DNA from: Allobosea sp. CRIB-10
GTDB taxonomy: Bacteria > Pseudomonadota > Alphaproteobacteria > Rhizobiales > Beijerinckiaceae
Direction of reading: 5' to 3'
Assembly: GCF_900112185.1 (NCBI RefSeq)
Contig: NZ_FOKP01000008.1
Coordinates: forward strand, 124,001 to 188,000
DNA length: 64,000 nucleotides
The notes beneath the pieces are model-generated. The model was not told the origin of the DNA. It was given only the letters and a program-made list of their open reading frames with translations, and did no database searches. Below, piece after piece: positions 1 to 64,000 of this stretch. Made by a program: the position numbers and the translations under genes. Every line of letters begins with the position of its first letter. Position 1 is the stretch's first letter.

Positions 1-951
1 CATCACGACCTTGCCCGTGACACCGGCGTCATCGTCGCGCCGTCCGATACGGTTGCGGTCGCCGATGCGATCGTGCGTGTTTTTATCGCCAATGGCGACC
101 GCACCAACCGCAACAAGGCGCGCCTGAAATACGTGCTCGACGCCTGGGGCTTCGACAAGTTCCTCGCCGCCGTCGAGGAGACGCTCGGCCGTCGGCTGGT
201 CCGGGTCGACGCCGCCTTCGTCAAGCCGCGGCCAGTCTATGACCGCCTCGCCCATATCGGCGTGCACCCACAGCTTCAGCCGGGCCTCAACTGGATCGGC
301 GTCGCGCTGCCGGTCGGCAAGCTCACAGTCGCGCAGATGCGGACCATCGCGGCGATCGCGCAGCAATGCGGCGACGGCGATATCCGCCTCACCGTCTGGC
401 AGAACCTGCTGATCTCCGGCGTGCCGAACGCCAGGGTCGACGACGTCATCGCCAACCTGAAGGCGACCGGCCTCTCGGCCGAGACCTCGCTGCTCCGCGC
501 CGGCCTGATTGCCTGCACCGGCGCGACCGGCTGCAAGTTTGCTGCCGCCCACACCAAGGAGGATGCGCTCGCCATCGCCGCCCATTGCGAGCCGCGGATC
601 ACGCTGGAGCAGCCGGTGAACATCCACCTGACCGGCTGCCATCATTCCTGCGCCCAGCATTATATCGGCGATCTCGGCCTGATCGGCGCCAAGGTGTCGG
701 TGAACGAGGAGGGCGATACCGTGCCGGGCTACGACCTCCTGGTCGGCGGCGGCTATGGCGTCGATGGCGGCATGGCCCGGCCCTTCCGCGAAAAGGTCAA
801 GGCAGAGGACGCGCCGGCTCTGGTCGAGGCGATCCTGCGGACCTGGCAGACCCATCGCGCTGCGCCCGATGAAAGCTTCGTCGCCTTCGCCCGCCGCCAC
901 GAGATCGCGGCGCTGCAGGCGCTGGTCGCTGAGACGGGAGAAGCGGCATGA
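1..951 (+). CDS. nirA: Siroheme nitrite/sulfite reductase, NirA family (5' end outside window)
   Basis: C-terminal ~316 residues of a siroheme/[4Fe-4S] reductase; the frame is open to the left edge, so the start and N-terminal half are missing. The cluster/siroheme ligands are visible as two cysteine pairs, C-x5-C (CTGATGC, codons at 514 and 532) and C-x3-C (CHHSC, codons at 637 and 649). Family knowledge: such enzymes carry out six-electron reduction of nitrite to ammonia or sulfite to sulfide in the cytoplasm. The stop overlaps the ATG of the next gene (ATGA at 948-951), so the two are translationally coupled and the product very likely takes electrons from that flavoprotein. Nitrite is preferred from NirA-type similarity; sulfite cannot be excluded. 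Confidence 0.88.
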   Translation, partial: HHDLARDTGVIVAPSDTVAVADAIVRVFIANGDRTNRNKARLKYVLDAWGFDKFLAAVEETLGRRLVRVDAAFVKPRPVYDRLAHIGVHPQLQPGLNWIGVALPVGKLTVAQMRTIAAIAQQCGDGDIRLTVWQNLLISGVPNARVDDVIANLKATGLSAETSLLRAGLIACTGATGCKFAAAHTKEDALAIAAHCEPRITLEQPVNIHLTGCHHSCAQHYIGDLGLIGAKVSVNEEGDTVPGYDLLVGGGYGVDGGMARPFREKVKAEDAPALVEAILRTWQTHRAAPDESFVAFARRHEIAALQALVAETGEAA

Positions 952-2531
952 CCGTGCAGACGCCGAACCCGATCGTTCAGGTCCTGCCGGAGACCGCGCC
1001 CTTCAGCGAGGAGCAGCGCTCCTGGCTCAACGGCTTCTTCGCCGGTCTGCTCTCGCTCGACAATGCCGGCGTCACCGCTTTGTCGCCGGCGGAGAATGCA
1101 GCGGTTATGGGCGATGCGGATGACGGCGCGCCCTGGCACGATCCGGCCATGGCGATCGCCGACCGCATGCAGCTCGCTGAAGGCAGGCCGCTGCCGCGCA
1201 GGCTCTTTGCCGCCATGGCCCAGCAGGATTGCGGCCAGTGCGGCTATGTCTGCGAGACCTATTCGGCCGCGATCGCCGAGGGCAAGGAAGGCCGGCTCAA
1301 TCTCTGCGCCCCCGGCGGCAAGGAGACGCTGCGCCAGCTCAAGGCGCTCATGGATGAAGGAGGCGCTGCCCCTGCGACTGCGCCAGTCGAGGCCACGCCC
1401 GCCGCTCCCGCCGGCCCGCTCGGCCGCTGCCGCGAGAACCCGGCGCTTGCCACCTTCCTGTCGCGCCGCAAGCTCAATGGCGAGGGCTCGGAGAAGGAGA
1501 CCTGGCATGTCGAGTTCGACCTGAGCGAAAGCGGGCTCGACTACATCGTCGGCGACGCCTTCGGCATCGTCGCGCAGAACGATCCGCGCCTCGTCGATGC
1601 GGTGATCGCCCTGCTCGGCGCGCGGCCCGACGCCGATCTCGGCGGCAAGGCCTTGCGCGAAAAACTGCTGGCCGATTGCGCGCTCGGGCCCGCTCCGGAT
1701 GCGCTGTTCCAGCTGATCTCCTATGTCACCGGCGGCGAGACCCGCCAGAAGGCCAAGCGCCTCGCGGCAGGCGAGGACCCGGATGGCGATCTCGACCGGC
1801 TCGACGTGCTCGGCACGCTGCACAAGTTTTCCGGTGCACGGCTCTCGCCCGAGGCCTTCGTCGAGGCGCTCGACCCGCTGCAGCCGCGGCTCTACTCGAT
1901 CTCGTCCTCGTTCAACGCCACGCCCGGCCGCATCTCGCTGACCGTCGATACGGTCCGCTACAAGATCGGCAGCCGTCCGCGCTGGGGCGTCGCATCCACC
2001 TTCCTCGGCGAGCGTGTCCAGCCCGGCGACAAGGTACCGGTCTATGTTCAGCGCGCCCATGGCTTCGGCTTGCCGGCGAACCCGGAGACGCCGGTGATCA
2101 TGTGCGGCCCCGGTACCGGCATCGCGCCCTTCCGCGCCTTCCTGCACGACCGCAAGGCGACTGGTGCCAAGGGGAAGAACTGGCTCTTCTTCGGCCATCA
2201 GCGCCGCGCCTCGGACTTCTTCTACGAGGACGAACTCAATGCGATGAAGCAGGAGGGTGTGCTCACTGGCCTCACCCTCGCCTGGTCGCGCGACGGCAAG
2301 GACAAGATCTACGTCCAGGATCGCATGCGCGAGCGCGGCGCCGAGCTCTTCGCCTGGCTGGAACAGGGCGCGCACTTCTATGTCTGCGGCGATGCCAAAC
2401 GCATGGCCAAGGATGTCGAACGAGCCATGGTCGACGTCGTCGCCGAGCACGGCATGCTCTCGGCCGACGAGGCTGTCGCCTATGTCGCGGCGCTGAAGAA
2501 GGCAGGGCGCTACCAGGCCGACGTCTACTAA
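948..2531 (+). CDS. Sulfite/nitrite reductase flavoprotein (CysJ-like, FAD/NADPH domains, N-terminal Fe-S motif)
   Basis: A 527-residue NADPH-dependent diflavin-type reductase lacking the FMN flavodoxin domain. In its place the N-terminus has a cysteine motif C95-x2-C98-x3-C102-x17-C120 followed by PGG, like the RnfB-type Fe-S domain. The FAD-binding RLYSIS motif lies near residue 316, the NADPH-binding GPGTGIAPFRAF near 388, and the family C-terminus RYQADVY is present. It probably passes electrons from NADPH through FAD and the Fe-S centre to the siroheme subunit encoded just upstream, with which it overlaps by 4 bp. The Fe-S centre standing in for FMN is inferred from the motif only. Confidence 0.88.
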   Translation: MTVQTPNPIVQVLPETAPFSEEQRSWLNGFFAGLLSLDNAGVTALSPAENAAVMGDADDGAPWHDPAMAIADRMQLAEGRPLPRRLFAAMAQQDCGQCGYVCETYSAAIAEGKEGRLNLCAPGGKETLRQLKALMDEGGAAPATAPVEATPAAPAGPLGRCRENPALATFLSRRKLNGEGSEKETWHVEFDLSESGLDYIVGDAFGIVAQNDPRLVDAVIALLGARPDADLGGKALREKLLADCALGPAPDALFQLISYVTGGETRQKAKRLAAGEDPDGDLDRLDVLGTLHKFSGARLSPEAFVEALDPLQPRLYSISSSFNATPGRISLTVDTVRYKIGSRPRWGVASTFLGERVQPGDKVPVYVQRAHGFGLPANPETPVIMCGPGTGIAPFRAFLHDRKATGAKGKNWLFFGHQRRASDFFYEDELNAMKQEGVLTGLTLAWSRDGKDKIYVQDRMRERGAELFAWLEQGAHFYVCGDAKRMAKDVERAMVDVVAEHGMLSADEAVAYVAALKKAGRYQADVY

Positions 2532-2634
2532 AGCATTTTTGAGCGAAGTGGACACCGGTTCGCGTAAAGAAAATGCGATAAAACAAGGGCCTAGAGCGAT
2601 TTCGCGATGCGAAGAATTGCGGAAATGTTCTAGA
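2531..2634. repeat. Rhizobiales-type intergenic repeat
   Basis: The stretch after the reductase stop, containing AGCGAAGTGGACACCGGTTC and TAGAGCGATTTCGCGATGCG, resembles an intergenic repeat I remember as common in Rhizobiales genomes. No second copy is seen in this window, so the repeat status rests on memory. The rest of 2635-2805 shows no gene; it should hold the promoter of the NRPS-like gene. Confidence 0.5.
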
Positions 2635-2805
2635 GATTTGGTTTCCCACGCGCTCTACGCCTGAGTGTACTCGGCGCCTGCTCGGCTTTCGCGCGGGAAC
2701 AACCCGTCGCAACGTCCTAACGCAATCTACATCTCTCGCCGCTTAAAGATCCGGGTCTCGCTCGGGCGGTTCAGCCTTGCGGTGTCTGGTTGGGGGAAGC
2801 GGATC

Positions 2806-5800
2806 ATGCACGCCATCGTCGGGCGCGGTGCCGGAAAGCTCGCGGGTGCCGTGGAGCCGTCGCTCCTGCGCGACGAACTGCTCGGCGAGATCTTCGAGGC
2901 TTCGGCCAGGCGGACTCCCGACCACATTGCCATCATCTTCGGCGCCGAGCGTATCAGCTATGCCGAGCTCGACGCCCGCGCCGACAAGGTGTCGCGCGCG
3001 TTGCGGGCGCGCGGCGTCGCGGCCGGCGTCTTCGTCGGCCTGTGGATGTCCCGCTCGCTCGACCTGCATGTCGCGCTGCTCGGCATCCTCAAGGCCGGCG
3101 CGGCCTATATCCCCTTCGATGCCGACGCTCCGCCTGAGCGCATCGGCGAATGCCTCGCCGATTGCGCGGCGCAGGTCATCGTCATCGACGACGCCACCCG
3201 CGCCAGGCTCGACCGGGACTTGCCGGCCGAGGCCGTGAGCTGCCGCGAGCTGATCGCTGCCGGCGCCGATGCTCCACCGGTCGACCCGCGCGCCGATGGC
3301 GTGACGCCGGCGAGCCCGGCCTATGCGATCTACACCTCGGGTTCGACCGGCAAGCCCAAGGGCATCGTCATCGCCCACAGCAACATCTGCCACTATCTGC
3401 GCTCGTCTAACCTCGTCTATGGCATGGCGGCGGACGACGTTTCCTTCCAGGGCGCCTCGGTCGCCTTCGATCTCTCGCTGGAGGAGATTTTCGTCCCCTA
3501 TCTCGTCGGCGCGACGCTCTGGGTCGCCTCGGCGCAGGTGCTGGGCGAAGTCGAGCGGCTGCCTTCCTTGATGGCCGAGGCCGGCATCACCGTGCTCGAC
3601 ACCGTGCCGACGCTGCTCGCGATGATGCCGCAGGACATTCCGAGCCTGCGCATCATCATCCTCGGCGGCGAGGCCTGCCCGCCCGCCGTCCGCCAGCGCT
3701 GGTGCCGGCCGGGCCGCAAGGTCTTCAACTCCTACGGGCCGACCGAGGCCACCGTCGTCGCCACCGTCGACGAGGTCACGCCGGACGAGGCGGTGACCAT
3801 CGGCGTGCCGATCCCGAACTACACCTGCTATGTCGTCGACGAGGAGATGCGAATCGTCGGCCCCGGCACCGAGGGCGAATTGCTGATCGGCGGCCCCGGC
3901 GTCGCCGCCGGCTATCTCGGCCGCCCCGAGCTCACCGCCGAGAAATTCATCGCCAACCCCTTCGGCGGCGACGGCAGCGACCCGGTGCTCTATCGCTCGG
4001 GCGATGCCGTCAGCGTCTCCGAGAAGGGCAAGATCCTCTTCCACGGCCGCATCGACGATCAGGTCAAGCTGCGCGGCTTCCGGCTCGAGCTCGGCGAGAT
4101 CGAGGCGAGGCTCTGCGACCTGCCCGGCATCTCGCAGGCGACCGTGGTGCTGCGCCGCGACGACGGCATCGACCGGCTCGTCGCCTTCGTGGTGCCGGAG
4201 GCCGGGAGCGCCTTCGACCGTGCCGCCGTGCGCGCCGCGCTGAAGGAGACCCTGCCGCCCTATATGGTGCCCTCGCATTTCGAGGAGATGGCGAGCCTGC
4301 CGCGCCTGACCTCGGGCAAGGCCGACCGCAAGGCGCTGAAGGCGGCGCCGCTGACGCTGGCGGCCTCGACCGAGGAGCAGGAGGAGCCGCAGAGCGCGAC
4401 CGAAGCGGCTTTGCTCGACGCCGCCAAGCCGCTCTTCCCGGGCCAAACGATCGGGTTCGAGGCCGATTTCTTCGCCGATCTCGGCGGCCATTCGCTGCTG
4501 GCCGCCACGTTCCTCGCCGGCGTGCGCGCCAATCCCGCCTTGCCGAGCGTCACGCTGGAGGACGTCTACAGCCTGCGCACCCTGCGCGCGATCGCCGCCC
4601 GGCTCGACGAGCGCGAGCAGGCCAATGCAGGCAGGCCGGCGCGCGATCTGTCCTTCGAGCCGCCGCCGCTGCGCCGTCGCCTGCTCTGCGGGCTCGCGCA
4701 GCTCGCCTGCATGCCGATGCTGCTGCTGGCGCTGACCGGGCCCTGGCTCACGATCTACGTGATCTATGAGCTGATCACCTCGGACGGGCGCATCGAGCTG
4801 CGCGAAATCCTGATGATGATGGGCATCTATGCGCTCGTCACGCTGTCGGTCATGCTCGCCGGCATCGTCGGCAAGCGGCTGGTGCTCTGGCGCACGCAGC
4901 CGGGCCGCTATCCGCTCTGGGGCGTCTATTTCTTCCGCTGGTGGCTTGCCCGCCAGTTCACCTCGATGATCCATCTCGGGCTGATGCAGGGCACGCCGCT
5001 GGCGAGCCTCGCCATGCGCCTGCTCGGCGCCAAAGTCGGCAAGGGCGTCTTCGTCAGCGGCTTCGAGGCCGGCGCGATCGACCTTCTGGAGATCGGCGAC
5101 GATGTCACGCTCGGCGGCAAGCTCAGCCTCGCCAATGCCGAGGTGATCGGCAACGAGCTGGTGATCGGCACGATCACGATCGGCAAGGACGCCTATATCG
5201 GCACGTCCTGCGCCATCGGCCACGACACGGTGATCGGCGAAGGCGCCGAGCTCGCCGACCTGACCGCGCTCGCCGCCGGCAGCCGCGTCGGCGCCTTCAA
5301 GCATTGGGACGGCTCGCCCGGCCGCCATATCGGCACGGTCGATCCTGCCGCCTGGCCGCAGCCGGCACCGAAACCCTCGCTGCCGGTCCGGGCGCTGCAG
5401 GGCGTCTTTTTTGCCGCCATGCTGGTGCTGATGCCGGCGCTGGCGCTGCTGCCGATCTTCCCGGCCTTCGTCATCCTCGACCGGTTCGACGGGCCGCTGC
5501 AGGAGCTGGTCGGCATCGATTACCGCTGGGTCCTGCCGGTCATCGCCTGGCCGACTGCGATGGTGCTGATGCTCGGCACCGTCCTGTTCGTCACCGCGAT
5601 CCGCTGGCTGGTGCAGCCGCGCTCGATCGAGGGCACGCATGCCATCGCCTCCGGCTACGGCCTGCGCAAATGGACCGTGGGCCTCGCCTCGGAAGTGATG
5701 CTCCAGAGCCTGTCCTCGTTGTTCTCGACCATCTATATGCGGCTCTGGTACCGGATGATGGGCGCGAAGATCGGCAAGGACACCGAGATCGCCACCAATT

Positions 5801-6801
5801 TCGCCGGTCGCTACGACATGATCGAGATCGGCGATCGCTGCTTCGTCGCCGACGAGGTCGTGCTCGGCGACGAAGACGTCCGCCGCGGCTGGATGACGGC
5901 CAAGCCGGTGCGCACGGGCGACCAGGTCTTCATCGGCAATGATGCGGTGGTGCCGCCCGGCGCCTTCCTGCCATCAGGCTCGCTGCTCGGCATCAAGTCG
6001 AAGCCGCCGGCCGATGTCGCGATGCAGCCCGGCGAGACCCGTTTCGGCAGCCCGCCGATCCTCTTGCCCTCGCGCCAGCGCTTCGACGATGCCGACATCG
6101 CAAAAACCTTCCGGCCGCCGCTCTGGCGCCGCATCCTGCGTGCCGTCTTCGAACTGTTCAGCGCCTCGATGCCGACGATGATGTTCATCACCATCGGCAC
6201 CATCACCGCCGAGCTCTTCCTCTTCCCCGCCCTTGAAAGCGCCCGAGGCTGGGGCGAGTTCGCCCCGGTCTTCATCGCCTGCGCGGTCGGCACCTCGATC
6301 GCCCTGGCGAGCGCCGTGCTGCTGGTGAAATGGCTGCTGATGGGCGTCTACCGGCCCGGAAATCGCGGCCTCTGGTCGTGGTGGGCGCTGCGCACCGAGG
6401 CGATGACGACGCTCTATTGGGGCACTGCCGGCGCGATCCTGCTCAATGCGCTGCGCGGCACGCCGATGTTGCCCTGGGTGATGCGCCTGTTCGGCGTGAA
6501 GATCGGCCAGGGCGTCTATCTCGACTCGACCGACATCACCGAGTTCGACTGCGTCAGCATCGGCGACCATGCCGCGATCAACGCCACCGCCAATCTCCAG
6601 ACCCATCTCTTCGAGGACCGGGTGATGAAGGTCGGCCACATCGAGATCGGCCGCGGCTGCGTCCTCGGCGCGCTGACCACGGTGCTCTACGACACCCGCG
6701 TCGGCGACCACGCCCGGCTCGGCCTGCTCACCATCGTCATGAAGGGCGAGGCGATTCCGGCAGGGACCGAATGGGCCGGCGCGCCCGCAGCGCCGGCGTG
6801 A
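2806..6801 (+). CDS. Pls/PosA-type single-module NRPS-like protein with three membrane-linked hexapeptide domains
   Basis: A 1331-residue protein; the ATG at 2806 is chosen because GGGGGAAG sits just upstream and the adenylation domain begins ~30 residues later. Order: adenylation domain (YTSGSTGKPKG ~176, GEACPP, SYGPTEATV, YRSGD, SGKADRKAL ~503), carrier domain (GGHSLL, phosphopantetheine Ser563), then three rounds of hydrophobic helices followed by left-handed beta-helix hexapeptide repeats (~740-825, ~985-1062, ~1228-1316). The substrate pocket begins FDLSLEEIF with Asp222 at the position that binds an amino acid's alpha-amine. There is no condensation or thioesterase domain. It resembles proteins annotated Pls/PosA family with the C-terminal NRPS_term domain. 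An amino acid is probably loaded and used at the membrane; product unknown. Confidence 0.85.
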   Translation: MHAIVGRGAGKLAGAVEPSLLRDELLGEIFEASARRTPDHIAIIFGAERISYAELDARADKVSRALRARGVAAGVFVGLWMSRSLDLHVALLGILKAGAAYIPFDADAPPERIGECLADCAAQVIVIDDATRARLDRDLPAEAVSCRELIAAGADAPPVDPRADGVTPASPAYAIYTSGSTGKPKGIVIAHSNICHYLRSSNLVYGMAADDVSFQGASVAFDLSLEEIFVPYLVGATLWVASAQVLGEVERLPSLMAEAGITVLDTVPTLLAMMPQDIPSLRIIILGGEACPPAVRQRWCRPGRKVFNSYGPTEATVVATVDEVTPDEAVTIGVPIPNYTCYVVDEEMRIVGPGTEGELLIGGPGVAAGYLGRPELTAEKFIANPFGGDGSDPVLYRSGDAVSVSEKGKILFHGRIDDQVKLRGFRLELGEIEARLCDLPGISQATVVLRRDDGIDRLVAFVVPEAGSAFDRAAVRAALKETLPPYMVPSHFEEMASLPRLTSGKADRKALKAAPLTLAASTEEQEEPQSATEAALLDAAKPLFPGQTIGFEADFFADLGGHSLLAATFLAGVRANPALPSVTLEDVYSLRTLRAIAARLDEREQANAGRPARDLSFEPPPLRRRLLCGLAQLACMPMLLLALTGPWLTIYVIYELITSDGRIELREILMMMGIYALVTLSVMLAGIVGKRLVLWRTQPGRYPLWGVYFFRWWLARQFTSMIHLGLMQGTPLASLAMRLLGAKVGKGVFVSGFEAGAIDLLEIGDDVTLGGKLSLANAEVIGNELVIGTITIGKDAYIGTSCAIGHDTVIGEGAELADLTALAAGSRVGAFKHWDGSPGRHIGTVDPAAWPQPAPKPSLPVRALQGVFFAAMLVLMPALALLPIFPAFVILDRFDGPLQELVGIDYRWVLPVIAWPTAMVLMLGTVLFVTAIRWLVQPRSIEGTHAIASGYGLRKWTVGLASEVMLQSLSSLFSTIYMRLWYRMMGAKIGKDTEIATNFAGRYDMIEIGDRCFVADEVVLGDEDVRRGWMTAKPVRTGDQVFIGNDAVVPPGAFLPSGSLLGIKSKPPADVAMQPGETRFGSPPILLPSRQRFDDADIAKTFRPPLWRRILRAVFELFSASMPTMMFITIGTITAELFLFPALESARGWGEFAPVFIACAVGTSIALASAVLLVKWLLMGVYRPGNRGLWSWWALRTEAMTTLYWGTAGAILLNALRGTPMLPWVMRLFGVKIGQGVYLDSTDITEFDCVSIGDHAAINATANLQTHLFEDRVMKVGHIEIGRGCVLGALTTVLYDTRVGDHARLGLLTIVMKGEAIPAGTEWAGAPAAPA

Positions 6802-6938
6802 GGGGATAGCGTTCAGCGGAAGCACCTGGCATGGCCAGCCTTGTCGGGCAGGCCTCGCTCGGCTTCGTGATTGCGTTGATCAACGCAGGTTTGGACAGCG
6901 CTGCCAAACGGCGCCTCAAAATCAACCACTTCAGGAAG

Positions 6939-7012
6939 TGGCTGGGGGACTAGGATTCGAACCTAGACAACCAGAGTCAGAGTCTGGGGTCCTACCGTTA
7001 GACGATCCCCCA
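6939..7012 (-). tRNA. tRNA-Gln (anticodon CTG)
   Basis: Read on the minus strand: 7-bp acceptor TGGGGGA/TCCCCCA, G discriminator, encoded CCA at 6939-6941, T-loop GGTTCGAATCC and anticodon loop CTCTGAC (CTG, reads CAG). The neighbouring stretches 6802-6938 and 7013-7202 show no gene. Confidence 0.95.
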
Positions 7013-7202
7013 ACGGGCGCGTTGTCTGCGACGCGTCGGATGGCGGCGATCTAAACAACCTCGCGCCCGGTTGCAAGCCTTCTGTGACGATTTCGACATG
7101 CAAGGCGTTCACGGCGCCTTGCATGACGCCTCGGGAGCGTCGCCAACGCCGTGCCCCACGGTGTCTGCACCGCGGAAACATCTCAGTGTCCGTTTGAAAC
7201 TC

Positions 7203-7254
7203 AGCCCTCATCCTGAGGAGCGATCTTAGGATCGCGTTTCGAAGGATGAGGGCT
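7203..7254. repeat. 52-bp palindromic intergenic repeat (CCTCATCCTGAGGAG family)
   Basis: Starts AGCCCTCATCC and ends GGATGAGGGCT, with an inner hairpin (GCGATC..GATCGC). It shares CCCTCATCCTGAGGAG and CGAAGGATG with the element at 57831-57967. It lies 22 bp beyond the glpK stop and could act as that gene's 3' hairpin. The family is common in Rhizobiales intergenic DNA (from memory). Confidence 0.75.
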
Positions 7255-7276
7255 CAAGGAGGTTCCGAACAAACTT

Positions 7277-8779
7277 TCAGCCCACAGTGAGCGTCCGCCT
7301 GACCGCGTCGCGCCAGCCGGCGACGTGGTTGCGGCGGGTCTCCTCGGCGAGGCTAGGGGAGAATCGCCGCTCCAGCCGCCAGCGATCGGCGAACTGCGTC
7401 GGCTCCGGCAGCAGGCCGGCGTCGAGGCCGGCGAGATAGGCGGCGCCCAGCGCGGTGGTCTCCAGTACCTGCGGCCGGTCGACCGGGGCGGCGAGGATGT
7501 CGGCGAGGCGCTGCATCGTCCAGTCGGAGGCGACCATGCCGCCATCGACGCGCAGCACCGTCTCGGCGCCATCCGCCTCCGGCCAGTCGGAGCGCATCGC
7601 CTCGAGCAAATCGAGCGTCTGGAAGCAGACCGAATCGAGCGCAGCGCGGGCGAATTCGCGCGGGCCGGTGTTGCGGGTCAGGCCGAACATGGCGCCGCGG
7701 GCATTGGCGTCCCAATGCGGCGCGCCGAGGCCGGTGAAGGCCGGGACCAGATAGACCTGCTGGCCAGGATCGGCATTGGCCGCGAGCGGGCCGCTGTCGG
7801 AGGCCTTCTCGATGATGCCGAGCCCGTCACGCAGCCATTGCACGGCGGCGCCGGCGATGAAGATCGAGCCTTCGAGCGCGTAGTGGCGCACGCCCTTGAG
7901 CTGGTAGGCGATGGTCGAGAGCAGGCGATTCTGCGAGGTGACGGCCCTGGTGCCGGTGTTGAGCAGCGCGAAGCAGCCGGTGCCATAGGTCGATTTCAGC
8001 ATGCCGGGCTCGAAGCAGGCCTGGCCGACGGTCGCCGCCTGCTGGTCGCCGGCGATGCCACGAATCGCGATCGCGCCGCCGAGCAGTCCGGGCTCGCTGT
8101 CGCCGAAATGGGCGGCGCAGTCGCGGACGTCAGGCAGCATCGCGGCGGGAATGTCGAGCAGCGCCAGCAGTTCCTCGTCCCAACGCCCCTTATGGATATC
8201 GAACAGCATGGTGCGCGAGGCGTTGGTCGCGTCTGTGGCATGGACGCGCCCGCCGGTCAGGCGCCAGAGCAGGAAGCTGTCGACCGTGCCGAAGGCGAGC
8301 TCGCCGCGGCGTGCTCGTTCACGGGCGCCGGGGACGTGGTCGAGGATCCAGGCGATCTTGGTGCCGGAGAAATAGGGATCGATGCGCAGCCCGGTGCGCT
8401 CGGTGACGAGCCTACCGTGTCCCTCCGCCTCCAGCGCTGCGCAGCGCTCGGCGGTGCGCCTGTCCTGCCAGACGATGGCGCGGTGGATCGCCTGACCGGT
8501 CTTGCGATCCCAGACCAGAGTCGTCTCGCGCTGGTTGGTGATGCCGATCGCCGCGACCTCCCCTGCCCGCGCCTCGGCGCGCGCCAACGCCTGCCGGCAG
8601 ACCGAGAGCGTGCTCTCCCAGAGATCCTCGGCCTCGTGCTCGACCCAGCCCGAAGCGGGATAATGCTGCGGGAATTCCTGCTGGGCGCTGGCGACCGGCT
8701 GCAGGTTCTCGTCGAACAGGATGGCGCGGGAAGACGTCGTGCCCTGGTCGATCGCCAGAATCATGCGCCGCGCCGCCAT
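7277..8779 (-). CDS. glpK: Glycerol kinase
   Basis: 500 residues, normal length for GlpK. Phosphorylates glycerol to sn-glycerol 3-phosphate with ATP in the cytoplasm. The FGGY-kinase ATP loop [13 protein letters not shown] (residues ~11-23), the [11 protein letters not shown] segment and the late [11 protein letters not shown] motif are all present. The start at 8779 is preceded by GGGAGAAA on the minus strand. No glpF, glpD or regulator gene lies nearby, so it appears to be a single transcription unit; the divergent ppx gene shares the 234-bp upstream region. Nothing unusual in the protein. Confidence 0.95.
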
Positions 8780-9013
8780 GCCGTTTCTCCCGATTGGTCG
8801 CCGCCGGTTTCAAAAGGCCGGCCGGAACCGAGCTTTGCAGTGAAGATTGGGCTCACGCAAGCACAGCGGAGGCCCGCCGCAGTTTCGCCACAGGTTCTGC
8901 TTGGCAGGGGCCGCGTGCTGTTGTTACGCTGCCCTTCGAATGGAAACGTTCCAGTGTCGTGCTGGACTGTCGGCAGGCCACGATGACGGCCCTGACCGGC
9001 GAAGGGTTAGCAA

Positions 9014-10114
9014 GTGACGGTCGAAGACCGCCAGGACTCCGACCGCCCCCTCGTGGCGGCGGTCCCACTACCGGGCGAGCGGCCCGCGCCGCCGGACGCG
9101 GCTCGGTTTGCTCCGGCCCCGTTCCAGCGCCCTCCCCCGACGACTTATGCCGCGCTCGATCTCGGCACCAATAACTGCCGCCTGTTGATCGCGCGGCCGG
9201 CGCAGCATGGCTTTCGTGTCGTCGACGCCTTCTCGCGGATCGTGCGGCTCGGCGAGGGCCTCGGTGCCAGCGGCCGGCTCTGCGACGACGCGATGGACCG
9301 CGCCGTCGAGGCGCTCAAGGTCTGCAAGAGCAAGATGGACCATCGCGGCGTCACCCGCGCCCGCCTGATCACCACCGAGGCCTGCCGGGCGGCGACCAAT
9401 GGCGTCGAGTTCGTCCGCCGCGTCGGCGAGGAAGCGCGATTGAACCTCGAGATCGTCGACCAGCGCACGGAAGCCTCGCTCGCCGTCACCGGCTGTGCCG
9501 CGCTGGCGGCGCCCGAGGCCGGCGCGGTGATCGTCTTCGACATCGGCGGCGGCTCGACCGAGATCGTCTGGCTCGGCGGGCGCGAGGCCGGGCGCGACCC
9601 GGCCCAGCGCATCCGCGAATGGGCCTCGCTGCCGATCGGCGTCGTCTCGGTGGCGGAGCGCTATGGCGGCGTCGAGGTCGGGCGCGAAAAATTCGAGCGC
9701 ATGGTCACCGATTGCAGCGAGGCGCTCGCGCCCTTCGCCGCCAAGGCGGCGGCGGCGCGCGAGGCACCGAATTTCCATCTGCTCGGCACCTCCGGCACGG
9801 TCACGACCGTCGCCGGAATCCATCTGCGGCTGCCGCGCTACGACCGGCGCCAGGTCGACGGGCTGTGGATGCAGGATGGCGACATCTGCAGCGTCATCGA
9901 CGAGCTCGTCGAGATGGACTATGCCCAGCGCCAGGCCAATGCCTGCATCGGCCGCGAGCGGGCCGATCTGGTGCTCGCCGGCTGCGCCATCTTCGAGGCA
10001 ATCCGGCGCGCCTTCCCGAGCCCGAAGGTGCGCATCGCCGATCGCGGCCTGCGCGAGGGCATCCTGCTCAGGATGATGCATGAGGACCGCGCCTGGTGGC
10101 GCCGAAGGCAATGA
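9014..10114 (+). CDS. Ppx/GppA family phosphatase
   Basis: 366 residues with a GTG start at 9014, supported by GAAGGG at 9001-9006. The actin-like fold motifs ALDLGTNNCRLLIA (residues ~50-63) and VFDIGGGSTEIVWLGG (~174-189) mark the exopolyphosphatase/guanosine pentaphosphate phosphatase family, as does GTSGTVTTVAGIH. It lacks the long C-terminal extension of E. coli Ppx, as is usual in alphaproteobacteria. Hydrolyses polyphosphate and/or pppGpp; which one cannot be read from sequence. The first ~40 residues are low-complexity and proline-rich. Overlaps rlmE by ATGA, a pairing that ties it to an RNA-modification transcript. Confidence 0.9.
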   Translation: MTVEDRQDSDRPLVAAVPLPGERPAPPDAARFAPAPFQRPPPTTYAALDLGTNNCRLLIARPAQHGFRVVDAFSRIVRLGEGLGASGRLCDDAMDRAVEALKVCKSKMDHRGVTRARLITTEACRAATNGVEFVRRVGEEARLNLEIVDQRTEASLAVTGCAALAAPEAGAVIVFDIGGGSTEIVWLGGREAGRDPAQRIREWASLPIGVVSVAERYGGVEVGREKFERMVTDCSEALAPFAAKAAAAREAPNFHLLGTSGTVTTVAGIHLRLPRYDRRQVDGLWMQDGDICSVIDELVEMDYAQRQANACIGRERADLVLAGCAIFEAIRRAFPSPKVRIADRGLREGILLRMMHEDRAWWRRRQ

Positions 10115-10827
10115 CGACGACGAAATCCGGCGGTGGCGCACGCGACCTGCGCATAAAGGTCAAGAAGCCCGCCAAGCGCAGCCATTCCTCGCAGCTCTGG
10201 CTCGAGCGCCAGCTCAACGACCCCTATGTGAAGCGGGCGCGCGAAATGGGCTATCGCTCGCGCGCGGCCTTCAAGCTCGCCGAGATGGACGAGCGCTACA
10301 AGTTCCTGAAGCCCGGCCAGAAGCTGGTCGATCTCGGCTGCGCGCCGGGCGGCTGGTGCCAGGTCGCCGGCGCCAAGGTCGGGCTCGACAAGGGCAAGGG
10401 CAAGATCATCGGCATCGACCTCCTGCCGGTCGACCCGATCCCGCATGTCGAGCTGATCCAGCTCGACTTCATGGCGGAGGAAGCCCCTGCCCTGCTGATG
10501 GAGAAGCTCGGCGGCAAGGCCGACGGGGTCATGTCCGACATGGCCGCCAACACCACCGGCCACAAGAAGACCGACCATCTCAGGATCATCGGCCTCGCCG
10601 AAGCGGCAATCGAGTTCGCCAATGACGTGCTGGCGCCGGGCGGCTTCTTCCTGGCCAAGCTGTTCCAGGGCGGCGATTCGGCCAATCTGCTGGCGCAGCT
10701 CAAGCGCGACTTCACCCTCGTGCGAAACATCAAGCCGGCGGCGAGCCGAGCCGATTCGTCAGAACTCTACGTGCTGGCGACCGGTTTCCGGCGGAAACCC
10801 GAAGCCGAGTTGGACGCGGAAGACTGA
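10111..10827 (+). CDS. rlmE: 23S rRNA (uridine-2'-O)-methyltransferase RlmE (FtsJ/RrmJ)
   Basis: 238 residues starting at the ATG at 10111, which overlaps the ppx stop. Methylates the 2'-OH of the A-loop uridine (U2552 in E. coli) of 23S rRNA using SAM. The SAM loop DLGCAPGGWCQVA and the K-D-K-E catalytic residues are visible in SRAAFKL, SDMAANTTGH, FLAKLFQGG and SSELYVLATG. A basic N-terminal extension of ~35 residues (KVKKPAKRSHSS) precedes the core, as in other alphaproteobacterial homologues. Convergent with the ABC operon, 5 bp away. Confidence 0.95.
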   Translation: MTTTKSGGGARDLRIKVKKPAKRSHSSQLWLERQLNDPYVKRAREMGYRSRAAFKLAEMDERYKFLKPGQKLVDLGCAPGGWCQVAGAKVGLDKGKGKIIGIDLLPVDPIPHVELIQLDFMAEEAPALLMEKLGGKADGVMSDMAANTTGHKKTDHLRIIGLAEAAIEFANDVLAPGGFFLAKLFQGGDSANLLAQLKRDFTLVRNIKPAASRADSSELYVLATGFRRKPEAELDAED

Positions 10828-10832
10828 TCGTC

Positions 10833-11510
10833 TCAGCTCTCGGCCAGCCGGCCATCGACCAGATGGATACGGCGGCTCGCCTTGGCGGCCATCTCTGTAT
10901 CGTGGGTCACCGCGATCACCGTCTTGCCGCGCTCGCGCACCAGCGCATCGAGAATCGAAAAGACCTGCTCGGAACTCCGGCTGTCGAGGCTGCCAGTCGG
11001 CTCATCGGCGAGGATCAGCGGCGGGTCGTTGGCGAGCGAACGGGCGACGGCAACACGCTGGCGCTGGCCGCCCGAGAGCTGGTCGGGCCGCTTGTCGAGA
11101 TGGTCGTGAAGACCGAGCGCGCTCAGCAGCTCGGTCGAACGATCGCGCATGGCGACGGTACCGAGCCGGCCGAGGCGGCGCATCGGGATCTCGACATTCT
11201 CCCGCACCGTGAATTCCGGCAGCAGGAAGTGGAACTGGAAGACGAAGCCGAGCGTGCCCAGCCGGATCGCCGCGCGCTCGCGTTCAGTCAATCCGGCGGT
11301 ATCCCGGCCCTCGATCGCGAGCGTGCCGCTGGTCGGCCGGTCGAGCAGACCGAGCAGATAGAGCAGCGAGGATTTGCCCGAGCCGGAGGGGCCGGTGATG
11401 GCGACGAACTCGCCCGCCCCGATCGCCAGCGTGATGTCCTGAACCAGCGTCACCGGCACGGCGGCGGGCAGGACGCGGGTCACCCCCTGTGTTTCAATCA
11501 ACGGGCTCAT
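10833..11510 (-). CDS. ABC transporter ATP-binding protein, MacB/LolD type
   Basis: 225 residues with a complete nucleotide-binding domain: Walker [12 protein letters not shown] (~40-50), signature LSGGQRQRVAVARSL (~146) and Walker B LILADEPTGSLDS (~166). The subfamily is the one that powers FtsX-like permeases (LolD, MacB, DevA). Its ATG overlaps the permease stop by 4 bp, placing it last in an adaptor-permease-ATPase operon. It should drive a mechanotransmission-type efflux or extraction pump rather than import. The substrate is unknown; a TetR repressor controls the operon. Confidence 0.92.
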   Translation of the reverse strand: MSPLIETQGVTRVLPAAVPVTLVQDITLAIGAGEFVAITGPSGSGKSSLLYLLGLLDRPTSGTLAIEGRDTAGLTERERAAIRLGTLGFVFQFHFLLPEFTVRENVEIPMRRLGRLGTVAMRDRSTELLSALGLHDHLDKRPDQLSGGQRQRVAVARSLANDPPLILADEPTGSLDSRSSEQVFSILDALVRERGKTVIAVTHDTEMAAKASRRIHLVDGRLAES

Positions 11511-12754
11511 GTCGCGCCCCGGATGATGTCGACCGGGTTGAGCCGCGCCGCCTGCCTTGCCGGCAGGTAGCCGGCGATACCAGCCGAGACGAGGGCGAAG
11601 CCCGCGGCGATCAAATAGTGCCAGATGCTCCAGGCCAGCGGCAGGCGGGTGATCTCCTGCGCGACATTGGCGCCCGACAATTCGAAGCGGACCAGCGAGA
11701 GCGCGAAGCAGAGGAGGAAGCCGACCGCCCAGCCGACCAGCGAGCCGCCGGCGCCGAGCGCCAGCCCTTCGAGCAGGAAGAGGCGGCGCATATCGGTCTC
11801 AGTGAAGCCGAGCGACTTCAGGATGGCGATGTCGCGCGCCTTCTCATGGGTGATGGTCGAGATGATGTTGAAGATGCCGAAGCCGGCCACCAGCAGGATC
11901 GCGCCGACGACTGTGTACATGATCACATTGCGGATCACGAGCGCCTCGAGCAGCGACTCGTTCGCCTCCTGCCAGGCCATCGCCTTGTAGCCGAGCTGCG
12001 CCTCGGCCCGGCGCGCCACCTGCGGCGCGGCGTTGGGGTCGTCGAGCTTCAGCCTGATCTCGTTGATCGCGTTGGGGCGCTCGCTGAGGATCTGGGCGTT
12101 CTTGAGCAGGACATAGCCCTCGCCCTCGTCGCGGGCGGTGGTGCCGGTGTGGAACAGGCCGACGATCTTGAAGGCGCGGCTCTGGCCGGTCGAGGAGACG
12201 ACGGTCACCGTGGTGCCGAGATCGGCGCCGAGGCGCTGCGCCAGCCGGTCGCCGACGACGATGTTGTTGCCGCCGGCGATCAGCGAGGTGAAGCTGCCCT
12301 GGCGGAAATCCTTGGCGAGCGAGGAGACCTTCATCTCCGCCTGCGGCTCGATGCCGATGATGGCGATGCCGACATCGCGGCCGGAATAGCGCACCACGCC
12401 TTGCGTCTTCAGGCTGAGCGCCAGCCGCCCCGGCACCCAGGCCCGCAGCATCGCGACGGCCTCGGTCGGGTTGAGGATGCCGCGCCGGTCGTCCTTCGGC
12501 CGCAGGCCGGCGATCTGGACCGCGGCAAAGGCGTCCTGCGCCGGCTGGCGGCGGGCATTCCGGTACTCGTCGGTGATGTCGACATGCGGCATCGTGTCGA
12601 CGAGGCGGGCGACGAAATCATCCTCGCCGCCCTGCATCAGCGAGGCCATCGCGATCGAGAAGCCGACGCCGAGCGCGACGCCGACGATCGCGACCAGGGT
12701 CTGCCGGCCGCGGCCGCTGATATGCGTCAGGGCCAAAGCGAGGATCAGCCGCAT
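11507..12754 (-). CDS. ABC transporter permease, FtsX/MacB family
   Basis: 415 residues. One N-terminal membrane helix (~7-30), a large periplasmic MacB-like core domain (~35-270, e.g. YRNARRQPAQDAFAAVQ), then three C-terminal helices with the FtsX signature EKARDIAILKSLGFTETDMRRLFLLEG. This topology is typical of the DevC/MacB/LolCE group. The start at 12754 was chosen over an in-frame ATG at 12778 because GGAGG lies 8 bases before it and because it avoids overlapping the adaptor gene. Forms the pump with the ATPase and adaptor genes on either side. Confidence 0.9.
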   Translation of the reverse strand: MRLILALALTHISGRGRQTLVAIVGVALGVGFSIAMASLMQGGEDDFVARLVDTMPHVDITDEYRNARRQPAQDAFAAVQIAGLRPKDDRRGILNPTEAVAMLRAWVPGRLALSLKTQGVVRYSGRDVGIAIIGIEPQAEMKVSSLAKDFRQGSFTSLIAGGNNIVVGDRLAQRLGADLGTTVTVVSSTGQSRAFKIVGLFHTGTTARDEGEGYVLLKNAQILSERPNAINEIRLKLDDPNAAPQVARRAEAQLGYKAMAWQEANESLLEALVIRNVIMYTVVGAILLVAGFGIFNIISTITHEKARDIAILKSLGFTETDMRRLFLLEGLALGAGGSLVGWAVGFLLCFALSLVRFELSGANVAQEITRLPLAWSIWHYLIAAGFALVSAGIAGYLPARQAARLNPVDIIRGAT

Positions 12755-12758
12755 GGCT

Positions 12759-13757
12759 TCAGCCTCCTGCCGGCGCAACCCGGGCGCCGTCGCCGAGCTT
12801 GTCGGGATAGGGCATGACGACCCGCGCCTCTTCCGTCAGCCCCGAAAGCACCTCGACATCGCCGGTGCCGCGAATACCGATCGCGAGCTCGCGGCGGCGG
12901 GCGCGGTCGCCGTCGACGACGAAGACGGCATTGCCCTGCACGGCGGCGACCGGCAGCAGCAGGGCCTCCTTCGCCACCCGCACGATGATGTTGAGCTCGA
13001 CCGTCATGCCGATCAGCAGGGGCGTATCGTCCGGCAGAGCGAGGTAGACGCGATAGGTCTTGGCAACGGGATCGCCCTTGGGCGTGATGCTGTCGACGGT
13101 GCCCTCCAGCGTCCGGCCGGGGAAGGCGTCGGCCCGGATCAGGGCGCGCTGGCCGGGCTTGACCTGGGGGATATCCTCCTCGTTGACCTCGGCGACGACG
13201 CGCAGCGGCCTGGCCTCGCCGATCCAGAACAGGACGGTGCCGGGCTCGGCGATCTCGCCGACCTCGCCGTCGCGGCGCAGCACCGTGCCGCGCATCGGGG
13301 CGCGCAGCACATAGTTTTCGAGGCGCGCGATCTGGCCGGCGATCAGCGCCGAGGCCTGCCCCATCTCGCTGCGGGCACGGTCGAGCGCCTGCTGGCTCCC
13401 GACATTGCGCTCGACCAGAACCGCTAGCCGGTCATGCTCGGCGGTGGCGAGCTTCTGGCGGGCCTTGAGCTCGGCGAGGGTCGCCTCGGCCTGCACGCTG
13501 TCGAGGCGAGCGAGGACATGCCCCTGCTCCACGCGCTGGCCCTCACAATCGCAGCGCTCGACGATTCGCTCGCGCACCAGCGCCGTGACCTTGGCCCAGT
13601 TGCGCGGCTCGACCGTGCCGGTGGCGTAGACGATCTCGGCGGCATCGCCGCGCCGGGCTGCGACCGTCGCGACTGCGGCAGGCTTGGCCAGGAACCAATA
13701 GGCGCCGCCAGCGGCGGCGATGGCCGCGGCGGCAAGAAGAAGACGAGAGAACTTCAC
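12759..13757 (-). CDS. Periplasmic adaptor (HlyD/MacA family) of the ABC efflux pump
   Basis: 332 residues from a GTG at 13757, selected for the GGGGGA Shine-Dalgarno just upstream; an ATG pair at 13781/13778 would precede that site. Signal anchor ~5-25 (LLLAAAAIAAAGGAYWFL), then a split lipoyl/barrel-sandwich domain (VYATGTVEPRNWAKV ... LRAPMRGTVLRRDGEVGEI) around a coiled-coil hairpin (~90-150), and beta-barrel and membrane-proximal domains. First gene of the operon, directly facing the TetR gene and its operator, which points to induction by whatever ligand releases that repressor. No outer-membrane TolC partner gene is nearby. Confidence 0.9.
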   Translation of the reverse strand: MKFSRLLLAAAAIAAAGGAYWFLAKPAAVATVAARRGDAAEIVYATGTVEPRNWAKVTALVRERIVERCDCEGQRVEQGHVLARLDSVQAEATLAELKARQKLATAEHDRLAVLVERNVGSQQALDRARSEMGQASALIAGQIARLENYVLRAPMRGTVLRRDGEVGEIAEPGTVLFWIGEARPLRVVAEVNEEDIPQVKPGQRALIRADAFPGRTLEGTVDSITPKGDPVAKTYRVYLALPDDTPLLIGMTVELNIIVRVAKEALLLPVAAVQGNAVFVVDGDRARRRELAIGIRGTGDVEVLSGLTEEARVVMPYPDKLGDGARVAPAGG

Positions 13758-13857
13758 GACATCCCCCGCAGGAGGCATCACGCCGGCCTGCCCTGCTCGC
13801 GATCATCGCGAGTCGGACGCGTTGCGCCGGCAGCGTCTTGCGCGCACAATCGCGAAA

Positions 13858-13895
13858 GACCGACCGTCGGTCATTTTACAGACCGACGGTCGGTC
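13858..13895. promoter_or_regulatory. Double palindromic operator for the adjacent TetR regulator
   Basis: Two perfect 15-bp palindromes, GACCGACCGTCGGTC (13858-13872) and GACCGACGGTCGGTC (13881-13895), 23 bp centre to centre, separated by ATTTTACA. They sit between the divergent efflux operon (start 13757) and the tetR gene (13916), so one repressor can control both. Site assignment is inference from position and symmetry. Confidence 0.85.
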
Positions 13896-13915
13896 GTCAA
13901 GAGAAAGCGTGTTGG

Positions 13916-14605
13916 ATGCCCCGTATCGTGAAGTCCGCGGATGATCGCAGAAACCAGATCCTCGACGGCGCCCAGGCGCTGTTCTTCGAGCGCGGCTACG
14001 AGCGGACGACGGTCAACGACGTGATCGCCAAGGTCGGCATCTCGAAGGGCGGCTTCTACCACCACTTCTCGGCCAAGGAGGATCTGCTGGAGGGGATCAC
14101 CGCCCGGCTGGCGCAGGACGCCGTCGCGCGCGTCCGCGACATCCTCGACGACCCCGCGCTCGGCGCACTCGAACGCTTGAACGCTTTCCTCGCCCGCTCA
14201 CGCCAGATGAAGCGCGAGGACGCGCCGAAGCTGCGCGCCGCCTTCGACGTCATCTTCCGGCCCGAGAACCTCCTGCTCTACCACAGGATCAACGCCGCCT
14301 CGATCGCGGTGATGCGGCCGGTGCTGACCCGCATCATCGTCGAAGGCACGGCGGAAGGCGTGTTCGCGGTGCCCGAGCCTGAGGCGGCCGCGGACATCAT
14401 CCTGCATATCGGCGCGAGCACGCACGACATCATGGCGCGCACAATCACCGCATCGGGCACGGCCGAGGAGGATGCGGCGATCGACGAGCTCGACCGGCGC
14501 CTACACTTTTACGGCATCGCAGTCGACCGCATCCTCGGCCTGCCCGACGGCAGTGTCCCCTTCGTCGAACCCGGTTTCACGCGCGCCGTGATGACAGCGC
14601 GCTGA
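13916..14605 (+). CDS. TetR/AcrR family transcriptional repressor
   Basis: 229 residues from the ATG at 13916. N-terminal DNA-binding domain with the TetR recognition helix in TTVNDVIAKVGISKGGFYHHF (residues ~29-49); the helical C-terminal ligand/dimer domain shows no family-specific motif I recognise. It begins 20 bp after the second operator palindrome, so it almost certainly represses itself and the divergent ABC efflux operon. An open frame exists further upstream, but it would run through the operator and is not used. Confidence 0.92.
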   Translation: MPRIVKSADDRRNQILDGAQALFFERGYERTTVNDVIAKVGISKGGFYHHFSAKEDLLEGITARLAQDAVARVRDILDDPALGALERLNAFLARSRQMKREDAPKLRAAFDVIFRPENLLLYHRINAASIAVMRPVLTRIIVEGTAEGVFAVPEPEAAADIILHIGASTHDIMARTITASGTAEEDAAIDELDRRLHFYGIAVDRILGLPDGSVPFVEPGFTRAVMTAR

Positions 14606-14611
14606 TTGGTA

Positions 14612-15052
14612 TCAGCCGGCGCGGCCCGCAAGGTCGATCGCCGCCTTCACCGCGACCGCGTAGCCCTGCGGCCCCAGCCCGGCGATGACCGCCGTCGCGG
14701 CGAGCGAGACATAGGATTTGTGGTAGTGCGGCTCGCGGCGGTGGATGTTCGAGATGTGGAGCTCGACGATCGGCCCCGGGAACATCTTCAGAGCGTCGAG
14801 GATCGCGATCGAGGTGAAGGAATAGGCGGCGGGGTTGATGATGATCGCGGCGCCCTGGTCGATCGCCTCGTGAATCCAGTCGATCAGCTCGTATTCGCGA
14901 TTGCTCTGGCGGAAGACGATCTCGCGCCCGCCGGCAGCCTCAACGCACATCGTCTCGACCTCGGCGAGCGTGGTGGAGCCATAGATCTGCGGCTCGCGCG
15001 TGCCGAGCCGGTTCAGATTGGGGCCGTTGAGGACATAGATCGGCTTGCTCAC
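14612..15052 (-). CDS. aroQ: Type II 3-dehydroquinate dehydratase
   Basis: 146 residues, standard for the small dodecameric type II enzyme, from a GTG at 15052 with AGGAGAGG upstream. Interconverts 3-dehydroquinate and 3-dehydroshikimate. Motifs seen: [18 protein letters not shown] with the catalytic tyrosine, [29 protein letters not shown], and [18 protein letters not shown]. It is the last gene of a TRAP transporter operon (18 bp after dctM) under a GntR regulator, which favours a catabolic role on imported quinate/shikimate-like acids over biosynthesis; a housekeeping role is still possible because no other dehydroquinase gene is visible in the window. Confidence 0.92.
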
Positions 15053-15069
15053 GGGTCGGTCCTCTCCTG

Positions 15070-16365
15070 TCAGCCCTGGTAGCCCATCAGGCGCGGCAGC
15101 CAGAGCACGAGGCTTGGGAAGAAGGTGATCAGCGCCAGCGCGACCAGCATGGCGCCAAGGAAGGGCATGCATTCGCGCACGATCTGGCGCAGCGGCACCT
15201 CGGCGATATTGGTCATGATGAAGAGCAGGAGACCGTAGGGCGGCGTGATCAGGCCGAGCATGATGTTGACGATCACGACAACGCCGAAATGCACCATGTC
15301 GATGCCGAGCGCCTTGGCGGTCGGGATCAGCACGGGAACGACGATCAGCAGGATCGCGGTGCCCTCGAGCAAACAGCCGAGGATCAGCAGCAGCAGATTG
15401 ACCAGGATGAGGAAGCCGAGCGGCGACAGGTTCCAGCCGGCCAGCAACACGCGCAGGCTGTCGGGAATGTTCTCGATGGTGACGACGTAGTTGAAGACCA
15501 GCGCGCCGGCGATCAGCATTCCGATCGAGGCGGTGGTGCGGGCGCTGTAGGCGAGCGAACCGTAAAAGGTGCGGAAGCTGACGCTGCGATAGAGCAGCAC
15601 CGAGACGGCGAGCGCATAGGCCGCGGCGACGGCGGCGGCCTCGGTCGGCGTCGTCGCACCGCCATAGATGCCGCCGAGCAGCACGACCGGCATCATCAGC
15701 GCCGGAAGGGCCCGCCAGGTGATGCCCGGCCATTGCCGCAACGGGATCGGCGGCTCGACCGGGAAATTACGCCGCCTGGCGGCCGAGGCGACGATCGTCA
15801 TCTGCGCCAGCGCCATCAGCAGGCCCGGGATGACGCCGCCGAGGAAGAGGAAGCCGATCGAGGCGTCGGAGACCAGCGCGTAGAGCACCATAGGGATCGA
15901 GGGCGGGATGATCGGCCCGATCACCGAGGACGCGGCGGTCAGCGCCGCGGCGAAGGCCGGCGGGTACCGGCCATCCCTGGTCATCATCGCCTGCATCATC
16001 CGCCCGGTGCCGGCGGCGTCGGCGATGGCCGAGCCCGACATGCCGGCGAAGATCAGGCTCTGGAGGACGTTGACCTGGGCGAGCCCGCCCCTGAAGCGGC
16101 CGACCAGCGCATCGCAGAAGCGCAGCAGCCGCTCGGTCATCGAGCCGATGTTCATCAGCTCGGCCGCCAGGATGAAGAGCGGTACGGCGAGGATGACGTA
16201 GTTGGTGTACATGCCGTTGAGCAGCTGCTCGGCGGCGATCGAGAGGTCCTGCCCGGCGACGAGGAGGTAGAGGATCGAGCCGGCAATCATGGCATGGCCG
16301 ATCGGCAAACCGAGCAGCGAGAGCGTGACGATGGCGAGGATGGCGAGGGAGAACGGCGTGCTCAT
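15070..16365 (-). CDS. dctM: TRAP transporter large permease DctM
   Basis: 431 residues, about 11-12 hydrophobic helices, with the DctM signatures [33 protein letters not shown] and [11 protein letters not shown]. Na+-coupled import of an organic acid across the inner membrane together with the small permease and periplasmic binding protein. Its start overlaps the dctQ stop by 4 bp. The adjacent aroQ suggests a cyclic polyol acid such as quinate, shikimate or dehydroshikimate as substrate. Confidence 0.93.
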
Positions 16366-16880
16366 ACGCCCGAGCCCGCCTTGGTCGGATCGAAGGCCTC
16401 AGGCGCCTTGCCGCGCAAGGCGCTGAAGCCGAGCCAGAGATAGCGGATGATCGCGCCGACCGCGAAGGCGATGTAGATCGCGTAGACCCAGTTGAACGGC
16501 AGCTTCAGGTATGCGGTGCGCTCGACCTTCATGAAGGCGACGTAGTCGGCCATCGCCGGCAGCGAGATCACATAGAGCACGACGAGCGCGGACGCGGTGA
16601 TCAGCGCCATCACGCGGCGCGGGCCGGGCCCGACCGCGCCATAGATGATGTCGAAGCGGATCTCCTCGCTCTCGCGCAGGACGAAGCCGGCGCCGAACAG
16701 CACGAGCCAGAGCCAGAGGATGACGCTGATCTCGTGCGTCCAGCCGATCGGGAAGTTGAGCAGATAGCGGAAGACGATCTGCACCAGGAAGACGAGGAAC
16801 ATCGCGCCAAGCATCAGCGCGAGCAGGTTCTCGGCCCGGCGCGCCATGAAGGCGCCGAAGGCTTTCAGCGAGTTCGGCAT
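16362..16880 (-). CDS. dctQ: TRAP transporter small permease DctQ
   Basis: 172 residues with four hydrophobic helices (~15-38, ~50-68, ~90-110, ~132-155) and the DctQ features FRYLLNFPIGWTHEIS and LWLVLFGAGFVLRE. GGAGGGG precedes the ATG at 16880; longer in-frame extensions upstream lack a ribosome site and would cross the dctP-dctQ hairpin. Partner of dctM. Confidence 0.9.
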   Translation of the reverse strand: MPNSLKAFGAFMARRAENLLALMLGAMFLVFLVQIVFRYLLNFPIGWTHEISVILWLWLVLFGAGFVLRESEEIRFDIIYGAVGPGPRRVMALITASALVVLYVISLPAMADYVAFMKVERTAYLKLPFNWVYAIYIAFAVGAIIRYLWLGFSALRGKAPEAFDPTKAGSGV

Positions 16881-16899
16881 CGCCCCTCCGATGAAATTC

Positions 16900-16927
16900 G
16901 GCCCGCCGGCCCCTCCCGCGGCGGGCC
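16900..16927 (-). promoter_or_regulatory. Intra-operon hairpin between dctP and dctQ
   Basis: Perfect 9-bp stem (GGCCCGCCG/CGGCGGGCC) with a 9-nt loop in the 103-bp gap, no T-run after it. Such hairpins after a binding-protein gene commonly protect its mRNA or trim transcription of the permease genes; that role is inferred here. Confidence 0.6.
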
Positions 16928-16983
16928 ACGCCAAGCCCCGAAGGACCAGCGCTAGACCTCGGTCGCTGCCGCGTAGCGATACG

Positions 16984-17967
16984 CTAGAGCGCGTTGATCT
17001 TGTCGAGCATGCCGGGCACCCAGCCCTTGGCCAGCTCGGATTCCAGGTATTTCTTCTGCGCGAAGTCGCGGAAGGCCTTGAGATCGGGCGTATAGACCTC
17101 GAGCCCCTGCTTCTTGAAGAAATCGACCAGCTCGGCCTCCTTGGCGAGATGCTCCTTGGTGCTCCAGTCGATGGCGGCATCAGCCGCGGCCTGGAAGGCG
17201 GCCTGCTTCTTCGCATCCATCCCGTCCCAGACGCGCTTGGTGACGCAGAGCAGGTCGAAGCCGACGAGATGCGAGGTCAGCACGATCTGCGAGGAGACCT
17301 CGTAGAACTTCATGTTCTGGACGTTGGGCAGCGGGTTGTCCTGCCCGTCGATCGCGCCGCTCTGCAGGCCGGTATAGACCTCGGCATAGGCCATCGGCGT
17401 CGGATTGGCGCCGAGCGACTGGCCGAGGAACTGCCAGGCGTCGCCGCCGGGCATGCGCAGCTTGACGCCGGCGAGATCGGCCGGGGTGCTGACCTTCTTC
17501 TTCGGCTTCAAGCCGACCTGGCGGGCGCCGAAATAGGTCGGCCCGAGGATTTTGATGTTGAGCTTGTCCTCGGCCATCTTCTTGAGGTCGGCGCCAACCG
17601 GGCTGGCGAAGACCTTCTTGAGATGGTCGGCGTCGCGGAAGAGATAGGCCGAGGTGACGATCGACCAGGCCGGGATCTGGTTCGAGACGTCCTGCGGCGC
17701 GATGTTCCCCATTTCGAGGTTGTTGCGCTGCATGGCGACCAGCTCGGTGCCCTGCTTGAACAGGTTGCCCCCGTAATAGGGTTGCAGCGTGAAGTCGTCC
17801 TTGATGGCCTCGCCGAAGCGCTTCATCATCTCGGCGCGGATGTCCTGCTCCGAGAACACCGCCGAGAAGCGCAGATTGGGCTTGGCCTGCGCGAAGGCCA
17901 CACCGCCCGTCAGTGCGAGTGCGCCACCGGCCGCGAGCAGTGTGCGCCTGTCAATTCCCTGTTTCAT
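16984..17967 (-). CDS. dctP: TRAP transporter substrate-binding protein DctP
   Basis: 327 residues from the ATG at 17967 (GGAGG upstream). N-terminal export signal with a twin-arginine pair and hydrophobic stretch (DRRTLLAAGGALALTGGVAFAQA). DctP-family features include LKPKKKVSTPADLAGVKLRMPG, where the arginine normally clamps the substrate carboxylate, and YTGLQSGAIDGQDNPL. Periplasmic receptor feeding DctQM. First gene of the operon and divergent from the GntR regulator. Confidence 0.92.
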   Translation of the reverse strand: MKQGIDRRTLLAAGGALALTGGVAFAQAKPNLRFSAVFSEQDIRAEMMKRFGEAIKDDFTLQPYYGGNLFKQGTELVAMQRNNLEMGNIAPQDVSNQIPAWSIVTSAYLFRDADHLKKVFASPVGADLKKMAEDKLNIKILGPTYFGARQVGLKPKKKVSTPADLAGVKLRMPGGDAWQFLGQSLGANPTPMAYAEVYTGLQSGAIDGQDNPLPNVQNMKFYEVSSQIVLTSHLVGFDLLCVTKRVWDGMDAKKQAAFQAAADAAIDWSTKEHLAKEAELVDFFKKQGLEVYTPDLKAFRDFAQKKYLESELAKGWVPGMLDKINAL

Positions 17968-18051
17968 GCCGTTCCTCCCTGCGGGTTGGCCCCGCTTCAT
18001 GGCAGACCATGCCCAACGGCGATTCAGCAATCAACTGGTATTTTTATTTTC

Positions 18052-18077
18052 CTCTGATGATTTTGATTTCACCAGAG
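18052..18077. promoter_or_regulatory. Possible operator of the GntR/FCD regulator
   Basis: An AT-rich patch in an otherwise GC-rich region, in the dctP-gntR divergent gap, with the inverted repeat CTCTG-N16-CAGAG. Position suits control of both the TRAP operon and the regulator. Weak evidence: 5-bp arms only. Confidence 0.35.
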
Positions 18078-18144
18078 CAATTGTGCCCTCCCTGCTCCGC
18101 GGCTAAGCTTGCACCGCCAGCCGCAGTTCCGGACGGATCCACGC

Positions 18145-18819
18145 ATGTTGAATTACGCGCCACCGACCGCCTCGATCGGAGAGCTCGCCTATCGCCGCAT
18201 CCGGGCGGACATCGTCTTCGGGCGGCTCGCGCCGGCGCAGCGGCTCAAGCTCGACGATCTGCGCGAGACCTACGGGACCAGCATCAGCACGTTGCGCGAG
18301 ATCCTGAACCGGCTCTCCTCGGAGGGTTTGGTCGAGGCCGAGGGCCAGAAGGGCTTCATGGTCGCGCCGGTCTCGGCCAGGAACCTCAGCGAGATCGCCG
18401 CGCTACGCCTGCTGCTGGAGGGACATGCCCTCGCCCAGTCCTTCGCCGCCGGCGACATGGAATGGGAGGGCCGCGTCGTCGCCGCCCATCACAAGCTGGC
18501 GCTGATGGAAAAGCGCATGCTCGACAATGACCGGGCCGATCCCGAGCTCTGGAAGCGCTATGACTGGGAGTTCCATCACGCACTGATCTCGGCCTGCGGC
18601 TCGCAGGTGCTGATGGAGACGCACGCCTCGGTCTATGACCGCTATCTGCGCTACCAGATGGTCGCCGTGATCTTCCGCGGCGAAATCGCGGCGCAGGAGC
18701 ACCAGATCCTGCTCGACTGCGCCATGCGCCGCGACATCGTGCGCGCAAACGACGTGCTGACGACGCATATCAACGCCTGCGTCGAGCACACGCTCGCCGG
18801 CGACCGGCTGCAGGACTGA
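18145..18819 (+). CDS. GntR family regulator, FCD (FadR-C) subfamily
   Basis: 224 residues from the ATG at 18145; a TTG at 18109 is a possible but less likely start. N-terminal winged helix (AYRRIRADIVFGRLAPAQRL ... LREILNRLSSEGLVEAEGQKGFMV) followed by the all-helical FCD domain with its metal/ligand residues in YDWEFHHALISACGS. FCD regulators usually answer to a carboxylic acid or sugar acid. Placed head to head with dctPQM-aroQ, so it most likely senses the transported acid and derepresses that operon. Confidence 0.9.
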   Translation: MLNYAPPTASIGELAYRRIRADIVFGRLAPAQRLKLDDLRETYGTSISTLREILNRLSSEGLVEAEGQKGFMVAPVSARNLSEIAALRLLLEGHALAQSFAAGDMEWEGRVVAAHHKLALMEKRMLDNDRADPELWKRYDWEFHHALISACGSQVLMETHASVYDRYLRYQMVAVIFRGEIAAQEHQILLDCAMRRDIVRANDVLTTHINACVEHTLAGDRLQD

Positions 18820-18836
18820 GCGAGCCGATAAAAGAA

Positions 18837-18866
18837 GGCCCGCCCCGCGTCTCGGCGGAACGGGCC
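18837..18866. terminator. Hairpin between convergent gntR and glpX
   Basis: GGCCCG...CGGGCC with inner pairing, in the 71-bp gap where the two convergent genes end. Preceded by AAAAGAA, giving a T-rich tail for the minus strand only. Confidence 0.55.
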
Positions 18867-18890
18867 TGCCTGTCACAATGAGCTATGCGC

Positions 18891-19889
18891 TCAGTCGAGC
18901 TTGAACTTCGAGAGCTCGCGGTGCTCGCCATAGATGCGGCGGACCGTGCCGGTGATCGAGCGGTAGACGATCGTCTCGGTCTCGATCACCTCGGGCCCGA
19001 AGCGCACGCCCGAGAGCATGCCGCCATCGGTGACGCCGGTGGCGCAGACGATGACGTCGCCCGAGGCCATCTCGGCCATGTCGTACTTCTTGTTCGGGTC
19101 CTTGACGCCCATCGTCGCGGCGCGTTTGCGCTTCTCCTCGGTGTCGAGGATCAGGCGGCCCTGCATCTGGCCGCCGACGCAGCGCAGCGCCGCCGCGGCG
19201 AGCACACCTTCCGGCGCGCCGCCGATGCCGAGATAGAGGTCGATGCCGGTCTTCTCCGGCTCCGTGCAGAAGATCACGCCGGCGACGTCGCCATCGGTGA
19301 TCAGGCGGATCGAGGCGCCGGTCTTGCGGACCTCGGCAATCAGCTTCTCGTGGCGCGGCCGATCCATGATCAGCGTGTTGATCTCGTGCGGCTTCACGCC
19401 CTTGGCGCGGGCCAGCGCGTTGATGTTGTCGGCGGCCGAGGCGTCGAGATCGACGATCCCCTGCGGATAGCCGGGACCGATGGCGATCTTGTTCATGTAG
19501 ACGTCGGGGGCGTAGAGCAGCTGGCCGGCGCCAGCCATCGCCATCACCGCGATCGAACCCGGCATGTCCTTGGCGCAAAGCGTCGTGCCCTCGAGCGGGT
19601 CGACGGCGATGTGGACCTTGGGACCCTGCTTGTTGCCGACCTTCTCGCCGATGAAGAGCATCGGCGCCTCGTCGCGCTCGCCCTCGCCGATAACGATCTC
19701 GCCGTCGATCGGCAGGCGGTTGAGCTCGCGCCGCATCGCATCGACCGCGGCCTGGTCGGCGGCCTTCTCGTCACCATGGCCGCGCAGGCGGGCGGCGGCG
19801 ACGGCGGCGCGCTCGGTGACACGCACCAGCTCCATCGAGAGATAGCGCTCGATGATCTGGTCGGGCGAGATGCGGAGGTCTTCGGACAT
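18891..19889 (-). CDS. glpX: Class II fructose-1,6-bisphosphatase
   Basis: 332 residues, the usual GlpX length. Dephosphorylates fructose 1,6-bisphosphate in gluconeogenesis (and sedoheptulose bisphosphate in some alphaproteobacteria). Metal and substrate motifs: GEIVIGEGERDEAPM (~62-76), AVDPLEGTTLCA (~94-105), GDVAGVIFCTEPEKTG and GIGGAPEGVLAAAAL. Follows hom and alaC in the same direction, a gene order I recall as conserved in Rhizobiales. Confidence 0.95.
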   Translation of the reverse strand: MSEDLRISPDQIIERYLSMELVRVTERAAVAAARLRGHGDEKAADQAAVDAMRRELNRLPIDGEIVIGEGERDEAPMLFIGEKVGNKQGPKVHIAVDPLEGTTLCAKDMPGSIAVMAMAGAGQLLYAPDVYMNKIAIGPGYPQGIVDLDASAADNINALARAKGVKPHEINTLIMDRPRHEKLIAEVRKTGASIRLITDGDVAGVIFCTEPEKTGIDLYLGIGGAPEGVLAAAALRCVGGQMQGRLILDTEEKRKRAATMGVKDPNKKYDMAEMASGDVIVCATGVTDGGMLSGVRFGPEVIETETIVYRSITGTVRRIYGEHRELSKFKLD

Positions 19890-19984
19890 GGGGACTCCCT
19901 AGCGCAATGTGCGGGTGGGCAAGGTGAATAGCGAGCGGATTGTCGAGGATAAGGCGAAACGGTGGGTGGTTCCGCCTTTCACGA

Positions 19985-21331
19985 TCATTCCCGCTCGATG
20001 CGGATGACTTGTGGCGCCTCGGCGATGTGGCCGTCGGCGCTGACCTTCTCCAGGGCGCCGCGGATGGCCTGTTCGCTGGTGGCATAGGTGATCAGCACGA
20101 CCGGAACCGGCGCGCCGGAGCGCCCGCCGGGGTCCTGCTGGGCGGCGATCTCGGAGCGGCGCTGGACGATGCTTTCCAGCGAGATGTCGGCCTCCGCCAT
20201 GCGGGTCGCGATCGCGGCGGCCGCCCCCGGGCGGTCGGCGACGGCGAGGCGGATATAGTAGCCGCCCTCATGACGCTGCATCGGGGCGCGTGTCGGCTGC
20301 TCCAGCCGGGCGACGGGCATGCCGAAGGGCTGGCCGGCGGTGCCGCGCGCGACGTCGGCGATATCGGCGATCACCGCCGAGGCGGTCGGGCCGCCGCCGG
20401 CGCCGGGGCCGACCAAAGTGATCTCGCGCACCGCGTCGGCGTCGATGGTGACCGCGTTGGTGACGCCCATCACCTGCGCGATCGCCGACGATTTCGGTAC
20501 CATGGTCGGGTGCACGCGCTGCTCGATGCCGGTCTTGGTGCGCTCGGCGACGCCGAGCAGCTTGATCCGGTAGCCGAGCTCGTCCGCCATCTTCAGGTCG
20601 AGCGGCGTGATCGAGGAAATGCCTTCGACATGAATCGCTTCGGCGTCGATCTTCGTACCGAAAGCGAGGCTGGTCAGGATGGCGAGCTTGTGGGCGGTGT
20701 CGAAACCCTCGACATCGAAGGTCGGGTCGGCTTCGGCATAGCCGAGGCGCTGGGCGTCCTTCAGGCAGGCTTCGAAGGTCAGGCCCTCGAGCTCCATGCG
20801 CGAGAGGATGTAATTGCAGGTGCCGTTGAGGATGCCGTAGAGCCGGCTGACATTGTTGCCGGAGAGCGCCTCGCGCAGCGTCTTCACCACCGGGATGCCG
20901 CCGGCCGAGGAGGCCTCGAAAGCGAGCGCCGCGCCCTTGCTCTCGGCAAGCTCGGCGAGCGCGACGCCGTGGGCGGCGAGCAGCGCCTTGTTGGCGGTGA
21001 CGACATGCTTGCCGGCGGACAACGCGGTCTCGACCGCCTTCTTGGCCGGGCCATCCGAGCCGCCGATCAGCTCGACCAGGCAATCGATCTCGGGTGATGC
21101 GGCGAGCGCGACCGGATCGTCGAACCAGGCAAAGCCGGAGAGATCGATGCCACGATCGCGATTGCGATCCCGGGCCGAGACCGCCGTCACGCGGATCGGC
21201 CGGCCGCAACGCGCGGCGAGCGCATTCTCCTGGCGCTTCAGAATGCCGGCGACCGCCGCGCCGACTGTTCCCAGGCCGGCAATGCCGACGCGCAGGGGCC
21301 TGATCTCGGAGGGAGCAGCGTGCATGGTCAT
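19985..21331 (-). CDS. hom: Homoserine dehydrogenase
   Basis: About 448 residues. Reduces aspartate semialdehyde to homoserine for threonine and methionine synthesis. NAD(P) loop GIAGLGTVGAAVAGIL near the N-terminus, catalytic region with SSAGGIPVVKTLREALSG and GILNGTCNYILSRME, and a C-terminal ACT domain (GGYYIRLAVADRPGAAAAIATRM) for end-product feedback. The start is uncertain: ATGs at 21367, 21331 and 21325 are in frame and none has a clear Shine-Dalgarno; 21331 leaves the shortest plausible leader before the NAD loop. Confidence 0.94.
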   Translation of the reverse strand: MTMHAAPSEIRPLRVGIAGLGTVGAAVAGILKRQENALAARCGRPIRVTAVSARDRNRDRGIDLSGFAWFDDPVALAASPEIDCLVELIGGSDGPAKKAVETALSAGKHVVTANKALLAAHGVALAELAESKGAALAFEASSAGGIPVVKTLREALSGNNVSRLYGILNGTCNYILSRMELEGLTFEACLKDAQRLGYAEADPTFDVEGFDTAHKLAILTSLAFGTKIDAEAIHVEGISSITPLDLKMADELGYRIKLLGVAERTKTGIEQRVHPTMVPKSSAIAQVMGVTNAVTIDADAVREITLVGPGAGGGPTASAVIADIADVARGTAGQPFGMPVARLEQPTRAPMQRHEGGYYIRLAVADRPGAAAAIATRMAEADISLESIVQRRSEIAAQQDPGGRSGAPVPVVLITYATSEQAIRGALEKVSADGHIAEAPQVIRIERE

Positions 21332-21407
21332 GAGCGGCGGGGTCGCATGAGGCGCGCAGGGAGTCAACGGCGAAGGGCCTCAGACGACATCCCGAGGCCA
21401 GATCGCA

Positions 21408-21839
21408 TTACTCGAAGCGGCAGACGACCTCGGCCGCGAGCTTGGCGACCTTCCCGTTCTCGAAACCGAGATAGAGGCGCAGCAGCTGGTTGCCGAAGGC
21501 CGTGATCTTGATAGTGCGCAGCGCCTCGATGCTGTCGCCGTCCGCCTGGGTGGAATTCTCGTCGATCGGCTTCCAAAACCAGGGCTTTGGCGCCCGGATC
21601 ACTGCTTGCGCCAGCAATTGCTCGGCTTCGGCGCGGCCCATGCCGGTCGGGAAATACTTGTTGGCGATCTCGCTGGCGTCGCGGCCGCATTCCTTGGCGC
21701 GCGAGGCGGTCAGCACCTCGGCGATCAGGGCCGAGTCGGTGTCGGTGGTCCGACCGCGCGAGAAATCATAGGTCGCAAACAGGCAGACCAGCGCGAACAG
21801 GCCGAACACGATCCCGATCAACCGGCCCTTCGAGAGCAT
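21408..21839 (-). CDS. Small membrane-anchored protein of unknown function
   Basis: 143 residues: one N-terminal membrane helix (LIGIVFGLFALVCLFATYDF, ~6-25), then a soluble, presumably periplasmic domain with two cysteines (KECGRD and the C-terminal VVCRFE) that could pair. I recognise no family. It lies between alaC and hom in the same direction, 76 bp from hom and ~260 bp from alaC. Codon use matches the neighbours. Confidence 0.7.
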   Translation of the reverse strand: MLSKGRLIGIVFGLFALVCLFATYDFSRGRTTDTDSALIAEVLTASRAKECGRDASEIANKYFPTGMGRAEAEQLLAQAVIRAPKPWFWKPIDENSTQADGDSIEALRTIKITAFGNQLLRLYLGFENGKVAKLAAEVVCRFE

Positions 21840-21965
21840 GATGCGCGCTCAGTCCCTGCTATCCGCACGGCGCTTGGGTTCCCATGTTTCGGCGGCCCGG
21901 TCCAGTGCCGGCGCGCAACACCACCGCGGTCTTTCCGGGGCCGCCCCCCTGAGCGGTGCCTCCTC

Positions 21966-22062
21966 GTCATGGTCGGGCTTATCCCGACCATCCACGTCTT
22001 CGCTTCACTGATCGAACACGGTGTTCAAGACGTGGGTGCTCGCCACAAGGGCGAGCATGACG
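21966..22062. repeat. 97-bp cloverleaf palindromic element, copy 1
   Basis: GTCATGG...CATGACG ends, a first hairpin GGTCGGG..CCCGACC, a central stem CCACGTCTT..AAGACGTGG and a third hairpin GCTCGCC..GGCGAGC. Same length and same fold as 32079-32175, with scattered changes. The flanking 21840-21965 and 22063-22101 hold no gene. Confidence 0.85.
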
Positions 22063-22101
22063 AGCCGGAACAGCGTGATTGTTGTCGAACGGAGTCCTGC
22101 C

Positions 22102-23322
22102 CTACCCCGCCTTCGGCATCTGGATGACGTTGTGCAGGGTCTGGTCGGCGCTCTTCAGGAAGCGGCCGACATTGCGTGCCGCCTGGCGGATGCGCTGCTC
22201 ATTCTCGACGATGGCGATCCGGACATAGTCGTCGCCATGCTCGCCGAAGCCGATGCCGGGCGCGACCGCGACCTCGGCCTTCTCGATCAGCAGCTTGGAG
22301 AACTCGAGCGAGCCGAGATGGCGGAATTTTTCCGGGATCGGCACCCAGGCGAACATCGAGGCCTGCGGCGCCGGGAACTCCCAGCCGGCCTTGCCGAAGC
22401 TCTCGACCAGCGCATCGCGGCGCTTGCGATAGGTCTCGCGCATCTCGCGGATGCAGTCGTCGGGGCCGTTCAGCGCCGCCGCGGCAGCGACCTGGATCGG
22501 CGTATAGGCGCCGTAGTCGAGATAGGACTTCACCCGCGCCAGCGCCGCCAGCAGCTTCTCGTTGCCGACGGCGAAGCCCATGCGCCAGCCGGCCATGGAG
22601 AAGGTCTTCGACATCGAGGTGAACTCGACGGCGACGTCGATCGCGCCCGGCACCTGCAGCATCGAGGGCGGCGGATCGTTCTCGTCGAAATAGACCTCGG
22701 CATAGGCGAGATCGGAGAGCAGGATCAGCTCGTGCCGCTTCGCGAAGGCGACGAGATCGCGGTAGAAGTCGAGCGAGGCGGTATAGGCGGTCGGGTTCGC
22801 CGGGTAGCAGGTGACGAGCGCGATCGGCTTCGGCACCGAATGCGCCATCGCCCGCTCGACCGCCGGGAAGAAGGCCGGCGTCGGCTCGGCCGGAACCGAG
22901 CGGATCACGCCGCCCGCCATCAGGAAGCCGAAGGCGTGGATCGGATAGCTCGGATTGGGCACGAGCACGACGTCGCCCGGGCCGGTGATGGCCTGCGCCA
23001 TATTGGCGAAGCCTTCCTTCGAGCCGAGCGTCGCGACGACCTGCGTATCGGGGTTCAGCGTGACGCCGAAGCGGCGCTGATAGTAATGCGCCTGGGCGCG
23101 GCGCAGGCCGGCGATGCCCTTCGAGGCCGAATAGCGGTCGGTGCGCGCCTTGCCGGCGGTCTCGACCAGCTTCTCGATGACGTGCTTGGGCGCCGGCAGA
23201 TCGGGATTGCCCATGCCGAGATCGATGATGTCGACGCCCTTGGCGCGCTCGGCGGCCTTGATCTTGTTGACCTGTTCGAAAACATAGGGCGGCAGGCGCT
23301 TGATGCGATGAAAATCGGTCAT
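22102..23322 (-). CDS. alaC: Class I/II PLP aminotransferase, AlaC/LL-DAP aminotransferase-like
   Basis: 406 residues from the ATG opening MTDFHRIKRLPPYVF. PLP enzyme of fold type I: the Schiff-base lysine is in SMSKTFSMAGWR, with NPDLPAPKHV, NPSYPIHAFG and CYPANPTA around the cofactor. AlaC-type enzymes make alanine from pyruvate and glutamate; many relatives are annotated LL-diaminopimelate aminotransferase, and the two cannot be separated by eye. Position upstream of hom supports a role in amino-acid synthesis. Confidence 0.88.
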   Translation of the reverse strand: MTDFHRIKRLPPYVFEQVNKIKAAERAKGVDIIDLGMGNPDLPAPKHVIEKLVETAGKARTDRYSASKGIAGLRRAQAHYYQRRFGVTLNPDTQVVATLGSKEGFANMAQAITGPGDVVLVPNPSYPIHAFGFLMAGGVIRSVPAEPTPAFFPAVERAMAHSVPKPIALVTCYPANPTAYTASLDFYRDLVAFAKRHELILLSDLAYAEVYFDENDPPPSMLQVPGAIDVAVEFTSMSKTFSMAGWRMGFAVGNEKLLAALARVKSYLDYGAYTPIQVAAAAALNGPDDCIREMRETYRKRRDALVESFGKAGWEFPAPQASMFAWVPIPEKFRHLGSLEFSKLLIEKAEVAVAPGIGFGEHGDDYVRIAIVENEQRIRQAARNVGRFLKSADQTLHNVIQMPKAG

Positions 23323-23472
23323 GGCGAGAACAGGTCCTTGCGGATCGCCGCGCGACGGCACGGCAAATCACATTCTTGCGTTACGCTGCCTTACCACCGC
23401 AACTTTCGCCCCGACAGCGCAAAAAACGCAAGATTCAGCGAAACGCAACGCATGCCGCATAGCGGCAACGCT

Positions 23473-24099
23473 TCAAGCCGGCGGAATGAAGGGCTGGCTG
23501 ATCGCCCGGAACACGTCGAGTCCCTCGCATCGGGCAGAATGCGCCAGTAGCGCGGGATAATCACCGAGGGTGACGAGATTGGGATGCGCCTCGCCGGCGA
23601 AGCGCAGGGCGCAGGCGAGCGCGATGTCTGCATGGCCAATGCGGTCGCCGAACCACCAGTCGCCCGGGCGTTCGGCCCGCTCGCGCTCCAAGGCGGTGAG
23701 GACGCCTGCGATCTGGCCCCGGCAGCGCCCGGCCCAGGTCTCGGAGATCCGGTCGTGCAGCCGCAACTCGTAGAACAGGCTCACCGCCTTCTCGGCGAGC
23801 CCCATCGCCAGCGCGGCGACGCGCAGCGCCCGATGGCGCGCCGGCTCCTCGCGCGGGAACAAGGCGCTCTCGGGCGGAACAAGGCCGTCGAGATGATCGA
23901 GCATGGCATGGCTCTCGACCAGCACCAGCCCGTCATCGAGCTCGAGCGTCGGCACGCGGACCAGAGGATTGAGCGGCGCGATCCTGTCGCCATCGCCGAA
24001 CACCGACCAGGGCCGGTGCTCGAAAGACAGCTCGTAGAGCGTCAGCGCGATGCCGACGCGGCGCACGAAAGGCGAATCATACTGGCCGATCAGGATCAT
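23473..24099 (-). CDS. Glutathione S-transferase family protein
   Basis: 208 residues from the ATG at 24099. Thioredoxin-like N-terminal domain (MILIGQYDSPFVRRVGIAL ... RVPTLELDDGLVLVESHAML, with the cis-proline and the E-S pair that binds the glutathione gamma-glutamyl group) and an all-helical C-terminal domain (FGDRIGHADIALACALRF). The N-terminal catalytic position has Ser in SPFVRR. Cytosolic; substrate unknown. Separate unit between alaC and a lipoprotein gene. Confidence 0.88.
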   Translation of the reverse strand: MILIGQYDSPFVRRVGIALTLYELSFEHRPWSVFGDGDRIAPLNPLVRVPTLELDDGLVLVESHAMLDHLDGLVPPESALFPREEPARHRALRVAALAMGLAEKAVSLFYELRLHDRISETWAGRCRGQIAGVLTALERERAERPGDWWFGDRIGHADIALACALRFAGEAHPNLVTLGDYPALLAHSARCEGLDVFRAISQPFIPPA

Positions 24100-24176
24100 G
24101 GCGGAGCTCCAGCGCAACGACGCGATTGGAACCGCCCGACCAATCCAGGGCAAGCCGTCTCACGAGCTGCGGCCCC

Positions 24177-24542
24177 TCATTCCGTCGGTAGCGGCGGCGG
24201 AGCGGGTGCCGGAGCCGGCGGCGGCAGGACCTTGCCGAGGCTCTGCGCCTGCGCGCCGGCGGCGTCGTTGGAGATTCGCTTGGCTTCCAGCTCGGCTTCG
24301 AGCTCCTTGAATTCTTCGACAGTCTTGCGCTTGGCCGGGCGCGTCACCGTGGTGCCGATCGGGATGTATTTCGGGTCCTGCGGCCGGGTTTCGGTCACGA
24401 ACGGCTTGGGGTCGCCGGGTTTGGTGGCAAGATCGGTCAGTTCTGCGACCCCGCGCGTGGCTTCGCAACCTCCGAGCGCGGTTCCGACGAGCAGGGCGAG
24501 CCCAGCCGCCCTGAGCGAGATTTCGGTCCGCCTGTCAGCCAT
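24177..24542 (-). CDS. Putative lipoprotein with proline-rich tail
   Basis: 121 residues from the ATG at 24542. Signal peptide ending in a lipobox (LLVGTALGGC), so probably lipidated. The mature part has a charged coiled-coil-like stretch (VEEFKELEAELEAKR) and a proline-alanine C-terminus. No known family recognised. Head to head with phaC across 107 bp. Confidence 0.7.
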   Translation of the reverse strand: MADRRTEISLRAAGLALLVGTALGGCEATRGVAELTDLATKPGDPKPFVTETRPQDPKYIPIGTTVTRPAKRKTVEEFKELEAELEAKRISNDAAGAQAQSLGKVLPPPAPAPAPPPLPTE

Positions 24543-24649
24543 CGCCCTGCTTCCGCAAATTTTCTTTGTCACTCATACCGGTTAGGTCCTTAATGGGTCC
24601 AAAATGGGGAGTGCAACTCCTGCGTAAGGCTACCGAGGGGAGCGCCGTC

Positions 24650-26491
24650 ATGTGTCCACCTGCCGACGAGAAGGGCAAGAGCGATCGGAAACCGGCGGAA
24701 ACGCCGTTCGCCGAACTTCCCGCCGTGCCGGATTTCGAGGCGATGGCGCAGAACATGGGCAAGCTGGTCGAGCAGGCGGGCAAGGTCACAGCCGCCTATA
24801 TGAGGCCGATCGAGCGCGGCGAGGCCAAGACCGGCCAGGCCGACGAGGCCAGCGAGATGGTGAAGGTGCTCGGCCGGGTCGCCGAACGCTGGGTCAGCGA
24901 TCCCCAGAAGATCATCGAGGCCCAAGGCGCGATCACCAGCGACTTCCTCAGCCTGTGGAGCTCGACGCTGAAGCGCCTCGGCGGCGAGCAGGTCGAGCCG
25001 GTGATCGCGCCGGAGAAACGGGATGCGCGCTTCGCCGACCCGGAATGGAACACGCATCCGGTCTTCGACTTCGTCAAGCAGGCCTATCTGCTGACGACGC
25101 GCTGGGCCGAGGGCATGGTCGAGCAGGCCGACGACCTCGACCCGCATACGCGCGACAAGGCGCGCTTCTACGTCAAGCAGATCGCCGGCGCCCTGTCCCC
25201 GTCCAACTTCGTCGCGACCAATCCGGAACTGCTGCGCGAGACCATGGCGCAGAACGGCGAGAACCTGGTGCGCGGCATGAAGATGCTGGCCGAGGACGTC
25301 GAGGCCGGCGGCGGCGAGCTCAAGATCAGGCAATCGGATGCGGGCGCCTTCCAGATCGGCGTCAACATCGCGACGACGCCCGGCAAGGTCATCTACCGCA
25401 ACGACATCATTGAACTGATCCAGTACGCACCGGCGACCGAGACGGTGCTGAAGCGGCCGCTGCTGATCGTGCCGCCCTGGATCAACAAGTTCTACATCCT
25501 CGACCTCAACGCCGATAAGAGCTTCATCCGCTGGTGCGTCTCGCAGGGGCTGACGGTCTTCTGCATTTCCTGGGTCAACCCGGACCATCGCCACGCGCTC
25601 AAGGATTTCGAGAGCTATATGCGCGAGGGCATCTTTGCTGCCCTCGAGGCGATCGAGCAGGTCACCGGCGAGAAGCAGGTCTCCTCGATCGGCTATTGCG
25701 TCGGCGGGACGCTGCTCGGCGTGACGCTGGCCTATATGGCAGCGACGCGCGACAAGCGCATCGCCAGCGCGACCTTCTTCACCACGCAGGTCGACTTCAG
25801 CCATGCCGGCGAGCTTTCGGTCTTCGTAGACGAGGAGCAGATCCGCGCTGTCGAGGAGCAGATGGCCGAGCGCGGCTATCTCGACGGCTCGCGCATGTCG
25901 GGCGCCTTCAACATGCTCAGGCCGAACGACCTGATCTGGTCCTATGCCGTCAACAACTACCTGAAAGGCAAGGCGCCGACCGCCTTCGACCTGCTCTACT
26001 GGAATTCGGATTCGACCCGAATGCCGGCGGCGAACCACTCCTTCTACCTGCGCAACTGCTATCTCGAGAACAAGTTGAGCAAGGGCGAGATGCGCGTCGG
26101 AGGCAAGCTGCTCGATCTCAAGAAGGTGACGATCCCGATTTACAATCTTGCGACCCGGGAGGATCACATCGCTCCGGCGAAGTCCGTGTTCCTGGGATCG
26201 CAGGCCTTCGGCGGCCCGGTGGAGTATGTCATGGCCGGCTCCGGCCACATCGCCGGCGTGGTCAATCCGCCGAACAAGGTGAAATATCAGTATTGGACCG
26301 GCCCCAAGCCGGAAGGCGAGTTCGACGACTGGGTGAAGAAAACCGAGGAGCATCCGGGCTCCTGGTGGCCGCATTGGTTCGCCTGGGTCGAGAAGCAGGC
26401 GCCCAAGCGCGTCAAGCCGCGCGTGCCCGGCGAAGGCCCCCTGCCCGCGCTGGAGGATGCGCCGGGGAGCTATGTGAAGATCAAGGCGTAG
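24650..26491 (+). CDS. phaC: Class I poly(3-hydroxyalkanoate) synthase
   Basis: 613 residues from the ATG at 24650 (GAGGGGAG upstream; an ATG at 24593 is also in frame). Polymerises (R)-3-hydroxyacyl-CoA into PHA granules. The lipase-like box reads GYCVGG with the nucleophile Cys350; REDHIAP and GSGHIAGVVNPP carry the catalytic aspartate and histidine; VPPWINKFYILDL is the N-terminal core marker. No phaE or phaR gene is adjacent, consistent with class I. phaAB are not in the window. Confidence 0.95.
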   Translation: MCPPADEKGKSDRKPAETPFAELPAVPDFEAMAQNMGKLVEQAGKVTAAYMRPIERGEAKTGQADEASEMVKVLGRVAERWVSDPQKIIEAQGAITSDFLSLWSSTLKRLGGEQVEPVIAPEKRDARFADPEWNTHPVFDFVKQAYLLTTRWAEGMVEQADDLDPHTRDKARFYVKQIAGALSPSNFVATNPELLRETMAQNGENLVRGMKMLAEDVEAGGGELKIRQSDAGAFQIGVNIATTPGKVIYRNDIIELIQYAPATETVLKRPLLIVPPWINKFYILDLNADKSFIRWCVSQGLTVFCISWVNPDHRHALKDFESYMREGIFAALEAIEQVTGEKQVSSIGYCVGGTLLGVTLAYMAATRDKRIASATFFTTQVDFSHAGELSVFVDEEQIRAVEEQMAERGYLDGSRMSGAFNMLRPNDLIWSYAVNNYLKGKAPTAFDLLYWNSDSTRMPAANHSFYLRNCYLENKLSKGEMRVGGKLLDLKKVTIPIYNLATREDHIAPAKSVFLGSQAFGGPVEYVMAGSGHIAGVVNPPNKVKYQYWTGPKPEGEFDDWVKKTEEHPGSWWPHWFAWVEKQAPKRVKPRVPGEGPLPALEDAPGSYVKIKA

Positions 26492-26535
26492 GAGCCGTCG
26501 GCGCTGGCCGCCTATGGTCGGCAGGAACCTCCCGT

Positions 26536-26748
26536 GTCATTCCGGGGCAGCCCGCAGGGCTGAGCCCGGAATCCCTGGTCACGACGCTTCCCGTCCTTGC
26601 GGGAAACAGAGTGACAAAGCAATCCAGGCAGGCGAAGCGCTCTGCCGCCCCTGGATTGCTTCGCTGCTGCGCGCAATGACGGCATTTCGCCCGTCTGCGC
26701 CGCGGTCATGGATACCGGGCCCGGCGCTGCGGGCTGCCCCGGAATGAC
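26536..26748. repeat. 213-bp mosaic inverted repeat after phaC
   Basis: Outer arms GTCATTCCGGGGCAGCCCGC (26536-26555, continuing AG) and its exact complement at 26727-26748, with a second inner inverted repeat (CAATCCAGG..CCTGGATTG) between them. No gene is seen in 26492-26817. The outer arm resembles the hairpin at 52905-52941. Confidence 0.8.
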
Positions 26749-26770
26749 GGCCCGGCCTCCGCTCAGAACG

Positions 26771-26797
26771 AAAAAAGCCGGCCCGAAGGCCGGCTTT
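26771..26797 (-). terminator. Rho-independent terminator of fadL
   Basis: AGCCGGCC-CGAA-GGCCGGCT stem (8 bp) followed on the minus strand by six T residues; 20 bp past the fadL stop. Confidence 0.9.
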
Positions 26798-26817
26798 GCT
26801 TGTCGCCGAGGCGCGGC

Positions 26818-28197
26818 TCAGTTCTTGCGGACGACCGGGCGAACCGGGATCGTCTCCGTCGGGGTATCCCAACGATAGGTCAGAGCGGCGGACACGATGT
26901 GGATATAGGGCTCGGCCTTGGCCGTGTAGGAGATCGCCCGGAGCGCCGGATTCACGACCTGCTGCGGATGATTGCCGGTGTAGTTCACTTTGGCCGAGTT
27001 GACGTGGATATAGGTGTAACCCAGGTCGAGCTTCAGCTTCTCGTTGAGCTGGTAGCTCGCGCCGGCGCTGAGCCAGAGCCGGTCATTGTCCGAGATGAAG
27101 ATCTGGCGGTTGTAGTCGTTCACCGCCGAGAGCTCGTAGGCGACACCGGCGCGCAGCGTCAGATCGCGGTTGTACTTGTATTCGAGACCCGCCGAGAAGT
27201 ACCAGCTGTCGTCATACTGGAAGTTCAGGCTGGTCAGCGGAACTCCCGAGGCCTGCGCGACGACCGGAATGTTGCGGAAGCGGCTCCAATTGGTCCATTC
27301 GACACCGAGATGGGCCTGCCACTGCTCGTTGATGACCTGCGAAACACCGAAGACGACCGAATCGGGCAGGTTCAGATTGGCCTTGACCGGAATGACGGCC
27401 GTCGGCGTCGGCCCTGTCGCCGTCCGCAAGGTGCCTTCCAGCGTCTGCCGGACCGAGGAGCGATAGGCCAGGCCGATCGTCGTGCCGTCGAACGGGGTCA
27501 GCGTCACGCCCAGGCGATAGCCGAAATCGATGGTGTCGCCCTCGATGATGACCGGCGCGGCGTTGGCCGCGACGCCCGCAGCCTGCTTCAGCGACGCACT
27601 GAAATACTGAACCTGCAGCGCCGCGCCGACCGACAGCCAGTCATTGACCTTATAGCCGATGGTTGGGGCGACGTTGATGGTCCGGACCTTGGCCGAGCGG
27701 CCGAAGGTCTGAGCCGCATGAACCTGATTCTCGGGCTTGGAGCGCAGGCCGAACGGCGCGCCGGTGGTAAGGCCGATCCAGAAGCGATCGGTCAGCTGCC
27801 AGGCCGAATAGGAGGCCGGGATGAAGGCGCCGTCGCCGCCGATATTGCCGGTGCCGAGCGGGCTGCCGCCTGCGGCCTGGATCGGCACCGTCCGGGGGCC
27901 GAGCGGGGTCGGGACAGTAACCGTGGTCGGCGAAGTCGGCTTGTAGTCGCCGTTCGCATAGAGATAGGTGAAGTTCCACTGGCTGTTGCGGCCGGGGAAC
28001 ATGGTGATCGTCGCCGGGTTCCAGGCCATGGCGCCCATGCCGATGCCGCCCGAGGCGGCGCCGGCATAGGCCATGCCGAGGCCTTCGGCGCTCTGACCCG
28101 AGCGGATCGCGAAAGAGCTCGCCGAAGCCGCGCCGGCCGCCAGCAGCGCCGAAAGCGAGACGGTGGCGGCGGTGGTGAGTTTCAGAAGGCTCTTCAT
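26818..28197 (-). CDS. fadL: OmpP1/FadL family outer-membrane long-chain fatty acid channel
   Basis: 459 residues with a Sec signal peptide cleaved after ...LLAAGAASA-SSFAIR. The mature N-terminus SSFAIRSGQSAEGLGMAYAG and the AMAWNPATI (NPA) motif are hallmarks of the FadL hatch domain; the rest alternates as a 14-strand beta-barrel and ends in the strand AALTYRWD. Takes up long-chain fatty acids or other hydrophobic compounds across the outer membrane. Next to phaC, which could use beta-oxidation intermediates, though the two are convergent, not co-transcribed. Confidence 0.92.
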   Translation of the reverse strand: MKSLLKLTTAATVSLSALLAAGAASASSFAIRSGQSAEGLGMAYAGAASGGIGMGAMAWNPATITMFPGRNSQWNFTYLYANGDYKPTSPTTVTVPTPLGPRTVPIQAAGGSPLGTGNIGGDGAFIPASYSAWQLTDRFWIGLTTGAPFGLRSKPENQVHAAQTFGRSAKVRTINVAPTIGYKVNDWLSVGAALQVQYFSASLKQAAGVAANAAPVIIEGDTIDFGYRLGVTLTPFDGTTIGLAYRSSVRQTLEGTLRTATGPTPTAVIPVKANLNLPDSVVFGVSQVINEQWQAHLGVEWTNWSRFRNIPVVAQASGVPLTSLNFQYDDSWYFSAGLEYKYNRDLTLRAGVAYELSAVNDYNRQIFISDNDRLWLSAGASYQLNEKLKLDLGYTYIHVNSAKVNYTGNHPQQVVNPALRAISYTAKAEPYIHIVSAALTYRWDTPTETIPVRPVVRKN

Positions 28198-28663
28198 CGC
28201 GGCGTCTTCCCCAAGCTGAGGTTCTTGTTGTGGCGGTTGCGGCGAAGCAGGCCGCGGAATCTGTCACCACCATGCCGCCTGCCGGTTTCCGCCGCAATCC
28301 CGCCTAGATCGCTGCCAAATTGCCTAGCTCGACCGGCTTTCCGCATCGGCAGGGCCAAAAACGTGCAAAAATGCTGCGTTTCGCGCATCCTGCGGCGAAG
28401 CCGGCGATGGAAAAGATAGTTTAGATGCGAACTGTCGCGGATTTTGCCATTGTGCGCCGCAACATAGACCGCATCGTCGGCTCCAAGCCATGACGCGCTT
28501 TCGTGGGGAGCGTTGCATAAGCGCCACAACTCCCGGCACACCCGCAAGCATGGCATGCGTCGCGGCGGGCTTGCATCGAAAGGATAGTCCGCACAGGATC
28601 GGCACGACCTTCGGTCTTGTGTTGCACACCTTGTTTGAAACGATTGAAAAAGGGGGAAACGAC
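28198..28663. other. 466-bp gap between divergent fadL and the FAH-family gene
   Basis: No convincing gene. It must contain both promoters; GGGGGAAA just before 28664 is the ribosome site of the right-hand gene. I see no strong inverted repeat or clear promoter box. Confidence 0.5.
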
Positions 28664-29512
28664 GTGAAACTGGTTCGTTACGGCGCATTTGGTCAGGAGA
28701 AGCCCGGCCTTGTCGACTCTGCCGGCAAGCTGCGCGACCTCTCGGCGCATGTCTCCGACCTCGCCGGCGCGGCGCTGACATCGGCCTCGCTCGCCAAGCT
28801 GAAGGCCCTCTCCCCCGAATCACTGCCGCTAGTCGATGGCTCGCCGCGCATCGGCGCCTGCGTCGGCGATGTCCGCAATTTCATCGCGGTCGGGCTCAAC
28901 TTCGCCGACCATGCCGCCGAGACCGGCGCGGCGATCCCAGCCGAGCCGATCCTGTTCAACAAGGCGCCGAACTGCATCGTCGGCCCCAATGACGACGTCG
29001 TCATTCCGAAGAACTCGAAGAAGACCGACTGGGAAGTAGAGCTCGCCATCGTGATCGGCGACGGCGGCTCCTATATCGAAGAAAGGGACGCGATGGCCGC
29101 GATTGCCGGCTTCTGCGTCTGCAACGACGTCTCCGAGCGCGAATTCCAGACCGAGCGCGGCGGGCAATGGGCCAAGGGCAAGGGCTGCCCGACCTTCGGC
29201 CCGCTCGGCCCCTGGCTGGTGACGCCGGACGAGATCGCCGACGTGCAGAATCTCGCCATGTGGCTCGAGGTCGACGGCGAGCGCGTCCAGAACGGCTCGA
29301 CCAAGACGATGATCTTCGGCGCCGCCTATCTCGTCCACTATATCAGCCAGTTCATGCGGCTCGATCCGGGCGACGTCATCACCACCGGCACCCCGCCCGG
29401 CGTCGGCCTCGGCTTCAAGCCGCCACGCTTCCTCAAGGGCGGCGAGACCGTGACGCTCGGCATCGAGGGGCTCGGCACCCAGAAGCAGCTGTTCAAGCCC
29501 TACGCGGGCTGA
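28664..29512 (+). CDS. Fumarylacetoacetate hydrolase family protein
   Basis: 282 residues from a GTG at 28664 (GGGGGAAAC before it), the typical length of single-domain FAH proteins. Metal site and core motifs: VGLNFADHAAETG, DWEVELAIVIG (E-x-E ligand region), GFCVCNDVSEREFQ, and GDVITTGTPPGVGLG. Such enzymes split or decarboxylate/isomerise acyl-pyruvate-type diketo acids in aromatic and sugar-acid breakdown. Substrate not deducible; 2-keto-3-deoxy acids or ureidoglycolate-like compounds are possible. A single-gene unit ended by the terminator at 29533-29567. Confidence 0.92.
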   Translation: MKLVRYGAFGQEKPGLVDSAGKLRDLSAHVSDLAGAALTSASLAKLKALSPESLPLVDGSPRIGACVGDVRNFIAVGLNFADHAAETGAAIPAEPILFNKAPNCIVGPNDDVVIPKNSKKTDWEVELAIVIGDGGSYIEERDAMAAIAGFCVCNDVSEREFQTERGGQWAKGKGCPTFGPLGPWLVTPDEIADVQNLAMWLEVDGERVQNGSTKTMIFGAAYLVHYISQFMRLDPGDVITTGTPPGVGLGFKPPRFLKGGETVTLGIEGLGTQKQLFKPYAG

Positions 29513-29532
29513 CGCTATCCTGTGTAGATGTG

Positions 29533-29567
29533 AAGGGCGCTGCCGAACCTCCGGCAGCGCCCTTTTT
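29533..29567 (+). terminator. Rho-independent terminator of the FAH-family gene
   Basis: AGGGCGCTGCCG-AACCT-CGGCAGCGCCCT hairpin followed by five T residues. May also serve the convergent hydrolase gene ending at 29589. Confidence 0.92.
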
Positions 29568-29588
29568 CCATCCCGGCAGGCCGCGCGC

Positions 29589-30359
29589 CTACTGCTTTTG
29601 CAGCCAGTCGATGACCTCGGCCACCGCAACACGCGGCGTCGTCTGATGGTCCGCCTCGACGACGAGGCGCGTGCCGGAATAAGCGGCGCGATCGTTCATC
29701 GCTGGGCGATCGCCCGTGCCGATCACCCAGAGCGTCGGAGCGCGGACACCGCTCGCCTGGGCTGCCTGGGCTGCCGGCCCGGAGGGATCAAAGAAGTTGA
29801 GATAGGCCTCGGCCGTGGTGGTGATGGGAAAGGTCCGGCCCTGGTTGAAGTCGAGGAACTTCGCCTTCTGCGCCCCCTGCCCGGCCGCGACCATCGCCTT
29901 GGCCTGCGCAAGGCTCTCCCCGGTCTGGCTCGCGATGAAATCCGGGCGATGCCCTGGCGCCAGCGCCACCACCGCATCGACTCCGCCGACGCGTGCGGCA
30001 TAGCCCATGGAGATGTTCGCTCCGAGACTATGCCCGGCGAGCACGATCCGGGATGCTCCGCCGGCCTTCAGGCGCGAAACCGCCGCCTGCACTTCTCCCA
30101 AAGTCTGCTCATAGGTCCTGTAGCCGGATGTCCAGGACATGCGCGGCAGCACGACGGTCGCGCCACGCGCCTTCAGTGCCTGCGCCAACGGCTGGAGCGG
30201 GCCCTGCCCGCCAGCCTTGCCATGGATGAGAATGACGCCGGTGCCGCGTAATTCGAAAGCGCCGGCGGATGCAAGCGTGGCGAGAGTAGCCGCAGTCGAG
30301 ATCAGGCAGAGATGGACATATCGCCGGAGCCCATCCAGCGCAGCGGAACGCCACGGCAT
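29589..30359 (-). CDS. Exported alpha/beta hydrolase
   Basis: 256 residues from the ATG at 30359. Hydrophobic signal-like N-terminus (~15-35, LCLISTAATLATLASAGAF). Hydrolase fold with GVILIHGKAGGQGPL (oxyanion side), nucleophile elbow GHSLG and a late histidine in VVEADHQTTPRVAV. Probably a periplasmic esterase/lipase-like enzyme; substrate unknown. The start is supported by the signal peptide rather than a clear Shine-Dalgarno. No operon partners. Confidence 0.85.
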   Translation of the reverse strand: MPWRSAALDGLRRYVHLCLISTAATLATLASAGAFELRGTGVILIHGKAGGQGPLQPLAQALKARGATVVLPRMSWTSGYRTYEQTLGEVQAAVSRLKAGGASRIVLAGHSLGANISMGYAARVGGVDAVVALAPGHRPDFIASQTGESLAQAKAMVAAGQGAQKAKFLDFNQGRTFPITTTAEAYLNFFDPSGPAAQAAQASGVRAPTLWVIGTGDRPAMNDRAAYSGTRLVVEADHQTTPRVAVAEVIDWLQKQ

Positions 30360-30432
30360 CTTCTTTAGGTCCTCATCGTTGAGTAGATTGTCATAGCCGC
30401 GGATCGCTTCATGCCACGCAGCTGACGGAACT

Positions 30433-30481
30433 GAAGAAAAAGCGCTGCCGGGGCCGTTCGACCTCACCCCCGGCAGCGCTT
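30433..30481 (-). terminator. Rho-independent terminator of the small gene at 30507-30725
   Basis: AAGCGCTGCCGGGG...CCCCGGCAGCGCTT hairpin; on the minus strand it is followed by a T5 run. It lies 26 bp past the small gene's stop, supporting a real transcript there. Confidence 0.88.
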
Positions 30482-30506
30482 GCAACCCTACCCTGGCAGG
30501 GCTGCT

Positions 30507-30725
30507 TCAGTCTCGAATGCGCTCGTTCAGGCTCGGAAACCTGATCACTTGCGCCGATGCCGGCATCGGCATGCTCGCCGACTCCGCTGCAATCCCACCA
30601 TCGCCCCGAACGGCGATATCCAATCCGTCCTGAGCCCGCCGCTCGACGTTCGCCGCAGCACGCTCGCGCTCCAATCTGCGCCGGCTGCGCGCCAGACGCA
30701 CGCCCAACGTATCGAATCCCGGCAT
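30507..30725 (-). CDS. Small basic protein of unknown function with palindromic operator
   Basis: 72 residues from an ATG with GGAGAGCGGGGG upstream. Arginine-rich N-terminal helix (LARSRRRLERERAAANVERRAQ) then a short non-polar tail ending in FPSLNERIRD; no signal peptide, no family recognised. Support for a real gene comes from flanking signals: a CCCCC-N4-GGGGG palindrome centred 70 bp before the start, a CATAGC -10-like element at the right distance, and a strong terminator. The same palindrome fronts two other tiny genes at 40071 and 40364. Confidence 0.65.
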   Translation of the reverse strand: MPGFDTLGVRLARSRRRLERERAAANVERRAQDGLDIAVRGDGGIAAESASMPMPASAQVIRFPSLNERIRD

Positions 30726-30779
30726 CGAATCGCCCCCGCTCTCCAGCCGCCACGATCAGCTATGAGCGCAAGCGAAATC

Positions 30780-30809
30780 GGCGGCATCCCCCATTTGGGG
30801 GGTGCCGCC
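30780..30809. promoter_or_regulatory. CCCCC-ATTT-GGGGG palindromic operator
   Basis: Core CCCCCATTTGGGGG at 30788-30801, extended by GGCGGCA/TGCCGCC arms to a 30-bp inverted repeat. If the core is centred at about -42, transcription would begin near 30752 with CATAGC as the -10 box. Shared with 40256-40271 and 40303-40320. Confidence 0.7.
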
Positions 30810-30863
30810 GCAATTTCTCCAAGGGGAGCCAAGCCCGCCTGAGGCCGCGATTGTGAACGGCTG

Positions 30864-31796
30864 TCAACTTTCGGGCAGGCCGAGCATCAGCCGGATATTC
30901 TGCACGGCGGCGCCGGAAGCGCCCTTGCCGAGATTGTCGAGCCGGGCAATCAGCACGGCCTGGCCGAGATCGGCATTGCCGAAGACGCGCAGCTCGAGCT
31001 TGTTGGTGTCGTTCAGCGCCTGCGGCTCGAGCTTTCCGCTGGCCTCCGCCGGCACGACGCTGACATAGGTCGAGCCGGCATAGCGCTCGGTCAGCGCCGC
31101 TTCGAGATCGGCGGGCTTGGGCTTGCCGGGCAGCGCGTCGAGATGCAGCGGCACCGAAACGAGCATGCCCTGCCGGAAATTGCCGACCGAGGGCACGAAA
31201 ATCGGCGGCCGCTCCAGCCGCGAATAGACCTGCAGCTCGGGCAGGTGCTTGTGCTTGAGGCCGAGGCCATAGAGCTCGAAATCGGGCGCCGTGCCAGCCT
31301 CATAGGCCTCGATCATGCTCTTGCCGCCGCCGGAATAGCCGGAGACCGCATTGACGGTAATGGGATGGTGGGCCGGCAGCAGCCCGGCGTCGACGAGCGG
31401 GCGCAGCAGCGCGATGCCGCCGGTCGGATAGCAGCCGGGATTGGCGACCCGATTGGCGTTGGCGACCCTCGCGGCGAAGCCCGGCTCGAGCTCGGCGAAG
31501 CCGTAGGTCCAGTCGGCTGCGACGCGATGGGCTGTCGAAGCGTCGACGATCTTGGGTGCGTCGCTGCCGAGCTCGTCGGCGAGCGCCACGGATTCCTTCG
31601 CAGCATCGTCAGGCAGGCAGAGCACGACGAGGTCGACGCCCGCCATCATCGCCTTGCGGGCGGCCGGGTCCTTGCGCTTGTCGGGATCGATGCTCTTGAC
31701 CACCACCTCCGTCACGTCGGCCAGGCGCTCGCGGATGCCGAGGCCGGTGGTGCCGGCTTCGCCGTCGATGAAGATGGATTTCAGGTTTTGGCTCAT
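30864..31796 (-). CDS. argC: N-acetyl-gamma-glutamyl-phosphate reductase (type 2)
   Basis: 310 residues, the shorter type of ArgC. Reduces N-acetylglutamyl-5-phosphate with NADPH in arginine synthesis. NADP loop FIDGEAGTTGLGIRERL, catalytic Cys122 in NPGCYPTGGIALL, and SGYSGGGKSMIE. GCGAGGG precedes the ATG at 31796. About 213 nt separate it from its likely promoter; that stretch encodes an arginine-rich leader peptide and an intrinsic terminator (see those entries), suggesting control by transcription attenuation. Other arg genes are not in the window. Confidence 0.95.
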   Translation of the reverse strand: MSQNLKSIFIDGEAGTTGLGIRERLADVTEVVVKSIDPDKRKDPAARKAMMAGVDLVVLCLPDDAAKESVALADELGSDAPKIVDASTAHRVAADWTYGFAELEPGFAARVANANRVANPGCYPTGGIALLRPLVDAGLLPAHHPITVNAVSGYSGGGKSMIEAYEAGTAPDFELYGLGLKHKHLPELQVYSRLERPPIFVPSVGNFRQGMLVSVPLHLDALPGKPKPADLEAALTERYAGSTYVSVVPAEASGKLEPQALNDTNKLELRVFGNADLGQAVLIARLDNLGKGASGAAVQNIRLMLGLPES

Positions 31797-31897
31797 CGGA
31801 CCCTCGCAAGGCGTCTGGTGGAAGCGGGTGGAACTGGTTGGCTGGCTCTGGAACTCAGCCTTGTCGCAAGAGCGGACATCAGTTTTGCGACGGGCAT

Positions 31898-31922
31898 AAA
31901 AAAACCGCGCTCGGGGCGCGGT
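31898..31922 (-). terminator. Attenuator terminator upstream of argC
   Basis: On the minus strand: ACCGCGC-CCCGA-GCGCGGT (7-bp stem, 5-nt loop) followed by T7, ~100 nt before the argC ATG. Its CCGAGCG segment (plus-strand 31908-31914) is exactly complementary to CGCTCGG (31943-31949) directly after the leader stop codon, so an antiterminator can form instead. Confidence 0.8.
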
Positions 31923-31949
31923 CGCGGGCGTTCGGATTCTAGCCGAGCG

Positions 31950-32009
31950 TCATCGCGGTCGCGCCGGGGCGGCCTGTTCGGTGCGACGTCGGGTCGGGTT
32001 CATGGTCAT
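31950..32009 (-). CDS. Arginine-rich leader peptide of the argC attenuator
   Basis: A 19-residue frame, MTMNPTRRRTEQAAPARPR, with three consecutive arginine codons (7-9: CGA CGT CGC) and two more CGA codons near the end; CGA is generally rare in such GC-rich genomes. The ATG falls 7 bp after a -10 box, so the transcript is probably leaderless, and I see no Shine-Dalgarno. The stop codon abuts the CGCTCGG antiterminator segment: a ribosome finishing the peptide would cover it and let the terminator form, while stalling at the arginines would free it. Function inferred from architecture; translation not shown. Confidence 0.72.
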   Translation of the reverse strand: MTMNPTRRRTEQAAPARPR

Positions 32010-32016
32010 GTGAGCG

Positions 32017-32045
32017 TATATGTTCCGGGTGGGGACGGCTGTCAA
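32017..32045 (-). promoter_or_regulatory. Promoter of the argC leader transcript
   Basis: Minus strand TTGACA (32040-32045), 17-bp spacer, CATATA (32017-32022). Start of transcription is expected at 32009-32010, i.e. at the leader peptide's ATG. Confidence 0.75.
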
Positions 32046-32078
32046 TGAGCTGGACCTAGTCGTCGACACGCCCTCTGC

Positions 32079-32175
32079 GTCATGGTCGGGCTTGTCCCGA
32101 CCATCCACGTCTTTGCTTCGCTGATGGAGCGCGGTGTCCAAGACGTGGATGCTCGCCACAAGGGCGAGCATGACG
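32079..32175. repeat. 97-bp cloverleaf palindromic element, copy 2
   Basis: Same three-hairpin layout and length as 21966-22062. It separates speB from the argC promoter; its hairpins may end speB transcription. Confidence 0.85.
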
Positions 32176-32230
32176 GCCGTGGATACCGCAACGTTCGGAA
32201 TCACATGGCAGCCGAAGCTGCCATGCCGAT

Positions 32231-33187
32231 TCAACCAGCCTTCTTCAGCGCCAGCGCCTGCAGATAATGCTGCGCCACCGCGGCGCCTGCGATCGCGGTC
32301 GCGTCGGCATGATCGTAAGGCGGCGAGACCTCGACGATGTCCATGCCGCGGAAATCGAGGTCGCGGATCGCCCAGACCAGCTGCAGTGCCTGCGCCGAGG
32401 AGAAGCCGCCAGCGACCGGCGTGCCGGTGCCGGGCGCGAAGGCCGGATCGAGCGCGTCGATATCGAAGGTGAGATAGGCCGGCCCCTGCCCTACGCGTTC
32501 CTTGATCCGCGCTGCGATGCCGTCAACGCCGAGCGCATGCGCCGCATAGGCATCCAGCACCTGGATGCCGCAATCGCGCGGCGCGACGGTGCGGATGCCG
32601 ATTTGGATCGAGCGTTCGGTGTCGATCAGTCCCTCACGCACCGCCTCCAGCACGAAGGTGCCGTGGCTGATCGCGCCGACGCCATCATCCCAGGTGTCCT
32701 GATGCGCGTCGAACTGGACGATGGCGAGCTTGCCATGGCGGGCGACATGGGCGCGCAGCAGCGGCAAGGTGATGAAATGGTCGCCGCCAAGGGTGACGAG
32801 CTGGGCGCCGCCCGCGATGATCGCGGCGGCCTCGCTCTCGATCGCCCGGGCGCAGCCCTGCAGGTCGCTGCGCGGCAGCAGACAATCGCCGTAATCGACG
32901 ACCGCGAGCGTCTCGAACGGGTCGATCCGCGAGGGGTATTGCGCGTCGCCGTCGAAGATCGCGCTGACGCGGCGCATCGCCTGCGGTCCAAAGCGGGTGC
33001 CGGGCCGGTTCGAGACGGCGAGATCGAAGGGCACGCCCCAGACCACGGCGTCGCAGCCGGCGACATCCTTGCTGTAGCGGCGGCGCATGAAGGAGAGCGC
33101 GCCGGCATAGGTCGGGTCATGAGCCGGCCCCTTGCGGTCGCCGGTGAAGGCGTGGTCGATCGTCGGGGTTTCAGCAGGTTCGGTCAT
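32231..33187 (-). CDS. speB: Agmatinase (ureohydrolase family)
   Basis: 318 residues from the ATG opening MTEPAETPTID. Binuclear manganese ureohydrolase: GGDHF, DAHQDTWD and DIDALDPAFAPGTGTP carry the six metal ligands. The family splits agmatine to putrescine and urea; guanidinobutyrase or other guanidino-acid hydrolases are possible alternatives. Located upstream of argC in the same direction but separated by a repeat and a dedicated promoter. Confidence 0.88.
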   Translation of the reverse strand: MTEPAETPTIDHAFTGDRKGPAHDPTYAGALSFMRRRYSKDVAGCDAVVWGVPFDLAVSNRPGTRFGPQAMRRVSAIFDGDAQYPSRIDPFETLAVVDYGDCLLPRSDLQGCARAIESEAAAIIAGGAQLVTLGGDHFITLPLLRAHVARHGKLAIVQFDAHQDTWDDGVGAISHGTFVLEAVREGLIDTERSIQIGIRTVAPRDCGIQVLDAYAAHALGVDGIAARIKERVGQGPAYLTFDIDALDPAFAPGTGTPVAGGFSSAQALQLVWAIRDLDFRGMDIVEVSPPYDHADATAIAGAAVAQHYLQALALKKAG

Positions 33188-33206
33188 CTCGAAAATCCGT
33201 AACAAA

Positions 33207-33485
33207 TCAGCGCCGGCCGTTGAGCCAGACATAGAGGCACCAGGGCAGGATCAAGGCGAGCCCGGTCAGGACGAGCCGCAGCGTCGTCCAGGCGACCGGG
33301 TATTGCAGCGCCCTGCCATCGAGCTCCGGCACGCCGTGGATCAGGCCGAGCGCGCAGGCCGGGGCCAGGAAGACGATCAGCGCGTTGACGATGCGCCGCC
33401 CGCGCGGCAGGTCGCTGCGCGCCAGCGCGAGCAAAGCCGGCACCGCGACCATGCCGAAGGCGATCAGTACGAGCAGGACGCGCAT
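33207..33485 (-). CDS. Small three-helix membrane protein
   Basis: 92 residues with hydrophobic segments ~2-20, ~33-50 and ~68-87 and little else (MRVLLVLIAFGMVAVPALLAL at the start; ends YVWLNGRR). No family recognised. It ends 19 bp before the speB start codon in the same direction, so the two may be co-transcribed. Confidence 0.7.
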   Translation of the reverse strand: MRVLLVLIAFGMVAVPALLALARSDLPRGRRIVNALIVFLAPACALGLIHGVPELDGRALQYPVAWTTLRLVLTGLALILPWCLYVWLNGRR

Positions 33486-33589
33486 GGCGGCTTCCGGTTG
33501 AACAGGGCGGCAGCCGATTTAGCACGGACGAGCCGCGGCTCCAGCCGTCTGCGGCTGCTCCCGCAGCCGATTCTGTCGTTTGACGGGAG

Positions 33590-34345
33590 CTAGCGGCCCC
33601 CGCCGACCCGGATGATCGAGCCGACCATGTAGGACGCCGCCTCGGACAGCGCGAACAGCACGGCTTCTGCGATCTCCTCCGGCTCGGCGACGCGCCTCAG
33701 CGGGATCGTTGGCGCGATGCGATCGACGCGGCCGGCATCACCGGTCGAAAGCGCGTGGATATCGGTCTGCGTCATGCCCGGCGCCACCGCGTTGACGCGG
33801 ATGCCGGCCGGGGCGAGCTCGATCGCCAGGCCGATGGTCATGGAATCGACTGCCGCCTTCGAGGCAGCGTACCAGACATATTCGTTCGGCGAGCCGAGCC
33901 CGGCCGCGATCGAGGAGATGTTGACGATGGCGCGGTTCCTCGCGCCCTCATTGGCGAGCAGGGCCTGCGCCGCCTCGCGCGCCACCAGGATCGCGCCGGT
34001 GACGTTGAGGTCGATGCAGCCGCGGATGACCTGCGGATCGGATTTGGCGAGCGGGCTGCTCTTGCCGGTGATGGCAGCGTTGTTGACGACCGCCGTCAGC
34101 GGCCCGAGCGCTGCCCTGGCCTCGGCGAAGACGCGAGTGATGTCGGCAAGGTTCGCCATGTCGCCCTGGATCGCGACCGCCCTCGCCCCTGCCCGGCCGC
34201 AGGCTGCAACGACATCGGCCGCCGCCTGCGCATTGCCCTGGTAGTTGACGGCGACGTCATAGCCGCGCTCGGCGGCGAAACGGCAGATCGCGGCGCCGAT
34301 GCCGCGGCTGCCGCCGGTGACGAGAAGGACGGGACGGTCGGACAT
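33590..34345 (-). CDS. Short-chain dehydrogenase/reductase (SDR)
   Basis: 251 residues, classical SDR: cofactor loop VTGGSRGIGAAICRF at the N-terminus, NNAAITG, catalytic serine in VNISSIAAG and the YxxxK pair in YVWYAASKAAVDS, with the family PGMTQTDI further on. Oxidises or reduces a hydroxyl/keto group on an unknown substrate. 51 bp behind the second dctP gene in the same direction, so it probably acts on the substrate brought in by that TRAP system. Confidence 0.92.
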   Translation of the reverse strand: MSDRPVLLVTGGSRGIGAAICRFAAERGYDVAVNYQGNAQAAADVVAACGRAGARAVAIQGDMANLADITRVFAEARAALGPLTAVVNNAAITGKSSPLAKSDPQVIRGCIDLNVTGAILVAREAAQALLANEGARNRAIVNISSIAAGLGSPNEYVWYAASKAAVDSMTIGLAIELAPAGIRVNAVAPGMTQTDIHALSTGDAGRVDRIAPTIPLRRVAEPEEIAEAVLFALSEAASYMVGSIIRVGGGR

Positions 34346-34396
34346 GCGGACGGCGCTCCTGTGCAGTCGATGCGGAGTGGAAATCGAGGCAAAGCA

Positions 34397-35380
34397 TCAG
34401 GCGCTGCTGGCGATTGCCTCGATCTTCTCGATCCCGCCGAGCTTCGGCGCGAAGGAGGCCCAGACCTTGCGCGCCCCGGCCTCCCAGCCGGGTCGGTCCT
34501 CCGGCTGCACGACCTTGCCGCCCTCGGCCTTCGCCTTGGTCATCGAGGCGTCCTCATCGGCGACGATGAGTTCGTCGAAATAGCCCGCCCCTTCCGCAGC
34601 CGCGGCCGCGAACGCCGTCTTGTCCTCGGCCGAAAGCCCCTTCCAGAAGCTGGCCGAGACCGCCACCACGCCGGTCGCCCAGATATGGCCGGTCTCGATC
34701 AGATAGGGCACGACCTCGTGCAGTTTGAAGCCGACATAGGCCGACTTGGTCAGATCCATGCAGTCGACCACGCCGGTCTTCAGCGCGTTGTAGGTCTCGG
34801 GGATCGGGATCGGCGTCGGATGGGCGCCGAAGCCCGACCAGAGCTCGGTATGCAGCGGACTCTGGATGACGCGGATGCGCTTGCCTTTGACGCTGGCGGG
34901 CGTCGTGAGCGGCTCCTTGGCGAGGAGATGGCGGGCGCCGTAATTGATGAAGCCGAGCACGACGAAGCCCTGCGCCTCGTATTTGCGCCTGAGCTCCTCG
35001 CCGAGCGGCCCGGCCAGGACGCGCTTGAGATGGGCGCGGTCGCGGAACAGGAAGGGCAGATCGAGGAGCTGCCCGTCCGGCACCCATGAGGAGAGCGCCG
35101 AGATCGTGAACAGCGAGGCCTGGACCGAGCCGAGCCGCAGGCCCTCGGCGACTTCCTTCTCGCCCCCGAGCGCGGCATTGGGCACGACGCGCAGGTCGAA
35201 GCGGCCAGGCGCGCTGATGTTGAGCTTTTCGGTGACCCGGCGCCAGATCTTCGTCTCCGGCTTATCCTCGCCGAGCAGGGAGGCGACCGTGACCGGCCGG
35301 CCGACGGCGAAGGCGCGACCCGATAGGAGGGTTGGCGCAGCAATCGAAGCGGCGGCGAAGGCGCGGCGGGTCAAAGCCAT
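34397..35380 (-). CDS. TRAP transporter substrate-binding protein DctP (second system)
   Basis: 327 residues from the ATG at 35380. Export signal with an arginine pair (LTRRAFAAASIAAPTLLSGRAFA). DctP features: LPFLFRDRAHLKRVL, SVKGKRIRVIQSPLHTELW (carboxylate-binding arginine) and ETYNALKTGVVDCMDL. Overlaps the fused permease gene by 10 bp. Only moderate similarity by eye to the DctP at 16984, so a different substrate is likely. Confidence 0.9.
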   Translation of the reverse strand: MALTRRAFAAASIAAPTLLSGRAFAVGRPVTVASLLGEDKPETKIWRRVTEKLNISAPGRFDLRVVPNAALGGEKEVAEGLRLGSVQASLFTISALSSWVPDGQLLDLPFLFRDRAHLKRVLAGPLGEELRRKYEAQGFVVLGFINYGARHLLAKEPLTTPASVKGKRIRVIQSPLHTELWSGFGAHPTPIPIPETYNALKTGVVDCMDLTKSAYVGFKLHEVVPYLIETGHIWATGVVAVSASFWKGLSAEDKTAFAAAAAEGAGYFDELIVADEDASMTKAKAEGGKVVQPEDRPGWEAGARKVWASFAPKLGGIEKIEAIASSA

Positions 35381-37233
35381 CGGAACAACTCCTTGAAGGA
35401 CAGAGGTAGCGACGGCCAGGCCGCCACCGCAAGACAGAGGGTAAAGAGCGCGACGAGAAGGCTCGCCAGCAAAGGCAGCACGGCGCGGAAGACCGCGGCC
35501 GGCGAGAGCCGCATGATGCCGCTCACGACATAGACGAGGATGCCGAGCGGCGGCGTCAGCCCGTGGATCATCAGGTTGACGACGAGCACGACGCCGAACT
35601 GGATCGGATCGAGGCCGGCGGCGATGGCGGCCGGCAGCAGCAGCGGCGCGAGCAAGAGGATCGCCGCGCCGATGTCGAGGAACAGGCCGGCGATCAGCAG
35701 GACGAGATTGGAGAGCAGCATCACCGCAAGCGGCCCGCCGCCGAGCGCGGTGACCAGCCCGGCCATCTGCTCGGAGACGCGGTCGACCGCGAGCAGGAAG
35801 GCGAAGGGTGCGGAGGCGCCGATCAGCAGCCCGACCGCCGCCGCCTCCCCCGCCGCCTTGCGCAAGGACGCCAGTACGGTCGTTCCGTTCAGGCTGCGCA
35901 GCAGCAGGCAAGCGACCAGCGCATAGGCGACGGCGAGCGCCGAGGCCTCCGTCACCGTGACCACGCCGAAGCGGATGCCGACCACGACGACGATGCCGAG
36001 CCCGATCGCCGGCAATGCACCGACGAAGGAGCGCGCCCGCTCGGCATTGCTGGCGCGCGGGGCGGAATCGACGACGCCGCGGACGCTGAGATGGATGCCG
36101 ATGGCGAGCGCCACCGTCAGCACCGCGCCCGCAACGAAGCCGCCGACCAGGAGCGAGCCGACCGAGAGATTGGTCGCCGCCGCCAGGATCAGGAAGGCTA
36201 TCGAGGGCGGGATGATGTTGTCGAGCATCGAGACGACGGCGACGATCGCCGCCGCATTGGCGGGCGGATAGCCGCGCGCCACCAGTGCCGGCGCCATCAC
36301 CTTGGCGCCGAAGGCGGCATTGGCGACCGAGGAACCGGACGCGCCGGAGAACAGCACGCTCGCGACCAGCGCGGTCTGCGCCAGCCCGGCCCGGAAATGC
36401 CCGACCAGCGCCGCAGCGAAGCGCACCAGCCGTTCGGCGAGGCCGCCTGCGGTCAGCAATTCGCCGGCGAGCAGGAAGAAGGGGATCGCCAGCAGCAGGA
36501 ATTTCGACACGCCCGCCACCGTGTTCTGGACGATGGCCGGCTCCGGCAGCAAGCCGCCGAAGGCGCCCGAAAGCGAGGCGCCGGCAAGCAGGGCGAAGGG
36601 CAAGGGCGCGCCGAGGAGGAGCCCTGCCCCCGCCGCGAGTCCGGCGACCAGGCTCGGCGTCGCGACAAGGAAACCGGTCACGCTGTTCGCCAGCCCATAG
36701 AGACCCGCTCCGACCACTAATGCGGCGAGCGCCGCCCGCCAGGATTGTGCGAGTGCCGCTCGCCAGAGCACGACGACCAGCGTCAGCCCGCCGCCGATCG
36801 CGAAGCTGGCGAAGCGCAGGCTTTCAGGCAGGCCGAGCACGGTCGATGTGCCGCCGACCAGCGCGGCGACGCTGGCGCCGCCGAGCGCCAGCACCAGCGC
36901 GCCATGGACGGCAATCGCCTCGGCCAGGATGGCGGCGATGCGCCGCCCCGGCGCCGGCAGCAGGTTGACGACGACGTCGAGCCGCATGGCGAGCGCACTC
37001 GTCGCCGCCAGCGGCGCGCCGACCGCCACCAGCGCGACATTGAGCCAGATCGCGAGTTCGTCCGACCAGACGAGGCCACCGCCGACGAGATAACGACGGG
37101 TGACGGCCGCCATCACTACCAGGAAGAGGACGGCCAGGATCGCGGCGCCCAGCCATTCGAGGCTCGCCACGAGCACGCCGAGGCCGCGCCTGCCGATCGG
37201 CTGGGCGGACGGTTGGGTCGGCGCAGCGGCCAT
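35371..37233 (-). CDS. TRAP transporter fused permease DctQM
   Basis: 620 residues: DctQ-like four-helix part (~20-160, with RRYLVGGGLVWSDELAIWL) joined to a DctM part (~185-620) with RFAAALVGHFRAGLAQTALV, SGASGSSVANAAFGAKVMAP and NIIPPSIAFLIL. The ATG at 37233 is chosen because it precedes the DctQ domain by ~20 residues; longer extensions overlap the NIPSNAP gene in another frame. Fusion of Q and M is common. Sodium-driven organic acid uptake with the adjacent binding protein. Confidence 0.9.
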   Translation of the reverse strand: MAAAPTQPSAQPIGRRGLGVLVASLEWLGAAILAVLFLVVMAAVTRRYLVGGGLVWSDELAIWLNVALVAVGAPLAATSALAMRLDVVVNLLPAPGRRIAAILAEAIAVHGALVLALGGASVAALVGGTSTVLGLPESLRFASFAIGGGLTLVVVLWRAALAQSWRAALAALVVGAGLYGLANSVTGFLVATPSLVAGLAAGAGLLLGAPLPFALLAGASLSGAFGGLLPEPAIVQNTVAGVSKFLLLAIPFFLLAGELLTAGGLAERLVRFAAALVGHFRAGLAQTALVASVLFSGASGSSVANAAFGAKVMAPALVARGYPPANAAAIVAVVSMLDNIIPPSIAFLILAAATNLSVGSLLVGGFVAGAVLTVALAIGIHLSVRGVVDSAPRASNAERARSFVGALPAIGLGIVVVVGIRFGVVTVTEASALAVAYALVACLLLRSLNGTTVLASLRKAAGEAAAVGLLIGASAPFAFLLAVDRVSEQMAGLVTALGGGPLAVMLLSNLVLLIAGLFLDIGAAILLLAPLLLPAAIAAGLDPIQFGVVLVVNLMIHGLTPPLGILVYVVSGIMRLSPAAVFRAVLPLLASLLVALFTLCLAVAAWPSLPLSFKELFRWL

Positions 37234-37252
37234 GGCGGCGCCCGGCACCAGC

Positions 37253-37567
37253 TCAGCGCAGCGGCGAGAAATGCGTCGGCCGCAGGATCCGGCTGCGCAT
37301 CTCGAGCACGTAAGGGGCCGCCTTGGCCCGGAAGACCTGCCAGCGCGGATCGGCCTCCATCGCGGCGCGCCGGCGCTCGCGGTCGCCGGCATCCTCGAAG
37401 CGCCACATGTGCACGACCTCGTTGACCACGCCGCTATCGGTGGTGAACCAGCCGATCAGATGGCCGAGATGGGAGATCTGCAGCTCCATCCCCTCGGCGA
37501 CATAGAGGTCGAGATAGTCGCGCACATGCGCGGGCTTGATGGCGTAGGTGCGCTCGTCGAGGATCAT
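37253..37567 (-). CDS. NIPSNAP family protein
   Basis: 104 residues; MILDERTYAIKPAHVRDYLDLY, SHLGHLIGWFTTDSG..NEVVHMWRFED and DPRWQVFRAKA match the small dimeric alpha-beta barrel NIPSNAP family, often attached to catabolic operons without a known reaction. First gene of the operon NIPSNAP-dctQM-dctP-SDR, 19 bp upstream of dctQM. Its role may be chaperoning or converting the imported acid; this is a guess. Confidence 0.88.
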   Translation of the reverse strand: MILDERTYAIKPAHVRDYLDLYVAEGMELQISHLGHLIGWFTTDSGVVNEVVHMWRFEDAGDRERRRAAMEADPRWQVFRAKAAPYVLEMRSRILRPTHFSPLR

Positions 37568-37810
37568 CCAAATCCCTCATGGCAAACGGCTGGCCGCGTT
37601 GCGACGAGCGATCAGTAGCCGTCTTCGCGGCAAAGCCCAACCGGCGCGGCACCGGCCGAACCTGCGATCGGCGCATGGCGGCCCTCGCTCGCGGCGAATG
37701 GCCGGCCATCGGCGAAGGGAGCACGCGCCAGAACCGCGGCAAGGAGAAGAATGAACTGCGATCCAGCCTGCCGAGAGCAACATCTTGCTTTTTTCGGACG
37801 CGTGGGCCGC

Positions 37811-38314
37811 TTAACCGCCATGCAGATAGAGATCGGCCTGGGCATCGCCGCGATAACGCGGCTCGGCCAGCGCGAATCCGGCCTGCCGCAGGAGGTGCAC
37901 CGAGACGCTGTTGGCGGGATCGACCGTCGCCCGAACCGGCGAGATGCCGCGCTCCGCGGCGAAGGCGACGAGCCCGGCGAGCAACTCCTTGCCCAGGCCC
38001 CTGCCCCAGCTGGCGCGCCGAAGGCCGTAGATCAACTCTTCCGTACCATCGCCCGGCCTCGCGAAGCCGGCCCAACCGATCACCTCGCCGCCGGCGCGCT
38101 CGACGACAGCGCCGGTGCCATAGCCGAAGCGTTCGAGATTGGCCGCCGAACGCTCGACCCAGAGCGCCGCGACATCGGGCGCGAGCGCCTGCCCGTCATC
38201 GACGAAGCGGTGAACCTCCGGATCGGCGAAAAGGGCGACCAGCAGCGGCGCGTCGGCCTGGACGAAAGGCCTGACGACGAGCCGCGCCGTCTCGAGCTGC
38301 GATGCATGGATCAT
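37811..38314 (-). CDS. GNAT family N-acetyltransferase (RimJ/RimL-like)
   Basis: 167 residues. LETARLVVRPFVQADAP at the N-terminus and GYGTGAVVERAGGEVIGWAGFAR, LRRASWGRGLGKELLAGLVAFA (acetyl-CoA loop) and VHLLRQAGFALAEPRY fit the acetyltransf_3 subgroup that acetylates amino groups of proteins or small molecules. Stand-alone gene; 37568-37810 upstream of it on the other side holds no gene I can support. Confidence 0.88.
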   Translation of the reverse strand: MIHASQLETARLVVRPFVQADAPLLVALFADPEVHRFVDDGQALAPDVAALWVERSAANLERFGYGTGAVVERAGGEVIGWAGFARPGDGTEELIYGLRRASWGRGLGKELLAGLVAFAAERGISPVRATVDPANSVSVHLLRQAGFALAEPRYRGDAQADLYLHGG

Positions 38315-38359
38315 GGGACTGATTGAACAGGCTCGGGCAGCCGGACGGAAAGCCGGAGG

Positions 38360-38593
38360 CTACTCCTCGCCGGAACCGTAGGACCGCTCGGCCCGATACG
38401 CTCGCCGCTCGCCCTGGCGCTCATAGCGCCGCTCGCGGTCGCGATCCTGCGTCATGACGCAGTTGGCGTAGGCATCGGTGCCGCGCTGGAAGCCATAGGC
38501 GTCGCAGCGCGAGCGATCCTCGACGATCGGGTCCGGCGTGCTCGCGCAGGCGCCGAGAGCCAGGGTGAGAGCAGATGCGGCGATGATCCTCAT
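38360..38593 (-). CDS. Small putative lipoprotein
   Basis: 77 residues from the ATG at 38593; an in-frame ATG at 38617 also exists. Signal peptide with lipobox LALGAC, then a short mature part with two cysteines (RCDAYGF, NCVMTQ) and a highly charged, arginine-rich C-terminus. No family recognised. Confidence 0.7.
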   Translation of the reverse strand: MRIIAASALTLALGACASTPDPIVEDRSRCDAYGFQRGTDAYANCVMTQDRDRERRYERQGERRAYRAERSYGSGEE

Positions 38594-38676
38594 GGGAAGA
38601 GGATGGAAACACCGCATGGCTGCTTTGGGGCGACAATCCGGCAGTGATGGGGAGACAGCTGAGCCGACTCAGCACG

Positions 38677-38883
38677 TCAGCGCGCAGTGCCCTCGGCGGC
38701 GCTTTCGAGAATCCTGACAGTCTCTTCCAGGCTTTCCTTCACGCCGAGCTGGAAGTCCTTGCGGAAGGCGATGATCGTGTCGGGCGGCTGGCCCTTGAAG
38801 GTATAGACGACGCTGACCTGGTCGGGATTGACGTAGACGGGCTTGCCGTCGCTGGGCGAAGTGAACTTGCAGAGCTTGGGCAT
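38677..38883 (-). CDS. Small conserved-looking cytosolic protein
   Basis: 68 residues. FTSPSDGKPVYVNPDQVSVVY and the later DTIIAFRKDFQLGVKESLEETVRIL recall the short FlbD-like layout (NGxxxYxNPDxI), but no flagellar genes are nearby and I would not assign that function. Compact beta-strands then one amphipathic helix. Isolated, same direction as its neighbours. Confidence 0.65.
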   Translation of the reverse strand: MPKLCKFTSPSDGKPVYVNPDQVSVVYTFKGQPPDTIIAFRKDFQLGVKESLEETVRILESAAEGTAR

Positions 38884-38938
38884 GTGACGTGTCTCCGGAA
38901 CGCTCTGAGCGATTCAGTCATCATAGCCTAGCAAACGA

Positions 38939-38970
38939 ACGGGCCCCGCCACAGCGGTGGCGAGGCCCGC
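38939..38970 (-). terminator. Hairpin terminator after the 38990-39474 gene pair
   Basis: CGGGCC-CCGCCAC-AGC-GGTGGCG-AGGCCCG stem-loop; the minus-strand continuation TTCGTTTGCT is T-rich. Lies 20 bp past the stop at 38990. Confidence 0.75.
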
Positions 38971-38989
38971 ACGGAATCAAACCTGATGA

Positions 38990-39214
38990 TCAGCGCGCGA
39001 TGCGGGCACGCCCGCCGCAGAAGCGCTGCTCCACCGCACGCTCGTAGCCGAGCTCGCGGTCATAGACCATGACGGTGCGGGTCAGGCAGTCGCCCTCCTG
39101 CACCAGCCCGGTATTGATCAGGCGGCCGTCCGGGTCGGCGACGACGGTCGGCGTGCAAGCCGCCGCCGCTGCGGCGAAGCCGAGGCCGGCGATCAATTTG
39201 ACGATGCGATCCAT
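38990..39214 (-). CDS. Small lipoprotein, paralogue of the upstream gene
   Basis: 74 residues from the ATG at 39214. Signal peptide with lipobox-like AAAAAC (LGFAAAAAACTPTVV). The C-terminal half TRTVMVYDRELGYERAVEQRFC resembles the C-terminal half of the next gene product (KTVRVFNRYTGYYEHRRVRRC), including one cysteine before and one at the end, so the two appear to be paralogues. Envelope function unknown. 12 bp downstream of that gene. Confidence 0.75.
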   Translation of the reverse strand: MDRIVKLIAGLGFAAAAAACTPTVVADPDGRLINTGLVQEGDCLTRTVMVYDRELGYERAVEQRFCGGRARIAR

Positions 39215-39225
39215 CACGGCCCCAC

Positions 39226-39474
39226 TCACATATAGAGGCCGCGGCCGCAGCGACGCACGCGCCGGTGCTCGTAGTAGCCGGTGTAGCGGTTGAACACGCG
39301 CACCGTCTTGTAGAGGCAGTATTTGCCGTCGTTGCGACCGTCGTAATAGGTCCGGCCGGTGTCGAGATCGACCCCGAGGAACTCGTCCTTGCCCTTCTTG
39401 CCTTGGGCGAAGGCCGGGGCCGCTGCGAGGCTCAGAGCAGCGAACCCTGCTGCGGCGATGGCTATCTTGAGCAT
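39226..39474 (-). CDS. Small secreted protein, paralogue of the downstream gene
   Basis: 82 residues from the ATG at 39474 (GGAGAAATGCC upstream). Clear Sec signal peptide (LKIAIAAAGFAALSLAAAPAFA-QGKKG). Mature ~60 residues with two cysteines (KYCLYK, RRCGRG) likely bridged in the periplasm and an aromatic-basic stretch NRYTGYYEHRR. No named family recognised. First gene of a two-gene unit with 38990-39214. Confidence 0.78.
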   Translation of the reverse strand: MLKIAIAAAGFAALSLAAAPAFAQGKKGKDEFLGVDLDTGRTYYDGRNDGKYCLYKTVRVFNRYTGYYEHRRVRRCGRGLYM

Positions 39475-39902
39475 GGCATTTCTCCTGTCTTGCGGCGGAA
39501 ATATGTCCAGCACCGCGTGCGGGGCTTTGGGAAGATCAGTCCGATTTTCGCTCGCTTCCGCGAGATTATCCACGGGGAGTGCCGTCGTCGGCGGGCGATC
39601 ATGGCAATTCCTCGCTCAGCCCACAATAGATAGACTTGCCGGGCCGGCCCAGACCGCGCCGCAATCTGGCCATGATTGGGACGCGCGCCGCGCTCAACGA
39701 TCTCGGGGGCTGCGAAGAACGGACATGTCCCAGTCTTCGGCTACGCCGCTAATCGACCAGACCAAGCTGACCTGCTTCGTCGGCAGGGTGGCTGGCCGTC
39801 GTGCGATTCAGGCGCTCAGCGCTGCGCCCACTTGCTGCCCGTTTGATGTACCAGCGCGTTCGAGGCCCAAGGCCTGCAACTGAACATCTTGCTGGGGGCG
39901 GT
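39475..39902. other. 428-bp gap between the secreted-protein gene and tRNA-Gly
   Basis: No gene I can support. A 52-codon frame (39725-39883, starting MSQSSATPLIDQTKL) lacks a ribosome site and homology I recognise. The stretch abuts the tRNA-Gly 3' end but contains no integrase and no repeat of the tRNA end. Confidence 0.5.
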
Positions 39903-39976
39903 TGGAGCGGGTGAAGGGAATCGAACCCTCGTATTCAGCTTGGAAGGCTGCTGCTCTACCATTGAGCTACACCCGC
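39903..39976 (-). tRNA. tRNA-Gly (anticodon TCC)
   Basis: Minus strand: acceptor GCGGGTG/CACCCGC, encoded CCA at 39903-39905, D-arm AGCTCAATGGTAGAGC, anticodon loop CTTCCAA (TCC), T-arm GGGTTCGATTCCC. Confidence 0.96.
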
Positions 39977-40070
39977 GCCGGGCCGCCAAATTCCGCATCC
40001 GGCCGGCAGGTGTCAACCCGTCGCGGCGAAGAAGATGCCTTCATCCACCAGGGCGCGCATGCGGGTGAAC

Positions 40071-40208
40071 TCAGATGTCGCTCAGAGCCCGCCGGCCGAG
40101 CCAGATCGCAGCGCCGGTGAACAGGCCGAGCGCGGCCCCGCCGACGATCGTGCCGAAAGCCAGAGCGCCAGCAGCGGCTATCGCTGCGCTGAAAAGCACG
40201 ATCCCCAT
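40071..40208 (-). CDS. 45-residue membrane micro-protein
   Basis: Starts MGIVLFSAAIAAAG and ends WLGRRALSDI: one or two glycine/alanine-rich membrane helices with a basic C-terminal end. GGAGAGAGGG precedes the ATG at an ideal distance. A CCCCC-N4-GGGGG palindrome is centred 55 bp upstream with TAGGCT as -10. Divergent from another micro-protein gene with the same signal. Resembles no family I know; small size allows a toxin-like, holin-like or transporter-modulating role, none shown. Confidence 0.65.
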   Translation of the reverse strand: MGIVLFSAAIAAAGALAFGTIVGGAALGLFTGAAIWLGRRALSDI

Positions 40209-40255
40209 GATCCCTCTCTCCGACGGCCAGCCTAACGAGACAAGGCTGGCCGGCT

Positions 40256-40271
40256 GCCCCCATTTGGGGGC
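40256..40271. promoter_or_regulatory. GCCCCC-ATTT-GGGGGC palindrome, left copy
   Basis: Centre 40263.5, 55 bp before the 40208 start codon. With the centre at -42 the transcript would start near 40221, and TAGGCT (40229-40234) falls in the -10 position on the minus strand. Confidence 0.7.
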
Positions 40272-40302
40272 GAAAGAGAGAATTTCGAGTCCTTGCGTCG
40301 CT

Positions 40303-40320
40303 GCCCCCCAAATGGGGGGC
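40303..40320. promoter_or_regulatory. GCCCCCC-AAAT-GGGGGGC palindrome, right copy
   Basis: 18-bp palindrome centred at 40311.5, 52 bp before the 40364 start. TATGCA at 40342-40347 is placed as a -10 box for a start near 40354. Centre to centre it is 48 bp from the left copy. Confidence 0.7.
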
Positions 40321-40363
40321 GATATTGCCCCTCGACGCTGATATGCATTCGTGGGGGCAAAAC

Positions 40364-40486
40364 ATGTTCGAGTTCAGTGAGTTCTGCAATCCGTTGAGAG
40401 CCGAGGTCGCCGCGGCGATTCCACTGCCGCTGTCGATGTTGATCCACGGCCTCGGCATCCTCGCCGTGCTCTTCTTGGAGCCCTGA
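40364..40486 (+). CDS. 40-residue membrane micro-protein
   Basis: Starts MFEFSEFCNPLRAEV and continues into one hydrophobic helix (AAAIPLPLSMLIHGLGILAVLF). GGGGGC ends 5 bp before the ATG. Paired back to back with the 45-residue micro-protein gene, each behind its own copy of the palindrome. Sequence unlike the partner except for being a single-span membrane peptide. Confidence 0.6.
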   Translation: MFEFSEFCNPLRAEVAAAIPLPLSMLIHGLGILAVLFLEP

Positions 40487-40575
40487 CGGTCTTGGCCGCG
40501 CCTGCACGAAACGAGCCTCTCGCCGATCCCGCGCGGGCGAGGTAACGCCAGCCCGCCGGCATTTTTGCTGAACGA

Positions 40576-41814
40576 TCAGCGCTTGGTCATCTCGATGTCC
40601 GGGATCGTCGGACTGGTGGCGCCACGCTCGCCCTCGACGAGCGGCGGCGACGGATTCCGCGAGATCCGCAGCGCGATGTAGATCGCAACGGCGACCGACA
40701 GCCCGACGAGATAGATCAGCATGCCCTGCGGGCCTCTGAGCTGCATCAGCAAGGTGGCGGCCAGCGGTCCGATCGCCGAGCCCGTGCCCCAGAGAAAAAG
40801 TAGCTGCGCCGAAAGGCCGACAGCCTGGTCGCGACCCATGCGGAAATAGGCGTGGGTGACGGCCACCGTGTAGAGCGGGATGCTGCAGCCGCCGATCAGG
40901 GCGAACAGGCCGAAGAGCCAGAACCGGCCATGGGCAGGGTCGACCTCAAGCAGCATCGTCAGACCGGCCGCCGCGAACGCAACGAAGCTGACCGAAACCA
41001 GCATGATCAGCCGGCTGGCGATACGGTCCGCCAGCAGGCTCATCGGCCATTGCAGCAGGAGGGCACCGATCTGGATACCGGCGGTGAGCAGGATCGTCGC
41101 GCGCTGGTCGAGGCCGGACAGGATGCCGTAGGCGGGCGCGACGCTGGTCAGCGGGCCGCCGACCATCCCGACATAGAGGCAGCCGACGACGGCGGCCGGC
41201 GCCTGCCGCCATAGCGTGCGCAGCCCGACCGAGACGATCTCGCTCGATTCGGGCCCTTTTGCCTGCGTCAGCGCGACGGGAATCAGGGCGATCGAGAAGG
41301 CCATGCTGGCGAATAGGAAAATGTCCTGGGACTGGATCGCGACGTAGCCGACGCCGATCTGCGAGCCGATCAGCGCGACGCGGTTGAGGATCTGGTAGAT
41401 GCCGAAGATGCGGCCGCGCTGCGACCGGTTGGCCTGGCCGCTGATCCAGCTTTCGATGCAGATGCCGTGGCCGGCGGCCGCCAGGCCCATGATCAGCCGC
41501 GACGTTCCCCACCAGGCCTCCGGCAACAGCGGGAAGCTCAGCGTCGAGACCGCCTGAAGCGCGGCAAACACGGCAAAGCCGCGGATATGACCGACGCGGC
41601 GGACGAGCGCGGGATTGACGAAGCAGCCGATGAGGAAGCCGAGCGAATAGGCCGAGGCGACGAGGCCGATCAACAGCGGCGGCTGGTTCGCGATCGCCAT
41701 CTGCAGCGGCACGACCGTGTTCACGATCGTCCCGGCAACCTGCAGGATGAGGGCGCCCGCAACGATGGCGCCGAGCGCGGCGACAGAACCGCCCCCTTGG
41801 GTCTTTGCTGTCAC
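40576..41814 (-). CDS. MFS transporter (YcaD-like)
   Basis: About 412 residues with 12 predicted helices. FLIGCFVNPALVRRVGHIRGFAVFAAL (motif A between helices 2 and 3), GLAAAGHGICIESWISGQANRSQRGRIFGIYQ and WPMSLLADRIASRLIM fit the YcaD/CsbX-like MFS group of uncertain substrate. A GTG at 41814 is chosen because longer in-frame starts would run back through tRNA-Tyr; ribosome site weak, so the exact start is open. Confidence 0.85.
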   Translation of the reverse strand: MTAKTQGGGSVAALGAIVAGALILQVAGTIVNTVVPLQMAIANQPPLLIGLVASAYSLGFLIGCFVNPALVRRVGHIRGFAVFAALQAVSTLSFPLLPEAWWGTSRLIMGLAAAGHGICIESWISGQANRSQRGRIFGIYQILNRVALIGSQIGVGYVAIQSQDIFLFASMAFSIALIPVALTQAKGPESSEIVSVGLRTLWRQAPAAVVGCLYVGMVGGPLTSVAPAYGILSGLDQRATILLTAGIQIGALLLQWPMSLLADRIASRLIMLVSVSFVAFAAAGLTMLLEVDPAHGRFWLFGLFALIGGCSIPLYTVAVTHAYFRMGRDQAVGLSAQLLFLWGTGSAIGPLAATLLMQLRGPQGMLIYLVGLSVAVAIYIALRISRNPSPPLVEGERGATSPTIPDIEMTKR

Positions 41815-41975
41815 TGCACCGTCATACCCGAATAGCCGATCTAGCGAGGCTATCAGCTCGCCCGGATTCGGGGAAGGCGGAGTATTCGTCAGTCTCGCCT
41901 TATCGACGCGCCGCGGCGACAGCTTCGGGTAAAGAGCTGAAGTTATGGAAGGAAGGCGGCCCTCAGGAGGCAAGG

Positions 41976-42060
41976 TGGTGGGGGAAGCAGGACTCGAACC
42001 TGCGAAGGCATAGCCAGCGGATTTACAGTCCGCCCCCTTTGCCGCTCGGGACATTCCCCC
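41976..42060 (-). tRNA. tRNA-Tyr (anticodon GTA)
   Basis: Minus strand: acceptor GGGGGAA/TTCCCCC, A discriminator, CCA at 41976-41978, anticodon loop CTGTAAA (GTA), long variable arm as in bacterial tRNA-Tyr, T-arm AGGTTCGAGTCCT. Confidence 0.96.
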
Positions 42061-42210
42061 GCCTTGCCGCAGGCCAACCCGAGAGCTGGCCGCAACCGCC
42101 TGTTTCACTTTTGTGAAGGGCGGCAGGCGCGGGCGGACTTATGAGGAGAGGGCCGCCGCCTGTCAACGCCTAAAAGGCATCTGACGACAAGCAATCGTGC
42201 CGAGCCGCCT

Positions 42211-42789
42211 TCAGCCCTGTGGCCAAATGCTGCGGTGACGCCTGCGCCAGGCGAGCGCAGCCGGGACGAAGGCCTGGAACGGCGTTTTTTCCGGCCGCTC
42301 GATCGCATCGGCGAGATCGGACGGCGGGTAAATCAGGCTGCGCACGCCATGGCGATGCAGCCAGACCGGCAGCTCTCCCTGCCGGGCGAACATGGCGACG
42401 ACCTGCCGGACCAGTTCGCTGCGCAGGGCCCGCGGGCTGCCGACGGGCCTCGCCACCACGCAGAAGCGCGAGAACGGATTCGGATGAGCCTCCTCGCCCT
42501 CCAGGCAGAAGATCACGCCGCAGCGGTCCGGCCGCGCCTCGTCCGGCATGGCGTCGATGCGCCGCCACAGGCAGAACCAGCGCCGGCAGATCTCCGGCCG
42601 CGTCACATGGATGCCGCAGCCACTGCCGGTGTTGTGGCGGCACATGACGCCGGCCGGCTTGCCGACCTGCGGATCGACGATGCGCAGCACCTCGCAGCAG
42701 GCGACGCAATCGCCGCAATCGCGTCCGGGCACCAGATGGTTCAGCGTCCGGCCCGAGCGCATCGTGCCGGAATCGGAGCTTTCCGCCAT
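42211..42789 (-). CDS. Cysteine-cluster protein (YkgJ-like)
   Basis: 192 residues with a C-x2-C-x2-CC motif (CGDCVACC, ~25-32) and further cysteines in VMCRHNTGSGCGIH, EICRRWFCLWRR and RCGVIFC, matching the Fe-S or zinc cluster of YkgJ/CxxCxxCC proteins. Function of the family is largely unknown. 33 bp downstream of the ATPase gene in the same direction. Confidence 0.82.
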   Translation of the reverse strand: MAESSDSGTMRSGRTLNHLVPGRDCGDCVACCEVLRIVDPQVGKPAGVMCRHNTGSGCGIHVTRPEICRRWFCLWRRIDAMPDEARPDRCGVIFCLEGEEAHPNPFSRFCVVARPVGSPRALRSELVRQVVAMFARQGELPVWLHRHGVRSLIYPPSDLADAIERPEKTPFQAFVPAALAWRRRHRSIWPQG

Positions 42790-42822
42790 GGCGCCTCTCC
42801 GGACTGCGGCGAATGGCGGAAT

Positions 42823-43398
42823 CTAGCGCGAATCCTGACCTATCGAAAGCTCAGCCGCCACGTGCTTCAGCACGAAGGCGACGCGGATCCCGACATCGGC
42901 GCGCGGCAACTCGACGAGTTCGTAGCCCTGCTCGCGATAGGCCGCGGTGACCGCCTCATAGGTGCGCTCGGCCTCGGCGAAATCCTGCCTGCGCTCGGCA
43001 TCCTGCGCGTAGATCTCGCGCCAGGGCGGTGCGATGAAGACGATGCGGGCATAGCGGAAGGCATGGGCCGCGCGGTCGACATGGTCCGGTACCGGCAGCC
43101 CGCACAGCCTGAGATAGCCGATGCTGTCGGGCACGCCGCGGTCGAAGAAGACCGGAGCCGTGCTTCCCTGCGCTTCGGCATGGGAGCGCAGATCGAAATT
43201 CAGCATCAGCTCGGCAAACAGCGCCGGATCGCGCCAGGGCAAGGCCGGCCCGTCGATGGCGAGCTGGTCGCGGATGATCGCCCGTCCCGCCTCGGGCGCT
43301 ACGCTGTGTCCCGCAACCGCCAGCGCATCGAGCAATGTCGTCTTGCCGGCTCCCGGCCCGCCAGTCAGCACGAACAGGCGCTCATGTCTCGTCGTCAT
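42823..43398 (-). CDS. AAA-family ATPase/kinase-like P-loop protein
   Basis: 191 residues from the ATG at 43398 (AAGGAGAG upstream). P-loop GGPGAGKTTL at ~12-21, then FFDRGVPDSIGYLRL, IVFIAPPWREIYAQDAERRQDF and TYEAVTAAYREQGYELVELP. This layout is that of small P-loop proteins annotated AAA_28/ATPase, some of which phosphorylate nucleosides or small molecules. Substrate unknown. Forms a likely two-gene unit with the YkgJ-like gene. Confidence 0.85.
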   Translation of the reverse strand: MTTRHERLFVLTGGPGAGKTTLLDALAVAGHSVAPEAGRAIIRDQLAIDGPALPWRDPALFAELMLNFDLRSHAEAQGSTAPVFFDRGVPDSIGYLRLCGLPVPDHVDRAAHAFRYARIVFIAPPWREIYAQDAERRQDFAEAERTYEAVTAAYREQGYELVELPRADVGIRVAFVLKHVAAELSIGQDSR

Positions 43399-43508
43399 CC
43401 GCAGTCTCTCCTTGCAATGAATGGGGTGAAAACCCCGCTTAGCGGCCTTCGGGCTGGCCAAGCCGGCCGCGCCATGGCAGGGCATGGCGTCACCTTTCCG
43501 GAGCCATG

Positions 43509-44294
43509 ATGTCCGCCCCGTCCCGCCCCCGTCCCCAGAGCCGCCACGGTCGCCCGCATCGGGACGGCCCACCGCCGCACCGGCCGGGCGAGATCGACGA
43601 GGCGATCCTCTACGGCGCCCATCCGGTGATCGAGGCGCTGCGCAATCCGCGCCGGCGCTTCCGCAAGCTGCTCGCCACCGAGAACGCGCTGAAGCGGCTG
43701 ACCGAGGAGGTCGGCGAATTGCCGATCGAACCGGAGATGGTGCGTCCCTCGCACATAGACCGGCTGCTGACGCCGGACGCCGTGCACCAGGGGCTCTATC
43801 TGGTCTGCGATCCCCTGCCCTCGCCCGATCTGGATAGCCTGCCGGACGATGCGATCGTGCTGGCGCTCGACCAGATCACGGATCCGCACAATGTCGGGGC
43901 GATCCTGCGCTCGGCTGCAGCCTTCGCGGTCGCCGCCGTGATCGTCACCATCCGCCATTCGCCGGCGGCGACGGGCGTCCTGGCCAAATCGGCCTCCGGC
44001 GCGCTCGAGCACGTGCCGCTCGTCGCGGTGAAGAATCTGGGAGATGCGCTGACGAGGCTGGGGGAGCGCGGGTTCCTGCGGCTCGGCTTCGATTCGGAAG
44101 GGGACGTCCCGCTCGACGAGGTCCCGCTGCGCCGTCCCCTGGTACTGGTGATGGGCGCCGAGGGCAAGGGCCTGCGCCAGCGTTCGCGCGAGCTCTGCGA
44201 CCATCTCGCCCGGCTCGACATGCCCGGCGCGATCAAGAGCCTCAACGTCTCGAACGCGACCGCGATCGCGCTCTACGCCGCGACCCGGCGCTGA
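43509..44294 (+). CDS. rlmB: 23S rRNA (guanosine-2'-O)-methyltransferase RlmB, TrmH family
   Basis: 261 residues from the ATG at 43509 (GGAG 6 bases before; an ATG at 43506 is adjacent). Substrate-binding N-domain (YGAHPVIEALRNPRRRFRKLL) and SPOUT domain with NVGAILRSAAAF, LVMGAEGKGLRQRSRELCD and SLNVSNATAIALYA, which form the SAM knot. Family members methylate G2251 of 23S rRNA (E. coli numbering). Convergent with the secreted-protein gene, 6 bp apart. Confidence 0.93.
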   Translation: MSAPSRPRPQSRHGRPHRDGPPPHRPGEIDEAILYGAHPVIEALRNPRRRFRKLLATENALKRLTEEVGELPIEPEMVRPSHIDRLLTPDAVHQGLYLVCDPLPSPDLDSLPDDAIVLALDQITDPHNVGAILRSAAAFAVAAVIVTIRHSPAATGVLAKSASGALEHVPLVAVKNLGDALTRLGERGFLRLGFDSEGDVPLDEVPLRRPLVLVMGAEGKGLRQRSRELCDHLARLDMPGAIKSLNVSNATAIALYAATRR

Positions 44295-44300
44295 CGAAGC

Positions 44301-44723
44301 TCAGCGCCGCGCCACCCCGCCGTCGCTGCTGAAGCGCATGACCCGCACCACGGGTTGGCCGCGACGGGTTTCGATCCGGTACAGCACGGGATCGGCGGCC
44401 GGCGGCCGCGGAATGCCGATCGCGACCGGGATCGAGGGCTCCTTGACCGAAGGGGGCTCGCTCGCCTCCGGCAGCACGATCACGACCCGCTGGTCGCCCG
44501 GCCAGCCAGAGAAGCCAGAGAAACCGCCGCCATAGAAGCCGGCGCGGCCATGGCGGACATGGCCCGGCCGTGCGCCCGGTCGCATCGGGGCGAAACGTGG
44601 AGCCGAGCCGGACACGCCGGCCGAGGGCGCAGCGCCGAAGCCCGGCGCTGCGGCGGCCGGGTAGGCTACGACGCACAGCCCCGCAAACGCGGCGAGCAGA
44701 GGCACTCCGGAGCGAACTGTCAT
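44301..44723 (-). CDS. Secreted protein of unknown function
   Basis: 140 residues with a Sec signal peptide (VPLLAAFAGLCVVAYPAAAA-PGFG). The mature part is glycine/proline-rich (RHGRAGFYGGGFSGFSGWPGDQR) then a beta-rich end (DPVLYRIETRRGQPVVRVMRF). No family recognised. Ends 6 bp from rlmB. Confidence 0.72.
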   Translation of the reverse strand: MTVRSGVPLLAAFAGLCVVAYPAAAAPGFGAAPSAGVSGSAPRFAPMRPGARPGHVRHGRAGFYGGGFSGFSGWPGDQRVVIVLPEASEPPSVKEPSIPVAIGIPRPPAADPVLYRIETRRGQPVVRVMRFSSDGGVARR

Positions 44724-45064
44724 GCGATCGTCTCCCTTCCCGCATGGCCTGCCGGTCCGAGACCGACATGGTTAGCGGAAGGTTAACGAATCGGATCGAG
44801 CAAGGCGAGTCAGCAGGGACGCGAGAGCCGGACCGCCCCTGAAAAGCGCTCAATCCTTCGTCTTACGCCTTTCTGTGCAAGACCAAGTGCTCGGTTGAAG
44901 ATTGCCGGGGGTGGACGCATTCGTAGCCCATCAAACTTGGCTTTTCAAAGGCTTTGCCCTGAGTCGGCTCGCCCGGCTCCAAGCGAAGAACCGCCGGCAA
45001 GGCGGCGTGAGGATGCAGCGGGTGGTCCGCCGCATCCGGGGGAACGACAAGACGGGAGCGCTTC
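44724..45064. other. 341-bp gap upstream of the MHS transporter
   Basis: No gene seen. Near its right end, 45011-45037 is an inverted repeat (GGATGCAGCGG-GTGGT-CCGCCGCATCC, one mismatch) ~28 bp before the transporter start; it could be an operator or a 5' leader hairpin. Confidence 0.5.
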
Positions 45065-46732
45065 ATGAGTATGGCAGCAACAGCGGCTTCACAGCCGCGT
45101 CCGATGACCAGGGAAGAAAGGAAGGTCATTCTGGCCTCCTCCCTGGGCACGGTCTTCGAATGGTACGATTTCTACCTCTACGGCTCGCTCGCCACGATGA
45201 TCGGCGCGCACTTCTTCTCGGCCTTCGACCCGAACACGCGCGCCATCTTCGCACTGCTGGCCTTTGCCGCAGGCTTCCTCGTGCGCCCCTTCGGCGCGTT
45301 GTTCTTCGGCCGCCTCGGTGACCTGATCGGCCGCAAATACACCTTCCTCGTCACCATCGTGATCATGGGCGCCTCGACCTTCCTGGTCGGCCTGCTGCCC
45401 AGCTATGCCTCGATCGGCTGGGTCGCGCCGGTGGTCCTGATCGCGCTGCGCATGCTGCAGGGCCTGGCGCTCGGCGGCGAATATGGCGGCGCGGCGGTCT
45501 ATGTCGCCGAGCACGCCCCGGTCGGACGCCGCGGCTTCTACACCTCCTGGATCCAGACCACGGCGACGCTCGGCCTGCTGCTGTCGCTGATCGTCATCCT
45601 GGGCATCCGCACCACGATGGGCGAGGCCGACTTCGCCGCCTGGGGCTGGCGCATTCCCTTCCTCGCCTCGATCTTCCTGCTCGCGATCTCGGTCTGGATT
45701 CGCCTCCAGATGCAGGAATCGCCCGCCTTCCAGAAGATGAAGGCTGAGGGCACCGGCTCGAAGGCGCCGCTCTCGGAAGCGTTCGGCCAGTGGAAGAACG
45801 CCAAGATCGCGCTGCTCGCTCTGTTCGGGCTCACCGCTGGCCAGGCCGTCGTCTGGTATACCGGCCAGTTCTACGCCCTGTTCTTCATCCAGAGCATCCT
45901 CAAGGTCGATCTCTACTCGGCGAACGTGCTGATCGCCTGGTCGCTCATCCTCGGCACCGGCGGCTTCATCGTCTTCGGCGCGCTCTCCGACAAGATCGGC
46001 CGCAAGCCGATCATCCTGGCCGGTTGCCTGATCGCGGCGCTGACCTACTTCCCGCTGTTCGGTGCCCTCACCAAGGCGGCGAACCCCGGCCTCGCCGCTG
46101 CGCATGAGAACGTCAAGGTCCAGGTCGTCGCCGATCCCGCCAGCTGCGGCTCGGTCTTCGATCCGGTCGGCGTGCGCACCTTCACCCAGCCTTGCGACAT
46201 CGCTCGCCGTACGCTGGCGACCCAGGCGATCGTCTACACCCAGGCCCCGGCCCCGGCCGGCACGCCGGCCAAGGTCACCGTCAACGGCAAGGACGTGGTG
46301 ATCGACGGCAGCTTCGCGGCGAACATCGCCAAGGAAGCGGTCGCGGCCGGTTACCCGGCGGCGGGCGACGCCCGCATCGTCAAGACGGGCTTCCTCGGCG
46401 CCCTGTTCGGTGCGCAGTCGCTGACGATCATCGCGATCCTGACCGTGCTCGTCATCTATGTGACGATGGTCTACGGCCCGATCGCGGCCGCGCTGGTCGA
46501 GCTTTTCCCGACCCGCATCCGCTACACCGGCATGTCGCTGCCCTATCATATCGGCAATGGCTGGTTCGGCGGCCTGCTGCCGGCGACCTCGTTCGCCATG
46601 GTGGCCGGAACCGGCGACATCTACTACGGCCTCTGGTACCCGATCGTGATCGCGATGATGACCTTCGTCATCGGCATGCTCTTCGTGCCCGAGACCAAGG
46701 ATCGCGACATCCTGACCCACGACAACACCTGA
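45065..46732 (+). CDS. MHS-family MFS metabolite/H+ symporter with a periplasmic insertion
   Basis: 555 residues, 12 helices. LASSLGTVFEWYDFYLYGSLA at the first helix, FGRLGDLIGRKYTFL and GALSDKIGRKPI (the two motif-A loops) and LRMLQGLALGGEYGGAAVYVAEHAP are MHS hallmarks. Imports an organic acid or osmolyte with protons. Unusual ~100-residue insertion (~336-440) between helices 9 and 10, on the periplasmic side, with two cysteines (ASCGSV, TQPCDI). Strong terminator follows. Confidence 0.92.
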   Translation: MSMAATAASQPRPMTREERKVILASSLGTVFEWYDFYLYGSLATMIGAHFFSAFDPNTRAIFALLAFAAGFLVRPFGALFFGRLGDLIGRKYTFLVTIVIMGASTFLVGLLPSYASIGWVAPVVLIALRMLQGLALGGEYGGAAVYVAEHAPVGRRGFYTSWIQTTATLGLLLSLIVILGIRTTMGEADFAAWGWRIPFLASIFLLAISVWIRLQMQESPAFQKMKAEGTGSKAPLSEAFGQWKNAKIALLALFGLTAGQAVVWYTGQFYALFFIQSILKVDLYSANVLIAWSLILGTGGFIVFGALSDKIGRKPIILAGCLIAALTYFPLFGALTKAANPGLAAAHENVKVQVVADPASCGSVFDPVGVRTFTQPCDIARRTLATQAIVYTQAPAPAGTPAKVTVNGKDVVIDGSFAANIAKEAVAAGYPAAGDARIVKTGFLGALFGAQSLTIIAILTVLVIYVTMVYGPIAAALVELFPTRIRYTGMSLPYHIGNGWFGGLLPATSFAMVAGTGDIYYGLWYPIVIAMMTFVIGMLFVPETKDRDILTHDNT

Positions 46733-46767
46733 TCCTTCAGGCCGGACCGGCTCAGCCGATCCGCAGG

Positions 46768-46800
46768 AGCCCCGCCCGAAAGGGCGGGGCTTTTCGTTTT
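46768..46800 (+). terminator. Rho-independent terminator of the MHS transporter gene
   Basis: AGCCCCGCCC-GAAA-GGGCGGGGCT followed by TTTCGTTTTT. Confidence 0.93.
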
Positions 46801-46840
46801 TCCGGGGTCGACGAGCCGCTGACGAGGCCGATCTGCGGCC

Positions 46841-47548
46841 TCACGCCGGCAGCACGGTCACCGGCGTGCCCAGCGCGACGCGGGCGTAGAGATGGATGAT
46901 GTCCTGGTTGATCATCCGGATGCAGCCCGAGGAGACATTGGTGCCGACGGTATAGGGCTCGGTCGTGCCGTGGATGCGGTAGCCGAGATCGCGTCCCTCG
47001 CCGAAGAGATAGAGCGTGCGGGCGCCGAGCGGGCTCTTCGGCCCGCCGCGCACGCCGGGGCCGCGCGGCGTCGGCTCGAGCTGGGCCCTGATCTGCGGAT
47101 CGCGCTCGATCATCTCCTGCGGCGGCACCCAATCGGGCCAATCGCGCTTCATGTTGATCTTCGCCTGGCCAGTCCAGCCGAAGCCCTCGCGGCCGACGCC
47201 GACGCCATAGCGCGTGGCGACCCCGCGCGATTCGACGAAATAGAGATGGTAGGAGCCGGGATCGACGACGATCGAGCCCGGCGGCTCGGCCCCACCGAAC
47301 TCGACAGTCTGGCGCAGATAGCGCGGCTCGATGCTCTGGTAGTCGATCGCCGGCACCGGAAAGCGCTCGCCCGGATACTCCACGTAGACCTGCGCATAAT
47401 TCGGCCGCGCCAGCGTCCGCGTCAGGCTGCGGCTGCTCGGCGCGGCGATCTCCGGCAGCGCCACGATGCTGCCTCCCCCGCCACAGCCGGCAAGGCTGGG
47501 AGCGAGCAGCGAAAGGGATGACATGGTAAAGGACCGGCGGCTCAGCAT
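46841..47548 (-). CDS. L,D-transpeptidase (YkuD domain) lipoprotein
   Basis: 235 residues. Arginine-pair signal with lipobox LAGC (SLLAPSLAGCGGGG). YkuD catalytic motif with histidine and cysteine: YRIHGTTEPYTVGTNVSSGC then IRM (near the C-terminus). Makes 3-3 peptidoglycan crosslinks or tethers envelope proteins; such enzymes are numerous in Rhizobiales. A perfect 14-bp palindrome lies 19 bp upstream of its start. Confidence 0.92.
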   Translation of the reverse strand: MLSRRSFTMSSLSLLAPSLAGCGGGGSIVALPEIAAPSSRSLTRTLARPNYAQVYVEYPGERFPVPAIDYQSIEPRYLRQTVEFGGAEPPGSIVVDPGSYHLYFVESRGVATRYGVGVGREGFGWTGQAKINMKRDWPDWVPPQEMIERDPQIRAQLEPTPRGPGVRGGPKSPLGARTLYLFGEGRDLGYRIHGTTEPYTVGTNVSSGCIRMINQDIIHLYARVALGTPVTVLPA

Positions 47549-47566
47549 GGACTCATCTCGGGCAAG

Positions 47567-47580
47567 GCTTTTGCAAAAGC
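47567..47580. promoter_or_regulatory. Perfect 14-bp palindrome upstream of the L,D-transpeptidase gene
   Basis: GCTTTTGCAAAAGC, AT-rich centre, 19-32 bp before the ATG at 47548. Could be an operator overlapping the promoter or a 5' leader hairpin; no regulator is known for it. Confidence 0.45.
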
Positions 47581-47647
47581 ATCGACTTAGATGGTTACGG
47601 GCAGGTGAATGCCGCCGTCATGCCGCCCGTCCTTCCCGGGTCCGGCG

Positions 47648-48367
47648 TCACCCCTCGATGTCGCCATTGCGGATCGCGGCCCGGATTGCCTGAGCCGTCG
47701 TCGCGGCGCCAAGGCGCCGGCGTGCCCGGCGCAGATGGTTCTCGATCGTGCGTTCCGACAGGCCGAGCGTCGCGGCGATCTCGGCCTGTCGCCGGCCCGC
47801 CGCCGTCCAGGCCAGGACCTCGCGCTCGCGGTGCGAGAGCGTCCTTGCCAGCTCGCCGGCCGGGGCCTCGAGCAATTTGCGGGCAGCGGTGAAGGCAGCG
47901 GCGGCGACGACCGATGCCGCCAGGCGCGCCGACGACGAAGCATCGATCTGCTCGCCGCCGAGGCTCATCGCCCCTTCGAGGCCGAGCGGACCGAAAACAG
48001 GCACCTGCAGGCCATGAAGGCCGCGACCACGCGGCGTGCGGACGACGCGATAGAGTTCTCCGGCCGCATTCTCGGTCTTGGTCCAGAAGAACGGCTCGCG
48101 CGCTTGCAGGACGTGGCGGGTCATCGGGCAGCGCCGGACATAGGTCTCGGCATCGACCTCTTCGCCGACGCCGAACCAGTCGCCCTCGACCCAGTAGATG
48201 CGCTCCACCTCGTCATCCTGCGTCGCCGATGCCGAGAACAGCACGAAGCGGTCGTAGCCGAGCGGCCGCGCGAAGGCGCGAACCGCCTCCTGGATCGCCG
48301 GCAGGGCAACGCTGCCTTCGATCGCCAGGGCGGCGCGGAAGGCCGCATCGGCCTGCATGCCACTCAC
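47648..48367 (-). CDS. LuxR-type regulator with autoinducer-binding domain (orphan)
   Basis: 239 residues. N-terminal ligand domain (~20-160) with the LuxR/TraR pattern [19 protein letters not shown], and a C-terminal LuxR helix-turn-helix ([39 protein letters not shown], ~178-216). In acyl-homoserine-lactone receptors the residue before the conserved proline is an invariant aspartate; here it is cysteine, which may change ligand. No luxI-like synthase gene is in the window. Start overlaps the hchA stop by 4 bp, so both are on one transcript. Confidence 0.88.
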
Positions 48368-49242
48368 CCCGCCGCAACCTCGTCGAGCAAGGCCTCAGCC
48401 GCCAGCTTGCCGAGCGCATTGCCGGCGAGCGGGCTGTCTCCCGTCAGCAGCTTGCGGTCGCGGTGGACCATGCCGGAGATGTCGGTGTTCAGGATCTCGA
48501 TCCCGAGTTCCTTCAATCTCTCGCCAAAGGCCCAGGTCAGATGGCCGGGCATGTAGCCGATATCCGGCGTCTTCGCATCGAGCGCATCTGGAAAGGCGCA
48601 GATCTTGTAGCCGTTGTAGATGCTGCCGCCCTTCGCCTTGCCGATTCCTGCCGCCAGCAGCGCCGCCGGGCCGTGGCAAAGCGTGATCACGAACTTGTCC
48701 CTGGCGGCTGCCCATTCGAGGACCGTTTTCACGTCCCGGCTCTCGGGCAAGCCGATCAGGGCGCCATGGCCGCCGGGGATGAACACGCCGATATAATCGG
48801 AAGCGTCACCAAGTGCGTCCTCGATCACATCGGCGAGCTTCTTCGGCTGCTTGAATCGGTCGCGGTATTTCGCGAACAGGCCCTTCACCTCCTCGTCTTC
48901 CGTCGGCATCGCCCAATACTCGAACTTGACCGGATTGCCTGACAGCGTCGCGACATCGAACGAAAAGCCGGCCTTGTCGAGGTGGTACATCGGTAGCAGG
49001 GTTTCGAGGGGATGGTTTCCCGTCGAGAACATCGTGCCGTTGTCGGTCAGCAGATAGCGCTCATCGGCCCCGATCATCAGGATCTTCCAGCGCCCGCCCT
49101 TGTAGGGGTCGGGATAGTCGGCGCCGCTCAGATTCGATTTCGGCGCGGTGAACTGGCGCAGCGAATAGGGAGAAGGAAAGAACGCGTTGTCTTCGGCGTG
49201 GTCGGGCGTCGGGCGCTTGTCGTCGGAATTCGGCTTTACCAT
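48364..49242 (-). CDS. hchA: Hsp31/HchA-type DJ-1 superfamily protein
   Basis: 292 residues from the ATG at 49242 (GGAGG 5 bases before; ATG at 49257 also in frame). Class I glutamine amidotransferase-like fold with the nucleophile cysteine in [13 protein letters not shown] and [12 protein letters not shown]; the long N-terminal part [18 protein letters not shown] is typical of HchA. Family members act as holdase/glyoxalase III or protein deglycase under stress. Co-transcribed with the LuxR-type gene behind it. Confidence 0.92.
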
Positions 49243-49429
49243 CGCAGCCTCCGTCATTGAATGATGTCAGCCAAGCCTAGGGGGTCGGCTCCGCGCGGCA
49301 ATGCGGGATTTCCCTCAATGCCGGAGTCCGGACCGTCGCGAGCGGCCCTGCCTCGACTCCTCGTTGGAGCCAGAGCGACCGTCGTCGGTCTTGCCCTTGC
49401 CATGGCAGCCTGATACCGCAGCGCACAGG

Positions 49430-49504
49430 GCCGGCGTAGCACAGCGGTAGTGCAGCGGTTTTGTAAACCGAAGGTCGGGAGTTCGATCCTCTCCGCCGGC
49501 ACCA
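49430..49504 (+). tRNA. tRNA-Thr (anticodon TGT)
   Basis: Acceptor GCCGGCG/CGCCGGC, encoded CCA at 49502-49504, D-arm TAGCACAGCGGTAGTGCA, anticodon loop TTTGTAA (TGT), T-arm GGGAGTTCGATCCTCTC. Confidence 0.95.
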
Positions 49505-49577
49505 CCCTGATCCCCGTGGCCTGTCACTTGCAAGACATGCCGCCGCGACGACGGAGACGAGCGGAGCCGACCGAGCG

Positions 49578-50003
49578 ATGACCTCTGCCGACCAGCGCGA
49601 CCATCTGCTCGCCCTCGCACAACGCTGCGAGCGCACCGGTCGCCCCGACCGCAATCTCGACGCCGACATCTACGAGGCTCTCGGCTTCACCGTCCGGCGC
49701 AAGCCGACAACCCTGCTCGCCCCGCGCACCCCGCCCGGCGGCATCTACCAGCACGGCTCGCTCTGGAAGGCGATCGGCAAGATCAGCGCCGAGATCGACG
49801 TCGCGGTCGGCGTCATCCGCGAGAAGGCACCGGACTGGAACTGGAGCCTGCAATCGGTCGCGACCGAGCAGCAGACCTACGAGGCGCTGGTCGCGGGCTG
49901 CTCCGGCCAAGGCGCGCTCGCCTCGCTCGCGCTCTGCGCCGCCTTGCTCAAGGCCTTCGCCAGGAGCCGCTCCGAACCACCGCCGACACAGGCCGAATCG
50001 TAA
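49578..50003 (+). CDS. Hypothetical protein, resembles small prophage/GTA-associated proteins
   Basis: 141 residues. The opening LLALAQRCERTGRPDRNLDADIYEAL resembles short proteins often found in alphaproteobacterial prophages, with a second half rich in alanine and leucine helices (GQGALASLALCAALLKAFA). No signal peptide. Begins 73 bp after the tRNA-Thr 3' end; no integrase or direct repeat of the tRNA end nearby. 50004-50232 holds no gene. Confidence 0.7.
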   Translation: MTSADQRDHLLALAQRCERTGRPDRNLDADIYEALGFTVRRKPTTLLAPRTPPGGIYQHGSLWKAIGKISAEIDVAVGVIREKAPDWNWSLQSVATEQQTYEALVAGCSGQGALASLALCAALLKAFARSRSEPPPTQAES

Positions 50004-50232
50004 GACGACGGCGAGGCACAGTCGGCGCACGGACTGATCCAAGCAGCCAGTGTCCAACCTGCACGGCCGCGGCGACTTCACGGAAAGTTGACCCTAGGCA
50101 GCCACACAGCGGTTGAAGGCGTTGTTCCGGCAGCTAATTTGGCGCTCGGGCCGATCCGGAGCCCAGGCATGATGCCGGCTGGCGGGGCGCTATCCGGGGG
50201 AGGTCATGCCTTCTCGCTGTTGGAGCCTGATC

Positions 50233-51219
50233 ATGGCCCGTTTCGAACCCTCGCGCCGCACCGTGATGGCGGGCGCTGGCGCGCTCACCGCTGCTGCCGC
50301 GCTCGATCTGCCCGCCGGCATCGCGCCGGCCCAGGCGCAAGGAGCCCCCGTGAACCAGAATCCCGGTTTCTACCGCTACAAGGTCGGCGACATCACGGTC
50401 ACTGCCATCAATGACGGCTTCGCCAAACGCCCGCTCGAGGGCTTCGTGCGCAATGCCGAGCTCGCCGACGTCAAGAAGGCGATGGAGCAGGCCTATCTGC
50501 CGGCCGATGCGCTCTCGATCAGCTTCACCACGCTGGCGCTGCAGATCGGCGACAAGCTCGTGCTGATCGACACCGGCAACGGCGATTCCGGCGCGCCGAC
50601 CTCGGGCGCCTGGATGAAGAACTTCCAGGCCGCCGGGCTCGACCCGAAGAATGTCTCGACCGTCGTCTTCAGCCATTTCCACGGCGACCACATCAACGGT
50701 CTCCGGCTCAAGAACGGCACCGCCGTCTTCCCGAACGCCGAGGTGATGGTGCCGGCGGCCGAATGGGCGTTCTGGATGGACGATGCCAGGATGAATGCCG
50801 CGCCCGAGGCGATGAAGGGCGCTTTCGCCGGGGTGCGCCGCGTCTTCGGCCCGGTCGCCAAGGACGTGAAGCAGTACGAGGCCGGCAAGGAGATCCTGCC
50901 GGGCGTGACCGCGATCGCCGCGCCCGGCCATACGCCGGGCCATACCGTCTATGCGATCTCTTCCGGCAACGGCAAGCTGATGGTGATGTCGGATACGACC
51001 AATCATCCGGCCCTGTTCGTGCGCAATCCCGACTGGTCTGCGGTGTTCGACATGGACGGGCCGCAGGCGGCCGCCACCCGCCGCAAGCTGCTGGACATGG
51101 CCGTGACCGACAAGATGCAGGTCGCCTTCTATCACGCCCCCTTCCCCGCCACCGGCCATATCGCCAAGGCCGGCAACGGTTTCGAGCTCGTCCCGGTGCA
51201 GTGGAGCAGCGCGATCTGA
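50233..51219 (+). CDS. Tat-exported metallo-beta-lactamase-fold hydrolase
   Basis: 328 residues from the ATG at 50233 (GGAG upstream). Twin-arginine signal (SRRTVMAGAGALTAAAALDL). Zinc-binding motif SHFHGDH (family H-x-H-x-D-H) in VVFSHFHGDHINGL, with further ligands in APGHTPGHTVY and MSDTTNHP. Periplasmic hydrolase; relatives include lactonases that open acyl-homoserine lactones, and general MBL-fold esterases, but substrate cannot be read here. Single-gene unit with a strong terminator. Confidence 0.9.
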   Translation: MARFEPSRRTVMAGAGALTAAAALDLPAGIAPAQAQGAPVNQNPGFYRYKVGDITVTAINDGFAKRPLEGFVRNAELADVKKAMEQAYLPADALSISFTTLALQIGDKLVLIDTGNGDSGAPTSGAWMKNFQAAGLDPKNVSTVVFSHFHGDHINGLRLKNGTAVFPNAEVMVPAAEWAFWMDDARMNAAPEAMKGAFAGVRRVFGPVAKDVKQYEAGKEILPGVTAIAAPGHTPGHTVYAISSGNGKLMVMSDTTNHPALFVRNPDWSAVFDMDGPQAAATRRKLLDMAVTDKMQVAFYHAPFPATGHIAKAGNGFELVPVQWSSAI

Positions 51220-51243
51220 GACCCTCGCACCTCCGCTGGAGAG

Positions 51244-51275
51244 AGGCCGAGGCGCGTGCCTCGGCCTTTCTTTTT
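51244..51275 (+). terminator. Rho-independent terminator of the MBL-fold gene
   Basis: AGGCCGAGGC-GCGT-GCCTCGGCCT followed by TTCTTTTT. Confidence 0.92.
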
Positions 51276-51348
51276 CAAGGCCGAACGGCTCGCGGTTCGG
51301 TCCGGCGCCGTGTTAGACGGGTAAGGCTATGCCGACCGGATACCAGCG

Positions 51349-52122
51349 ATGACCGAGCGCTTCACCGCCATCTCCTTCGTCGCCAGCGAGACCCCGGAGG
51401 CGCAGGCCGCGCGGGTCAAGCTGGTCGAACGCTATGGCGATGCCGACCCGGCGCAGGCTGAGGTGATCGTCGCGCTCGGCGGTGACGGCCTGATGCTGCA
51501 GACGCTGCATCGCTTCATGGGCACGGGCAAGCCGATCTATGGCATGAATCGCGGCTCGGTCGGCTTCCTGATGAACGAGTTCCGCGAGCGCGGCCTGCGC
51601 CAGAAGCTCGAGGCGGCACATCGCAGCGTCGTCCACCCGCTGACGATGACGGCGGCCGATTGCAACGGCAAGCGCGTCGAGGCGCGCGCGATCAACGAGG
51701 TCTCGCTGTTCCGCCGCTCCTATCAGGCGGCGAAGCTGCGCATCTCGGTCGACGGACAGGTACGCCTGTCCGAGCTCGTCGCCGACGGCGTGCTGCTTGC
51801 GACGCCGGCCGGCTCGACGGCCTACAACCTCTCCGCCAACGGCCCGATCCTGCCGCTCGACGCGCCATTGCTGGCGCTGACCCCGCTCTCGCCGTTCCGG
51901 CCGCGGCGCTGGCGCGGAGCCCTCCTGCCCGACCATGCCAGGGTGACGATCGCGGTGCTGGAGGCTGAGAAGCGCCCGGTCAGCGCCGTCGCCGACCATA
52001 CGCAGATCGACAACGTCATCTCGGTGCAGATCGCGATCGACCGCTCGCTCGACCTCGTCATGCTGCACGATCCCGGCCACAGCCTGGACGAGCGCATCCT
52101 GCGCGAGCAGTTCGGCTATTGA
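51349..52122 (+). CDS. nadK: NAD kinase
   Basis: 257 residues, the short form usual in alphaproteobacteria. Phosphorylates NAD to [15 protein letters not shown] (~45-55) is the conserved GGDG loop; [13 protein letters not shown] and [20 protein letters not shown] hold the NAD-binding residues. Single gene between the MBL hydrolase and ssb. Confidence 0.95.
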
Positions 52123-52230
52123 GCCGCTGCTTCGCCTCGCGGGCCGGGCTTGTCGCTCACCGGCTGCGCGCTTCCGCCATCGCCCTCGCCAGCTCGCACT
52201 TTTGTCGGGGACAAGCCTCGAAAAGGCCTT

Positions 52231-52245
52231 GAACAAAACATGAAC
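52231..52245. promoter_or_regulatory. LexA (SOS) box of ssb
   Basis: GAAC-AAAACAT-GAAC, an exact match to the alphaproteobacterial LexA direct repeat GAAC-N7-GAAC (GTTC-N7-GTTC on the other strand), ~90 bp before the ssb start. Confidence 0.85.
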
Positions 52246-52335
52246 ATCATTGATAGTGCCGGCATGGCCCGCTAGGGTCCGGCTCCGGTCATCCGGCCGG
52301 ATTTGTGCTGAAGTGCGCAGGAAATGGAGCCTGTC

Positions 52336-52872
52336 ATGGCTGGTAGCGTCAATAAGGTCATTCTGGTCGGCAATCTCGGGCGCGACCCCGAGGTGCGGCG
52401 CCTCGGCAGCGGCGAGCCGGTGGTCAATCTGCGGATCGCCACCTCCGAGACCTGGCGCGACAAGCAGTCGGGCGAACGCAAGGAGCGCACCGAGTGGCAC
52501 TCCGTGGTGATCTTCAACGAGAACCTCGCCAAGGTCGCCGAGCAGTACCTGAAGAAGGGCTCGAAGGTTTACATCGAGGGCCAGCTGCAGACCCGCAAAT
52601 GGCAGGATCAGCAGGGCGTCGAGAAGTACACGACCGAGATCGTGCTGCAGCGTTTCCGCGGCGAGCTCACCATCCTCGACAGCCGCGGCCAGGGCGGTGA
52701 CGAGTTCGGCGGCGGCAGCAGCGGCGGTGGCTATGGCGACGAGGGTTCGTCGGGTGGCGGCTCCTTCGGCCGGTCGAGCCCGGTCGGCGGCGGCTCGCGC
52801 CAGCCGGCGATGGCGAGCGGCGGCGGCGGCTCGCGCTCGTCGAGCCATCTCGACGACGATATCCCGTTCTAG
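52336..52872 (+). CDS. ssb: Single-stranded DNA-binding protein
   Basis: 178 residues from the ATG at 52336 (GGAG 6 bases before). OB-fold ~1-110 ([53 protein letters not shown]), a glycine/serine-rich linker and the acidic interaction tip DDDIPF. Coats ssDNA and recruits repair and replication proteins. An SOS box lies upstream. In many relatives ssb is next to uvrA; here they are 7 kb apart. Confidence 0.97.
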
Positions 52873-52904
52873 GACTTCAGCTCGGCTCAGCTGGTTCATA
52901 CTTG

Positions 52905-52941
52905 TCATTCCGGGCTTCGCGCAGCGAAGAGCCCGGAATGA
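52905..52941. repeat. Palindromic hairpin repeat after ssb
   Basis: TCATTCCGGGCTTCG...CGAAGAGCCCGGAATGA with one bulge. Shares the TCATTCCGGG arm with the long repeat at 26536-26748. The further stretch to 53052 has a similar GC-rich element and no gene. Confidence 0.75.
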
Positions 52942-53052
52942 ACATTGAAGCTCGTCGAGACGGCGCATCGCGCGCTGCCGACGTCTGGAAGCGACCTGTG
53001 TTCATGGCTCCCGGGCTCGGGCCTGTCGGCCTGCCCCGGAAAGACGCCGTCC

Positions 53053-54324
53053 CTATGGCGCCTTATCCTCGAAGCGCACGCCGAGCGAGCCGAGCGCGCG
53101 CCAGTAATCCGGATAGGTCTTCGCCACGCAGGCGGGATCGAGGATGGTGACGCCGCCGATCTTGAGGCCCGCCAGCGCAAAGCTCATGGCGATGCGGTGA
53201 TCGGCGAAAGTGTCGATCTCGGCGGGCAGCGTCTGGCCGGCCAGCGCCGGATCGGAGGCGACCAGCAGGTCATCGCCCTCCTCGATGCCGAGCCCCGGCC
53301 TGATCCGCGACAGGCCCTGCGCCAGCGCCGCGACGCGGTCGCATTCCTTGACGCGCAGATTGGCGATGCCGGTGAAACGCACCGGCTTGCGGTTGAAGGC
53401 GGCGAGCACAGCGAGCGTCGGCACCGCATCCTGCATCTGTGAGCCGTCGATCTCGGCCGGCAGGTTCGGGAAGGCGGCGATCAGCTCATGCGCCCTGGCG
53501 TCGGGCTGGGTGAAGGCGGAAGCCGGTACGCCGAGATCGATCGCGCCGCCGGTCAGCACCTCCGCCGCCCAGAGATAGGTCGCGGCCGAGGCATCGGGCT
53601 CGATCAGGTAGTCGGTCGCGACATAGCCGGTCGGCGCGATCCGCCAGCCGCCGCTCGCCGGCTCGGAGACCGCGGCCCCGAAGGCGCGCATCGTCGCCAG
53701 CGTCAGATCGACATAGCCGCGCGCGCCGATCTCCTGCCCCGTGAGCACGACATCGACCGGGTTGCGGGCGCAGGCGCCGGCCATCAGCAGCGCCGAGACG
53801 TACTGGCTGGAGAGCCCGCCATCGACCTCGACCGAGCCGCCGTCGAAACCACCCTGCCCCTTGATGGTGACCGGCGGGCAGCCGCTCGGCGCGCTGATCG
53901 CGACGCCAAGCCGGGTGAGCGCCTCGACCAGCGGCAAGATCGGCCGCTTGCGCATGTGCTCGTCGCCATCGACCACGACCGTGCCGTCGACCAGTGCCGC
54001 CGCCGCCGTCAGGAAGCGCGTCGCCGTGCCGGCATTGCCGAGGAAGAGCGGCTTGGCCGGCGCCTTGAGCCGTCCGTCGCTGGTGACGATGAAGCTGGTC
54101 GCGTCAGGCTCATCGATCGCAACGCCCATGTCGCGCAGCGCCTGCGCCATATAGCGGGTGTCGTCGCTCTTCAGCGCGCCGCTGAGCCGGCTGGTGCCCT
54201 TCGCCAGCGCCGCGACCAATAGCGCCCGGTTGGTGATCGATTTCGAGCCGGGCGGCATCACCCGGCCGGTCAGCGCCGCCGTCGTCGGCAGGATGGTTAG
54301 TTTGCTCGGGGCGGATTGGGTCAT
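53053..54324 (-). CDS. aroA: 3-phosphoshikimate 1-carboxyvinyltransferase (EPSP synthase)
   Basis: 423 residues. Joins shikimate 3-phosphate and PEP in aromatic amino-acid synthesis. PPGSKSITNRALLVAALA (K28 binds phosphate), SSQYVSALLMAGA, LRVKECDRVAAL and DHRIAMSFA are intact. In the GNAGTATRFLTA loop (Gly99, Thr100, Arg103) the position that is Pro101 in E. coli AroA is Phe104; that site influences glyphosate binding in other enzymes. Otherwise class I-like. Convergent/isolated; ends near a repeat. Confidence 0.94.
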   Translation of the reverse strand: MTQSAPSKLTILPTTAALTGRVMPPGSKSITNRALLVAALAKGTSRLSGALKSDDTRYMAQALRDMGVAIDEPDATSFIVTSDGRLKAPAKPLFLGNAGTATRFLTAAAALVDGTVVVDGDEHMRKRPILPLVEALTRLGVAISAPSGCPPVTIKGQGGFDGGSVEVDGGLSSQYVSALLMAGACARNPVDVVLTGQEIGARGYVDLTLATMRAFGAAVSEPASGGWRIAPTGYVATDYLIEPDASAATYLWAAEVLTGGAIDLGVPASAFTQPDARAHELIAAFPNLPAEIDGSQMQDAVPTLAVLAAFNRKPVRFTGIANLRVKECDRVAALAQGLSRIRPGLGIEEGDDLLVASDPALAGQTLPAEIDTFADHRIAMSFALAGLKIGGVTILDPACVAKTYPDYWRALGSLGVRFEDKAP

Positions 54325-54395
54325 GGCAGGCTCGCGGCTCGATCGCGAGGGTCTTAGACCGTGCGGCCGGCGAGCGGAAGCCGCGTCCGCGGTCC

Positions 54396-54695
54396 TCAGC
54401 CCTTCGCCAGCCCGAGCCCGCCGACCGGCTGCGTGACGACATGGCTGTCGAAGCCGGCGATGATCGGCCTGGCCTTGGCGATCGCCGCCTGCACCGCCGG
54501 CAGAGCGAGCGAGGCCTTGTGACTCTCCTCCTTGTCCCAGACCTCGGTCACCCAGATCGCGTCGCCATCGTCGGGATCGCGGGCGACGATATAGCTCAGG
54601 CAGCCCGGCATCTCGCCGCTGCTCTCGAGGATATGGCCGATCAGTGCCTCGCGCTCGCCGGGCTTGGCCCGCATCTTCCCGATCAATCCGTACAT
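54396..54695 (-). CDS. ABM-domain protein (antibiotic biosynthesis monooxygenase-like)
   Basis: 99 residues from the ATG at 54695. Ferredoxin-like ABM fold: MYGLIGKMRAKPGEREALIGHIL, MPGCLSYIVARDPDDGDAIWVTEVWDKEESHKASL. Family members include quinol and heme-degrading monooxygenases without cofactor and many of unknown activity (YgiN-like). Between aroA and proW, same direction as both, 71 bp from aroA. Confidence 0.88.
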   Translation of the reverse strand: MYGLIGKMRAKPGEREALIGHILESSGEMPGCLSYIVARDPDDGDAIWVTEVWDKEESHKASLALPAVQAAIAKARPIIAGFDSHVVTQPVGGLGLAKG

Positions 54696-54779
54696 GGCAG
54701 CGCTCCCAATTCGAGCGGCACCCTGCCCCAAGCCCCGGACGCGGCGCAACCGCTCGCCCTGACCATTTCCGTCAGCAGC

Positions 54780-55637
54780 TCATTCCGACGGCCGCTGCCC
54801 CCGCAGAATCGCCTGCGCCATGCGGTCGAGCAGGATCGCCAGCGCCACGACCGCGAGGCCGCCGACGAAGCCGAGGCCGGGATCGGCCCGCTGCAGGCCG
54901 AGCAGGACGACCTCGCCCAGGCCCTTGGCGCCGATCATCGAGGCGACCACGACCATGGCGAGCGAGAGCATGATCGCCTGGTTGAGGCCCTGCAGGATCA
55001 CCGGCCGAGCCAGCGGCAACTCGATCAGCCAGAGCGTCTGGCGCGGGCGCAGGCCGAGCGCCTGGGCGGCCTGGATCATGCCGATATCGATGCCGCGCAG
55101 GCCGAGTTCGGTCAGCCGAGCGAAGGGTGGCAGCGCGTAGATCAGGGTCGCCAGCAGCGCCGGCGCCCGCCCGAGCCCGAGCAGCATCGCCACCGGGATC
55201 AGGTAGACGAAGTTCGGAATGGTCTGCATCAGGTCGTAGACCGGGGCGAGAGCTTTCCCCAGACGCGGCAGGCGCGCGGCGGCAACGCCGAGCGGCAGGC
55301 CGATCAGGACAACGAGCACCACCGCGACGATGACGAGCGCCAGCGTCTGCATCGCCTCGGTCCAGACGCCGAGCCCGGCGAGCACCAGCGGCAGGATCGC
55401 CATGGCGAGCGTGAAGCCGAGGCTGCGCCGCGCCAGCCAGGCGCTCGCAGCGACCGCCAGGACGAAGGCCGGGACCGGGACGAGCAATAGCACGGTCTCG
55501 ACGCCGCGGACCGGCGCGGTCAGCAGCCTGCTGAAGCCGTCGAGATCATTGCCATAGCCGGTGACGACGGCATCGACGCCCTGGTTGACCAGCTTCTGCA
55601 GCGCCTTGCCGAGATCCGGCATTCCACCAAGCGTCAC
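54780..55637 (-). CDS. ABC transporter permease, ProW/OpuAB type
   Basis: 285 residues with about six to seven hydrophobic helices and the binding-protein-dependent permease loop LRGIDIGMIQAAQALGLRPRQTLWLIELPLARPVILQGLNQ (EAA region). Similar to glycine-betaine/proline permeases. Start overlaps the stop of the binding-protein gene by 4 bp. No ATPase gene adjoins, so it must use one encoded elsewhere. Confidence 0.9.
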   Translation of the reverse strand: MTLGGMPDLGKALQKLVNQGVDAVVTGYGNDLDGFSRLLTAPVRGVETVLLLVPVPAFVLAVAASAWLARRSLGFTLAMAILPLVLAGLGVWTEAMQTLALVIVAVVLVVLIGLPLGVAAARLPRLGKALAPVYDLMQTIPNFVYLIPVAMLLGLGRAPALLATLIYALPPFARLTELGLRGIDIGMIQAAQALGLRPRQTLWLIELPLARPVILQGLNQAIMLSLAMVVVASMIGAKGLGEVVLLGLQRADPGLGFVGGLAVVALAILLDRMAQAILRGQRPSE

Positions 55638-56629
55638 AGGCTGGACGCGACCTTGCTGGCGATCTCGGCCGGCAGCCAGGCCTTCCAGACATCCGGCTGC
55701 GTCTTCAGAAAGACAAGCGCCTGCTGCTCGGGCGACTGGCCCTTCTCACGCGCCTCGGCCAGCATTTTCGAAGTCAGTTCGCTGGTCGTGGTGTACTTCC
55801 TGAAGAAGCCGGCGAGCTGCGGCGCTTTCTTCGCCAGCTCGACATTGGCGCCGATGACGACGCGGCTGACCGGATAGGCGCTGGCGCGCTTGGGCGCATC
55901 GCTCGCCTTCAGCTCATCCCAGATCGCCTGGTCGAAGGCCGGCTCCTCGAGCTTGACCAGATCATACGCGCCGAGCAGCCAGCTCGGCCCCCAATAGTAG
56001 AACACGACCGGCCGCTTGCGCTTCAGGGCGGATTCGACGGCGGCGACGATCGCCTCGCCCGAGCCGCCGCGGAGATTGGTGAAGTCGCCGGAGAGCCCGT
56101 AGGCGACGAGCTTCTTGCTGTTGATGCCCTCACAGACCCAGCCGGCAACGCAATTATAGAAGCGCCCCTTGCCGGGCTCGTCGGGGTCGGCGAACAGCTC
56201 CTTGTAGCGCTTGAGGTCCTGCACCGATTTCAGCTCCGGCGCCTTGGCATCAGGCCCGGAAACCAGATAGCGCGGCACGAACCAGCCTTCGGTCGCATCG
56301 GGGAAGGTCGTGCCGAGCGCCTCGACCTTGCCGGCAGCGGATTCCTTGAGCCAGGCCTCGACCGGATTGGCCAGCCAGATCTCCATGACGATGTCGACAT
56401 CGCCGCGGCCCAGGCCATTGACCAGCGGCGCGATCACACCGGGTACGCGCTCGACCTTGCAGCCGAAGCCCTTCTCGGCGATGGCGCTGGCGACGGCGGT
56501 GTGGAAGGCGGCGGAATCGTAATCGAGCCCGGCCATTTTCAGCGGCCGGTCGAGCTCGCAGGCGAGCCCGGGAGCGGCGAGACCGAGGCCGAGCAACAAT
56601 GCGGCTCCTCGCAGAAAGGCTTTCATCAT
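55634..56629 (-). CDS. Periplasmic binding protein of a ProX/OpuAC-like quaternary-amine transporter
   Basis: 331 residues from the ATG at 56629 (GGGGAAAGTG just upstream). Signal peptide FLRGAALLLGLGLAAPGLAC. OpuAC-type features: YWGPSWLLGAYDLVKLEEPAF, VMEIWLANP and GWFVPRYLV with aromatic residues typical of a trimethylammonium cage. Probable ligand glycine betaine, choline or proline betaine; not provable from sequence. Followed by the permease gene. Confidence 0.88.
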   Translation of the reverse strand: MMKAFLRGAALLLGLGLAAPGLACELDRPLKMAGLDYDSAAFHTAVASAIAEKGFGCKVERVPGVIAPLVNGLGRGDVDIVMEIWLANPVEAWLKESAAGKVEALGTTFPDATEGWFVPRYLVSGPDAKAPELKSVQDLKRYKELFADPDEPGKGRFYNCVAGWVCEGINSKKLVAYGLSGDFTNLRGGSGEAIVAAVESALKRKRPVVFYYWGPSWLLGAYDLVKLEEPAFDQAIWDELKASDAPKRASAYPVSRVVIGANVELAKKAPQLAGFFRKYTTTSELTSKMLAEAREKGQSPEQQALVFLKTQPDVWKAWLPAEIASKVASSL

Positions 56630-56834
56630 CACTTTCCCCCGCTGGCTGCGGTGCCCCATCCTGGCACCTGACTTTCCGGCCTGTCCACGAAGCCAAGCGC
56701 GAAAGGGGCGAAAAGTTCCGCCCCCGGCAGGCGAAAAGCTTAGCGCCGCTTGCAGATCATGGACACTGCGCGAACGGCGGATGGGATGGACCGCGCGTCT
56801 GACCGGACCTGTCAGCAGGCATTAGGCAGCGGGC

Positions 56835-57719
56835 TCAGCCGAGCGTGCCCAGCGCCCGCAGCGCTTTCAGCGTCTCGCGCAGGCCGCGATGCAACGGCTT
56901 GTCCTTGCGCAGGACGAGGCCGAGCGTGCGATGCACGCGCGGCGACAGGGCGCACACCACCAGCCCGTCGCTCTCGCCGCGCACCGCCATGCCCGGCAGG
57001 ATGGCGCAGCCGAGGCCGGCGCCGACCAGCCGCTTGATCGCCTCGACGCTGCCGAGCGACATCACCGGCTTCAGCGTCACGCCGGCGCGGGCGAACCATT
57101 CATCGGCGATGCGCCTGGTGATGCCGCCTGGCTCGAACAGCAGCACCGGCAGGCGCGCCAGCGCCTCCGGCGTCAATCGCGCCGGCAAGTGCATGTCCGG
57201 CGGCGCGATCACGGCGAACTCGTCCTCCAGCAGCGGCGTCACGTCGAGACTGCGGCCAGCGGCCGGCAGCGTGACCAGTCCGATATCGATCTGGTTGTCC
57301 TCGATCGCCTTGACGATGTCGGAGGTGTTGCCGGTGCTGACGGTGATCTCCAGCGTCGGGTGTTGCAGGCGCAGGTCGCGCAGCACCGGCGGCAGCAGGA
57401 AGATGCAGGCGGTGGCACCAGTGCCGATCCGGACACGACCCATCGACCCGGTCGCATGCCGCGCCATCGCCTCTTGCGCCGCGGCCACCGCCGCCGCGAT
57501 CCGGCCGGCATGGTCGAGCAGTTCGTTCCCAGCCGCGGTCGGCTGTGCCCGGCGCCCGACCCGTTCGATCAGGGTCACGCCGAGGCGGCGCTCGAGCTCG
57601 CGGATCTGCAGGCTGACCGCCGGCTGGCTCAGGCCCAGTCTCTCGGCCGCCGCCGAGAAGCTGCCGAGCGCGATCACCTGGCGAAAGCTGTCGAGCTGGT
57701 CGAGGCGAAGGTCGCGCAT
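56835..57719 (-). CDS. LysR family transcriptional regulator
   Basis: 294 residues from the ATG opening MRDLRLDQLDSFRQVIALGSF. N-terminal winged helix (AAAERLGLSQPAVSLQIRELERRLGVTLIERVGRRAQPT) and a periplasmic-binding-fold co-inducer domain (VRIGTGATACIFLLPPVLRDL ... MLPGMAVR). An in-frame extension to 57863 would run through the repeat and is not used. Upstream, co-directional with proXW; also divergent from the acetyltransferase gene, either of which it may control. Confidence 0.9.
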   Translation of the reverse strand: MRDLRLDQLDSFRQVIALGSFSAAAERLGLSQPAVSLQIRELERRLGVTLIERVGRRAQPTAAGNELLDHAGRIAAAVAAAQEAMARHATGSMGRVRIGTGATACIFLLPPVLRDLRLQHPTLEITVSTGNTSDIVKAIEDNQIDIGLVTLPAAGRSLDVTPLLEDEFAVIAPPDMHLPARLTPEALARLPVLLFEPGGITRRIADEWFARAGVTLKPVMSLGSVEAIKRLVGAGLGCAILPGMAVRGESDGLVVCALSPRVHRTLGLVLRKDKPLHRGLRETLKALRALGTLG

Positions 57720-57830
57720 CTCAAAGAATTTCTCATGCTTTGCATAACTTCGAGAAGCTTCGTTTATGGCACGGCAAAGCGCAAGGTGCCCCTGCGGTTC
57801 GAAAGAATCCGGCCGCGGCAAGGCGCGAGC

Positions 57831-57967
57831 GAACTCTCTGGCCCTCATCCTGAGGAGCCGCATAGCGGCGTCTCGAAGGATGGTTCAAATATCTCCGGAA
57901 CCTCCTGGAGCATCCTTCGAGACGCAGCCTTCGGCTGCTCCTCAGGATGAGGGCTGCGAGAGAGTTC
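57831..57967. repeat. 137-bp inverted repeat (CCTCATCCTGAGGAG family)
   Basis: Outer arms GAACTCTCT..AGAGAGTTC (57831-57839 and 57959-57967), inside them CCCTCATCCTGAGGAG..CTCCTCAGGATGAGGG and CGAAGGATG..CATCCTTCG. A doubled version of the 7203-7254 element. It occupies the gap between divergent lysR and acetyltransferase genes. Confidence 0.85.
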
Positions 57968-58065
57968 TTTGGTGCCTCGCCGATATCGGCGTGACGCGGC
58001 AGGAGGCGCTGACCGGGCGCCCCGACAAGATAGAAAGGCGGCCCGGTCGGGCCGGAACGATTTCG

Positions 58066-58647
58066 ATGACGACTTCCGAGTCCGCCGGCAACGCAGCGCC
58101 GCCCCTCCTCGTCCGCGATGCGCAGGAGGCGGACATGGACGCGATCCAGGCGATCTACGCCCATCACGTCCTCACGGGCCTCGCCAGCTTCGAGGAAACG
58201 CCGCCAAGCGTCGAGGAGATGATGGCGCGTCGGCGGGCGGTGCTGGCACTCGGCCTGCCCTATCTCGCTGCCGAGCAGGGCGGCCGGATCGTCGGGTACA
58301 GTTATGCCAGCAGCTACCGCCCCCGCCCGGCCTACCGCCACACGATCGAGGATTCGGTCTATGTCGCCGAAGGACAGGCCGGGCGCGGCATCGGCGGCGC
58401 GCTGCTCGCGGCACTGATCGCCCGCTGCGAGGCCGGCCCGTGGCGGCAGATGCTGGCGGTGATCGGCGACAGCGGCAATGCCGGCTCGATCGGCCTGCAT
58501 CGTCGCTTCGGCTTCGAGCCGGTCGGCACCTTGCGCTCGGCCGGCTTCAAGTTCGGCCGCTGGGTCGACACCGTGCTGATGCAGCGCAGCCTCGGGCCGG
58601 GGGACCAGACGTTGCCACAGCCATGGACGGCCGGATCGGCCGGGTGA
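58066..58647 (+). CDS. GNAT N-acetyltransferase, phosphinothricin-acetyltransferase (PAT) type
   Basis: 193 residues from the ATG at 58066. LVRDAQEADMDAIQAIYAHHV..ASFEETPPS, GYSYASSYRPRPAYRHTIEDSVYV and the acetyl-CoA loop GRGIGGALLAALIARCEA are characteristic of PAT/bar-like enzymes, which acetylate amino groups of phosphinothricin, methionine sulfoximine or related amino acids. Overlaps the MFS gene by 25 bp, so the two are coupled; together they could modify and export a toxic compound (inference). Confidence 0.88.
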   Translation: MTTSESAGNAAPPLLVRDAQEADMDAIQAIYAHHVLTGLASFEETPPSVEEMMARRRAVLALGLPYLAAEQGGRIVGYSYASSYRPRPAYRHTIEDSVYVAEGQAGRGIGGALLAALIARCEAGPWRQMLAVIGDSGNAGSIGLHRRFGFEPVGTLRSAGFKFGRWVDTVLMQRSLGPGDQTLPQPWTAGSAG

Positions 58648-59822
58648 TCTCCCGCAGCACCGTCTTCTGCCTCGGGTTGGCGCAGCTCATTTCCTGGGGC
58701 GTGTCCTATTATCTCGTCGGCGCCTTCGGCGAGCGGATCGCAGGCGAGCTCGGCTGGTCGCAGGCAATCATCCATGGCGGGCTCTCGGCCGGCCTGCTGG
58801 TGATGGGGCTGACCTCGGGCGCGGTCGGCCAGCTGATCGACCGCCATGGCGGCCGCACGGTGATGTGCCTGGGATCGCTGCTCACCGCCGCCGGCTGCCT
58901 CGGCCTCGCCTTCGCCCATACGATCGCCGCCTATTACGCCGCCTGGCTCTGCCTCGGCCTCGCCATGCGGCTCAGCCTCTACGATGCCGCCTTCGCGGCG
59001 TTGGCCCGGATCGGCGGCAGCGCCGCGCGCAGGCCGATCGCCCAGATCACCCTGCTCGGCGGCCTGGCCTCGACGGTGTTCTGGCCGCTCGGCCATGCGC
59101 TCGCCGAGCAATTCGGCTGGCGCGGCGCCCTCATCGCCTATGCCGGCTTCGCGCTGCTGACCTTGCCGCTGCATCTGACGCTACCGGCCGGCTCTGCACG
59201 ACCTCTGTACGGCGCAGTCGCGGCGAAGCCCGTCGTCACGCTCAGCCCGGCCGATACCCGCTTCGCCGGCCTGCTCTACGCGCTGATCGTCACCTTCGCC
59301 GGTATCCTCAACGCCGGCATGTCCGCCCATATGATCGGCATCCTTGCCGGGCTCGGCTTGCCGGCCGCAGTCGCGGTCTGGATCGGCGCGACCCGCGGCA
59401 TTGGCCAATCGCTGGCGCGGCTCGGCGAGGTGCTGTTCGGGGCGAAGACCAGCCCGTTCGACCTCAACCTCGTCGCCTGCCTGGTCCTGCCGCTCTGCTT
59501 CGTTGTCGGCCTCGCCGGCGGGGCGAGCGCCATCGCGGCACTGGCCTTCGCCTTCTGCTACGGCGCCGGCAATGGCGTGCTGACGATCACGCGCGGCACG
59601 CTACCCCTGATGCTGTTCGATCCGAAGAGCTATGGCGCCTATGTCGGGCGTTTGCTGGCGCCGGGCTTTTTCCTCTCGGCCGCCTCGCCGCTCGCCTATG
59701 CCTTGCGGATCGAGCGCTATGGCGCCTCGGCGGCGCTGATCCTGTCGGGGACGCTGGCGCTGGCCATGCTGGTCTCGGCGATCTTGCTCCGGCGGCGTTT
59801 CCGCAGCCTGCCACGCTCCTGA
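58623..59822 (+). CDS. MFS transporter
   Basis: 399 residues, 12 helices. SWGVSYYLVGAFGERIAGELG, QLIDRHGGRTVMCLGSLLTAAG (motif A) and TRGIGQSLARLGEVLFG resemble small-molecule MFS exporters of the YcaD/YbfB kind. The start at 58623 lies inside the acetyltransferase end. Substrate unknown; coupling with a PAT-like enzyme suggests export of the acetylated product. Confidence 0.85.
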   Translation: MDGRIGRVISRSTVFCLGLAQLISWGVSYYLVGAFGERIAGELGWSQAIIHGGLSAGLLVMGLTSGAVGQLIDRHGGRTVMCLGSLLTAAGCLGLAFAHTIAAYYAAWLCLGLAMRLSLYDAAFAALARIGGSAARRPIAQITLLGGLASTVFWPLGHALAEQFGWRGALIAYAGFALLTLPLHLTLPAGSARPLYGAVAAKPVVTLSPADTRFAGLLYALIVTFAGILNAGMSAHMIGILAGLGLPAAVAVWIGATRGIGQSLARLGEVLFGAKTSPFDLNLVACLVLPLCFVVGLAGGASAIAALAFAFCYGAGNGVLTITRGTLPLMLFDPKSYGAYVGRLLAPGFFLSAASPLAYALRIERYGASAALILSGTLALAMLVSAILLRRRFRSLPRS

Positions 59823-59847
59823 CAATCTCTGTCAGCACAGCCCACAA

Positions 59848-59862
59848 GAACAATGCGGCAAC
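59848..59862. promoter_or_regulatory. Imperfect LexA box upstream of uvrA
   Basis: GAAC-AATGCGG-CAAC, one base from GAAC-N7-GAAC, ~103 bp before the uvrA start. uvrA is commonly in the alphaproteobacterial SOS regulon. Confidence 0.5.
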
Positions 59863-59964
59863 ATCCGCGGCTGCGTGCTACTCATGCCCGCCTCTCGCCC
59901 GGCTGCACTGGCATGGCCCGGCGATTGCCCTATCTGTACGGCTTAAGCTCAATCGGACACCACC

Positions 59965-62928
<2,964 letters not shown>

Positions 62929-63004
62929 GGAGGATTAGAGGTCGCACGGCGCCTTGGAAGCGGTATCGTACGCTCGATAGGTCTGGAGAGGATGAGGAGT
63001 CATT

Positions 63005-63223
63005 ATGGAGTTAGACCTTCGTGGACTGACATTTCGCCACCGCAAGCGCGGAACTACGTATACTGTGATTGGTATCGGGCTGCTTCAGACTGAGCGCCCT
63101 CTTGGAGACGAGCAGCCATTAGTCATCTACCAAGGTCCCGATGGTTCTTTTTGGGCACGCCCACAGGATGAATTTTTGGATGGACGCTTTGAAAGAACCA
63201 ATCCCAACAAGCCTGAAAACTAA
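63005..63223 (+). CDS. DUF1653-like small protein
   Basis: 72 residues from the ATG at 63005 (GAGGAG upstream). FRHRKRGTTYTVIGIG, then QPLVIYQGPDGSFWARPQDEF follows the DUF1653 pattern (HYKGxxYxV ... LVVYR ... WVRPxxMF), a small beta-barrel of unknown function. Codons and base content are AT-richer than the rest of the window. Convergent with the CHAT gene, stops 1 bp apart. Confidence 0.72.
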   Translation: MELDLRGLTFRHRKRGTTYTVIGIGLLQTERPLGDEQPLVIYQGPDGSFWARPQDEFLDGRFERTNPNKPEN

Positions 63224-63224
63224 A

Positions 63225-64000
63225 CTAGGAGTGTATACGATACTTCCCTGCCTCATCAGGCCCAGCCTGAGCCAAAACCTCGGCTACTGCAATTTTGTAG
63301 GCTTCGGTATAACTTCTTCCGTGCGCCAACGACCGATAGAATGACCGCCCAAAAATTACAGCAGCGTCATCGTCAATTGTGTCACCGCATCCGATAACGC
63401 AGCTGACATGCTTACTCAAAACGATGCCTATGCTGTCGCTAAAACAAGCATTCAAAACAACACAATCAATATTACCAATCGCTTCTATAAGAGCAGAAAG
63501 TCCATCTGCGTTTAGCGGGGTAGACATCCCCACCTCATTCTCAACCATGATCGCCCCCCCTTCCCCGTGACCGCTGAAATGCACAACGTTGGGGCGAGCA
63601 TTTAAGAGATGGTCAGTGACTTCGGAAATACGCACAGCCCACTCCGGTATTATCTCCACTGATACTTTCGGCCCCTTCACTAGTTTAATCTTCTCAGCAA
63701 TATCTCTTACCTCCTGATCCAGCCTTAATCGTATTTCATCTCGCGGCGCAGCTAAAAGCATACAAACCGTTATCTTAGGAATCGTCATCGCTTTACTCGC
63801 ATTGAGGAGAGCTACTAAATCGTCCTTTTGATCCAAAAATGAGAGCAAATCGGGCTGCTGGGCAGCCTTTAACTCTCCATACAACCTCGTACCTTCTGCT
63901 CCGATCAGGATTTTCTTCTGTAAATCAGGCTCATCGTCATAGATTTTACGAGCCAAATCCGCATAAGGTCCGCAGTCATCTGAATAAGCTGCAACATGCT
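63225..64000 (-). CDS. CHAT-domain (caspase-like) protease, 5' end outside window
   Basis: At least 258 residues; the frame stays open to the right edge, and the TTG at 63956 need not be the start. The CHAT catalytic pair is present: histidine in VVHFSGHGEGG (codon 63567-63569) and cysteine in VVLNACFSDS (codon 63444-63446), on a caspase-fold spacing. The domain is C-terminal, as in TPR-CHAT and effector-associated CHAT proteins; the part seen upstream (CGPYADLARKIYDDEPDLQKKI) is helical, not clearly TPR. CHAT proteases are frequent defence effectors. Base composition is AT-rich relative to the window. Confidence 0.85.
   Translation of the reverse strand, partial: HVAAYSDDCGPYADLARKIYDDEPDLQKKILIGAEGTRLYGELKAAQQPDLLSFLDQKDDLVALLNASKAMTIPKITVCMLLAAPRDEIRLRLDQEVRDIAEKIKLVKGPKVSVEIIPEWAVRISEVTDHLLNARPNVVHFSGHGEGGAIMVENEVGMSTPLNADGLSALIEAIGNIDCVVLNACFSDSIGIVLSKHVSCVIGCGDTIDDDAAVIFGRSFYRSLAHGRSYTEAYKIAVAEVLAQAGPDEAGKYRIHS

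Follow-up and report, generated by a model that had tools for sequence, protein, structure and literature searches.

The analysed stretch of DNA, called the window in the following, comprises 64,000 nt on contig C34 of a 6.33 Mb genome, which by its ArgC (95% identity) stands closest to genomes of Bosea and Boseaceae. The minus strand of the window carries argC (positions 30864-31796), which codes for N-acetyl-gamma-glutamyl-phosphate reductase and is assigned to type II by its match to family TIGR01851. An agmatinase gene (32231-33232, sequence and family match) is its upstream neighbour on the same strand and lies outside the switch described here. Furthermore, a short repeat is located at 32063-32100 on the minus strand, upstream of the leader promoter; it is a REP-like dispersed element, with at least 39 other near copies of 23-38 nt and 87-100% identity in the same genome. 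The genome also contains a second, distant ArgC-like match (G000:C35:373102-373848, 33% identity).

Upstream of argC, all on the minus strand, a -35 hexamer TTGACA (32040-32045) is separated by 17 nt from a -10 hexamer CATATA (32017-32022), which stands 7 nt ahead of the ATG of a short leader ORF (31950-32009) with similar ORFs in relatives. This ORF consists of 19 codons, MTMNPTRRRTEQAAPARPR, and the stop codon TGA (31952-31950). Five of the codons specify arginine, namely CGA CGT CGC at positions 7-9 (31983-31991), the predicted stall site according to the sequence and the codon counts given below, and CGA at positions 17 and 19. The promoter geometry places the predicted transcription start at the ATG or 1 nt before it (32009-32010). 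The motif CGCTCGG (31949-31943) lies immediately 3' of the TGA, and an intrinsic terminator GACCGCGC-CCCGA-GCGCGGTT was detected by scan and fold at 31903-31923, with a T-tract reaching to about 31898. The terminator has 8 pairs, a loop of 5 and a T-tract in the scan and a fold energy of -13.8 kcal/mol, but the single hit compares with 0.4 expected by shuffling and is unremarkable alone. The preliminary description of this DNA had already pointed to TTGACA-N17-CATATA with an ATG after 7 nt, to a 19-residue leader with an RRR run, five arginines and three CGA codons, and to CGCTCGG right after the stop codon with its complement CCGAGCG in the terminator loop and 3' arm; all of these elements are present. 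A sigma-70 scan of the window left the leader promoter unscored, because the scan requires T as the last base of the -10 hexamer.

The question is whether such an arrangement recurs at argC in other genomes. A core set with a single argC upstream window for each of 80 species was taken from the best 80 matches with named records, hence the sample is biased to near relatives. The windows were filtered for a near-consensus -35 hexamer, a spacer of 16-19 nt, a short ORF starting 3-12 nt past the -10 hexamer and a terminator soon after the stop codon. Used without an arginine criterion, this promoter/ATG/terminator filter is blind to amino acids. It was passed by 45 of the 80 windows, 43 of which encoded RR (counts that still include L049 and L052, which we judged unconvincing). 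Of 1320 control windows drawn from these loci, 8 passed, three of them encoding RR. The arginine codons, whose conservation in relatives had been proposed as a check of the preliminary description, are thus kept in almost all argC windows that pass. The element is patchy, since 35 of the 80 species windows fail the filter. Carriers are found in Bosea, Microvirga, Chelatococcus, Salinarimonas, at one of seven Bradyrhizobium loci and in several MAGs, and the filter failed at six Rhodopseudomonas, six Bradyrhizobium, one Labrys and one Methylobacterium locus. In other families of the order, 5 of 64 loci pass (L244 was dropped). Leaderless Arg-rich ORFs were also seen before argC at L064/L098, L097, L148, L191 and L199, where the terminator criterion failed; these perhaps represent a variant without intrinsic termination.

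For a wider set, argC upstream regions from further genomes of this family and order were added, which resulted in 238 sequences in total, 87 of which passed the filter (both numbers include duplicates). L164, L165, L195, L197, L244, L049, L106 and L052 were dropped as unconvincing, and L001, which equals L089, the window's own leader sequence, was removed together with identical copies, leaving 70 distinct leaders. Among these, an RR run occurs in frame 0 of 66 leaders, in frame +1 of three and in frame +2 of three, when the antiterminator-coding end of the ORF is excluded, and the run is missing in three (L075, L112, L170). Of 50 further loci hand-picked from the model matches described below, 46 gave a leader under the same filter; L331, L354, L364 and L365 did not, though Arg-rich ORFs are visible there. 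Other argC model matches, among them L319, L321, L324, L329, L333, L335, L342, L349 and L363, were not entered. The union comprises 115 distinct leaders, many of them from close relatives, and 112 possess the RR run.

The promoter geometry of these leaders is rather uniform. The ATG is found 6-9 nt past the -10 hexamer in 115 of 115 leaders, a spread which is informative because the collection filter allowed 3-12 nt, and the spacer measures 17 nt in 97 of 115 (16-19 were allowed). Shine-Dalgarno-like 4-mers 5' of the leader ATG occur in five of the 115. From this geometry we infer that the leader mRNA is leaderless and that its transcription begins with the A of the ATG or a neighbouring base.

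The arginine runs show a sharp codon bias. Their 332 codons in 112 leaders consist of 127 CGA, 112 CGC, 89 CGT and four CGG, with AGR absent, i.e. CGA, CGC and CGT together account for 328 of 332, and the first codon of the run is CGA in 100 of the 112 leaders. The 2505 arginine codons of the argC genes at 140 loci include 931 CGG, 157 AGR and 55 CGA. The codons CGA, CGC and CGT should all be decoded by tRNA-Arg with the anticodon ACG, read as ICG. In the genome of the window, one gene each was found for tRNA-Arg with the anticodons ACG, CCG, CCT and TCT among 41 tRNA matches; the last eleven of these added no Arg tRNA, and one of them was undetermined. As nearly all run codons are of the tRNA-Arg(ICG) type, the switch probably senses this one isoacceptor alone, the tRNA set being that of this genome only.

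The RNA structures were compared by a swap test, in which a leader's own strands are paired against the strands of other leaders. Alignment of the leaders with MAFFT followed by RNAalifold did not recover the antiterminator, supposedly because the spacing of the stems varies between genera; hence the alignment-free swap test was used. The arms of the terminator clearly coevolve (z=-11.3, n=49), and masking of the bases up to 11 nt past the stop codon leaves a folded terminator in 70 of 70 leaders.

In the RNA past a stalled ribosome, most leaders form a long hairpin, in which the ORF end, the stop codon and the post-stop bases pair with the pre-terminator segment and the 5' arm of the terminator. 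In the window, fold of L089 and swap test place the 5' strand of this antiterminator at 31943-31962 (minus strand), comprising the ORF end, the stop codon and CGCTCGG, and its 3' strand at 31918-31935 (minus strand), where it overlaps the 5' arm of the terminator. With the ribosome stalled, bases of the ORF or stop codon pair with 4 nt or more of the terminator 5' arm in 64 of 67 leaders, and the fold energy of the antiterminator region is below that of the terminator in 70 of 70. The swap test argues for coevolution of the two strands: own strands reach -24.5 kcal/mol compared to -21.8 for swapped ones (z=-6.8, n=49, <80% identity), with z=-5.9 (n=30, <75%) and z=-2.8 (n=9, <68%) under stricter thresholds and p=0.0002 for 11 leaders of type II argC. 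In the set of nine, the inner and outer parts of the antiterminator taken singly are insignificant (p 0.17 and 0.14). The 5' strand starts at a median of 17 nt past the arginine run (quartiles 12-19, range 0-46, n=111).

The energetic picture is less uniform. When the full stalled RNA including the terminator 3' arm is folded, the MFE structure retains the terminator in 25 of 67 leaders and is free of it in only 42, which means that antitermination leans on kinetics, the antiterminator strands being made first. Furthermore, when the antiterminators are folded as single sequences, they surpass dinucleotide shuffles by a small margin only (mean z -0.97, with 15 of 67 above 0), and the fold of a part of the window's own antiterminator is no better than its shuffles (z +0.8).

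The preliminary description had proposed another antiterminator, the pairing of CGCTCGG with CCGAGCG (31908-31914, minus strand), and had suggested that covariation of both pairings be examined. Coevolution was found for the terminator arms, as stated above, but the proposed antiterminator has no support: it can form in full in 9 of the 24 Bosea-type leaders and does not coevolve family-wide, as its swap z amounts to +0.4 to +1.0 with three thresholds and two segment choices and p=0.25 for the 11 type II argC leaders. In the Bosea-type leaders, CGCTCGG itself is kept in 22 of 24 and the first five pairs CGCTC:GAGCG in 21, which partly reflects the terminator stem itself. A TCGG:CCGA pairing between CGCTCGG and the segment just 5' of the terminator occurs in 23 of 24, and appears to be the tip of the longer hairpin that would capture the terminator 5' arm. 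We also considered a pause hairpin between the arginine codons and the post-stop bases, which gave p=0.026 (n=10) and then 0.47, 0.26 and 0.07, and is not claimed.

A further feature concerns the end of the ORF. Arginine stands directly before the stop codon in 109 of 115 leaders; the final codon is CGA in 103 and the stop TGA in 106, as in the window (CGA-TGA, 31955-31950, minus strand), and this also applies to leaders of type I argC and argD. CGA is decoded slowly by I:A wobble. The third base of the terminal CGA has a mean pairing in the antiterminator fold of 0.40 in type II argC leaders, 0.88 in type I argC leaders and 0.78 in argD leaders; given the two latter values, structure may partly explain the terminal CGA-TGA.

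Taken together, a run of control codons for the amino acid of the pathway precedes a terminator situated between the ORF and argC, and by computation a competing antiterminator is masked once the ribosome has reached the stop codon and accessible while it is stalled at the arginine run. With a probability of roughly 0.9, we regard the element as a ribosome-mediated transcription attenuator that would set argC expression according to the supply of charged arginine tRNA. The case is a comparative one, built on the ORF, the arginine run, the promoter geometry, the terminator, the coevolving antiterminator and the recurrence before argC and argD. The leaderless, trp-type arginine attenuator of the preliminary description is thereby backed in its main idea by the arginine codons, the promoter geometry, the terminator and an antiterminator that coevolves.

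The transcription start, the stalling, the read-through and the response to arginine are predictions for the argC leader, which fit together as follows. If arginyl-tRNA is plentiful, the ribosome would pass the arginine run, reach the TGA and cover the last codons together with the post-stop bases, so that the antiterminator would be blocked, the terminator hairpin would form and RNA polymerase would halt before argC. If arginyl-tRNA is short, the ribosome would stall at CGA-CGT-CGC with its front edge short of the antiterminator 5' strand; the antiterminator could form once its 3' strand is transcribed, would take the 5' arm of the terminator and permit read-through into argC. Given the known footprint size of the ribosome, a ribosome paused at the first codon of the run is expected to leave the 5' strand uncovered, and one that has arrived at the stop codon to cover it.

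The same leader could also work by nascent-peptide arrest, in which the peptide together with arginine as ligand, and not uncharged tRNA, stalls the ribosome. The fungal arginine attenuator peptide (AAP) and peptides of the SpeFL type arrest ribosomes with a ligand, and conservation of the arginine residues, including the pre-stop arginine of 109 leaders, would be expected in this case as well. However, by inspection the residues outside the arginine run and outside the antiterminator-coding ORF end vary, and the restriction to CGA, CGC and CGT with CGA in first place is a signal at the level of codons, for which a peptide sensor has no need. Moreover, stalling under shortage fits the sensing of tRNA. 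We therefore consider peptide arrest improbable and prefer an attenuator that responds to tRNA charging.

The distribution of the element among genes was analysed with two models, R1 and R2, which combine leader and terminator, the latter as the sole structure, and are blind to gene context. Some of the argC leaders had been used to train the models, and matches of R1 entered the training of R2. Searches of larger genome sets used stricter filters, by which weak matches are lost. Downstream genes were assigned by testing representative proteins against families and the remainder by similarity. At a line of 45 bits, which was picked after the matches were viewed, the same family (148 genomes) gave 33 places in 33 genomes, all before argC (31 type II, 2 type I). 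The order sample (297 genomes), searched with R1 and not, like the other sets, with R2, yielded 15 places at this line (argC II 4, argC I 9, argD 1, RidA 1) and the class sample (385 genomes) five (argC II 4, argD 1). One further family (79 genomes) contributed 32 places, namely 20 before argC II, one before argC I, eight before argD, two before a GNAT acetyltransferase and one before a cupin gene with a LysE exporter. After removal of overlaps, 80 places at or above 45 bits remain, 76 of them upstream of argC or argD. With any match at E up to 0.001, positive genomes amount to 56 of 148 in the same family, 15 of 385 in the class sample and 29 of 79 in the further family; the own genome gave a single match, at the argC of the window. 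Matches below 45 bits are a mixture. Among those inspected, the argC I and argD leaders L262, L264, L265 and L359-L365 are convincing, and L263, L266, L268, L269, L350, L351, L352, L367 and L369 are not. One genome (G881) has leaders before both its type II and its type I argC. Hence, the assignment to the argC site in the preliminary description is correct but too narrow, as the element also precedes the second argC family, argD and a few other genes.

Some of these other sites deserve mention. At L249 (G365:C2) an Arg-run leader and terminator stand before a RidA-family gene, which is followed by a gene for a small protein with an ACT_7 domain; this domain occurs in arginine sensors of animals. 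Arg-run leaders were also seen before a cupin gene with a LysE-type exporter (L327, G872:C5) and before a small GNAT acetyltransferase (L343/L354, G888 and G877), and the cupin/LysE and GNAT genes are possible further members of the regulon. At a match of 32 bits (L366, G548:C2:538317-541112), a DAHP synthase gene (TIGR00034) is immediately preceded by an ORF containing YFWYFSY and then a terminator; this looks like another attenuator-like leader.

This distribution also bears on the much simpler assumption that the terminator just ends the transcript of the upstream agmatinase gene and that the small ORF is accidental. The agmatinase gene and the terminator indeed lie on one strand, the terminator 3' of the gene, and among the 80 argC species loci an agmatinase-like gene was found at 19 of 45 carrier loci and at 0 of 35 non-carrier loci. 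Seventeen of the 19 belong to L009-L028 (Bosea and close relatives) and two to Chelatococcus. However, within the approximately 2 kb examined, an agmatinase-like gene is missing at 26 of the 45 carrier loci, an S9-like C-terminus motif is found instead at 13 carrier loci, and several Microvirga loci display a separate terminator-like hairpin farther upstream. Since just 19 of 45 carriers have this neighbour, the leader element is independent of it. In addition, the leader with its in-frame arginine run, promoter and antiterminator recurs before argD and type I argC. This makes an accidental ORF behind agmatinase extremely unlikely.

Arginine genes of other bacteria are controlled by the repressor ArgR, and such a repressor, a T-box or another riboswitch could in principle act here as well, with the leader being incidental. 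The ArgR domain PF01316 was found in none of the 41 genomes searched, including the own genome, and in 9 of 14 controls. A scan of the 64-kb window at Rfam gathering scores revealed no family except tRNA, i.e. no T-box or riboregulator match. Systems of this kind do control arginine genes elsewhere, and an arginine T-box is named in PMC1262725, but with these results we see hardly any room for them in the control of this argC.

Attenuation itself is a well-known principle. The classical proteobacterial attenuators serve trp, his, thr, ilv, leu and phe; they have the leader peptide, the control codons and the competition between terminator and antiterminator in common with the argC leader, which differs in its arginine specificity. 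In the accessible part of a 2005 survey, attenuators are listed for His, Thr and Phe, and arginine is placed under T-boxes (PMC1262725).

The closest relative is trpL of Sinorhizobium meliloti, a leaderless attenuator from the same bacterial class, whose RNA (rnTrpL) and peptide (peTrpL) act in trans (PMC10117765, PMC7298713). Both systems have a leader ORF, which is leaderless in trpL and predicted to be so at argC, a run of control codons and an attenuator, putative in the case of argC, before a biosynthetic gene. According to the consulted text on trpL, the argC leader deviates in using arginine instead of tryptophan, in its targets argC and argD and in an antiterminator strand that straddles the stop codon of the leader; the start site and function of the argC leader are predictions. 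The resemblance to the leaderless trpL raises the question of whether the element serves mainly to supply a short RNA, released by termination, or a small protein with a function in trans, as in trpL (PMC10117765, PMC7298713), with argC control being secondary. By inspection, however, the peptide is unconserved beyond arginine and structure-coded residues, and the recurring feature is the position before arginine genes. A main function in trans is thus quite improbable, and attenuation in cis is preferred.

Ribosome pausing at consecutive arginine codons is known from the orf34-speF leader of Salmonella, which senses arginine in this way (PMC6386406). As far as the available text goes, it differs from the argC leader in that Rho termination, mRNA decay and translation control are involved and no Rho-independent terminator was found, in its ornithine decarboxylase target, its arginine codons AGG CGG and the presence of a Shine-Dalgarno sequence (PMC6386406). 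For carA of Pseudomonas aeruginosa, a leader peptide and possible attenuation in an arginine/pyrimidine gene are cited in PMC4997734; unlike in the argC leader, attenuation is tied there to pyrimidines and arginine control is transcriptional, according to the part consulted. Leaderless leader peptides including trpL, leuL and ilvL have been reported for Streptomyces lividans, and none of the eight listed in the accessible text belongs to arginine (PMC8079986). The preliminary description knew of no described argC case, and our search of the open-access literature, as far as its texts were available, likewise found no argC attenuator; an earlier prediction in closed surveys is possible. Hence, as far as the open literature shows, the attenuation logic is known, and an arginine biosynthetic attenuator that is leaderless and serves a regulon of several genes would be new.

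A wider reading can be put forward tentatively, and as a whole it is more doubtful than probable. In Bosea and other alphaproteobacteria lacking ArgR, the arginine regulon might be controlled by attenuation alone, with tRNA-Arg(ICG) as the sole sensor. Besides argD and the argC genes of two families, such a regulon might include some genes of the exporter, acetyltransferase and RidA-ACT kinds. The run avoids CGG and AGR, and its leading rare CGA might, owing to the slow I:A wobble, be the codon most sensitive to starvation. The pre-stop CGA might slow release and thereby keep the ribosome on the antiterminator, which would result in a tighter shut-off.

If the element is an attenuator, arginine biosynthesis would join the amino acid pathways with known attenuation, and leaderless leaders in alphaproteobacteria would not be peculiar to trp. 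The sharp bias of the run codons would make it a clean test case for the tuning of an attenuator to one tRNA isoacceptor. Moreover, as the element stands before argC of two families and before argD, the regulon is predictable from sequence, in a group of ArgR-less alphaproteobacteria for which the control of arginine synthesis appears to be unsettled.
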